Assembly (NCBI GenBank): GCA_945905925.1
Contig: CAMDQN010000066.1
Span: 1-36,695 of the forward strand
Source of the DNA: Singulisphaera sp. GP187
Lineage (GTDB): Bacteria > Planctomycetota > Planctomycetia > Gemmatales > Gemmataceae
Length of the DNA stretch: 36,695 nucleotides
Direction of reading: 5' to 3'
The stretch's first letter is position 1, and the number at the start of each line of letters is the position of its first letter. Under the pieces are notes generated by a model. It worked only from the letters and a program-made list of their open reading frames with translations, did no database searches and had not been told where the DNA came from. The translations under genes were made by a program, and so were the position numbers. Positions 1-36,695 of the stretch are shown piece after piece.

Positions 1-321
1 CCGAGGGACTGGGGTAGAAATCACGAAATATCATCGACGAGACGAGATAAACCGCTTGAACGCCAAGAAGACGGGGGTAACACGATTTTGCGATCCGCAC
101 CAACACCTACGATTCCAGCCACGCCCGGAACGCGCAAGAACCTCAAGACGACGAGGATTGAATTGACGTGGTTCTTCCTGCCGACTATCTTCTACGTGCG
201 AGAATGTCGCTGCCACGATAGTTCTTCGCGCTGCCCTCCGCACCGCCCGCGTTCCGCCGCCCTGACACACTGACCCCTGCCTCCCAAAATTCACGCCCTT
301 TGCTCGACAGGAGTCCTGCCG
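1..321. other. Left-edge region without a supported gene
   Basis: No convincing complete coding sequence is visible. One plus-strand frame is open from base 2 to a stop at about 162 and could be the tail of a gene beginning outside the window, but its third codon positions are not as GC-rich as in the neighbouring genes and its last third lies in the dispersed 50-base repeat at 95-144, so I do not call it. The last 15 bases hold the ribosome binding site AGGAG (309-313) for the DUF1501 gene. Confidence 0.5.
95..144 (-). repeat. Dispersed 50-base repeat, copy A
   Basis: Read on the minus strand, this segment matches 32428-32477 (plus strand) at about 45 of 50 positions; both begin GAGGTTCTTGCGCGTT and share TGGCTGGAATCG. 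Similarity stops sharply outside the 50 bases. Copy B begins about 20 bases after a stop codon, on the antisense side of the gene it follows. In the corresponding orientation copy A would follow a plus-strand gene ending left of the window. No hairpin is evident within it. Function unknown. Confidence 0.65.
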
Positions 322-1629
322 ATGAATCTGTTGTCTCGTTGCTTTGGCTCGCCGCTCAACCGCCGCAACTTCCTGCACGTCGGGGCGATCGGTGCCCTCG
401 GCCTCACGCTCGATCAGTACATGCGACTGCAAGCCGCGGAGCCGGCCGGCAAGAAGAAGCCGAAGGCTGAAGCGTGCATCCACATCTTCCTGCCGGGCGG
501 TTCGGCCCACCAGGAGAGCTGGGATCCGAAGCCGTTCGCGCCGATCGAGTATCGCGGACAAATGGGCACCGTGAAGACCAAGATCGAAGGCGAAGTCTTC
601 AATGAATGCCTCACGAAGACCGCGGACCTCGCGAACGAAATCGCCGTCTGTCGCGCGATGACACACGGTGAAGCCGCACACGAACGCGGCACGCACAACA
701 TGTTCACCGGTTACCGGCCCTCGCCGGCTCTCAAGTTCCCCAGCATCGGCAGTGTCGTCAGCCACGAACTCGGTGTGCGGAACAACCTGCCGCCCTACGT
801 CGCGGTGCCGACCATGCCGGCCAACGACGCGGGTAGCGGTTACCTGTCGTCGTCGTTCGCGCCGTTCAGCCTCGGCAGCGACCCGGCCAACGGTGGGTTC
901 CGCGTGCAAGACCTCGCGCTGCCCGGTAGCGTCACCCCGGATCGGTTCGCCACCCGGCGCACCATGCTCGACGCGGTGAACGGGCACTTCGCCGGCAAGG
1001 AGAAATCGGACAACCTCGACGCGATGGACACGTTCTACCAGCGCGCCTACGGCCTCATCAGCAGCGAGAAGGCGCGCGAAGCGTTCGACATCAACAAGGA
1101 AGACGCGAAGGTTCGCGACGGGTACGGCCGCAACGCCGCTGGTCAGCGGATGCTGATGGCGCGTCGGTTGGTCGAAGGCGGCGTGCGGTTCGTCACGCTG
1201 ACCTACGGCGGCTGGGACTTGCACGGCGGTATCGCCGCGGGCACGAAGAACCAGCTCCCGCAGTTCGACCAGGCTTTCGCGACACTCATCACCGACCTGA
1301 AGCAGCGCGGCTTGTTCGACAGCACGCTGATCATGGTGTCGAGCGAGTTCGGGCGCACGCCGAAGATCAACGCGACCGCGGGCCGCGACCACTGGCCGAA
1401 AGTGTTCAGCGTGGTGCTGGCCGGTGGCGGTATCAAGAAGGGTTTGATCTACGGCAAGTCGGACGCGACCGCGAGCGAACCCGACGAGGACGGGCTGACG
1501 GTGGAAGACTTGGCGCACACCGTTTACAACTGCCTGGGCATCGACGCGGACAAGAAGCTGATGTCGCCCGGCGACCGGCCCATCGACATCGTCCGCGAAG
1601 GCAAGACGCGGAAAGAGTTGCTCGCGTAA
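322..1629 (+). CDS. DUF1501 family protein, Tat-type N-terminus
   Basis: A 435-residue member of the DUF1501 family, whose fold belongs to the alkaline phosphatase/sulfatase superfamily; the biochemical role in planctomycetes is not established. The N-terminus carries a twin-arginine pattern (R14-R15 in NRRNFLH, then a hydrophobic run to about residue 38), so export by Tat is likely. Family signatures visible are FLPGGSAHQESWDPKP near residue 56, GGWDLHGG near 295, and SSEFGRTP near 340 followed by GRDHWPKVFSVVLAGGG. The start is fixed by AGGAG at 309-313, eight bases upstream of ATG. It is the first of a plus-strand run with PPC, DUF1549/DUF1553 and PSCyt1 proteins, the usual planctomycete company of DUF1501 genes. 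Length is normal for the family. Confidence 0.93.
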   Translation: MNLLSRCFGSPLNRRNFLHVGAIGALGLTLDQYMRLQAAEPAGKKKPKAEACIHIFLPGGSAHQESWDPKPFAPIEYRGQMGTVKTKIEGEVFNECLTKTADLANEIAVCRAMTHGEAAHERGTHNMFTGYRPSPALKFPSIGSVVSHELGVRNNLPPYVAVPTMPANDAGSGYLSSSFAPFSLGSDPANGGFRVQDLALPGSVTPDRFATRRTMLDAVNGHFAGKEKSDNLDAMDTFYQRAYGLISSEKAREAFDINKEDAKVRDGYGRNAAGQRMLMARRLVEGGVRFVTLTYGGWDLHGGIAAGTKNQLPQFDQAFATLITDLKQRGLFDSTLIMVSSEFGRTPKINATAGRDHWPKVFSVVLAGGGIKKGLIYGKSDATASEPDEDGLTVEDLAHTVYNCLGIDADKKLMSPGDRPIDIVREGKTRKELLA

Positions 1630-1643
1630 TGTGTTTTTCTTTT

Positions 1644-1797
1644 CCCTCTCCCCTTTGCGGGAGAGGGTGCCGGCGCTTCGCCGGCGGGTGAGGGGTGAGC
1701 CTTCGCGCGGGAAAACAGCTTCGCGGTTCCTCGTGTTGCTCAGCGCCCTCGCCTGGCTCGCAAAGCCTCGCCATCCTCTCCCGCAAAGGGGAGAGGG
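1644..1797. repeat. Inverted repeat between DUF1501 and PPC genes
   Basis: Arms 1644-1666 and 1775-1797 are perfect inverted copies of 23 bases (left arm begins CCCTCTCCCCTTTGCGGGAG). Each arm can also fold on itself through CCCTCTCCC/GGGAGAGGG, and the left half contains a second small hairpin, CCGGCGCTTCGCCGG (from about 1670). The element nearly fills the 207-base gap between the two genes. It could act as a transcript stabiliser or partial terminator, but there is no T-tract on the plus strand. Confidence 0.8.
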
Positions 1798-1836
1798 CAA
1801 TACCCAAACCGCCTGCGCACCTTCGAGACACCCGCG

Positions 1837-4323
1837 ATGCGCTTCCTGCTTTCTCTCTGCGTTCTCTGCGTTCTCTGCGGCGAATCGTTCTCCGCCTCTC
1901 CTTCGCTCGGCTCGATCCAGCCACGCGGCGCGCAGCGCGGCACCGAAGCCGTGCTCACGTTCTCCGGCGGGCGCCTCGCCGATGCACAGGAAGTGCTCGT
2001 CTACTACCCCGGTATCACCGTCAAGAAACTCGAAGTGGTGAACGCGGCCTCGCTGAAGGTCACGGTCGCGATCGCGCCGGACTGTCGCCTCGGCGAACAC
2101 GCGTTCCGCGTTCGCACCGCGACCGGCATCTCGGAAGTCCGCACGTTCTGGGTCGGCGCTCTTCCCGTTGTGGAAGAGGTCGAGCCGAACAGCGAGTTCG
2201 ACAAGCCGCAACCGATCGCGCTCAACGTGACCGTTCACGGTGTCGTTGCGGCCGAAGACCAAGACTACTTCGTCGTCGAGTGCAAGAAGGGCCAACGCCT
2301 GTCGGTCGAGGTCGAAGCGATGCGGTTGGGCATCACGTTCTTCGATCCCTACGTCGCGATCCTCGACAGCAAGCGGTTTGAACTCGCAACCGGCGACGAC
2401 TCGGCGCTGAGCGCGCAGGACGGTGGCTGTTCCGTCGTGATTCCGGCTGACGGCAAGTACATCGTCCAGATTCGCGAGAGCGCCTATGGCGGCAACGGCG
2501 CGTGCCAGTACCGGCTCCACATCGGCAACTTCCCCAGGCCGACCGCTGTTGTGCCTGCGGGCGGCAAGCCGGGCGAAGAGCTTGAAGTCACGTTCATCGG
2601 CGACCCGGCCGGGCCTATCAAGCAGAAAGTGAAGCTCCCCGCGACCGAGGACAACAACTGGCGTCTGCACTGTCAGACGCCCGAAGGCGTCTCGCCGACG
2701 GGCTTCAAGTTCCGAGTAGTGGACGTGCCGAACGCAATCGAAGTTGGCGCGAACAACGCGGTCGCAGGCGCGACACCGGGCGCTGCACCGGGGGCGTTCA
2801 ACGGCATCATTGCGAAGACGGACGAGGTCGATTACTTCAAGTTCAGCGCGAAGAAGGGGCAAGTGTTCGATGCTCGCTGCTACGCCCGGCAACTTGGCTC
2901 GCAGCTCGACCCGGTGTTGTACGTTGGCAACGCAACCGGCGCCGCGATTGCCGGCAACGACGACAGCGGTGGCCCGGACAGCTACTTCCGCTTCACAGTC
3001 CCGGCTGACGGCGATTACACGCTCTGGGTTCAAGATCACTTGAAGAAGGGCGGCCCGGATTACTTCTACCGCGTCGAACTCACGACGGTCGCAGCCTCGA
3101 TCACGACGACGATCCCGCGCGTGGACAACAACAACCCGGCGAGCCAGGAGCGGCAGGCGATCACTGTGCCGAAGGGCGGCCGGTACGCGTCGCTGCTCAT
3201 CGCGAACCGCGCCGAAGTCGGCGGCCCGCTGAATGTCGGCGTCGAGAAGTTGCCGCCCGGCGTGACGCTCACCGCGGAGCAGATGGAAGCCGGCTTGAAC
3301 GTGATTCCCGTGGTGTTCGACGCGAAGCCGGACGCGCCCACAAGTGGTCACCTCACCGCGATCACCGCGATCCACGCCGACCCAGCCGTTAAGGTGCCGT
3401 ATCGCACCGCGTTCGACCCCGCGTTCGTCGTCGGCGCGCCGGGGCAAACCGTGTACACGCGGCACGCCATCGACCGCACCGCGATCGCGGTGGGCGAGGC
3501 GGCACCGTACTCGATCGAGGTGATTGAGCCAAAGGTTCCGCTCGTGCAGAACGGCGCACACAACCTGCGAGTCGTCGCGAAGCGCGCGGAAGGCTTCAAG
3601 GGCGCGATCACGGTGTCCCCGCTGTGGACCCCGCCGGGGTTGAGCATCCAGAGTTCCGCGGTTATCCCTGAAGGCGCGACCGAGTGCGTGCTTCCCATGA
3701 ATGCGGCCGGCGGCGCCTCGCCGCGCAAGTGGAAGACCGTTGTGAACGCGGTGGCCGACGCGGGCACCGGCCCCGTGTGGACGTCGAGCCAACTGTTCAC
3801 GCTCGAAGTGGTCGCACCTATCGTCACGCTCACGATGGAACGCCCCGCGGTTGAGCAGGGCGCGCAGACGCAAATGTTCTGCAAGGTCGCGGTGACGACC
3901 CCGTTCGAGGGCAAAGCGAAAGTAACGATCTACGGCTTGCCCGCGAAGGTCACGACGCAGGTGGTGGAAGTGACGAAGGACACGAAGGAGATCGCGTTCC
4001 CGATCGTCGCGGACAAGACCAGCCCGGTCGGTCAGCACAACATCTTCGCGCAAGTCGTCATCGACAGAGGCGGCGAACTGATTACCGGAAGCACGGGCAA
4101 CACGCAGTTACGGATCGACGTGCCGCTGCCGCCGAAGGTCGCGGTGGTGCCACCCACGCCGAACCCGATGACGCCGGTCACGCCGAAGCCGCCGGACCCG
4201 AAAACACCCGAGAAGCGGTTGACGCGCCTCGAACAACTCCGCAAGGAGGCAGAAGATCGCGAGAAAGCCGCGGCCAGCGGAACGACGCCCGCGCCCAAGA
4301 AGGAAGAGCCGAAGAAGCCGTGA
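1837..4323 (+). CDS. Secreted protein with two PPC (pre-peptidase C-terminal) domains
   Basis: An 828-residue protein with a signal peptide (MRFLLSLCVLCVLCGE, cleavage likely after SFSA). An Ig/IPT-like strand region follows, then a PPC domain at about 111-225 (EPNSEFDKPQPI ... DQDYFVVECKKGQ ... YRLHIG) and a second at about 300-415 (DEVDYFKFSAKKGQ ... DPVLYVGN ... GDYTLWVQD). The middle and C-terminal parts look like further beta-sandwich modules. The final ~65 residues are proline-rich then lysine/glutamate-rich, probably an unstructured tail. PPC domains accompany secreted proteins and in planctomycetes are often encoded beside DUF1501 genes, as here. No catalytic domain is recognised, so a binding or envelope role is an inference. 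The signal peptide is encoded by a 9-base tandem repeat. Confidence 0.9.
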   Translation: MRFLLSLCVLCVLCGESFSASPSLGSIQPRGAQRGTEAVLTFSGGRLADAQEVLVYYPGITVKKLEVVNAASLKVTVAIAPDCRLGEHAFRVRTATGISEVRTFWVGALPVVEEVEPNSEFDKPQPIALNVTVHGVVAAEDQDYFVVECKKGQRLSVEVEAMRLGITFFDPYVAILDSKRFELATGDDSALSAQDGGCSVVIPADGKYIVQIRESAYGGNGACQYRLHIGNFPRPTAVVPAGGKPGEELEVTFIGDPAGPIKQKVKLPATEDNNWRLHCQTPEGVSPTGFKFRVVDVPNAIEVGANNAVAGATPGAAPGAFNGIIAKTDEVDYFKFSAKKGQVFDARCYARQLGSQLDPVLYVGNATGAAIAGNDDSGGPDSYFRFTVPADGDYTLWVQDHLKKGGPDYFYRVELTTVAASITTTIPRVDNNNPASQERQAITVPKGGRYASLLIANRAEVGGPLNVGVEKLPPGVTLTAEQMEAGLNVIPVVFDAKPDAPTSGHLTAITAIHADPAVKVPYRTAFDPAFVVGAPGQTVYTRHAIDRTAIAVGEAAPYSIEVIEPKVPLVQNGAHNLRVVAKRAEGFKGAITVSPLWTPPGLSIQSSAVIPEGATECVLPMNAAGGASPRKWKTVVNAVADAGTGPVWTSSQLFTLEVVAPIVTLTMERPAVEQGAQTQMFCKVAVTTPFEGKAKVTIYGLPAKVTTQVVEVTKDTKEIAFPIVADKTSPVGQHNIFAQVVIDRGGELITGSTGNTQLRIDVPLPPKVAVVPPTPNPMTPVTPKPPDPKTPEKRLTRLEQLRKEAEDREKAAASGTTPAPKKEEPKKP

Positions 4324-4363
4324 TATGATGGGGGCGTTCGCCCTTTCGACACGGAGGACACTC

Positions 4364-4600
4364 ATGAGCGAAGCCGCGACCCAACTGCTCCCGACGCTCC
4401 TCGCCCTTTCGGTCGCCGACCGGTTGGTGTTGATGGACGCCTTGATTGCCTCGCTGCCCAGCCCACCCAGCAAGTTTGTTGTGGGAACACCCGAGTTCGA
4501 CGCGGAACTCGACCGCCGCCGCGCTGAACACGAGAGCGGTGCCGACCCCGGTATTCTTGCTTCTGATTTCTTCCGCGAGTTGCGGGAGAAGCGACAATGA
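4364..4600 (+). CDS. Antitoxin of the addiction-module (Unstab_antitox) type
   Basis: A 78-residue protein resembling the addiction module antitoxin family (PF09720): an N-terminal helix with LLALSVADRLVLMDALIASL, then a charged C-terminal part (FDAELDRRRAEHESG) that in this family wraps the toxin. I chose ATG 4364 because GGAGGA (4353-4358) precedes it; an in-frame start at 4325, two bases after the PPC stop, is also possible. The stop overlaps the toxin start (ATGA-type overlap), the standard arrangement for translationally coupled antitoxin-toxin pairs. Autoregulation is expected from the family, but no operator was identified. Confidence 0.85.
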   Translation: MSEAATQLLPTLLALSVADRLVLMDALIASLPSPPSKFVVGTPEFDAELDRRRAEHESGADPGILASDFFRELREKRQ

Positions 4601-4914
4601 AGCCAGCACGCCTCCACTCGCTGGCGCGGGCGGAAATCCGTGAAGCGGTCACCTTCTATAACGACGCACGCGACGGCTTGGGCGACGAGTTTGCGGACGT
4701 CGTGGAAGAAGCAATCGCCCGCATCGAGCGCCAGCCGAAAGCCGTTTCACCTTACCGGAACGGCTACCGGAAATGCGTCGTGGACAAGCGGTTCCCGTAC
4801 CTGATTTTCTACCACGAGTACGACGATCACGTTTGGGTTGCGAGCGTGTACCACAGCAGCCGCGAACCCGACGCCTGGATGGACCGAACGCCCGAAAACG
4901 GCGGTTCCAACTGA
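4597..4914 (+). CDS. RelE/ParE-family toxin
   Basis: A 105-residue protein of the RelE/ParE toxin superfamily. Typical features are LHSLARAEIREAVTFYNDARDGLGDEFADVVEEAIARI (two N-terminal helices), RNGYRKCVVDKRFPYLIFYHEYDDHVWVASVYHSSREPDAW (the beta-sheet core with the family's Y/F-rich strand and a terminal H-x-x-R-x-P motif). ParE-type members poison gyrase and RelE-type members cut mRNA; sequence alone does not decide which. It overlaps the antitoxin by four bases and ends only 26 bases before the DUF1549/DUF1553 start, so the module is embedded in the surrounding transcription unit rather than standing alone. Confidence 0.88.
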   Translation: MKPARLHSLARAEIREAVTFYNDARDGLGDEFADVVEEAIARIERQPKAVSPYRNGYRKCVVDKRFPYLIFYHEYDDHVWVASVYHSSREPDAWMDRTPENGGSN

Positions 4915-4940
4915 CGACCCACCGTATGAGGCTTCCCGAT

Positions 4941-7355
4941 ATGCGATCTGCTTACCTGCTCTCGCTCTGCGCCGTCGGCGTTCTCTGCGGTGACATTCAC
5001 GCACAGACGATCGCCGTGTACCCGCCGGACATCAACCTCGAAACGAGCCGCGACCGGCAATCGTTCGTGGTCCAACTCACTCAGCCCGACGGCATCACCC
5101 GCGACGTGACCGCACAGGCGCAGGTCACGTTCGCGAACCCCGCGCTCGTGAAGCTCGACAAGTTCTACGTGCTGCCGGTCGCGGACGGCGCCACTGAAAT
5201 GATCGTCGCGCTCAACGGCCAAACCGTCAAGGTGCCGGTAAAGGTCGTGGGGGCAAAGGTCGATCGCGCGATCTCCTTCAAGCAGGACGTGATGCCGGTG
5301 TTCCTGCGCGCCGGGTGCAACGTCGGCGGGTGCCACGGGGCGGCTCGCGGCAAGGACGGATTCCGGCTGTCGCTGTTCGGGTTCGACCCCGAAGGCGACC
5401 ACTACCGGCTCACGCGCGAGATGAACGGTCGGCGCATCAACCTCGCGCTGCCCGCCGAAAGCACGCTTGTCGAGAAGGCGACCGGCAAGGTCGCGCACAC
5501 CGGTGGCGCGAAGATCAAGGAAGGGGACGAGTACTATCAGTCGCTCATGCGGTGGCTTGAAGCCGATGCGCCGATGGACGCCGCGACGGTCTCGCTTCCG
5601 GTCAGCATGGAAGTGTTCCCGCCATCCGCAGTGCTCGACGGTAAGGGCGAGAAGCAGCGCATCGTGGTGCGCGCTAAGTACAGCGATGGGACCGACCGCG
5701 ACGTGACCTCACTCGCGCTCTTCCTCAGCAACAACGACAACGCCGCGAAGTTTGATGGCGACGGGATTGTAACCGCCGGCGAGCGCGGCGAAGCGTTCGT
5801 CATGGCGAGGTTCCACACGTTCACCATCGGCGTGCCGTTCATCACGCTGCCCAAAGACCTGAAATTCGCCTGGCCCGCGACCACCGAAACGAACTACATC
5901 GACACAGGCGTCAACAACAAACTGAAGAAGCTCCGCATCGAGCCGAGCGGCATCTGCGATGACGCGACCTTCGTGCGCCGCGTGTATCTCGACATCATCG
6001 GCGTCTTACCCTCGCCCGAAGAATATGCCAGGTTCATGGTGTCCACGCTCGCGACCAAGCGCGAACACCTCGTGGACGAACTGCTCGACCGCAAGGAGTT
6101 CGCGGAGTTGTGGGTGCTGAAGTGGGCCGAGTTGCTCCAGATTCGTTCGAGCAATCAGGTCTCGTATAAGGCGATGCTGCTCTACTACGGGTGGCTGCAA
6201 GAGAAGATCGCGAACAACGTGCCCACCGACGTGTGGGTGAAGGAACTGCTCGGCGCAAACGGCGGCACGTTCAAGAACCCGCCGACCAACTACTATCAAC
6301 TCGAACGCGACGTGCTGAAGGTGACGGAGAACGTCGCCCAGGTGTTCATGGGTATGCGCATTCAGTGTGCGCAGTGCCACAACCACCCGTTCGACCGCTG
6401 GACGCAGGATGATTACTACGGCTTCGCGAGCTTCTTCACGCAAATCGGTCGTAAGAACACCGACGACGCTCGCGAACTGGTGGTGTTCAACTCGGGCGGC
6501 GGGGAAGTGGCTCACCCGGTGCGCAACCGCCCGATGCCCGCGAAGTTCCTCGGCGGCACGGCACCCGCGGACGTGGCCGGTAAGGACCGCCGCACGGTGG
6601 TCGCGAACTGGCTCGCGAGCGCCGACAACCCGTACTTCGCGAAGAACCTCTCGAACATGGTGTGGGGCCACTTCTTCGGCCAGGGCATCATCAACGAGAT
6701 GGACGACGTGCGCATCTCGAACCCCGCCAGCAATCAAGAACTGCTCGACGAGTTGGGGAAGAAGTTCACCGGCTACAAGTACGACTTCAAGAAACTGGTG
6801 CGCGACATTTGCACGTCGCAGACGTACCAGCGCAGCACGCAACCCACCAAGACGAATGAATCGGACACGCGGAACTTCGCGCGAGGCCCGATCCGCCGCA
6901 TCCGCGCGGAGACGATGCTCGACGTTATCACGCAGGTGACCGACACGAAGAACAAGTTCCAGGGCTTGCCACTGGGCGCGCGTGCGGTGCAGATCGCGGA
7001 TGGCGGCGTGAGCACGTACTTCCTCACGACCTTCGGCCGCCCGACCCGCGACACGGTCTGTTCGTGCGAGGTGCGACTCGAACCGACACTGTCGCAGAGC
7101 CTTCACCTGCTGAACGGCGGCACCGTGGAACCGAAGATCGCGCAGGGGAACCTGGTGGGCAAGATGCTTCAGGAGAAAAAGACATCGGCGCAGATCATCG
7201 AACAGATTTACGTCCGCTGCTTAACGCGATCTCCGAAGCCTGAAGAGTTGAAGACGCTGCTCGCACTTGTGGACGCATCAAAGGACAAGAAGCAGGCGAT
7301 CGAAGATGTGTTCTGGGCGGTGATGAATTCGCGAGAGTTCATGTTCAACCACTAG
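4941..7355 (+). CDS. DUF1549/DUF1553 domain protein with CxxCH-type motifs
   Basis: An 804-residue secreted protein. The signal peptide MRSAYLLSLCAVGVLCGDIHA is followed by an Ig-like (BIG2-type) segment, a PSCyt-like segment with C126-x4-C131-H132 in the context FLRAGCNVGGCHG, a second Ig-like segment, DUF1549 (from about residue 320, including C476-x2-C479-H480 in QCAQCHNHPFDRW) and DUF1553 to the C-terminus (NPYFAKNLSNMVWGHFFGQGI ... SQTYQRST). In planctomycetes these proteins accompany DUF1501 proteins, and haem or metal binding by the Cys-His motifs is a family-based inference. An in-frame ATG at 4926 exists, but 4941 is preferred because the same GAGGCTTCCYGATATGCG context starts the gene at 8899, where the upstream codon is TTG. 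Confidence 0.92.
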   Translation: MRSAYLLSLCAVGVLCGDIHAQTIAVYPPDINLETSRDRQSFVVQLTQPDGITRDVTAQAQVTFANPALVKLDKFYVLPVADGATEMIVALNGQTVKVPVKVVGAKVDRAISFKQDVMPVFLRAGCNVGGCHGAARGKDGFRLSLFGFDPEGDHYRLTREMNGRRINLALPAESTLVEKATGKVAHTGGAKIKEGDEYYQSLMRWLEADAPMDAATVSLPVSMEVFPPSAVLDGKGEKQRIVVRAKYSDGTDRDVTSLALFLSNNDNAAKFDGDGIVTAGERGEAFVMARFHTFTIGVPFITLPKDLKFAWPATTETNYIDTGVNNKLKKLRIEPSGICDDATFVRRVYLDIIGVLPSPEEYARFMVSTLATKREHLVDELLDRKEFAELWVLKWAELLQIRSSNQVSYKAMLLYYGWLQEKIANNVPTDVWVKELLGANGGTFKNPPTNYYQLERDVLKVTENVAQVFMGMRIQCAQCHNHPFDRWTQDDYYGFASFFTQIGRKNTDDARELVVFNSGGGEVAHPVRNRPMPAKFLGGTAPADVAGKDRRTVVANWLASADNPYFAKNLSNMVWGHFFGQGIINEMDDVRISNPASNQELLDELGKKFTGYKYDFKKLVRDICTSQTYQRSTQPTKTNESDTRNFARGPIRRIRAETMLDVITQVTDTKNKFQGLPLGARAVQIADGGVSTYFLTTFGRPTRDTVCSCEVRLEPTLSQSLHLLNGGTVEPKIAQGNLVGKMLQEKKTSAQIIEQIYVRCLTRSPKPEELKTLLALVDASKDKKQAIEDVFWAVMNSREFMFNH

Positions 7356-7383
7356 AGTTGCCCACGACCACCGCGCCACCCAT

Positions 7384-7411
7384 AAGCCGCATCATTGCAA
7401 TGGTGCGGCTT
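7384..7411. repeat. Short palindrome before the Gfo/Idh gene
   Basis: A 28-base near-perfect palindrome (AAGCCGCATCATTGCAATGG and onward to GCGGCTT) with one mismatch pair, lying between the DUF1553 stop and the Gfo/Idh start. It has no T-tract. It could be a processing or attenuation hairpin or a protein-binding site. Confidence 0.6.
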
Positions 7412-7436
7412 GCGAACCCATCAAGGAGTTCTGCTC

Positions 7437-8750
7437 ATGCTGGACCTTCCCCTGAATCGGCGCGATGCCCTGAAATCTGTCGTGGCAGCCGGCCTGCCCG
7501 CGTGGTTCGGCGCGGAACTCCTCGCCGCAGAGGAGCCACCGAAGAAGGCCGAGGACAAGCCCAAGATCGCGCTCATCGGGTGCGGCGGCATGGGCCGGGG
7601 CGACGCCAACAACGCCAAGCGGTTCGGCACCATCGTTGCCGTCTGCGACGTGGATTCGAGCCGCGTGGCCCAGGCGTCGAAACAGTTCGACGGGGCGAAG
7701 ACCTACTCCGACTTCCGCAAGTTGCTGGACGCCGAGAAAGACGTCGCGGTCGTCATCAACGGCACCCCGGACCACTGGCACACGCTCGTCAACCTGGCCG
7801 CACTGAAGGCCGGCAAGGACGTGTATAGCGAGAAGCCGCTCACGCTCACCATCGACGAGGGTAAGCGCGTCGTCGCTGCCGTGAAGCAGCACAAGCGCGT
7901 GCTTCAAACGGGCAGCCAGCAGCGGAGCGACGCTCGGTTCCGGCTCGCGTGCGAGATCGTCCGCAACGGTCGTCTCGGGAAGCTCGCGACCGTGACGACG
8001 GTACTCCCGCAGGGCTTAAACGCGGGGCCGTTCAAGCCCGCCCCGGTGCCGAAGGAACTCGACTGGGACACCTGGCAAGGCCCGACCGTGGAGACCGAGT
8101 ACGTGCCAGAACGGTGCCACTTCAGCTTCCGCTACTGGAGCGAGTACAGCGGCGGCACGCTGACCGACTGGGGCGCTCACCACAACGACATCGCGCTGTG
8201 GGGCATCGGGTCCGAGAGCGGCCCGGAGAGCGTCGAGGGGAAGTTGCTGCTGAAACCGGTCGCCGGCGGTTACACCGCACCAGCCGCGTATGAGGCCACC
8301 TTCACCTACGCGAACGGCGTGGTTCACAAGTGCATCAGCACGACCGCGAACACCGTGACTGGGGGTGCGGCGAAGGGCAAGCCAGGCGAGATGCCGCACG
8401 GCGTCAAGTTCGAGGGCGCCGACGGCTGGCTGTTCGTCACTCGCGGCAAGATCGAGGCGAGCAAGCCCGAAATCCTCAACGACAAGTTCGGCGAGAAGGA
8501 CGTGCGGTTGCCGGTGAGCAACGACCACATGGGGAACTTCTTCGACTCGGTGAAGTCGCGCAAGGCGCCGATCTGCAACGCGGAGGTCGGGCACCGGTCG
8601 GCGAGCGTGTGCCACCTGGCCGGGATCGCGGTCCAGCTCGGCCGGAAGCTGAAGTGGGATCCGGCGAAGGAAGAGTTCGTCGGCGACAAGGAGGCGAACG
8701 CCCTGGTCGCTCGCGAACAACGGAAGAAGTGGAGCTACGAGACGATCTGA
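7437..8750 (+). CDS. Gfo/Idh/MocA family oxidoreductase, Tat-exported
   Basis: A 437-residue NAD(P)-dependent oxidoreductase of the Gfo/Idh/MocA family. The twin-arginine leader (R8-R9, NRRDALKSVVAAGLPAWFG) implies export with bound cofactor. The dinucleotide-binding loop is IALIGCGGMGRGD (G48, G50, G53), and the conserved EKP motif is in YSEKPLTL with the likely catalytic lysine K133. The C-terminal half has the usual substrate-binding fold motifs (SGGTLTDWGAHHNDIALWGIG). Typical substrates are sugars or inositols, but the specific one cannot be read from sequence. Start ATG 7437 has AAGGAG at 7423-7428. Exported versions of this family are strongly expanded in planctomycetes. Confidence 0.92.
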   Translation: MLDLPLNRRDALKSVVAAGLPAWFGAELLAAEEPPKKAEDKPKIALIGCGGMGRGDANNAKRFGTIVAVCDVDSSRVAQASKQFDGAKTYSDFRKLLDAEKDVAVVINGTPDHWHTLVNLAALKAGKDVYSEKPLTLTIDEGKRVVAAVKQHKRVLQTGSQQRSDARFRLACEIVRNGRLGKLATVTTVLPQGLNAGPFKPAPVPKELDWDTWQGPTVETEYVPERCHFSFRYWSEYSGGTLTDWGAHHNDIALWGIGSESGPESVEGKLLLKPVAGGYTAPAAYEATFTYANGVVHKCISTTANTVTGGAAKGKPGEMPHGVKFEGADGWLFVTRGKIEASKPEILNDKFGEKDVRLPVSNDHMGNFFDSVKSRKAPICNAEVGHRSASVCHLAGIAVQLGRKLKWDPAKEEFVGDKEANALVAREQRKKWSYETI

Positions 8751-8778
8751 GCGCAAGGCGGTGCGTCCTGATTCTTTT

Positions 8779-8858
8779 GGTTCCGTCCGTTTAGCGTTCG
8801 CCCCGTAGGGGCGCAGTGACTCACGCCCCTACGGGGCGAACGCTAAACGGACGGAACC
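8779..8858. repeat. Perfect 35-base inverted repeat
   Basis: Arms 8779-8813 and 8824-8858 are exact inverted copies separated by only 10 bases. Each arm contains the core TTTAGCGTTCG followed by CCCCGTAGGGGCG, shared with elements at 11193-11255, 14546-14612, 26707-26759 and, inside metH, 28589-28657. It lies between the Gfo/Idh stop and the PSCyt1-WD40 start. There is no T-tract, so a classical terminator is not indicated. Confidence 0.9.
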
Positions 8859-8898
8859 GCTCTTCACACGACGAACAACATTGTTGAGGCTTCCTGAT

Positions 8899-11046
8899 AT
8901 GCGGCAATTGGCTTTTCTCTGCGCGTCCGTGGCGCTTCTCGCTGGTGGGTCGAGCGTCCTCGCGGACGCGAAGAACCCGACCTACGACGACGATGTGCTG
9001 CCTATCGTCAAGCAGCACTGCATCACCTGCCACAGCAACGACAAGCAGAAAGGCGACCTCAACCTCGCCTCCTACGCTTCAATGCAGAAAGGCGGGTCGG
9101 CAGGTGTGGTCGTGAAGCCGGGCGATCCGATGAAGTCACACATCTACACGCTCTCGGCGCAAATCGAGCAGCCGAAGATGCCGCCCGAAGGCAATAAGCT
9201 GCCCGACGCGCAGATCGCGATTATCAAGTTGTGGGTCGAGCAAGGCGCTCGCGAAAACGCCGGGAGCAAGGTCGGTGTCACGCCAATGCCCAGCGTTGAT
9301 ATCGGGCTGAAGTCCGTTGTGAAGGGTCGCCCGGAAGGTCCGCCGCCGATGCCCGCGATTGGCAAGTTGAAGCTCGATCCGATCGTGACCGCGCGCCGAC
9401 CGGGCGCGATCCTCGCGATGGCGACAAGCCCCTGGGCGCCGCTCGTCGCCATCGGCGGGCAGAAACAAGTCATCCTCTACAACACCGACACCGGCGCACT
9501 GGTCGGCTTCATTCCCTTTGAACACGGCCAAATCAACAGCATCAAGTTTTCGCGCAACGCGCGGTTCATTCTCGTCGCGGGCGGGAAGGGCGGTTCATCC
9601 GGCAAGGCGGTGTTGTACAAGGTCGAGACCGGTGAGAAGGTAATCGAAGTCGGTATTGAGAACGACGCGATCCTCGCGGCGGACATCTCCGCGGACCAGA
9701 CACAGATCGCGGTCGGTAGTCCCTCCAAGTTGGTGCGCATCTACTCGACCACCGACGGCAAGGTGATTCGTGAGATCAAGAAACACACCGACTGGGTGAC
9801 GGCGGTCGAGTACAGCGCCGACGGTGTGCTGCTCGCGACCGGCGACCGCAACGGTGGTGCGTTCGTGTGGGAAGCGTTCACGGGACGCGAGTTCTTCAAC
9901 CTTCGCGGACACACCGCGATGATTACCGATGTGTCGTGGCGCGATGATTCCAACGTCCTCGCGACGTGCAGCGAGGACGCGAGCGTGCGGTTGTGGGAGA
10001 TGGAGAACGGCAGCCAGATCAAGACGTGGGCCGCGCACGGCGGTGGCGCCGCGAGCGTGCGGTTCACGCATGACGGCAAACTCGCCAGCACCGGCCGCGA
10101 CAAGGTCACGAAGTTCTGGGATCAGAACGGCACCGCGCTGAAGACCTTCGAGGCGTTCCCGGACTTGGGGTTGAAGGTCGCGGTCACGCACGACAACGCG
10201 CGCGTGATCGCGGGCGACTGGTCCGGTGTGGTGAAGACGTGGAACGCTGTCGATGCGAAGGTAGCCGCCACGTTCGACGCGAACCCGCTTCCGGTGGCGC
10301 AACGTCTGAAGGTCGCGGAGGCCGCGCTCGCTGTAGCAACCGCGAAGATCACCCCGATGCAGGCCGCGTTCGACGCAGCGGCACTCAAGGCGAAGCAGAC
10401 GACGGATGCTTACAACGCGGCCGTTGCGAACATGAACAAGATCAACGCGGACCTCGCCGCCGCGAACAAGGCCGTGGCCGATTTCACCGCTGCCGCGAAC
10501 GCCGCGAAGCCGCTGATGGACGCGGCGAAGGTCGAAGTGGATAAGGTCGCGGCGCTGACGGGCCTGGCTGGGAATAAGCAACGAGCGCTGGAAGCGGTGG
10601 TCGCCGCGGAGATGGTCGCGGCGAAGTCCATCGCGGACGCCGCGACGAAGGAACCGACAAACGCCGAACTCGCGGCGCAGTCCAAGAAGAAAGCCGACGC
10701 ACTTGTGGGGCTTAACGCCGAACTCGTCGCCGCGAAGAAGGCAGCGCTCGACGCGAACGCTGCTCAGTTGACCGCGTCGTTGAAGTTCACGACCCAGACG
10801 AAGGTGTATACCGACGCGATGGCGATGGTCGTGGCGAACCAGAAGACGGTGGCGGCGCTCACACCGATGGTCGCGCCGGCGACCGCTGCGGTCGCGCCAG
10901 TGAAGGCTGTGGCGGATGCCGCAAACGCCGCCGTCGCGCCAGCGAAAGCCGCGCTGGACGTAGCCACTGCCGAGGTACTCACGGCAAAAGCAGTGTTGGA
11001 ACAACTGAAGGCGCCGACTCCATCGCCGGCGCCGCCCAAGAAGTGA
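8899..11046 (+). CDS. PSCyt1 cytochrome-like domain, WD40 propeller and Ala-rich coiled-coil protein
   Basis: A 715-residue exported protein. After a signal peptide (residues 1-22, ending SSVLA) comes a planctomycete cytochrome C-type domain with C41-I-T-C44-H45 (DDVLPIVKQHCITCHSNDKQKGDLNL) and the PPEGNKLPDAQIAIIKLWVEQGA end motif. A linker leads to a WD40 repeat region at about 160-460, with clear repeats such as GHTAMITDVSWRDDSNVLATCSEDASVRLWEM near 336-370. From about 470 to the end the protein is almost entirely alanine-rich, heptad-like helix, ending in a short proline/lysine tail. PSCyt1 plus WD40 is known in planctomycetes; the ~240-residue Ala-rich coil is a less usual addition. Covalent haem attachment and electron transfer are inferences. 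Confidence 0.9.
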   Translation: MRQLAFLCASVALLAGGSSVLADAKNPTYDDDVLPIVKQHCITCHSNDKQKGDLNLASYASMQKGGSAGVVVKPGDPMKSHIYTLSAQIEQPKMPPEGNKLPDAQIAIIKLWVEQGARENAGSKVGVTPMPSVDIGLKSVVKGRPEGPPPMPAIGKLKLDPIVTARRPGAILAMATSPWAPLVAIGGQKQVILYNTDTGALVGFIPFEHGQINSIKFSRNARFILVAGGKGGSSGKAVLYKVETGEKVIEVGIENDAILAADISADQTQIAVGSPSKLVRIYSTTDGKVIREIKKHTDWVTAVEYSADGVLLATGDRNGGAFVWEAFTGREFFNLRGHTAMITDVSWRDDSNVLATCSEDASVRLWEMENGSQIKTWAAHGGGAASVRFTHDGKLASTGRDKVTKFWDQNGTALKTFEAFPDLGLKVAVTHDNARVIAGDWSGVVKTWNAVDAKVAATFDANPLPVAQRLKVAEAALAVATAKITPMQAAFDAAALKAKQTTDAYNAAVANMNKINADLAAANKAVADFTAAANAAKPLMDAAKVEVDKVAALTGLAGNKQRALEAVVAAEMVAAKSIADAATKEPTNAELAAQSKKKADALVGLNAELVAAKKAALDANAAQLTASLKFTTQTKVYTDAMAMVVANQKTVAALTPMVAPATAAVAPVKAVADAANAAVAPAKAALDVATAEVLTAKAVLEQLKAPTPSPAPPKK

Positions 11047-11097
11047 AGTTGGAGCCTGTCCTCTCAACTGAGCCGTATAGAACACTTTCAGTGAATG

Positions 11098-11172
11098 CGT
11101 AGCGTCTGGTCCGAGCCGCGACCGTCAGGGACCGAACGTTTACACGCTCCCTGATGGTCGCGGCTCCGCTAC
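11098..11172. repeat. Inverted repeat 1 between convergent genes
   Basis: Arms GAGCCGCGACCGTCAGGGA (11113-11131) and its inverted copy (11148-11166) match at 18 of 19 positions, and outer bases GTAGCG/CGCTAC extend the stem with a bulge. It lies between the convergent PSCyt1-WD40 and DUF3500 genes, so a bidirectional transcription barrier is plausible, although no T-tract follows directly. Confidence 0.75.
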
Positions 11173-11192
11173 GAATTTTCTGAAAGCGCTCG

Positions 11193-11255
11193 AGCGTTCG
11201 ACCCGGAGGGGCGTTGCTTTCTTCCGGAAAGCAACGCCCCTCCGGGTCGAACGCT
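11193..11255. repeat. Inverted repeat 2 between convergent genes
   Basis: Arms 11193-11220 and 11228-11255 are perfect inverted copies of 28 bases with a seven-base loop. The arm carries the shared core (AGCGTTCGACCCGGAGGGGC), and on its outer side the right arm continues into TAAAC, matching the TTTAGC start of the other family members. It ends 25 bases before the DUF3500 stop codon on the other strand. Confidence 0.88.
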
Positions 11256-11279
11256 AAACCTACCTCCAACCAGTAGGCC

Positions 11280-12317
11280 CTACTCGCTCAGACCAAAGTC
11301 GATGGGCAACCGGCGCCAGGCACTGTGAATGTGGTTGGCCGGGTTCTTCGCGGCGTCCGCCTGCACGTTCAGGAACTCCACCACGAACTCCGGTCCCTGC
11401 ACGCGATACGTGTACCCCTCGCCCGGCTTCGCGGTGCCGCTGTAGGCGAAGTACAACTTCGCGTCGGCCGTCGCCTTCACCCGCTTCATCTCGCCCGCCG
11501 CGAGTTCTTCCGGCATCCGGCCCGCGTAGGCTTCCAACAACTTCACGAGCGTGACCTTCTGGTCTGCGGTGAGTTTGTCCGCGGTGATGCCCACCGGCGC
11601 GCCCACGTCCGCCTTCGCCTGGCCTTCCTTGATTTCGGGGAACGCCTTCGGCTGTTTCGCGAGTTTGTCCTGGTCTTCCTTCAGCGACGCGATGAGCGCG
11701 CGAACGTGGTCCTCGATTTCCGGCAGCGGGCGCAGACCTTTCTTCGCCCCGTCCTTCACCTCCGCCGGGTTGGTCGCGAACAGCATCGGCGCGCCAGCCA
11801 CCACTTCGCCCTTGTCCAGCGTGTAGTTCACCGACAGGTGGTGCCCCTCGAACCGCCAGCCCCACTTCCCGGTGTTCGACGGTTCGCCGAATACGCTCAC
11901 GAAGTACCAACCGTTGTTACGCGTCATCGCGCCCTTCGGCCCTTCCAGTTCCAGCAGCAGGTTTTCTAGGCCGATGATCGTGGTGGCCTGCTCGTAGCCC
12001 TTCGCGGAAAGCCCGGTTTTGAGCAGTTCCATCGCGGCTTTCTTCTGGTCCGCGGTCATCTCTTCGAGGCGCGCGCCTTTGCGCGTGAACTTCTTTTCCT
12101 TGTCCTGCTGCGGCGTGAAGAACCACGCTTGGCGGTGCTTGTCGTTGAAGTCGAAACTGGCCTTCTTCTTCAGTTCCGGTGTCAGCGACGTGAGGAACGC
12201 GTCGGTCGCGATCTTCATCTTGCCGCCGGTCGTCTCCGGCGCGGAGTTGCCGACGAGCGCGATGCCGACGACGGCGGCGAGGGTGAGAACGAACGCGGCG
12301 GTACGAACGCGGGACAT
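11280..12317 (-). CDS. DUF3500 family secreted protein
   Basis: A 345-residue DUF3500 protein. The N-terminus MSRVRTAAFVLTLAAVVGIALVGNS is a signal peptide. Family features include FLTSLTPELKKKASFDFNDKHRQAWFFTP, MTADQKKAAMELLKTGLSAKGYEQATTIIGLENLL, and the segment NNGWYFVSVFGEPSNTGKWGWRFEGHHLSVNYTLDKGEVVAGAPMLFATNPAEV. The family's activity is unknown; the C-terminal part (HIHSAWRRLPIDFG) is typical. Start ATG at 12317 has AAGGAG eight bases upstream (complement of 12327-12332). It converges on the PSCyt1-WD40 gene and is divergent from the protease fragment, with only 33 bases between the two starts. Confidence 0.9.
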   Translation of the reverse strand: MSRVRTAAFVLTLAAVVGIALVGNSAPETTGGKMKIATDAFLTSLTPELKKKASFDFNDKHRQAWFFTPQQDKEKKFTRKGARLEEMTADQKKAAMELLKTGLSAKGYEQATTIIGLENLLLELEGPKGAMTRNNGWYFVSVFGEPSNTGKWGWRFEGHHLSVNYTLDKGEVVAGAPMLFATNPAEVKDGAKKGLRPLPEIEDHVRALIASLKEDQDKLAKQPKAFPEIKEGQAKADVGAPVGITADKLTADQKVTLVKLLEAYAGRMPEELAAGEMKRVKATADAKLYFAYSGTAKPGEGYTYRVQGPEFVVEFLNVQADAAKNPANHIHSAWRRLPIDFGLSE

Positions 12318-12350
12318 AGGGAGTGGCTCCTTAACGGGGCGGGTGGAGAC

Positions 12351-12593
12351 ATGTTAAGCGATGTCCGCGTTTGGAACCAGGATCGCGTTCCAGGATTTAC
12401 GCCCCTGGTTACAGGTCCGGTCATGTTCGACATCCTCGGTCGCGATACCCTCGAAGAATCGCTTGTCCCAGGCGACGAGGTGCTGATCGGCCAGACCATA
12501 CTTGAAAAGCTCGACCTCCGCGCCGATTGCTCGAACCGGCGACTCGTCCCCAACCCGGCGCATCCAGATCAACCGGTCTCGAAGGTGAAGTAG
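12351..12593 (+). pseudogene. C-terminal fragment of a clan AA (retropepsin-like) aspartic protease
   Basis: An 80-residue open frame whose second half (GDEVLIGQTILEKLDLRADC, then NRRLVPNPAHPDQPV) closely resembles the C-terminal end of small bacterial clan AA aspartic proteases: a G-D-E-x-L-I/L-G motif, 'D-x-x-x-x-R-x-L-x-x-N-P'. The catalytic DTGA segment that should lie about 60-70 residues before it is absent; upstream sequence belongs to the divergent DUF3500 leader. The first 14 codons overlap a short dispersed repeat (12361-12391). A weak GGAG lies only two bases from the ATG. A remnant is most likely, though a short expressed protein cannot be excluded. Confidence 0.5.
12361..12391 (+). 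repeat. 31-base repeat, copy 1 (partner at 25297-25327)
   Basis: Begins ATGTCCGCG and contains GAACCAGG and TCGCG; matches 25297-25327 at about 26 of 31 bases. It lies in the first codons of the protease-like fragment. The partner's equivalent frame also reads [D/N]-V-R-x-x-N-Q-x-R, which may mean that both derive from a once-coding unit. Confidence 0.45.
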
Positions 12594-12725
12594 TCCGTTC
12601 CGCCTGCCATTTCGCGTTTCGGTCCGCACGCCGTTCCTGCCACTCTGACACCGCGAGCCGTTCCTGCCTACAATCATACTTCGCCAAATGATTTAACCGT
12701 AGCGAGTTACGGCACGGCCGTTTCG

Positions 12726-12741
12726 CGGCACGCTCGTTGCA
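12726..12741 (+). promoter_or_regulatory. Sigma-54 (-24/-12) promoter for groEL1
   Basis: CGGCACGCTCGTTGCA matches the sigma-54 consensus TGGCACG-N4-TTGCA at all but the first base, with the invariant GG and GC at the correct ten-base separation. Transcription would start near 12752, giving a leader of about 43 bases before ATG 12795. An inverted repeat CCGTA/TACGG about 30 bases upstream could be an activator site. No CIRCE element was seen here. Confidence 0.6.
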
Positions 12742-12794
12742 TGTGAACCGCGAAAACGATATTCCCAATCGTTCCCTCGAGGCGATAGCCAACG

Positions 12795-14531
12795 ATGTCA
12801 GCCAAGCAACTTTCCTACGCCGATGACGCGCGCCAGAAACTCCTCGCGGGCGCCAGCAAACTCGCCCGAGCCGTTCGCTCCACGCTCGGGCCGCGCGGTC
12901 GCAACGCCATCCTCGATAAGGGTTGGGGATCGCCGAACATCACCAAGGACGGCGTCACCGTCGCCGAAGACATCGAACTGAAAGACCCGTTCGAGAACAT
13001 GGGCGCGCAACTCGTTAAAGAGGCCGCGAGCAAGACCTCCGACGTTGCCGGCGACGGCACCACCACCGCGACCGTGCTCGCCGAGTTCATCTTCCGCGAA
13101 GGGCTGAAGAGCGTCGCCGGCGGGCACGACCCGATGGCGATCGTTCGCGGCATCCAGAAGGGCGTCGATAAGGTCGTTGACGAACTCCACAAGATCGCCG
13201 AACCTATCGATCCGAAGGACAACAAGGCGATCACCGAAGTCGCCAGCATCGCGGCCAACAACGACCGCGAGATCGGCAAGAAACTTGCCGAAGCCATGAA
13301 GATGGTCGGCGCCGCCAACGGCGTCATCACCATCGAAGAGGGCAAGACCGCCGACACGCAGGTCGTCGTGGTTCAGGGCATGCAGTTCGACCGCGGCTAC
13401 CTCTCACCGCACTTCGTCACGAACCCGGAAACGGTGACGTGCGAGTTCGAGAACCCGTACATCCTCATCTACGAAGAGAAGATTAGCAGCCTCAAGACGA
13501 TCATTCCCCTTCTCGAATGGTCGGCCAAGGAGAAGGCGCAACTGCTCATCATCGCCGAGGACATCGAAGGCGACGCGCTCGCGGGTCTGGTGCTGAACAA
13601 GCTTAAGGGCGTCGTGCAGGTGTGCGCGGTGAAGGCGCCCGGCTACGGCGACCGCCGCAAGGCCATGCTCGAAGACATCGCGGTTCTCACCGGCGGCAAG
13701 GCGATCTTCAAAGACCTCGCCGTGCAACTCGACGCGACCACGCCGGGCGCGAAGGGCGGGGCGCCGACCCTGACCGTGCTGGAATACCTCGGCCGCGCCA
13801 AGAAGGTAAAGATCGACGCCGAGAACACGACCGTTACCGAAGGTAAGGGCAAGAAGAGCGAGGTCGAGGGTCGCGCTGAGTCGATCCGCAAGGAGATCGA
13901 GAAGACCGAGAGCGAGTACGACCGCGAGAAGTTGCAAGAGCGGCTCGCGAAGCTCGCCGGCGGCGTGGCGCAACTGAAGGTCGGCGGTGCGACCGAGACC
14001 GCGATGAAGGAACGCAAGGCGCTGTACGAAGACAGCCTGCACGCGACCCGCGCGGCCATCGCCGAGGGCATCGTTCCCGGTGGCGGCGTGGCCCTTCTCT
14101 ACGCCCGCAAGCCGCTCGAAAAGACCAAACTCGAAGGCGACGAAGGCGAAGGCGCCCGCGTTCTCTTCCGCGCGCTTGAGATGCCGTGCCGGCTGATCGC
14201 GGAGAACGCCGGTAAGGACGGCACCGTGGTCGTGTCGCACATCCTCAAGGGCAAGGACAAGAACTACGGTTACAACGCCGACACCGACAAGTACGAAGAC
14301 CTCCGCGCCGCGGGTGTCATCGACCCAGTCAAAGTCACCCGCAGCGCGCTCCAACACGGGGCGAGCGTCGCGTGCCTGCTGCTCACCACTGAGTGCATGA
14401 TCGCGGACATCCCCGAACCGAAGAAGCCGGGCGGCGATCACCACGACCACGATCACGGCGGGGGCGGCATGGGTGGCATGGGTGGCATGGGTGGCATGGG
14501 CGGCATGGGCGGCATGCCGGGGATGATGTAA
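12795..14531 (+). CDS. groEL: Chaperonin GroEL, copy 1 (His-rich GGM tail)
   Basis: A 578-residue 60-kDa chaperonin. ATPase residues are intact: D52 in [11 protein letters not shown]87 in [10 protein letters not shown], and the ATP-hydrolysis aspartate region [25 protein letters not shown]. It is about 30 residues longer than E. coli GroEL, mainly because of the tail, which reads HHDHDH followed by five GGM-type repeats, ending MPGMM. The His/Asp stretch could bind metal. It precedes groES, whereas the common bacterial order is groES-groEL. GAGG at 12779-12782 is the probable ribosome binding site. The sigma-54 promoter at 12726-12741 suggests activator-dependent expression rather than HrcA/CIRCE control. 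Confidence 0.97.
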
Positions 14532-14545
14532 TTCGCTGTTGGTGT

Positions 14546-14612
14546 TTGTTTAGCTGCAACCCCGTAGGGGTGCGCGACGCACACGCTCGCCTTCGGCTTG
14601 CGGCTAAACAAC
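14546..14612. repeat. Imperfect inverted repeat between groEL1 and groES
   Basis: TGTTTAGCTGCAACCCCGTA (left) pairs imperfectly with CGGCTTGCGGCTAAACA (right), and the left arm contains CCCCGTAGGGG. The TTTAGC...CCCGTAGGGG core is the same as in the perfect elements elsewhere in the window, so this looks like a decayed member. Confidence 0.65.
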
Positions 14613-14664
14613 GCCCAAACACAACCCACACAAAATACCTTCTCTCGGAATATCGGAGATAACA

Positions 14665-14976
14665 ATGGCCAAAGCAGACAAGCAACTGACCCTGAAGCCG
14701 CTCGACGACCGCGTTGTGCTGGAACCAACCGAAGCGGAAGAGAAGACCGCCGGCGGCATCCTTCTTCCCGACACGGCGAAGCAGAAGCCACAGCAAGGCA
14801 AGGTGATCGCGGTCGGACCGGGCAAGCTCACCGACAAGGGCACCCGCGTCGCGATGGCCGTGAAGGTCGGCGACACCGTCCTGTTCGGCAAGTACAGCGG
14901 GTCCGACGTCGAAGTGAACGGCAAGGAATTCAAGATCGTCCGCGAGGCCGAAATCCTCGGGAAGTTGACCAAGTAA
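14665..14976 (+). CDS. groES: Co-chaperonin GroES
   Basis: A 103-residue GroES, the heptameric lid of the GroEL cage. The typical start LKPLDDRVVLEPTEAEEKTAGGILLPD contains the mobile loop that binds GroEL; GKVIAVGPGK and VGDTVLFGKYSG are standard core strands, and the end reads FKIVREAEILG. The N-terminus is extended by about six residues relative to E. coli. A GGAG Shine-Dalgarno lies seven bases upstream of ATG. It is the only GroES here, sandwiched between two GroELs, so it probably serves both. Confidence 0.97.
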   Translation: MAKADKQLTLKPLDDRVVLEPTEAEEKTAGGILLPDTAKQKPQQGKVIAVGPGKLTDKGTRVAMAVKVGDTVLFGKYSGSDVEVNGKEFKIVREAEILGKLTK

Positions 14977-14988
14977 ATAAACACGGAT

Positions 14989-15091
14989 CTCACGCAAAGC
15001 CGCGAAGACGCAAAGAAAACAAGAGAAGAGAGTTCTTCTTCAAGACAATTCCGCCTCTTGTCTTCTTTGCGTCTTCGCGGCTTTGCGTGAG
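14989..15091. repeat. Long inverted repeat between groES and groEL2
   Basis: Arms 14989-15017 and 15063-15091 are perfect 29-base inverted copies (left arm begins CTCACGCAAAGCCGCGAAGA); pairing continues to 15025/15055 with one mismatch, giving 37-base arms. It fills most of the 137-base gap and ends 13 bases before the groEL2 ribosome binding site (GGAG at about 15105). A hairpin this close upstream could limit or couple groEL2 translation. It belongs to a different sequence type from the TTTAGC family. Confidence 0.88.
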
Positions 15092-15113
15092 CCTCTTTCA
15101 TTCTGGAGTCATC

Positions 15114-16814
15114 ATGGCGAAGCAACTGCTCTACACCGACGACGCGCGGAAGAAGCTCCTCACCGGGGCCGAGAAACTGAGCCGCGCGGTCGGCTCCACG
15201 CTCGGGCCGACCGGCCGGAACGTGATCATCGACAAGTCGTTCGGCGGTCCGACCGTCACCAAGGACGGCGTCACCGTCTCGAAAGAAATTGACCTGCCCG
15301 ACCCGTTCGAGAACATGGGCGCCAAGCTCGTGAACGCGGTCGCACAGAAGACCAGCGACAGCGCCGGCGACGGCACCACCACCGCCACCATTCTCGCATT
15401 CTCCATCTACCAGGAAGGGCTGCGGAACATCACCGCAGGCGCCAACCCGATGGCCGTGAAGCGCGGCATCGACAAGGCCGTGGCCGCCGCCGTCAAGCAC
15501 CTCGAAACGGAACTGACGCGGCACATCCGGCCCATCGACAAAGGCGGGCGCGAAGACCTCGAAAACATCGCCAGCATCTCGGCCAACAACGACCCGAAGA
15601 TCGGCAAGTTGATGGCCGAGGCGTTCGCCAAGATCGGACGCGACGGTGTCATCACTGTTGAAGAGGGCAAGACCTCCGAGACCGTGCTGGAGTTCGTCGA
15701 AGGGATGCAGTTCGACAAGGGCTACATCTCGCCGTACTTCGTCGTCAACACGCCCGAACTCAAGTGGGAACAGGAGAACGTCTCCGTCCTGCTGTTCGAG
15801 AAGAAACTCTCGAACGTCCGCGAAATGCTGCCGCTGCTCGATTCGGTTGCGAAGGCAGGCAAGCCGCTGCTCATCATCGCCGAAGACGTGGAGAGCGAGG
15901 CGCTCGCGGTGCTCGTGGTGAATCGACTCCGCGGGCTGCTCGAAGTGTGCGCCGTCAAGGCGCCCGGGTTCGGCGACCGCCGTAAGGCACTGATGGAAGA
16001 CATCGCGGTGCTAACCGGCGGAGCTTTCGTCAGCGAAGACCTCGGCATCAAACTCGACAGCATGGAAGAGATCAGCCCAGCGGAGCAACAGCGCGGCGCC
16101 CGGCCGACCCCCAAAGTGTTCTCGATGCTGGGTCACGCCGATCAGGTGTCGGTCGATAAGGAGAACTGCACGCTCATCATGCTGCCCGAGAAGGCCCGCG
16201 ACGCGGCCATCAAGGCTCGCGCCCAGACCATCCGCACGCAGATGGATCAGACCGAGAGCGAATACGACAAGGAGAAGTTCTCCGAGCGGCTCGCGAAGTT
16301 GCTCGGCGGGGTCGCGATCATCAAGGTCGGTGCTTCGACCGAAGCCGAGATGAAACAGACCAAGGGCCGCGTCGAGGACGCACTGCACGCGACCCGCGCC
16401 GCGGTGTCCGAGGGCATCGTCCCCGGTGGCGGCGTGGCGCTGCTGCGGTGCATCGCCGCAGTGGAAGCGGCCGGCGACAAGCTCAAGGGCGACGAGCGCA
16501 TTGGGGCCGAGATCGTGGCCCGCGCGCTGGAGAAGCCGATTCGCACCATCGCCGAGAACGGCGGCGTGGACGGGGCCGTGGTCGCCGACGAGGTGATGAC
16601 GCGCGGCGAGAAGGACCCGAACGTCGGGTACGACGCGAACAGCGGCAAGTACGTGGACATGTTCAAGGCCGGCGTGCTCGACCCGCTGCGGGTGACGCGC
16701 AGCGCCTTGACCAACGCCGCGAGCATCGCGGGCCTGATGCTGACCACCGAGGTCATGATCACCCGTATCGACGAGGACGACAAGAAGTCGAAGGTGTCGG
16801 GCGCCATCGCGTGA
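15114..16814 (+). CDS. groEL: Chaperonin GroEL, copy 2 (no GGM tail)
   Basis: A 566-residue chaperonin diverged from copy 1. ATPase motifs are intact (D51 in TKDGVTVSKEI, D86 in [35 protein letters not shown]). It lacks the Gly-Met C-terminal repeats and ends DEDDKKSKVSGAIA, and carries small differences such as DKGGREDLENIAS and a segment SPAEQQRGARPTPK in the apical region. In bacteria with several GroELs, copies without the GGM tail often have specialised clients; that is an inference. ATG 15114 has GGAG five bases upstream. It is separated from groES by a long hairpin, so its expression may differ from copy 1. Confidence 0.96.
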   Translation: MAKQLLYTDDARKKLLTGAEKLSRAVGSTLGPTGRNVIIDKSFGGPTVTKDGVTVSKEIDLPDPFENMGAKLVNAVAQKTSDSAGDGTTTATILAFSIYQEGLRNITAGANPMAVKRGIDKAVAAAVKHLETELTRHIRPIDKGGREDLENIASISANNDPKIGKLMAEAFAKIGRDGVITVEEGKTSETVLEFVEGMQFDKGYISPYFVVNTPELKWEQENVSVLLFEKKLSNVREMLPLLDSVAKAGKPLLIIAEDVESEALAVLVVNRLRGLLEVCAVKAPGFGDRRKALMEDIAVLTGGAFVSEDLGIKLDSMEEISPAEQQRGARPTPKVFSMLGHADQVSVDKENCTLIMLPEKARDAAIKARAQTIRTQMDQTESEYDKEKFSERLAKLLGGVAIIKVGASTEAEMKQTKGRVEDALHATRAAVSEGIVPGGGVALLRCIAAVEAAGDKLKGDERIGAEIVARALEKPIRTIAENGGVDGAVVADEVMTRGEKDPNVGYDANSGKYVDMFKAGVLDPLRVTRSALTNAASIAGLMLTTEVMITRIDEDDKKSKVSGAIA

Positions 16815-16821
16815 CATCAGA

Positions 16822-16955
16822 ACACAGGTGCTCTCCGCTCTGTGCTACAAACGCCGGCCCCTCCGGGGCGGAAGACAATACACCACGCCGCGGGTGTCTT
16901 TCTCTTCGCCCCGGAGGGGCCGGCGTTTGTAGCACAGAGCGGAGAACACCTGTGT
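16822..16955. repeat. 49-base inverted repeat between groEL2 and dnaJ
   Basis: Arms 16822-16870 and 16907-16955 are inverted copies of 49 bases with one mismatch. The inner 36-base spacer contains a further short stem (GAAGACA ... TGTCTTT). The arms include ACAAACGCCGGCCCCTCCGG, which is related to but not identical with the TTTAGC-family core. It begins eight bases after the groEL2 stop. Confidence 0.9.
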
Positions 16956-17017
16956 GGCTTCGCGCGGCGCCCGTATCATGAACGTTGTTCCCTCCGTTCA
17001 CTGCACGTTACGAACCT

Positions 17018-18166
17018 ATGGCTGACAAGCGCGACTACTACGAAGTGTTGGGCATCGTTCGCACGGCCACCGAAGTGGAGATCACCAAGGCATACCGGCA
17101 ACTCGCGAAGCAATACCACCCAGACCGCAACATCGGTGACGACGAGGCGAAGGCGAAATACGCCGAAGTCGATGAAGCCTACACGATCCTGAACGACCCG
17201 AACAAGCGCGCCCGCTACGACCGGCACGGGCACGCTAGCGTCGAAGGATTGGGTGGCGGCGGTCCCGGTCCGGGCGTCGGTCTGGGCGACCTGCTCGGTG
17301 ATTTCCTTGGCGGTCTGTTTGGTGGGGGTGGACGCCAGCGTGCCGGCCCGCGGCGCGGCGAGAACATCGCGGCCGTTCTCGATCTCGATCTGCTCGAAGC
17401 TGCGACCGGCACGAGCAAAACGTTCACCATCCCGTCGGAACAGAACTGCCGCGAGTGCGGCGGCGGCGGCGCGAAGACCGGCACGCAACCGACACAGTGT
17501 CGGCGGTGTCGCGGGCAGGGGTTCGAGGTTGCGAACACCGGCTTCGGGATCGCTACGCGGATGCGGTGTCGCGGGTGCAACGGGCGAGGCGTGGTCATCA
17601 CCGACCCGTGCCCGGCGTGTCGCGGCGGGGGCCGTATCGAGGTGCGCGAGCCGGTCACGGTGACCATCCCCGCGGGCGTGGACACCGGCATTCGGTTTAC
17701 CTACCCCAACGGCGGGCACGCGGGCGAACCTGGTGCGCCGCGTGGCGACCTGGAACTGGTGATTCGCGTCCACGACCACAAGGACTTCGAGCGCGACGGG
17801 CACAACTTGATTTGCCGGTGCCCGATCACGTTCGCCCGCGCCGCGCTGGGCGGTTCGCTCGAAATCACCACACTCACGAACCAGAAGGTGACGATTGAGG
17901 TGCCACGCGGCGCCCAGACGCACAGCACCGTTGTGCGTGTTCCGAACCACGGGATGCCCTGGCTCGACGACGCCCGCCGTAAAGGCGATCTGCTCGTCCA
18001 ACTCGTGGTCGAAACGCCGAAGAAATTGACCGCGGAGCAGGAAGAGTTGTTTCGCAAACTTGCGGAACTGGAAGGCTCCACCCCGCCCGCACCGCGCAAG
18101 GGAATGTTCGGCAAATTGAAGGATCTCGTGAGCGGCGACAGCCCTCCAAAAGAAGAGAAGAAGTGA
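17018..18166 (+). CDS. dnaJ: Chaperone DnaJ
   Basis: A 382-residue type I DnaJ, the J-domain partner that stimulates DnaK ATPase. The J domain (1-70) has H34-P35-D36 in KQYHPDRN; a Gly/Phe-rich stretch follows (GLGGGGPGPG ... LGGLFGGGG). The zinc region at about 143-205 has four CxxCxGxG-type motifs (CRECGGGG, CRRCRGQG, CRGCNGRG, CPACRGGG), and the C-terminal substrate-binding domains end with a short Lys-rich tail. Start ATG 17018 lacks a clear Shine-Dalgarno; an upstream in-frame start at 16985 would add 11 residues with no J-domain similarity. dnaK is not in the window. It is directly followed by the hairpin and grpE. Confidence 0.95.
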   Translation: MADKRDYYEVLGIVRTATEVEITKAYRQLAKQYHPDRNIGDDEAKAKYAEVDEAYTILNDPNKRARYDRHGHASVEGLGGGGPGPGVGLGDLLGDFLGGLFGGGGRQRAGPRRGENIAAVLDLDLLEAATGTSKTFTIPSEQNCRECGGGGAKTGTQPTQCRRCRGQGFEVANTGFGIATRMRCRGCNGRGVVITDPCPACRGGGRIEVREPVTVTIPAGVDTGIRFTYPNGGHAGEPGAPRGDLELVIRVHDHKDFERDGHNLICRCPITFARAALGGSLEITTLTNQKVTIEVPRGAQTHSTVVRVPNHGMPWLDDARRKGDLLVQLVVETPKKLTAEQEELFRKLAELEGSTPPAPRKGMFGKLKDLVSGDSPPKEEKK

Positions 18167-18167
18167 T

Positions 18168-18254
18168 TTGTAGGGTGGGTCAAGGCTTTGCGCAGGCCCA
18201 CCATTGCTGTTCGAAAGATGGTGGGCCTGCGCAAAGCCTTGACCCACCCTACAA
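18168..18254. repeat. Perfect 37-base inverted repeat between dnaJ and grpE
   Basis: Arms 18168-18204 and 18218-18254 match exactly in inverted orientation with a 13-base loop. The left arm starts two bases after the dnaJ stop and contains GTAGGGTGGGTCAAGGCTTT. The right arm ends about ten bases before the grpE start, so the hairpin would sit directly next to its ribosome binding region. The sequence type is unrelated to the TTTAGC family. Confidence 0.9.
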
Positions 18255-18264
18255 GAGCGCGACG

Positions 18265-18753
18265 ATGCCAGACGAAACACCCGCCGATGACACTTCCGAA
18301 CTGACCGCAACGCGCGCGAAGCTCGAAGCGACCGAACAGGAGTTGAACAACTACAAGTTGAAGCTCGCGGACTTCGACAACGCCCGCAAGCGGATGCTGC
18401 GCGACGCGGAGATCGACCGGAAGTACGCGGTCGAACCGCTCGCTCGCGACCTGCTCGCGGCGCTCGACAACCTGGACCGTGCGCTCGACGCCGCAAAGCG
18501 CGCCGGCGACACCGGCCCGCTCGTGACCGGCGTTTCTGCCACTGCCGGCCAGTTCCTCGACGCCCTCAAGCGGCACGGCATTACCCGCATCGCGTGCGAA
18601 CCGGGCACGGTGTTCGACACGAACTTGCACCAGGCCGTGATGCAGCAACCGGATACCAAGTTCGAACCGGGACAGGTGGTGCAAGTGCTCCAACATGGCT
18701 TCATGCTGCACGACCGCGTGCTGCGCCCGGTGTCCGTGATCGTCGCCAGTTAG
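18265..18753 (+). CDS. grpE: Nucleotide exchange factor GrpE
   Basis: A 162-residue GrpE, the exchange factor for DnaK. An N-terminal coiled-coil (TRAKLEATEQELNNYKLKLADFDNARKRMLRDAEIDRKYA) is followed by LARDLLAALDNLDRAL and the C-terminal beta domain with HGITRIACEPGTVFDTNLHQAVMQQPD and QHGFMLHDRVLRPVSVIV, the family signature. It is slightly shorter than E. coli GrpE (about 197), mainly at the N-terminus. Start ATG 18265 lies just outside the right arm of the inverted repeat. An open frame reaching back to 18163 would translate the repeat and is rejected. Downstream is the FmdB-type gene. Confidence 0.95.
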   Translation: MPDETPADDTSELTATRAKLEATEQELNNYKLKLADFDNARKRMLRDAEIDRKYAVEPLARDLLAALDNLDRALDAAKRAGDTGPLVTGVSATAGQFLDALKRHGITRIACEPGTVFDTNLHQAVMQQPDTKFEPGQVVQVLQHGFMLHDRVLRPVSVIVAS

Positions 18754-18846
18754 TGTTTGGTGTTTCGTGTTTGGTGTTTCGTCTTACCGAACCGCCAGCC
18801 AACGCCGAACGCGAGTTACCCAACCAAACACCAAACACCAAACACG
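18753..18846. repeat. GTGTTTG tandem/inverted repeat between grpE and the FmdB gene
   Basis: Two tandem copies of a 14-base unit GTGTTTGGTGTTTC (18753-18780) overlap the grpE stop region, and on the right a run of CAAACAC units (18825-18845) gives an inverted partner (AAACACCAAACACG). The intervening ~45 bases show no feature. It has a lower GC content than the neighbourhood. Confidence 0.7.
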
Positions 18847-18851
18847 AGCCA

Positions 18852-19208
18852 ATGCCGACCTACGACTACAAGTGTTCCGCGTGCGAGCACACGTTCGACG
18901 AACTCCAGAAGTTCTCGGACCCGCCGCTGACGAAGTGCCCGAAGTGCAAGAAGAACAAGCTCGAACGCTTGTTCGGCGGCGGCGGCGCGATCATCTTCAA
19001 GGGTGGCGGTTTTTACGAAACCGACTACCGACGCGCGGGCGAGAAAGGCGACGCGGCGGAGAAGAGCGGCGACGAAAAGGGCAAGACCGAGACGAAGGAA
19101 ACGAAGACCGAGACGCCGTCGCCCGCAGCCGACAGCACGCCGAAGACCGAAACCAAGGCTGAACCGAAAGGCGACAGCAAGGGAAGCGGTGGCGCGAAAA
19201 AGAAGTGA
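18852..19208 (+). CDS. FmdB-family zinc ribbon protein
   Basis: A 118-residue protein whose first ~60 residues form the FmdB-type putative regulatory zinc ribbon: PTYDYKCSACEHTFD with C8-x2-C11 and KCPKCKKNKLERLFGG with C29-x2-C32, followed by IIFKGGGFYETDY. The remaining half is highly charged and low-complexity (Lys/Glu/Thr-rich), probably disordered. Function of the family is unresolved; DNA binding or regulatory roles have been suggested. It follows grpE and precedes yacG, at the tail of the folding cluster. No strong Shine-Dalgarno; ATG 18852 fits the family start MPxYxYxC. Confidence 0.88.
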   Translation: MPTYDYKCSACEHTFDELQKFSDPPLTKCPKCKKNKLERLFGGGGAIIFKGGGFYETDYRRAGEKGDAAEKSGDEKGKTETKETKTETPSPAADSTPKTETKAEPKGDSKGSGGAKKK

Positions 19209-19262
19209 CCGGGTTGTCCGGGTTGTCGGGAGAATTTCCGAAGTCGGGGGAGGGTCGGACCG

Positions 19263-19454
19263 ATGAATAAGGTGCAATGTCCGATCTGCGACGCCGCGAT
19301 GCCGGGAACTTGGCAAGAGTGCCCGGACTATCCGTTCTGTTCCGCGCGGTGTCGCAAGATCGACCTGGGCCGGTGGCTCGACGGCAAGTACCGCGTGCCC
19401 GACTCGACGCCGCCCGACAGTCGTTCCACAGCGGGACAGGGCGACGCTGACTGA
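19263..19454 (+). CDS. yacG: DNA gyrase inhibitor YacG (zinc-binding)
   Basis: A 63-residue protein with the YacG zinc site C6-x2-C9 and C26-x3-C30 (CPIC ... FCSARC) and the family-typical continuation RKIDLGRWLDGKYRVP. In E. coli YacG binds GyrB and inhibits gyrase; that role is transferred by family. A purine-rich GGGGGAGGG precedes the start by a few bases. It closes the chaperone cluster and is followed by a probable terminator. Confidence 0.92.
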   Translation: MNKVQCPICDAAMPGTWQECPDYPFCSARCRKIDLGRWLDGKYRVPDSTPPDSRSTAGQGDAD

Positions 19455-19510
19455 CCGCTTCACTGCGCCAACGGCCGATCCTCCGGCCGATTTCCGATAG
19501 ACAAAGCATG

Positions 19511-19546
19511 AAGGCCGCGCGTCGCGACGCGCGGCTTTCGGCGTTT
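19511..19546 (+). terminator. Probable rho-independent terminator after yacG
   Basis: A perfect 22-base palindrome GCCGCGCGTCG/CGACGCGCGGC (19514-19535), extended by AAG/CTT pairs on its flanks, is followed by TTTCGGCGTTTT. It lies 57 bases after the yacG stop. The stem is very GC-rich but the T-tract is broken, so termination is likely rather than certain. Confidence 0.5.
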
Positions 19547-19556
19547 TCGGGTACTG

Positions 19557-19562
19557 TATAAT
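19557..19562 (+). promoter_or_regulatory. Possible -10 box of the NYN gene
   Basis: A perfect TATAAT lies directly after the terminator and 51 bases before the GTG start at 19613. No good TTGACA is present at 16-18 bases upstream (CTTTCG is nearest), so the assignment rests on the -10 and the position. Confidence 0.35.
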
Positions 19563-19612
19563 CGTCGCCCAAAAGCGAAGCACGGACGCTCGATTCCCAG
19601 ACTGGGTGCGCC

Positions 19613-20119
19613 GTGACGTTCCTCATCGACGGCTACAACCTGATGTACGCGGTCGGGCTGGTGAGCCGTACCACGGCCACGGCGCAGTTCGAGGGCGCGC
19701 GTTTTCGGTTCCTCGACTGGCTTGCCGACGGCGCGAAGGGCCGCAACGCAATCCTTCGCGTGGTGTTCGACGCGCAGCAAGCGCCTTCGCCCTCACTCGA
19801 AACGATTCATCGCGGGGTGCGTGTGCGGTTCGCGTATCAGCGGACTGCCGACGACGTGATCGAAGAACTCGTCGCGGTCGAACAGAAGCCCCACGCGGTT
19901 ACAGTCGTGTCGAACGACTCTCGCGTGCGCGAGGCCGCTCGCCGCGCCGACTGCGGCGTCGCGTCGTGTCAGGAGTTCACCGACTGGTTGATTTCCAACG
20001 ATTCGGAGTATCAGGGGGCTGCCGCCCCCCGCTCGCCGGAACCCGACAAGCCAGAACCTACTGCCGAAGAAACCGACGAGTTGTTGCGCGCGTTCAGCAA
20101 GCCGAGGCCGAAGCGGTGA
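19613..20119 (+). CDS. YacP-like NYN domain ribonuclease
   Basis: A 168-residue protein with a GTG start. The NYN/PIN-like fold begins at the first residues, FLIDGYNLMY (first metal-binding Asp, D6), and continues with RVVFDAQQAPSP, RTADDVIEEL and AVTVVSNDSRVREAARRADC, matching the YacP (Rae1) group of ribosome-associated or mRNA-cleaving endonucleases. The four-acid active site appears intact. The last ~35 residues (AAAPRSPEPDKPEPTAEETDELLRAFSKPRPKR) are a linker and short tail; a small palindrome GGGGGC/GCCCCC at 20014-20029 lies at the start of this linker. It is convergent with the TPR gene, with stops only a few bases apart. Confidence 0.85.
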   Translation: MTFLIDGYNLMYAVGLVSRTTATAQFEGARFRFLDWLADGAKGRNAILRVVFDAQQAPSPSLETIHRGVRVRFAYQRTADDVIEELVAVEQKPHAVTVVSNDSRVREAARRADCGVASCQEFTDWLISNDSEYQGAAAPRSPEPDKPEPTAEETDELLRAFSKPRPKR

Positions 20120-20126
20120 ACCCTCT

Positions 20127-21719
20127 TCACGAACCGGTCGGTTCCGCACCCGATTCATCCACCGCCGAAGGCGGTAGCACTTCGATCACATCGCGGAACG
20201 GCTTGTTGTCGCGGTACAGCGCCAGGCGCGTTTCGTAGTCCGGCTTGTTCGCCTCAGGCGCCAACTCCACCGCCTTCTGCTGCCACTTCATCGCGTCCTC
20301 GAACCGGCCAAGTTCCGCGTACGCCGCCGCGAGCGTGTCCACATAGCCCGGCGCTTCGTGGTTCGTGAGTTCGCACGCGCGCAGCGCGTCTCGCAGCGCC
20401 GCGGAGCCGTCGCGCAGGTCGTCCTGCGGACATGTCGCTCGCATCCAAGCGACATGGTTCAGCGTGCCCGCGTCGTCCGGGTCGATCTCGGCTGCCTTCA
20501 GATGGTCCGCGAGTGCGGTCGCGAAGTCGCCGAGTTGGTAGCGGAGCGACGCGCGAAGGTTGTAAGCGGAGTCCGACTGCGCGTTCCGCTCGATCACGGA
20601 CGAAGTGTCGGCGAGCGCGCCCTGAAGGTCGCCCTTGCGCCGATTCGCGAGCGCGCGCCCGAAGTACGCGCGCCCGCTCTCGGGGCGCAGTTCGATGGCA
20701 CGCGTGAAGTCCGCGACCGCGCGGTCCGATTCACGCAACTCGTGCAGCGCGTACCCGCGCTGTACGAACGCGGCGGGATCGTCCGGCGTCAGCCTGATCA
20801 CTTCCGTGAAGTCGTCGATCGCGGCTTGCGTGTTTTTCGTGCGTGTGTGCGACAGCCCGCGGTTGAACCACGGCGCCGCGTCGTCCGGGTCCAGCGCGAT
20901 CGACTTCGTGAAGTCTGCGACCGCCTTCGTGTGATCGCCGAGTTCCGCGTAGGACACGCCGCGCAGGTTGAACGCGTCCGCGTGCTTCGGGTTGATCTTC
21001 AGCAACCAGGTGAAATCAGAGACGGCCTTGTCGTGCTCGTCGCGGTCGGCGAAGACCCGCGCCCGCTGCCAGAACGCTTCCGCGTTCGTCGGCTGGAGCC
21101 GCAGCGCGGTGCTGAGGTCCACGAGCGCCTCTGCGGACCGGTCGAGCGCGTCGAGCGACATCGCACGGTAAAGGTACGCTCGCGCGTGCCTGGGGTTGAT
21201 GCGGAGCGCGGCCGTGTAGTCGGTTATGGCTTCTTCGTGCCGGTTGAGCGCCGAGTAAGCGTTGCCGCGGTTAAAGAACACGCGGAACGTGTCGGGGCTG
21301 AGCTTCGCGGCGGCTTCGTAATCGAGGAATGCCGCGTCGTAGTTTTTCTGGCGGCTGTAGACGGCGGCACGCCCGTTCACCGCGTCCGGGTCTTCGGGGT
21401 CGAGTTCGATGGCCTTCGTGTAGTCCGCAATCGCGGATTCGAGATCACCGGCATCGACGTGCGCGGTGGCGCGGTTGTGGTACGCCTCGGCGTAGTCGGG
21501 GCGCAGTTCGATGGCCTGCGTGAAGTCGGCGATTGCGTCGGCGTGTTGTCCGGCGGCGGCGAGTGCGTTGCCACGGTGGAAATACAGTTCCGCGTCGGCC
21601 GGGTCGAGATCGACGGCACCGGAGAACGCCTCGACTGCCTTGCCATACTCGGCGCGCCGCGCGTACGCGTGCCCGCGCCGCACAAGGTTCAGAACTTCCG
21701 AAGAATGGTCGCTTGCCAT
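20127..21719 (-). CDS. Tetratricopeptide (TPR) repeat protein
   Basis: A 530-residue protein made almost entirely of about 14 TPR units of 34 residues (e.g. AIADYTKAIELDPEDPDAVN, AIDDFTEVIRLTPDDPAAFV, AVADFTRAIELRPESGRAYF), starting at about residue 10. No signal peptide or membrane segment is seen, so it is probably cytoplasmic and serves as a protein-interaction scaffold; no catalytic domain is present. ATG 21719 (MASDHSSEVLN) is preferred over an upstream frame extension to 21788, because a TATAAT box ends seven bases before it. The last segment (LAAAYAELGRFEDAMKWQQKAVELAP) is a further TPR followed by a short acidic tail. Confidence 0.92.
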   Translation of the reverse strand: MASDHSSEVLNLVRRGHAYARRAEYGKAVEAFSGAVDLDPADAELYFHRGNALAAAGQHADAIADFTQAIELRPDYAEAYHNRATAHVDAGDLESAIADYTKAIELDPEDPDAVNGRAAVYSRQKNYDAAFLDYEAAAKLSPDTFRVFFNRGNAYSALNRHEEAITDYTAALRINPRHARAYLYRAMSLDALDRSAEALVDLSTALRLQPTNAEAFWQRARVFADRDEHDKAVSDFTWLLKINPKHADAFNLRGVSYAELGDHTKAVADFTKSIALDPDDAAPWFNRGLSHTRTKNTQAAIDDFTEVIRLTPDDPAAFVQRGYALHELRESDRAVADFTRAIELRPESGRAYFGRALANRRKGDLQGALADTSSVIERNAQSDSAYNLRASLRYQLGDFATALADHLKAAEIDPDDAGTLNHVAWMRATCPQDDLRDGSAALRDALRACELTNHEAPGYVDTLAAAYAELGRFEDAMKWQQKAVELAPEANKPDYETRLALYRDNKPFRDVIEVLPPSAVDESGAEPTGS

Positions 21720-21725
21720 GCCGAC

Positions 21726-21731
21726 ATTATA
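21726..21731 (-). promoter_or_regulatory. TATAAT -10 box positioned for a leaderless TPR mRNA
   Basis: On the minus strand TATAAT ends six bases before the A of ATG 21719, so transcription would begin at or within a base or two of the start codon. No convincing -35 hexamer is found at 17-19 bases upstream and no Shine-Dalgarno lies between the box and ATG. Confidence 0.4.
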
Positions 21732-21826
21732 CCGAAGGCGCCGCGCTTCGGAGGAACCTACGTTGCCTCGCCCATGCGTTCGCGGCACTTGATCGCACGC
21801 GACCGATTCTCGGGCCGAGGTAAGCT

Positions 21827-23059
21827 GTGGCGCATTTGCGGGTGTTGATGACGAACCTGTCTCTCTCGGCTCGCAGCGGAACCGAGACGTTCACCCGCGA
21901 CCTCGCGCTCGAACTCCTCGCGCGCGGACACGCTCCGACCGTGTACACGCCGCTGTCCGGTGTCGTGGCCGATGAACTGCGCGCCGACGGCGTTCGCGTG
22001 GTAAGCGACCTCGCGAACGAGCCTGAACCGCACGTCATCCATGGACACCACCACATCGAGACGATGTCCGCCGTGTTGCGGTTCCCCGGTGTTCCGGCCG
22101 TGTTCGTCTGTCACGACCGGAACGCGTGGCACGATCGCCCGCCGCAGCACCCGCGAATTCGTGCTTGCGTCGCGGTGGACGAGAACTGCCGCGAACGGTT
22201 CGTCGAAGGCGGGATCGGCTCGGACGTGCGGGTGATCCCGAACACGGTAGATCTCGCTCGGTTCCGCCCGCGCGGACCGCTGCCGCCGCGCCCGGTGCGG
22301 GCGCTCCTGTTCAGCAACTACGCGGCCGAACACACGCACCTGCCGGTCGTTCGCGCGGCGTGCCTTCGCGCCGGGATCGAGTTGGACGTTGCGGGAAACG
22401 CTAGCGGGAACTCGTGCGCCCGACCGGAGGAACTGCTCGGCACCTACGATCTCGTGTTCGCGAAGGCGCGGTGTGCGCTGGAAGCGATGGCAACGGGGTG
22501 TGCCGTGGTACTCTGCGACCACCTCGGAACTGGGCCGCTCGTCCGCGCGGAGCAGTGGGCCGCGCTGCGCCCGTTTAACTTCGGGCGCCGGGCGTGCGCG
22601 AACCCACTCACCGCCGAGAACCTGCTCGCGGAGATCGCTCGCTACGACCCGACGGACGCGGCCGAGGTCTGCCAACGGACCCGCGAGCGAGCCGGCGTTG
22701 CGCGCGCCGCGGATGCGTTCCTCTTGCTGTACGCCGAGGTGATCCGTGCACAGGCGGTCTCCGCATCAGACCCAGAGGCCGAGGCGCGTGCCACCGCCGA
22801 GTACCTTCGCGGTCACCTCTCGTACCCGTTCGTGACGGGTCTTGCCGGCGCCGCAGCGGAACGCGACCAGTGGCGTGCGTCGGCCGAAGCCGCACACCGC
22901 GGGTGGGCCGAGTTCCGTGAAGACTACGAGCGACTGCGCGACGCGTGCGACGCGGCGCACCGCGGCTGGGCTGAACTGCAACAAGAATACGAACACGTTC
23001 TAAAAGAGTGCCGACGTCTGCAAGCACAAGCCGCCCGCGCCGAACCAACCGCTGCGTAA
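21827..23059 (+). CDS. GT-B fold glycosyltransferase (family 4-like) with C-terminal repeats
   Basis: A 410-residue glycosyltransferase. The N-terminal Rossmann strand LRVLMTNLSLSARSGTETFTRDLALELLARGHAPTVYTP and the C-terminal donor-binding region (PVRALLFSNY ... YDLVFAKARCALEAMATGCAVVLCDHLGTGPLV), with the EAMATG element, match GT4-type enzymes. A GTG start at 21827 keeps the first strand intact; ATG 21848 would cut it. After about residue 320 come a helical region and two near-repeats, AAHRGWAEFREDYE and AAHRGWAELQQEYE, forming a probable coiled coil. It is transcribed with the next gene (12-base gap). The acceptor is unknown; a cell-surface or secondary-metabolite glycan is plausible. Confidence 0.82.
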   Translation: MAHLRVLMTNLSLSARSGTETFTRDLALELLARGHAPTVYTPLSGVVADELRADGVRVVSDLANEPEPHVIHGHHHIETMSAVLRFPGVPAVFVCHDRNAWHDRPPQHPRIRACVAVDENCRERFVEGGIGSDVRVIPNTVDLARFRPRGPLPPRPVRALLFSNYAAEHTHLPVVRAACLRAGIELDVAGNASGNSCARPEELLGTYDLVFAKARCALEAMATGCAVVLCDHLGTGPLVRAEQWAALRPFNFGRRACANPLTAENLLAEIARYDPTDAAEVCQRTRERAGVARAADAFLLLYAEVIRAQAVSASDPEAEARATAEYLRGHLSYPFVTGLAGAAAERDQWRASAEAAHRGWAEFREDYERLRDACDAAHRGWAELQQEYEHVLKECRRLQAQAARAEPTAA

Positions 23060-23071
23060 CGAGGACAGACG

Positions 23072-23863
23072 ATGGACGGCAAACGTGTCGCGGTGGTGGT
23101 GTCGCACCCGGCACACCTCCTCACGGTGGTCGGGATGCTACAGCGGTGGCGCCCGCACGTACTGATTCTCTACCGCGCTGTCGTCGGTGCCGGGGCCGGT
23201 CAGGAACGGGCAATTCGCGCCGCGATCGAACCGCTCGGCGCCGGGGACCGACTCGCGAGTTTCGCGATCAGCGAGTCGGAATCGTTTGAGCGTGCGCTCG
23301 CGGGCGACTTCGCGTTCCACGCTGACATCGGGGCGCGTGTGTTCGACTGGCTCCGCGCCGTCCGGCCCGACGCGATGCTGGGCGACGCCTACGAAGCGTA
23401 CAACTTCCACCACGACGTTACGCGGTTGCTCCTCGATAACGCACTCCGGCGCGGCGTGTTCGGTCGCGCCGTCGCGAACTACGAGTTCCCGCTCTCGTGC
23501 CGACTCGACGAACCCGGTGCGCCGGTGCGGTACGGTACATTCGCGTTCGGTTCGTCTCTCGCGCTGCGGCTTACGCCTGACGAAGTGGCCGTGAAACGCG
23601 AATTGATCGCGACAGTCAGTCGGGTCGATCCGTTCGTGGCGAGCGTGGCACCACTATTCGCGAATCTAGAAGTGGAACGCTACCGTCCGGTCCCAGTCGA
23701 CCGCGATTACACCGTCCCGCCACCGGGATTGGCGCGGTACTACGACGAACGCGGTCGCGAGGTCGTGAGCGCCGGACTCCACCCGCGAGCGATCACGTTT
23801 GGCGAGCACTTCGTGCCGCTCGTCCGCGCGCTGGGAGGCATACCGACTGCGAAAGGCGCGTGA
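23072..23863 (+). CDS. Putative PIG-L/LmbE-like protein with altered metal-site motifs
   Basis: A 263-residue protein not confidently assigned. Its start KRVAVVVSHPAHLLTVVGMLQRWRPHVLILYR has the layout of PIG-L (LmbE) deacetylases, where HPDDE binds zinc. The expected later H-P-D-H region is represented by AYNFHHDVTRLLLDNALRRG (H113, H114, D115), after LRAVRPDAML, again in the expected place. The first Asp of HPDDE, the general base, is Ala (A14) and the second is His (H15). It may be catalytically altered or use a different metal arrangement. The gene follows the glycosyltransferase by 12 bases, with AGGA before ATG 23072, and PIG-L enzymes commonly accompany glycosyltransferases. The C-terminal half shows no recognised domain. 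Confidence 0.45.
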   Translation: MDGKRVAVVVSHPAHLLTVVGMLQRWRPHVLILYRAVVGAGAGQERAIRAAIEPLGAGDRLASFAISESESFERALAGDFAFHADIGARVFDWLRAVRPDAMLGDAYEAYNFHHDVTRLLLDNALRRGVFGRAVANYEFPLSCRLDEPGAPVRYGTFAFGSSLALRLTPDEVAVKRELIATVSRVDPFVASVAPLFANLEVERYRPVPVDRDYTVPPPGLARYYDERGREVVSAGLHPRAITFGEHFVPLVRALGGIPTAKGA

Positions 23864-23866
23864 TAC

Positions 23867-25258
23867 TCACTCGGCCGGCTTGTCACCTTCCTTCTTCCAC
23901 TCTTGCAACTTGCGGTACATCGTGCGCTCGCTGATTTTCAGCACCTTCGCGGCCTCTTCGCGGTTACCGTTGGTTAGTTCCAGCGCCTTCTCCATGTAGT
24001 AGCGTTCCACCTCTTCGAGTGGGCGCCCGATGAGGTGATCGGACCCAGTCGCGGCGGGCGCGGCGCTCGCGCCGGGCGGCTTCACGCCCGCGTCTTCGGG
24101 CAAGTCGTCCGGCGTCAGTTCGCCATCGAGATCCAGAACCATCATGCTGTCGAGCAGGTTGCGAAGTTCGCGCACGTTTCCGGGCCAGGCGTACCCCTCG
24201 AACGATTTCCACACCGCGGCGGACACCTGCGGCACCGGTTTGTTGTAGCGCTTCGCGAAGTCCTTCAGGAAGTGTGCGACGAGTTGCGGGATGTCCTCGC
24301 GGTGCTCGCGCAGCGCCGGGAGCTTGACCGTGAGAACCTTCAGCCGGAAGAAGAGGTCTTGCCGGAACCGACCCGCGTCCACTTCCTTCTGAAGGTCTTT
24401 GTTTGTCGCCGCGATGATCCGCACGTCCACCTTGATCGGTTCGTTGGCTCCGATGCGAACGATCTCGCCGTTCTCCAAGGCGCGGAGTAATTTTGCTTGT
24501 AGTGACAACGGCATATCACCGATTTCGTCGAGGAACAGCGTGCCGCCGTGGGCGTGTTCAAAGCGACCCTTGCGCGAGCCCTTCGACCCCGTGTACGCGC
24601 CGTCTTCGTGCCCAAACATTTCGTCGTCGAGCAAGTTCTCGTTGAGTGCGGCGCAGTTCATCGCGGTGAATGGCTTGGCCTTCCGCGGGCTGTTCGTGTG
24701 CAACGCGCGCGCCGCCAGTTCCTTGCCGGTGCCGTTCTCGCCGAGGATGACAACCGAGGCGGGTGAGGACGCGTACGCCTTCAAATCTTTCAGTACTTTC
24801 AACATCTTCGGGCTGTTCCCGACCACGCCCTCGAACCCGAACTTCTCGTCGAGCTGGCGCCGGAGTTCGCGGACCGTGCCCACGCGCTTCGCCGAGTTCT
24901 CGACCACCGCACGCAGTTCCGCGAGGTCGAGCGGCTTCTGAAGGTAGTGCGACGCGCCCCGCTTCATCGCATCGACGGCGGTCGGCACGTCCGTCAACCC
25001 GGTGATGACGTACACCTCCGCATCGGGACGCAACTGTTTGCATCGCTCAACCACTTGCAACCCGTGCAGGTCGGCCATCTTCAAATCGGTGAGGACCACG
25101 TCGAACGCTTCCTGTTCGAGCTTTGCGACGCCGGCTTTGCCGCCGGTCGCGACGGTGCAGACGTGCCCGCGGCGATCCAGGCTCTCGGAGATCGTCTCCG
25201 CGAGGTGTTTGTCGTCGTCGATCACTAGAATCTGAAGCGGCTCGGCAGGCGCGGGCAT
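23867..25258 (-). CDS. NtrC-family sigma-54-dependent response regulator
   Basis: A 463-residue regulator in three parts. The receiver domain (1-120) has D14-D15-D16 cluster, phosphoacceptor D58 in VVLTDLKM, T86 and K108 in QKPLD. The AAA+ domain (about 140-380) has Walker A GENGTGKE (173-180), the sigma-54-contacting loop as GAYTGS (220-225; consensus GAFTGA), Walker B TLFLDEIGD (240-248) and WPGNVRELRN. A Fis-type helix-turn-helix (NREEAAKVLKISERTMYRKL) closes the protein. The F-to-Y and A-to-S changes in the loop are conservative; Y is known in functional members. AGGAGAAG lies upstream of ATG 25258. The cognate kinase is not in the window. It could act on the sigma-54 promoter at 12726, but nothing links them directly. 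Confidence 0.95.
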   Translation of the reverse strand: MPAPAEPLQILVIDDDKHLAETISESLDRRGHVCTVATGGKAGVAKLEQEAFDVVLTDLKMADLHGLQVVERCKQLRPDAEVYVITGLTDVPTAVDAMKRGASHYLQKPLDLAELRAVVENSAKRVGTVRELRRQLDEKFGFEGVVGNSPKMLKVLKDLKAYASSPASVVILGENGTGKELAARALHTNSPRKAKPFTAMNCAALNENLLDDEMFGHEDGAYTGSKGSRKGRFEHAHGGTLFLDEIGDMPLSLQAKLLRALENGEIVRIGANEPIKVDVRIIAATNKDLQKEVDAGRFRQDLFFRLKVLTVKLPALREHREDIPQLVAHFLKDFAKRYNKPVPQVSAAVWKSFEGYAWPGNVRELRNLLDSMMVLDLDGELTPDDLPEDAGVKPPGASAAPAATGSDHLIGRPLEEVERYYMEKALELTNGNREEAAKVLKISERTMYRKLQEWKKEGDKPAE

Positions 25259-25296
25259 GGGAAACTTCTCCTGGCGTTGCGGTTAATGTACCGCGA

Positions 25297-25327
25297 ATGT
25301 CCGCGGTGAGAACCAGGGTCGCGCTCC
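25297..25327 (+). repeat. 31-base repeat, copy 2, upstream of the response regulator
   Basis: ATGTCCGCGGTGAGAACCAG and onward matches 12361-12391 at about 26 of 31 bases. It is followed by direct copies of a shorter unit (AGGGTCGCGCTC at about 25315 and CAGGTCGCGCTC at about 25358). A hairpin CCGCG/CGCGG (25290-25306) overlaps its left end. This whole 25259-25462 gap (204 bases) shows no gene. Confidence 0.45.
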
Positions 25328-25462
25328 CGCGTTCCGGCGCTTTACGACTTCGTCACCCAGGTCGCGCTCGCAAAGCTTCGCTTCACCCTGTGTTAACATC
25401 TCACGCCCTCTCCGAGGGCTACAACCAAAACACCGAAGCCGCTACCCTTCTCCCTTCAAATG

Positions 25463-26683
25463 TCATTGCCATCCCCGCCGCTTGAATACCCAGCCTGCGG
25501 CGAACACCCACGCGACCGCTAGCCCCACCGCCGCCGCCAGGTGCCGCCAGTGGGTCGTTTGTACGGTGCCGCTGAGAGCCGCGTGCAAGATGCGCGGCCC
25601 GTGAAACTCGACTGCAAGGTACGACAGATACGGGATGCCGTTGATCGAGCAGATGAGCAGCAGCATCGACACGGAGAGCAGGTAGCACATCCCGCCGAGG
25701 AACGCGGCACGCTGCGTCTTCGCCCAGGCCGCGATCGTCATGCCGATGCCCAGGAATCCGCCGCCGACCGCGAACAGCGCCAGCCAGAAGAACAGACTCG
25801 ATAGCACGTCCGGTTTGTAGACGGCCGCGAGCGTAGCCGCCAATCCTAACCCGAACACGGGGTAGAACACGAACTTCGCCGCGAGCAGTTCGGTTGGCGA
25901 TGCCGGCGTGAGTGCCTGCGCGAGCAACACGCCGCGCTCGCGTTCTTCGCAGTTGAGCGTCGGGAGCAGGTACACGCATGTGAAGTACAGCGCGAACACC
26001 ACCATGCCGGTCGCGATCGCGGCGCGGAAGTCGAGCACCTTCCCGCCTAGCCCGTGGCGGTTGATGGTCATGTCCGGCACCAGCGGCATGACCGCGTCGC
26101 CTTTGCGCCCGGCTTCGACCTGATCCTGAAATCGCTTGTGCGATTCGAGCACCTGCCAGTTGTTGTCCGAGCCGAACGGCGGCGCGTCGGGCAGTGTCGC
26201 GCCCGGTTCTTTCTCGGCGGCTTCGAGCGCGAACGCGCCCCGGCTCGCTTTCCAGAGCCATTGTTCGTAGGGTGCGAGCGCGCCGGGTTCGCCGTCGGGA
26301 TGCCACACGTAGACCTGCACCACGGACCGCTTACCCGGCTCGTGCTTGGTCGTGAGTTGAATCGAGCCAGTCCCGGGCTGTGATTCGATCAGTGTGCCAA
26401 TCCGGTCTGGCGGAATCTCGCGAAAGACGACTTGTGCCTTCAGCTCCGGCGGTACGTTCGCTTGCAGGTGCTTGACGAGTGGCGTGGCCCGGTCGAAGTC
26501 GATGTAGCAGTGGTGGACGCCGCCGACCATGCTCGTGCCAGCCGCAGCGGTTTCGCGCGGTGCGAACACCGAGAGCAGCACTGCCGCCGCGACCAACAGG
26601 AACGCAAGCGCGATACCGCCGCGGTTCGCCAGGTGCCGTGCGAACTCTTTCTTGAGCAACGTCTTCAGAATGTACCAGCGCAT
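25463..26683 (-). CDS. ABC-2 type transporter permease
   Basis: A 406-residue membrane protein. One N-terminal segment (GGIALAFLLVAAAVLLSVFA, about 23-42) is followed by a ~180-residue soluble domain and then about five to six hydrophobic segments from about 225 to the end (GMVVFALYFTCVYLLP, LFFWLALFAVGGGFLGIGMTIAAW, MCYLLSVSMLLLICSI, AAAVGLAVAWVFAAGWVF). The motif EERERGVLLAQALTPASPTELLAAKF is the cytoplasmic coupling region typical of ABC-2 export permeases (ABC2_membrane_3 type). ATG 26683 has AGGA upstream and directly follows the ATPase gene, from which it is separated by an inverted repeat. The transported substrate is unknown. Confidence 0.88.
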   Translation of the reverse strand: MRWYILKTLLKKEFARHLANRGGIALAFLLVAAAVLLSVFAPRETAAAGTSMVGGVHHCYIDFDRATPLVKHLQANVPPELKAQVVFREIPPDRIGTLIESQPGTGSIQLTTKHEPGKRSVVQVYVWHPDGEPGALAPYEQWLWKASRGAFALEAAEKEPGATLPDAPPFGSDNNWQVLESHKRFQDQVEAGRKGDAVMPLVPDMTINRHGLGGKVLDFRAAIATGMVVFALYFTCVYLLPTLNCEERERGVLLAQALTPASPTELLAAKFVFYPVFGLGLAATLAAVYKPDVLSSLFFWLALFAVGGGFLGIGMTIAAWAKTQRAAFLGGMCYLLSVSMLLLICSINGIPYLSYLAVEFHGPRILHAALSGTVQTTHWRHLAAAVGLAVAWVFAAGWVFKRRGWQ

Positions 26684-26706
26684 GGCGATTCCTGCGAGGC
26701 ACGCGG

Positions 26707-26759
26707 GTTTTGCGTTCGTCCCGGAGGGGCGAATCGTTCCTCCGGGACGAATGCAAAAC
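26707..26759. repeat. Inverted repeat between ABC ATPase and permease genes
   Basis: Arms 26707-26727 and 26739-26759 are inverted copies of 21 bases with one mismatch (GTTTTGCGTTCGTCCCGGAG). The core GCGTTCG-x-CCCGGAGG is shared with the 8779 and 11193 elements. It sits inside a two-gene operon, between the ATPase stop and the permease start codon, so it could alter the expression ratio. Confidence 0.85.
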
Positions 26760-26771
26760 GATTCGCGAAGA

Positions 26772-27626
26772 TCAGTCGAAAGCAAGGCCCGTGAGCTTCA
26801 GGAACGTCGCGTGGAAGTCGAACTCGCGCGTGCGAATGCTCAACGCACGTCCGGTAGCGACCAGCGCCGCGAGATCGTTTCGGCCAACGGGCGTGTCCAA
26901 ATCGTAAACGAACCGCTCGCCGTCGTCGCGGATTGCGTCCACCTTGCGCTCGGTATGTTGCTGCTTGAGAGCCAGCGGCGAATCGAGCGCGACCAGTTTC
27001 CCGCGAGCCATGATCCCGACGCGGTCGCAAATCTTCTCGACCTCGTCCATGTCGTGCGTGGTCAGGATGATCGTCGCGCCGGCTTTGACGCGCTCGCGCA
27101 GGATGCGGTGAACGACTTCGGCGGAGTGGATGTCGAGGTTCGCGGTTGGCTCGTCGAGGTAGAGGACTTGCGGTTCGTGCAATAGCGCGCGGGCGAGGAG
27201 GAGTTTCTTGCGCATCCCGAGTGAGTACCCGCGAACCGGCAGGTCGGCGGCCTCGTCGAGTTCAACCATCTTCAGCACTTCGGCGGCGCGCAACTTCGGC
27301 ACGTTGTAGAGCTGGCCGAAGAACTCCAGGTTGCGACGCCCGGTGAACTCCTCGAAGTGGTTCTCGCGATCCGGCACGTAACCAAAAGTCGGCTTGATGC
27401 TGGCCCACTCGCGCACGACATCGAGCCCGCCAACAGTGACGTTCCCGGCGCTGGGGTGTCGCTGGCCGATGAGTACGCGAATGGTGGTGGATTTACCGGC
27501 GCCGTTCGGCCCAAGCAGACCGAACAGTTCGCCGCGGCGGATGTCGAGATCGATCCCGTCGACCGCGGCGAACGTGCCGTACAGCACGCGCAAGCCCGCG
27601 ATGCGAATCATTGCGTCAGTGAGCAT
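26772..27626 (-). CDS. ABC transporter ATP-binding protein
   Basis: A 284-residue ATPase of the ABC-2 exporter type. Walker A GPNGAGKST (39-47), signature YSLGMRKKLLLARAL (the LSGGQ position reads YSLGM, common in this subtype), Walker B VLYLDEPTANLD (154-165) and H-loop TTHD (187-190) are all present. The C-terminal ~80 residues (LALKQQHTERKVDAIRDDGERFVYDLDTP) match the regulatory extension of drug/polysaccharide exporters. ATG 27626 is chosen; a GTG at 27656 and ATG 27611 are alternatives. It precedes the permease and forms a two-gene unit, with a possible TATTCT box just upstream (27638-27643). Confidence 0.92.
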   Translation of the reverse strand: MLTDAMIRIAGLRVLYGTFAAVDGIDLDIRRGELFGLLGPNGAGKSTTIRVLIGQRHPSAGNVTVGGLDVVREWASIKPTFGYVPDRENHFEEFTGRRNLEFFGQLYNVPKLRAAEVLKMVELDEAADLPVRGYSLGMRKKLLLARALLHEPQVLYLDEPTANLDIHSAEVVHRILRERVKAGATIILTTHDMDEVEKICDRVGIMARGKLVALDSPLALKQQHTERKVDAIRDDGERFVYDLDTPVGRNDLAALVATGRALSIRTREFDFHATFLKLTGLAFD

Positions 27627-27711
27627 GCCAGGAGGATAGAATACGAAACGGACCACGGCCCGTCGAACCGCCGGCTGGGTTTGGTGGTTTGACTTGGCTG
27701 ACCCGGCCGGC

Positions 27712-30700
27712 TCACGACGGCGGTTCGACGGCGCAATTCGTGTACCTGGTCGTGTTGAAATACTTTGCGTGCGGGTGGTGAATCACGATCGCGGTCGTGC
27801 TTTGCTCCGGTTCGAGTTGAAACTGCTCACTCAACGTCACGCCGACTTGCGTCGGGTCGATGAGCGTGAACAACTGCTTCTGGTCTTCGAGCGCCGGGCA
27901 CGCCGGGTAACCGAACGAGTACCGGCACCCGCGATAGTGGCCCTTGAACAGCTTCTCGACACGCGGCGAATCGTCCTTGCCGATGCCCCACTCGCGGCGC
28001 AGTTGCTGGTGGAACATTTCCGCGAGCGCTTCCGCGCACTCGACACCGAGACCGTGCAGGTAGAGGTAGTCCTGGTACTTGCCGTCTTCGTACCAACCGT
28101 GCGCGATGCGGGTGACTTCGCGGCCCATCGTCACCGCCATGAAGCCGACGTAATCGACCGCTTTGCCGTCGCGCTGAGGCTCGACGTAGTCCGAAAGGCA
28201 GAGGTAGTTGCCGAAGTCCTGCCGCGGGAAGTCGAACACCGCTCGCGGCGTCTTGTGGTCTTCTTCGTACACGGTGAGTTTGGTGCCGTCGCTCGCGGCC
28301 GGGAAGAACCCATAGGTGGCGGCGGGGCGCAGGATACTCTCGGCGAGGCACAGCGCCTTGAGACGCTCGAACGCGGGCTGTGCGGTCTCCGCGATCTGCT
28401 TCGCGTGTTCGGCCGGTTTCACCCCGCCCTTCTTGAACTGCCACTGCGTACCGAACAGCGTCAGTTCGTTGATGTACGTGAAGACTTCGCGCATGTCGAA
28501 GTCGGTGCGTGCGCGCGAACCCAAGAAGGGAGGCGTGGGAATGTCCTGCGCCTTCGGCAGTGAGGGCGAGCGATGGGGAAGATCAGTTCGTTTAGCCGCG
28601 ACCCGCAGGGGAGCGTCTGGGCGCGCTGGCTCGCTCCCCTCCGGGTCGCGGCTAACGGGACTCCCGCCGATCTCGCGCCCCATCGAGCGCGCCGACTGCG
28701 CCATGCCCTTCAGCGCGACGCTGCCGACGCGTTCCAACTTCTTGCGTGCGGCGAGTTCGTCCATCACGCGCAACCCCTCGAACGCGTCCTCGCCGTAGAA
28801 GAGTTGCCCCTTATAGATCGCGCGCAGGTCTTGCTCGACGTAGCGGCGGTTGAGGGCCGCACCACCGAGGATCACTGGCGGGTTCAGCCCGCGTTCGTTC
28901 AGCGTGACCAAGTCTTCTTTCATGATGACCGTGGACTTCACGAGCAACCCGCTCATGCCGATTGCGTCGGCGTTTTGCTTCTGAAGTTCCGCGATCATCG
29001 TGTCAATCGGTTGCTTGATGCCGAGGTTGAACACCTTGTAGCCGTTGTTCGTGAGAATGATGTCCACGAGGTTCTTGCCAATGTCGTGAACGTCGCCCTT
29101 CACCGTCGCGAGGACGATCTTGCCCTTCTCATCGCCCTCCACCTTCACCATGAATTGTTCGAGGTGCGCCACGGACGCCTTCATCACCTCGGCGCTTTGC
29201 AGCACGAACGGCAGTTGCATCTGCCCGCTGCCGAACAGTTCACCGACGACCTTCATCCCGTCGAGCAGTACCTTGTTGATGATGTCGAGCGGCGAGTGCT
29301 TCTCACGCGCGGCGTCGAGGTCCGCGATCAGCGACTCGCGGCGCCCCTGGATGATGGCTTGCCGCAACCGCTCTTCGACCGTCTCGCCGAGTGACTGGCC
29401 CTTCTTGCTCTCGCTTTTCTTGTCGGCGTAGTGCGCGATGAGTTCGTGCAGTGGGTCGCCCTTGTCGTACTCCGCGAACAGCAACCGGCGGCACAACTCC
29501 TTGCCTTGGGCGTCGATGCTCGCGAGCGGCATGATCTTGGCCGCGTGCAGAATCGCGGAGTCGAGACCGTATTCGAGCGCGTAGTGCAGGTACATGCTGT
29601 TCAGCACCTGTCGCGTGTACGGCGACAGCCCGAACGAGCAGTTCGAGAGACCGACGTGCGTGAGCGCACCCGGCAGGTTCTTCTTGATGAGTTTGATCGC
29701 TTCAAACGTCTCGATCGCGCTGCGCCGGGTCTGCTCCATCCCGGTCGAAACCGGGAACACAAGAGGGTCAAAGAGCAAGTCACTCGGCGGGATGCCGTAC
29801 TCGAACACGACGATGTCGTAGATGCGCTTCGCGACCTCGAACTTCCATTCCGCGGTGTCGGCCTGACCTTTCTCGTCGATCGTGAGTGCGACGAGTGACG
29901 CACCGTATTTCTTCGCGAGCTTCGTCTTCGGGTCGAGTGTCTTGCGGCCGTCTTCGAGGTTGATCGAGTTGATGAGCGCCTTGCCGCTGCACAACTTCAA
30001 CCCGGCTTCGATGACGTTCAATTCCGTGCTGTCGAGCATGATCGGCTTCGTCAGCACTTCGTTGTAGCGTTTGATGACTTCCTTCATGTCGCGCACGCCG
30101 TCGCGCCCGACGTAGTCCACACACACGTCGAGAACGTGAACGCCTTCGCGTTCCTGCTCGCGGGCCATCTCCACGAGGCCGTGCCAGTCGTCCTTTTCGA
30201 GCAGTTGTTTGAACTTCCGCGAGCCGTTCGTGTTCGTTCGCTCGCCCACGAGTAGCGGGCGCGGTTCCTGGTTCAACTCGACCGCGGCGAACAGGCTGGA
30301 CGTGGCGGCCACGATCTTCGGCGCTCGCGCGCCCGGCTTGCGGTGACCGATGCGATCAACCACCACTTTCAGGTGGTCCGCGGTAGTTCCGCAGCACCCG
30401 CCGATGATGTTCACGCCGAACTCGTTGACGAATCGCTCCAGCCAGTCGGCGAGAGGTTGCGGTTCGAGCGGGAAGTACGTTTCGTCGCCGCGTTTCAAGG
30501 GCAGTCCGGCGTTCGGCAGCACGCTGACGAATCGATCGCTCCCTTCGCTGAGTGTCTTGACCGCGTGAACCAGCAGGTCTGGGCCGACCGAGCAGTTCAG
30601 CCCGATCACGTCGATTTCGGAGATGGCTAACAACGTCGTTAGTGCGGCCGGGATCTCGGTACCCGGCAGGAGCGTTTGGCCTTTCGTCCGGTCATCGACG

Positions 30701-31302
30701 GTAATCTGAACCATCAAGGGGAGCCGCACGCCTTTGGCTTTCATCACCTCAAGGGCGGTGATCGCGACGCACTTCGCCTGGAGGATGTCGAAACACGTCT
30801 CGATCAGGATCGCGTCCACGCCCTCCTCGATCAGCGCGACGAGTTGTTCGCGGTAGGCGTCGGCGAGCGTGTCGAAGTCCGCGTAGATGGACGGGTTCAG
30901 GATGGACGGCATCTTCGTTCCCGGCCCGATCGACCCGACGACGAACCGCGGCCGGTCCGGGGTGCCGAACTCGGCTGCGGCATTCTTCGCGAGACGGGCG
31001 TTCAGTCGGTTGATCTCATCGACTTTGTCGCCAAGCCCGAACTCGCCGAGGACGAGTTTGGTGCCGTTGAACGTGTTCGTCTCGACTGCGTCGCACCCGA
31101 CCGCGAAGTACCCGCGGTGAATCTCGCGGATCCACTCCGGTCGGGTGTAAGCCAGCGCGTCGGACAGGTTCACGAGGTGCGCGCCACCCCAATCGGCGTT
31201 GGTCGGGTGATACCGGTGCAGGCTGGTTCCCATGCCGCCGTCGAGGATGAGGACGCGTTCGCGGGCGGTGTTCAGGAATGGGTGGTCGAAGTGTGTCGGC
31301 AT
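27712..31302 (-). CDS. metH: Cobalamin-dependent methionine synthase MetH
   Basis: A 1196-residue enzyme that transfers the methyl group of 5-methyltetrahydrofolate to homocysteine, near the E. coli length (1227). The homocysteine domain (about 1-320) has zinc ligands C237 (GLNCSVG) and C303-C304 (GGCCGTT). The pterin domain (about 330-600) includes GERTNTNGSRKFKQLL. The cap and B12-binding domains (about 640-870) contain the histidine-on motif DVHDIG (H near 736). The activation domain begins near 935 and has RGCRYSFGYPACP. Between B12 and activation domains, residues about 880-905 are encoded by an in-frame inverted repeat (28589-28657). ATG 31302 is preferred over upstream extensions; no strong Shine-Dalgarno. 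Its leader is unusually structured (31408-31673). Confidence 0.96.
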   Translation of the reverse strand: MPTHFDHPFLNTARERVLILDGGMGTSLHRYHPTNADWGGAHLVNLSDALAYTRPEWIREIHRGYFAVGCDAVETNTFNGTKLVLGEFGLGDKVDEINRLNARLAKNAAAEFGTPDRPRFVVGSIGPGTKMPSILNPSIYADFDTLADAYREQLVALIEEGVDAILIETCFDILQAKCVAITALEVMKAKGVRLPLMVQITVDDRTKGQTLLPGTEIPAALTTLLAISEIDVIGLNCSVGPDLLVHAVKTLSEGSDRFVSVLPNAGLPLKRGDETYFPLEPQPLADWLERFVNEFGVNIIGGCCGTTADHLKVVVDRIGHRKPGARAPKIVAATSSLFAAVELNQEPRPLLVGERTNTNGSRKFKQLLEKDDWHGLVEMAREQEREGVHVLDVCVDYVGRDGVRDMKEVIKRYNEVLTKPIMLDSTELNVIEAGLKLCSGKALINSINLEDGRKTLDPKTKLAKKYGASLVALTIDEKGQADTAEWKFEVAKRIYDIVVFEYGIPPSDLLFDPLVFPVSTGMEQTRRSAIETFEAIKLIKKNLPGALTHVGLSNCSFGLSPYTRQVLNSMYLHYALEYGLDSAILHAAKIMPLASIDAQGKELCRRLLFAEYDKGDPLHELIAHYADKKSESKKGQSLGETVEERLRQAIIQGRRESLIADLDAAREKHSPLDIINKVLLDGMKVVGELFGSGQMQLPFVLQSAEVMKASVAHLEQFMVKVEGDEKGKIVLATVKGDVHDIGKNLVDIILTNNGYKVFNLGIKQPIDTMIAELQKQNADAIGMSGLLVKSTVIMKEDLVTLNERGLNPPVILGGAALNRRYVEQDLRAIYKGQLFYGEDAFEGLRVMDELAARKKLERVGSVALKGMAQSARSMGREIGGSPVSRDPEGSEPARPDAPLRVAAKRTDLPHRSPSLPKAQDIPTPPFLGSRARTDFDMREVFTYINELTLFGTQWQFKKGGVKPAEHAKQIAETAQPAFERLKALCLAESILRPAATYGFFPAASDGTKLTVYEEDHKTPRAVFDFPRQDFGNYLCLSDYVEPQRDGKAVDYVGFMAVTMGREVTRIAHGWYEDGKYQDYLYLHGLGVECAEALAEMFHQQLRREWGIGKDDSPRVEKLFKGHYRGCRYSFGYPACPALEDQKQLFTLIDPTQVGVTLSEQFQLEPEQSTTAIVIHHPHAKYFNTTRYTNCAVEPPS
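28589..28657. repeat. Inverted repeat inserted in frame inside metH
   Basis: Arms 28589-28615 (27 bases) and 28632-28657 (26 bases) are inverted copies with one mismatch and one single-base gap; the left begins CGTTTAGCCGCGACCCGCAG. The core matches the intergenic TTTAGC family. It encodes SRDPEGSEPARP and DAPLRVAAKR in the linker between the B12 and activation domains, a region variable in MetH proteins. Possible outer pairing (CGATGGGG at 28571 with CCCCATCG near 28685) suggests that the inserted unit is larger than the arms. Confidence 0.85.
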
Positions 31303-32427
31303 GTCGGGTCGGAGTCCGTGAAGGCGCGGGGAACTTAACGTGTTGTACCGAATGCAGGGCCTCATCTAAATGGCATTTTGCGGCGCGGAAAGGTTCGCGA
31401 AAATGAGTGCGGCCGACTCGCACCATCCTTGGGCGAGTCGGCCGCAGCCTGCCATGGCGTCCGTGCCACAGGTTGCACAACCGGGCGTCGTGGTGGTTGG
31501 TGGCGATTGTTCGTAGCGGGGTGGAGAAAGCGGTTCCACCCCGGCGTCGTCCTTAACGCCATTCCCGGCGCGTCCGTGCGGCGGGTACGAGTACGCCACG
31601 AACCGGCCCGGTGCCGTGCTTCGTGAACGACGCGTCCGTTTTCGGCTCCTGGCCGAAAGATGACGAACGCGTCGATTTGTGCTGGTTGCTGTCTCCGCAG
31701 TGCGAGTTGGCGGAAGGTTCATCTGCGAGAACGCGACCGAAAGATTCACGAGGGTCGGGTGCCCGCTTCCGGGGTCACCGGACGATCCCCCTCCGACGGG
31801 TACTCCGGCGCGGGAATTGAGATGTGGAGAGGAGAGTTTGTCGGGTCATCCCGATTCCTCGCGTTAGTTGCGTTATCGGTCTTCGGAGCAAAGATACCCC
31901 ATTGCACCGCTCATGCCAACGGTGACGCCAGTGGCAACGCGGTGTCATTAAGAGGTCGTCCGAAACCGCACGCACCAAAACACTTCGGGCAGATGTGTCC
32001 GCGCGAAGTGCGCGAGTCAAGAGCCGAATGTCGTGGTGCAGCGCCGAAAATCGCACCTGCGGAGTGGATCGCAATTCGTTGCGGTCACGCGAGTTGGGTG
32101 ATGTTGAAGGGGAACGATGAAGAGAGTGCGAAGAAAAAAACGGATGTGCGGAAAAAGAAAATGCCTCCACCTGTGCCGTGTGCGTCACCGGTTGGGAACC
32201 CGCTAATTGAGAAGGGCACCTCGCCCGGGCGTTTCGGATCCCACTACAATCCCGACGACGAGCGCCGGGGATGGGCTTGCGAGCGACCCGAGCCTTAAAT
32301 AAAGGTTCCCAAGCAGGTTAGTGTAGGTTCGCCAATTGAATGTAACGCATCACGAACACCGCAGAGGCAAGTTTATATTACCCCCGGTTCGGGGACGAAG
32401 CAAACCGAGTGTCTGACTCTGACTTTG
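31303..32427. other. 1.1 kb intergenic region with strong hairpins, no supported gene
   Basis: No open frame here has codon use or motifs I can defend. The part next to metH is structured: TGCGGCCGACTCGC/GCGAGTCGGCCGCA (31408-31446, 14-base arms, 11-base loop), CGGGGTGGA/TCCACCCCG (31517-31543), and GACGCGT...ACGCGTC with inner TTTCGG/CCGAAA (31629-31673). The right half (about 31850-32427) is lower in GC than the rest of the window and contains AT-rich runs. I see no cobalamin box, tRNA, transfer-messenger RNA or RNase P signature. Because metH is on the minus strand, hairpins 1-3 would be in its 5' leader if transcription starts far upstream. Confidence 0.5.
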
Positions 32428-32477
32428 GAGGTTCTTGCGCGTTCTGCGAGTGGCTGGAATCGCAGGTGTTCGTGCGG
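32428..32477 (+). repeat. Dispersed 50-base repeat, copy B
   Basis: Partner of 95-144 (about 45 of 50 identical in inverted orientation). It lies about 20 bases beyond the stop of the DUF4139 gene, so on the minus strand it would be in that gene's 3' untranslated region. Confidence 0.65.
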
Positions 32478-32496
32478 CTTATTCTTCTCTTCGTTC

Positions 32497-34611
32497 TCAC
32501 TCTGTCACTGCGGCGTCGTACTCCAGTTTCGCGAGCGCGGCATTCAGTTTCTCGCGTGCGTCGTCGCGTTCGGTGCGGAACTTCTCTTCCTCCTCCGTGA
32601 TCTTCGCGAGCCGGTCTTCTTGCTTGTCGAGCGTCGCGACGAACCGCTCGCGGAGTGTCTTTTCGCTCGCACGATCGCCGAGCGCGCCGAGATTGTCGCG
32701 AATTCGCTTTTGCTCCGCGTGGATCTTGTTCCGCTCGTCGGTGAATCGCGTCAACTTCTCTTCGATTTGGCTTACGGCTTGCCGCTGCGCGAGCGCGGCT
32801 TTCAGTGCCTTCTCGGTGGCGGCATCAAGGTACTTCGCGGAGATCCACGCCGCGAGATGCTTGTCGGTGATGTCGGTCAGGCTCCACGACTGATGAAGTG
32901 TCTGCTGCTGCTGAACGACAAACTTGCTCGCGGTGTTCGGCGGGAGCAGGAACCTGAACCGCCAGTAGTTCTCGGTGATCTCGTGCGGCTTCGCGGTCTC
33001 CACCAGCTTCCACTTGGAATCGTCGCGCGGATGATCGAGGTACACGATCTGCTCTTTGTCCGACTTGCTGTTGAAGGTGTACGTCGTCTTTTGCACCAGT
33101 GTGTAGTGCGTCTTGAGTGTGCCGCTGCGGATCGTGACGCGGCTGACGCGGTCGCTGTGCGAGTCGATGTTGTCGAGAACGCGCACCGCGAGCTCCACCG
33201 CGTAGCCGACGAGCCGCTTCTCGGTGGGCTTGAGCGTGTCGAGCATCGCTTCACCGACGTAGCTCCCCTGTTCGAGTACCGTGACCGGGCCGCCTTCGAG
33301 CGTGAGACCGGTGGTGTTCTCGAACTCGACACAGCGAATGGGGTTCTCCGGCCGTGCGGCTTTCTGGTAGAGCAGCACCGAGCGCCCTGCGAACGGCTTC
33401 AGCAAGATGGGCACGAGTGCGGACTGATTGCGGCGCACCGTGACCGGCTTCTCGATGCCGTACTCGAACAGGTCGCCGACTTGCCGCTCGCGCGTCTGGG
33501 ATTGAACCGAGGAGACGGCAGACGTGCGTTCGCGAGCGGGACTCCCGGCTGCGATCTCGCCGCGGAGGGATTTCCGCATCATCCTGGCTTTCGCGGGCGC
33601 CGGCGCAGCCGAGAGAGCGATGCCGCCCATCGACATCTCATACTCTTCGTCACTCTCCACGCCGGCTTCGGCCATCGGTGGGAGCACGCCCGTTGTTTCG
33701 CGCACTTCGACGACAGGCCGGCGGATGTATCGCGGCGTGTAGAGGTCATGGACAAACGACACCGGCAGACCCGCGACGAGCGTGAGCGCCACGTCCTGCC
33801 AGTCTTCGTCGGAGGTGTTATCGACCACCGCCCAGCCTTGAATTAGGGGCGAAGAACCTCTCCCCCCAACCCCCTCCCCTAAGAAGGGAGGGGGAGAAAG
33901 AGACGAGCCATCGTCTTCTGTGTTTGGTTCTTCTCCCCCTCCCTTCTTAGGGGAGGGGGTTGGGGGGAGAGGTTCTTCCTCCAGCAGTATCCGGTACGTC
34001 GCTTTCCACACGGGCGCTTCGAGAACGTAACTCACGCGCACGGTGCGCTGACCTTCGCCTTGCGCGAACAGCGTGAACGTGCGGGCGTCCTTCTTCTTCG
34101 ACGCAAGTTGTGTCTTCAGGTAGAAGTCGAGGTCGCGTTTGATGCCCTCGTCGAGAATGGTGAGTTCGAGGTCGAAGAGGTCGAACGTGCGAACGTCGCC
34201 CGCGTCGGTGAGGAGCGAGAGCCGGTGTGTTTCTTGGAGGCCGTGTTCGGAGTGCGTATCGGTCTTGTCGATGCCCAAAATCGCGCCTTGAAGCGTTGCG
34301 CCTCCGGTCGGTTTCACCGAGATGCGAGCGCCTTTGATCTGCGGAAGCAACCCCGTTAAGCTGCCCGAATCCGGGATGCTTAACGCGATCTCCGCGAGGA
34401 GCTGCTCAATGGGCGTGGTCGAATCGTAGCTGACGGCTGACACGGTGCCGCCGTTGAGGTCGAGCACGGTGAGCGACTTCAACACGTCGCTGACTTCGCG
34501 CTGCTTGAACGACAGCGAGAGCGACTGATCGCCCTCAATGGAAGTTTCGCGCTCGAAGTAGCCAACTCCGTGCTTGTAAAGAACGACTCGGCGGATGGGG
34601 AGATTCGACAT
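32497..34611 (-). CDS. DUF4139 domain protein
   Basis: A 704-residue protein of the DUF4139 family (mucoidy inhibitor-like). The N-terminus (IRRVVLYKHGVGYFERE) begins the beta-rich domain; VSYVLEAPVWKATYRILL and QGWAVVDNTSDEDWQDVALTLVAGLPVSF are the family core. A middle region (VESDEEYEMSMGGIALSAAPAPAKA) is disordered; the C-terminal ~100 residues are coiled coil (SQIEEKLTRFTDERNKIHAEQKRIRDNL). No signal peptide. Residues about 207-255, between the two family core segments, are encoded by a perfect inverted repeat (33851-33978) rich in Pro, Gly and Ser. ATG 34611 with AAAGG upstream; the ORF could extend further but with no similarity. Function is unknown. Confidence 0.88.
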   Translation of the reverse strand: MSNLPIRRVVLYKHGVGYFERETSIEGDQSLSLSFKQREVSDVLKSLTVLDLNGGTVSAVSYDSTTPIEQLLAEIALSIPDSGSLTGLLPQIKGARISVKPTGGATLQGAILGIDKTDTHSEHGLQETHRLSLLTDAGDVRTFDLFDLELTILDEGIKRDLDFYLKTQLASKKKDARTFTLFAQGEGQRTVRVSYVLEAPVWKATYRILLEEEPLPPTPSPKKGGGEEPNTEDDGSSLSPPPFLGEGVGGRGSSPLIQGWAVVDNTSDEDWQDVALTLVAGLPVSFVHDLYTPRYIRRPVVEVRETTGVLPPMAEAGVESDEEYEMSMGGIALSAAPAPAKARMMRKSLRGEIAAGSPARERTSAVSSVQSQTRERQVGDLFEYGIEKPVTVRRNQSALVPILLKPFAGRSVLLYQKAARPENPIRCVEFENTTGLTLEGGPVTVLEQGSYVGEAMLDTLKPTEKRLVGYAVELAVRVLDNIDSHSDRVSRVTIRSGTLKTHYTLVQKTTYTFNSKSDKEQIVYLDHPRDDSKWKLVETAKPHEITENYWRFRFLLPPNTASKFVVQQQQTLHQSWSLTDITDKHLAAWISAKYLDAATEKALKAALAQRQAVSQIEEKLTRFTDERNKIHAEQKRIRDNLGALGDRASEKTLRERFVATLDKQEDRLAKITEEEEKFRTERDDAREKLNAALAKLEYDAAVTE
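33851..33978. repeat. Perfect 48-base inverted repeat in frame inside the DUF4139 gene
   Basis: Arms 33851-33898 and 33931-33978 are exact inverted copies, separated by 32 bases. Each arm can also fold on itself (CCCCCTCCC ... GGGAGGGGG). It encodes a low-complexity segment (PLPPTPSPKKGGGEEPN ... SLSPPPFLGEGVGGRG) with no stop codon, in a family core region where related proteins should have a short loop. The arm sequence is of the same pyrimidine-rich style as the 1644-1797 element. Confidence 0.9.
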
Positions 34612-34651
34612 GGAGAGCCTTTGGGTATGAGTTCTTTGGATTCGCTTGCGG

Positions 34652-34963
34652 TTACACTTTGCCCAACACGAGAGCGACCACCCAACACCCGCGAACGTGC
34701 GGTTGGTTCGCTTCGCGGCAGTGGCTGAGGATGTCTTCGTTGTCGCAACCTGCGTCTTGGATCGCGTCGGCCAGAATCGGCATCGCGGAAAAGTCGCGCG
34801 AATCGTACATCTGAGCCGCAAGGGCAACGGCGGTGTCGGTGCGCCACGCGGGGGCGAAGGCGACGGAGCGGAAGGGGTTACCGAACACACAGCGAATCAG
34901 ACCGCATCCTGCCGACCCGATCTGAACGCGGAGGTTGGAAATGGTGACCGTCATCCCCTCCAT
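34652..34963 (-). CDS. Small protein with Gemmataceae-type GNPFR/HVRGCW domain
   Basis: A 103-residue protein consisting almost only of a domain that recurs at the C-termini of many uncharacterised Gemmata-like proteins: GLIRCVFGNPFRSVAFAPAWRTD, YDSRDFSAMPILADAIQDAGCDNEDILSHC, and PHVRGCWVVALVLGK. No function is known. Here it stands alone; larger relatives carry an N-terminal module (starting '...DPxxML') that is absent. Starts at 34963 (MEGMTV), 34954 and 35020 are all possible; I use 34963 and note GGAGGA 14 bases upstream. It is divergent from glnA (72 bases or more between starts) and upstream of the DUF4139 gene in the same orientation. Confidence 0.7.
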   Translation of the reverse strand: MEGMTVTISNLRVQIGSAGCGLIRCVFGNPFRSVAFAPAWRTDTAVALAAQMYDSRDFSAMPILADAIQDAGCDNEDILSHCREANQPHVRGCWVVALVLGKV

Positions 34964-35091
34964 TTGGTCATCGGTCGTCCTCCGCACTGCCCACCGTCGC
35001 TGACGCGGTGGGTTCGCCATATACTACCCGGACGCGCCTCACCTCTCCCGCGTTCGCGCACCCCCGCCCGTCATCCCCGGACCGGTTCCCA

Positions 35092-36531
35092 ATGTCCACG
35101 CACGCACGCACCCCACGCGAAGTTCTGGCGTTCATCCGCGAGCGCGAAGTCAAAGCCATTGATTTTCGGTTCATGGACTTCCCCGGCTCGTGGAAGCACT
35201 TCACCGTCCCCGCGGAGGTACTCGACGAGAACGTGTTCGAGGACGGCATCGGGTTCGACGGCTCCAGCATTCGCGGGTGGGTCGCGATCAACGAATCCGA
35301 CATGCTGCTCATGCCGCAACCGGACACGCTGTTCATCGACCCGTTCTGCAAAGACATCACGCTCGCGATGCTGTGCAACATCCAAGACCCGCTCACGAAA
35401 GAAGACTACTCCCGCGACCCGCGAAATGTGGCACGAAAAGCCGTCAACTACATGAAGTCCACCGGGGTCGCGGACGCCGCGATGTTCGGGCCGTCACTGG
35501 AGTTCTTCGTTTTCGACGACGTGAAATTCGATCAGACGCCGCACTCCGCGTTCTATTTCGTGGATTCCAGCGAGGGTCAGTGGAACACTGGGCGCGACGA
35601 ACGCCCGAACCTGGGCTACAAGGTGCCGTACAAACAGGGTTACTTCCCGTGCTCGCCATCGGACTCGTTGCACGACCTGCGAAGCGAAATGATGCTCGCG
35701 ATGATGCAGTGCGGCATGACCGTCGAAAGCCACCATCACGAGAAGGCCGGTGGCGGGCAGTGCGCGATCAATGTACGGTACGACGACCTCGTGCCGATGG
35801 CCGACAACGTGCTGAAGTACAAGTACATCGTGAAGAACATGGCGAAGCGGCACAACAAGGCCGCGACGTTCATGCCCAAACCGCTCTTCGAGGACTACGG
35901 CAGCGGGATGCACGTTCACGTATCGCTGTGGAAGGACAAGGGCGGCGACCGCGTGAACCTCTTCGCGGGGAGCGACTACAGCGGGCTGTCGGAACTCGCG
36001 ATGTACGCCCTCGGCGGTCTGCTGAAACACGCCCCTGCGTTGTGCGCAATCACCAATCCCACCACGAACAGTTACAAGCGGCTCGTGCCTGGATACGAAG
36101 CGCCAGTGAACTTGGCGTACAGTCAGCGGAACCGGTCCGCGGCGGTGCGCATTCCGGTGTACTCGTCGCGTGCGAAGTCGAAGCGACTGGAGTTCCGCGT
36201 CCCCGACGGCGCGGCGAACCCATACCTCGCGTTCGCGGGGATGCTCATGGCGATGCTCGACGGCATCCGCAACAAGACGCACCCCGGCGACCCGCTCGAC
36301 AAGGACATCTACGACATGCCGGCGGAGCAACTCAAGAACGTGCCGAAGACGCCGCACACGCTGGTGGAAGCGCTGAACGCGTTGGAGAAAGATCACGAGT
36401 TCTTGCTGCACGGGAGCGTGTTCACGGAGGACGTAATTGAGACGTGGATCGACTACAAGCGAAAAGCGGAAGTCGCCGCCATCCGCGTGCGCCCGCACCC
36501 GTATGAGTTCGCGCTGTACTTCGACAGTTGA
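35092..36531 (+). CDS. glnA: Type I glutamine synthetase
   Basis: A 479-residue GSI that makes glutamine from glutamate, ammonia and ATP in the cytoplasm, forming dodecamers. Motifs: GFDGSSIRGW near 60 (beta-Grasp domain), KAGGGQCAINVRYDDL (metal and ATP site), NKAATFMPKPLFEDYGSGMHVHVSLW, NPTTNSYKRLVPGYEAPVNLAYSQRNRSAAVRIP, and the C-terminal EFRVPDGAANPYLAFAGMLMAMLDGI. The adenylylation tyrosine region reads DIYDMP (Y407), so GlnE-type control is possible. Start ATG 35092 (MSTHARTPREVL) is chosen over 35008, because the extension has no family similarity. No sigma-54 or clear -10/-35 promoter was recognised in the 72-base gap to the divergent gene. Confidence 0.97.
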   Translation: MSTHARTPREVLAFIREREVKAIDFRFMDFPGSWKHFTVPAEVLDENVFEDGIGFDGSSIRGWVAINESDMLLMPQPDTLFIDPFCKDITLAMLCNIQDPLTKEDYSRDPRNVARKAVNYMKSTGVADAAMFGPSLEFFVFDDVKFDQTPHSAFYFVDSSEGQWNTGRDERPNLGYKVPYKQGYFPCSPSDSLHDLRSEMMLAMMQCGMTVESHHHEKAGGGQCAINVRYDDLVPMADNVLKYKYIVKNMAKRHNKAATFMPKPLFEDYGSGMHVHVSLWKDKGGDRVNLFAGSDYSGLSELAMYALGGLLKHAPALCAITNPTTNSYKRLVPGYEAPVNLAYSQRNRSAAVRIPVYSSRAKSKRLEFRVPDGAANPYLAFAGMLMAMLDGIRNKTHPGDPLDKDIYDMPAEQLKNVPKTPHTLVEALNALEKDHEFLLHGSVFTEDVIETWIDYKRKAEVAAIRVRPHPYEFALYFDS

Positions 36532-36695
36532 ATTGAGGATCAATTCGCGGGTCCACGACATGGTTTGCGCGTGGCCTGTGAAAATGCGGTGAAAACCGCT
36601 CGAAAGTGCCAGGTGTCCTTGAGAAATTTGGCTCTTCAAGTGCCGAGGAGTCCGAAATACCAACGGTGGCAAGTCGCTTCAAGACAAGGAGTTAT
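36532..36695 (+). other. Right edge: small hairpin and a Shine-Dalgarno for an unseen gene
   Basis: A short GCGGTG/AACCGC stem near 36590 is weak. The last ten bases contain AAGGAG (36686-36691) followed by TTAT, spaced as a ribosome binding site for a start codon just past the window end. No open frame of its own is present here. Confidence 0.5.

Follow-up and report, generated by a model that had tools for sequence, protein, structure and literature searches.

A high-copy palindrome of Gemmata-type planctomycetes that lies in frame in unrelated protein genes

Palindromic repeats that are carried in frame by unrelated genes have been described as the Rickettsia palindromic elements (RPE; Ogata et al., via the available sections of PMC10969869). 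Intragenic dimers of the GTAG/CGTC REPs are found mostly in Opitutus terrae and R. conorii, and REPs are reported from Planctomycetes too, with the name Gemmata absent from the available part of that text (PMC3733652). The REPIN is composed of two REP units inverted around a spacer, spreads as a whole, is mostly extragenic and is linked to RAYT genes (available portion of PMC3116915). The TIR repeats of TIRYT transposases share the motif GGGGWSAS (section 16 of PMC3733652). In a 2025 paper REPs by definition seldom overlap coding regions, and its main text, as far as available, names neither Gemmata nor Planctomycetes (PMC12306157). A literature search conducted mostly outside subscription journals found no palindromes inside Gemmata proteins.

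The DNA analysed here (the window, the whole stretch of 36,695 nt from Singulisphaera sp. GP187) carries a long palindrome, designated F1, within a gene on the reverse strand. F1 is read, with a probability of roughly 78%, as a mobile palindrome of Gemmata-type planctomycetes, non-autonomous, present in many copies and with the build of a REPIN, whose in-frame copies are translated and whose copies rewrite each other. The features of the window on which this account draws are as follows.

32497–34611, reverse strand: host gene, 704 aa, DUF4139-like, below the Pfam cut-off
33851–33978, reverse strand: F1 palindromic element, 128 nt, in frame, residues 212–254 (PLPPTPSPKKGGGEE...SPPPFLGEGVGGRGSS)
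33931–33978, reverse strand: 5' arm of F1 in the gene's reading direction, 48 nt
33899–33930, reverse strand: loop of F1, 32 nt, the portion that varies among copies
33851–33898, reverse strand: 3' arm of F1 in the gene's reading direction, 48 nt
33870–33894, no strand assigned: inner hairpin unit of one F1 arm, 9-nt stems CCCCCTCCC / GGGAGGGGG with 7 nt between, read from the sequence
33935–33959, no strand assigned: inner hairpin unit of the other F1 arm, read from the sequence
28585–28662, reverse strand: second in-frame palindrome, of a non-F1 family, in metH between the B12-binding and activation domains (in-frame call on 28592–28655)

F1 resembles the RPE in being a dispersed palindrome in frame in unrelated protein genes; according to the available sections of PMC10969869, RPE are likewise palindromes of about 100–150 nt, nearly half of them in genes, each giving a conserved peptide. 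It differs from them, by description rather than by sequence, in its phylum, its GC-richness and its two hairpin units around a variable loop. As in a REPIN, two hairpin units are inverted (87 of 89 sampled arm pairs) and the element moves as a whole unit; unlike a REPIN, 41 of the 89 pairs lie in frame inside genes and no RAYT gene among those examined is flanked by F1. The GTAG/CGTC REP dimers share with F1 the inverted pairing of short palindromes in ORFs, often of DNA-repair proteins, the variable spacers and an occurrence that includes the PVC group (PMC3733652, as available), whereas F1 ends in GAAGAACC/GGTTCTTC without a GTAG or CGTC tag and has far longer exact arms. Due to its placement, the missing RAYT link and the missing tag, F1 is classed as RPE-like in effect and REPIN-like in build, the RPE being compared by description. 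ERIC/RU are also small mobile repeats with open frames and intragenic copies (PMC2759123, as available) but have another sequence and build, a distinction again made by description. The target-site duplication of a MITE was not convincingly found at F1 (best of 1568 length/offset settings, 11 matches against 4.1 expected, a test weakened by the ragged ends). The F1 arm GGGGAGAG, read directly, fits the GGGGWSAS of the TIRYT repeats (PMC3733652, as available), which with so short a motif is a lead only, and no F1-flanked tyrosine transposase was present among three such genes (Y1) of the source genome and 30 loci of relatives.

The two arms of the window copy are exact reverse complements over 48 of 48 nt around the 32-nt loop, and the perfect match stops there with no further extension. 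Twenty simulated sequences (first-order Markov, matched to the window in length and composition) had perfect inverted repeats of at most 11–14 nt within 300 nt. The preliminary description of a perfect 48-base palindrome that adds about 43 residues without breaking the frame, and of a second such event in the window, is confirmed: the 128 nt are free of stops, and the second palindrome is the one in metH. An Rfam search of 33500–34300 returned nothing reaching the gathering score. As RNA the element is predicted to fold at -117.3 kcal/mol (z -14.4), and so stable a hairpin would suit removal of the segment from the RNA or its bypass in translation. Such a loss from the protein is very improbable, since a conserved frame and an absence of stops would be needless in a segment that is removed; the frame-blind insertion of translational bypass elements also differs from the 41 in-frame and 8 frame-broken copies counted below.

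The host gene had been called a DUF4139 gene with the insert between two conserved core strands of that domain. Its product scores 12.3 bits against Pfam DUF4139, below the cut-off of 31.8, so the family name rests on a sub-threshold match; a distant orthologue passes with 34.6, and an orthologue with a bare site scores 26.4 in a match that spans the insertion site. No PDB matches to the host protein were obtained at E 0.001 or better. The AlphaFold model (alignment of 35, mean pLDDT 77.6, pTM 0.58) has pLDDT below 50 at residues 216–251, with strands at 203–210 and 256–264 on either side; the F1 segment is thus predicted to be a disordered loop between two strands, which retains the flanking strands of the earlier claim and leaves their DUF4139 identity below threshold. 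An F1-type peptide occurs at this site in one of 80 related loci (L014), so it is not a general property of distant DUF4139 proteins. Many of the 80 have a turn of a few residues, such as LLDEGEGSSPLIQG in Gemmata sp. IIL30, and some have a longer loop of different sequence. The orthologue in genome G012 is an exact bare site, in which the matches to residues 1–212 and 250–704 adjoin. The orthologue in the sister species G013 (L215) apparently lacks residues 9 to about 430 and still has an open frame. Recent acquisition of the window copy, which had been suggested from its arms, is not demonstrated, F1 being present at the same site in genome G014 too.

F1 is a dispersed family whose units, arms and loop together, are repeated at unrelated sites; close to half of the sampled copies are in frame inside genes and few are frame-broken. 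A search of the source genome (6,472,316 bases) with the 29-nt arm core, allowing up to 3 mismatches, gave 118 forward and 112 reverse matches, 230 together, against 0 for the reversed core, so the proviso that other copies might be absent no longer applies. The sample consisted of 100 stretches and the window (1,901,479 of the 6,472,316 bases), and its densities are biased because most stretches were picked around listed copies (first 100 of 230 places). These 1.90 Mb contain 87 inverted arm pairs, two pairs in the same orientation and 15 arms for which no partner was recognised; the arm cores of a pair are 7–76 nt apart. A stretch of 143 nt is identical in two copies whose flanks are unrelated, indicating that arms and loop move as a unit. 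The nearest relative of the window copy is on contig 59 (94.5% over 128 nt), and the end consensus of the family is somewhat ragged. At L139, positions 6152–8233 and 11118–13199 form an inverted duplicate of about 2 kb with an identical F1 in each half, either a real duplication or an effect of assembly.

The reading frame at the 89 arm pairs was assigned with a coding model trained on long ORFs, which gave the correct frame to 191 of 200 pieces of those same training ORFs. Forty-one pairs lie in genes whose open frame is the same before and after the element (among them the two mirror copies of the L139 duplicate and two same-orientation pairs), 8 have coding sequence on a single strand but a frame that is broken, 30 have coding sequence on one side, 7 are non-coding, 2 lie between opposite strands and 1 is at an edge. 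Five of the eight frame-broken copies reach a stop 29–32 nt into the element, and part of the eight may merely lie between neighbouring genes. Without selection about 12% would be expected in frame and open, as estimated from the open frames of other copies, compared with 41 of 89 (p 5e-30 if copies are independent). Of 1000 random positions, 628 are in frame within genes, which means that F1 shows no enrichment in genes beyond chance. In the same DNA, 13 of 193 palindromes of other sequence (a few degenerate F1-like ones included) are in frame as opposed to 39 of 88 F1-like ones; F1 is therefore far commoner inside genes than its neighbouring palindromes, at a level not above chance placement. 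A stop-poor sequence was rejected as the cause, the open-frame numbers of F1 and of other palindromes being similar. We infer that most gene-breaking insertions have been eliminated by selection. As the conserved frame suggests, in-frame copies are probably translated as disordered loops rich in Pro, Gly, Ser, Lys and Glu.

The 39 inverted in-frame copies use three of the nine arm phase pairs (19, 13 and 7 copies), with the frequent reading EEPLPPTPSPKKGGG...PPPFLGEGVGGRGSS. Few peptide forms and few phase pairs are what useful linkers under positive selection could produce; this origin is improbable given that the hosts are unrelated and that the peptide is missing in most orthologues of the gene examined most closely. 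Pfam families were assigned to 35 of 39 in-frame hosts, a scan in which one L139 mirror copy was left out and the window protein was treated separately. By these matches the hosts include SMC, SelB, RecO, RarA, a RecD2-type helicase, QueG and UbiD, as well as a tRNA nucleotidyltransferase, a polyprenyl synthase, a CheA-type kinase and AcrB. In QueG, SMC (at the hinge), AcrB and a PMT protein, the element falls within one domain match. At L141:13482–14915, same-orientation arms lie in one open frame between MobA-like and DUF559 domain matches, perhaps a fusion. If upheld, F1 would show selfish palindromes entering the housekeeping proteins of large planctomycete genomes, beyond Rickettsia, and would offer a natural experiment on which protein loops accept 30–50 extra residues.

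Arm matches were found in 21 of 95 genomes of the family and in 6 of 39 genera, with the most in the source genome (230), followed by G088 (121), G013 (105) and G025 (57). The source genome and G013 are fragmented (251 and 280 contigs), as short-read metagenome bins in which a repeat might arise as an assembly artefact. That origin is the least credible of those considered, because an artefact would ignore the reading frame and related arms, mostly with 2–3 mismatches, occur in G010 and G012, which are assembled in 1 and 3 contigs.

Non-F1 palindromes occupy the same protein loops in related species. In the window gene, an inverted repeat beyond shuffles (p <0.01) was detected in the loop of 6 of 13 orthologues (13 of 20 loci, after leaving out paralogues, one duplicate and L215): F1 itself in the source and G014, a repeat with exact 27-nt arms in G015, repeats in G019 and G017, and one at a bare site, the last taken as chance. 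The SMC loop was positive in 8 of 12 loci out of 20 (L228, L229 and L241 being without the region, and L230, L232, L238, L239 and L240 left out), and the polyprenyl synthase loop in 6 of 18 out of 20 (L260 and L261 left out), a few of these repeats being short. Two significant loops were not counted as elements, L208 (a bare site, 11 nt) and L233 (10 nt). The G015 repeat has 167+172 matches in G015 (control 3+1) and 12+10 in G020 (control 1+0), and the repeat that G016 and G014 carry in the polyprenyl synthase loop has 98 and 68 copies in those genomes (control 0). This would show unrelated palindrome families hitting the same protein loops.

The comparison with G013 matched the flanks of the source elements to 42 of its loci; bare sites are invisible in it because these loci were picked around G013's own arms. 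Sites shared with this sister species retain their position, frame and arms, while the loop is often different. Both species carry F1 in near-identical register at 16 sites, not all of which are in frame inside genes; the SMC site of G013 is occupied by a palindrome of another family instead of F1. The occupation of the same loops by other palindromes in other species, together with this SMC site, could mean that each lineage was hit anew in the same few permissive loops, so that sites coincide without any loop exchange. Such independent insertion is a possible but doubtful account of the 16 shared sites, given their near-identical register and the inclusion of sites not in frame inside genes.

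At the 14 shared sites that could be split into parts, identity is 95.7% in the arms and 87.4% in the flanks (L134 and L139 were not splittable, and the count of shared sites excludes a further pair at L141 whose gap is 59 nt). The orthologous loops differ by at least 15 nt in seven cases, are clearly the same in two, and in five are similar in length but better matched by another source copy. In 12 of 14 cases another source copy fits the G013 loop better than the orthologue does, the match for L107 being not above chance. At ten of the 14 sites, the orthologous loops resemble each other beyond shuffles (p ≤0.01). Motifs common to a subfamily may account for this, as may true descent; some loops may therefore be old ones that have diverged. 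In L310, the G013 site of L107, a palindrome of other sequence (CCCTCTCCCGCAAAGGGAGAGGG) is nested in the F1 loop and accounts for the L107 loop difference. Simple inheritance, with old insertions whose loops drift fast by mutation and whose arms are held by hairpin constraint, would fit the two clearly identical loops, the five of similar length and the ten above shuffles. It appears somewhat less likely still than independent insertion; against it stand the seven loops differing by at least 15 nt and the 12 better matched elsewhere (L107, again, not above chance).

Length differences are multiples of 3 at 9 of 9 in-frame shared sites and at 4 of 7 other shared sites. In G013, mapping shows the frame to be kept at eight of the nine in-frame sites, and the open reading frame shows the same for the ninth. 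The difference is 6 or 4 nt by mapping at L093, where a shift is flagged and the G013 frame (L294) is open, and 13 or 12 nt at L123 depending on the mapping. In G013, the match to polyprenyl synthase contains a single TGA, which lies outside the element and its near flanks. The loop of the source element in this gene (L143:10278–10429), one of the five that are similar in length, matches L243 of G013 best when inverted, with a score of 63 against 28 when forward.

The reading of F1 as copies that rewrite each other was approached through the arms. Among 46 pairs with arms of the same type, a departure from the consensus is shared by both arms at 27 positions; 1000 re-pairings gave 4.6 such positions on average and never more than 16. 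Changes confined to one arm number 83. Averaged over all 87 inverted pairs, the arms differ by 6.1 nt within an element and 6.6 between elements. The active homogenisation proposed for these arms is thus favoured by the paired changes and by arms better kept than flanks, and the all-pair difference speaks against it. The absence of mismatches likewise holds for the window copy but not as a family rule, with identical arms in 14 of the 87 inverted pairs (43 nt compared). Paired arm changes, arms kept better than flanks and loops changing at fixed sites point to copying via the arms. Ectopic gene conversion, by which F1 copies would overwrite one another through their common arms, may be the process, and would produce uniform arms and swapped loops. 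From general knowledge, an extruded hairpin might be cut and then repaired from another F1 copy. Kept arms with changing loops would make gene conversion among short mobile repeats directly testable. More tentatively, the arms might act as fixed in-frame docking cassettes whose interior is repeatedly replaced or inverted from other copies under frame selection; were this so, a selfish repeat family would be a genome-wide supply of new peptide loops for housekeeping proteins.

Further long palindromes of several families lie in the window at 16822–16955, 18168–18254, 14989–15091 and 1641–1800, not in frame in genes by the coding model. Three Y1 transposase matches were identified in the source genome. 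A RAYT link for F1 was rejected: F1 flanks none of the three genes (the nearest arm is 4469 nt from one, with none in the sampled stretch of the other two), and no F1 arms were found at 30 Y1 loci (of 40 matches) in six F1-bearing relatives; a partner could be elsewhere. Two of the three genes have palindromes of other families on their flanks; beside the third there is only one weak 74% pair. The two show likeness to REP-associated tyrosine transposases below the NCBIfam cut-off, in a scan that left out the C25 Y1 protein. The REP-transposase-like gene on contig 99 (L144:4808–5668) is flanked by palindromes with CGAACGCTAAACG, which therefore have a candidate mobiliser, unlike F1; CGAACGCTAAACG is also contained in the window palindromes at 8779–8858 and 11193–11255. 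The second REP-transposase-like gene (L161:9721–10523) is flanked by yet another palindrome family (GTTAGCCGCAAGCCGCAGGCGAGCGC).
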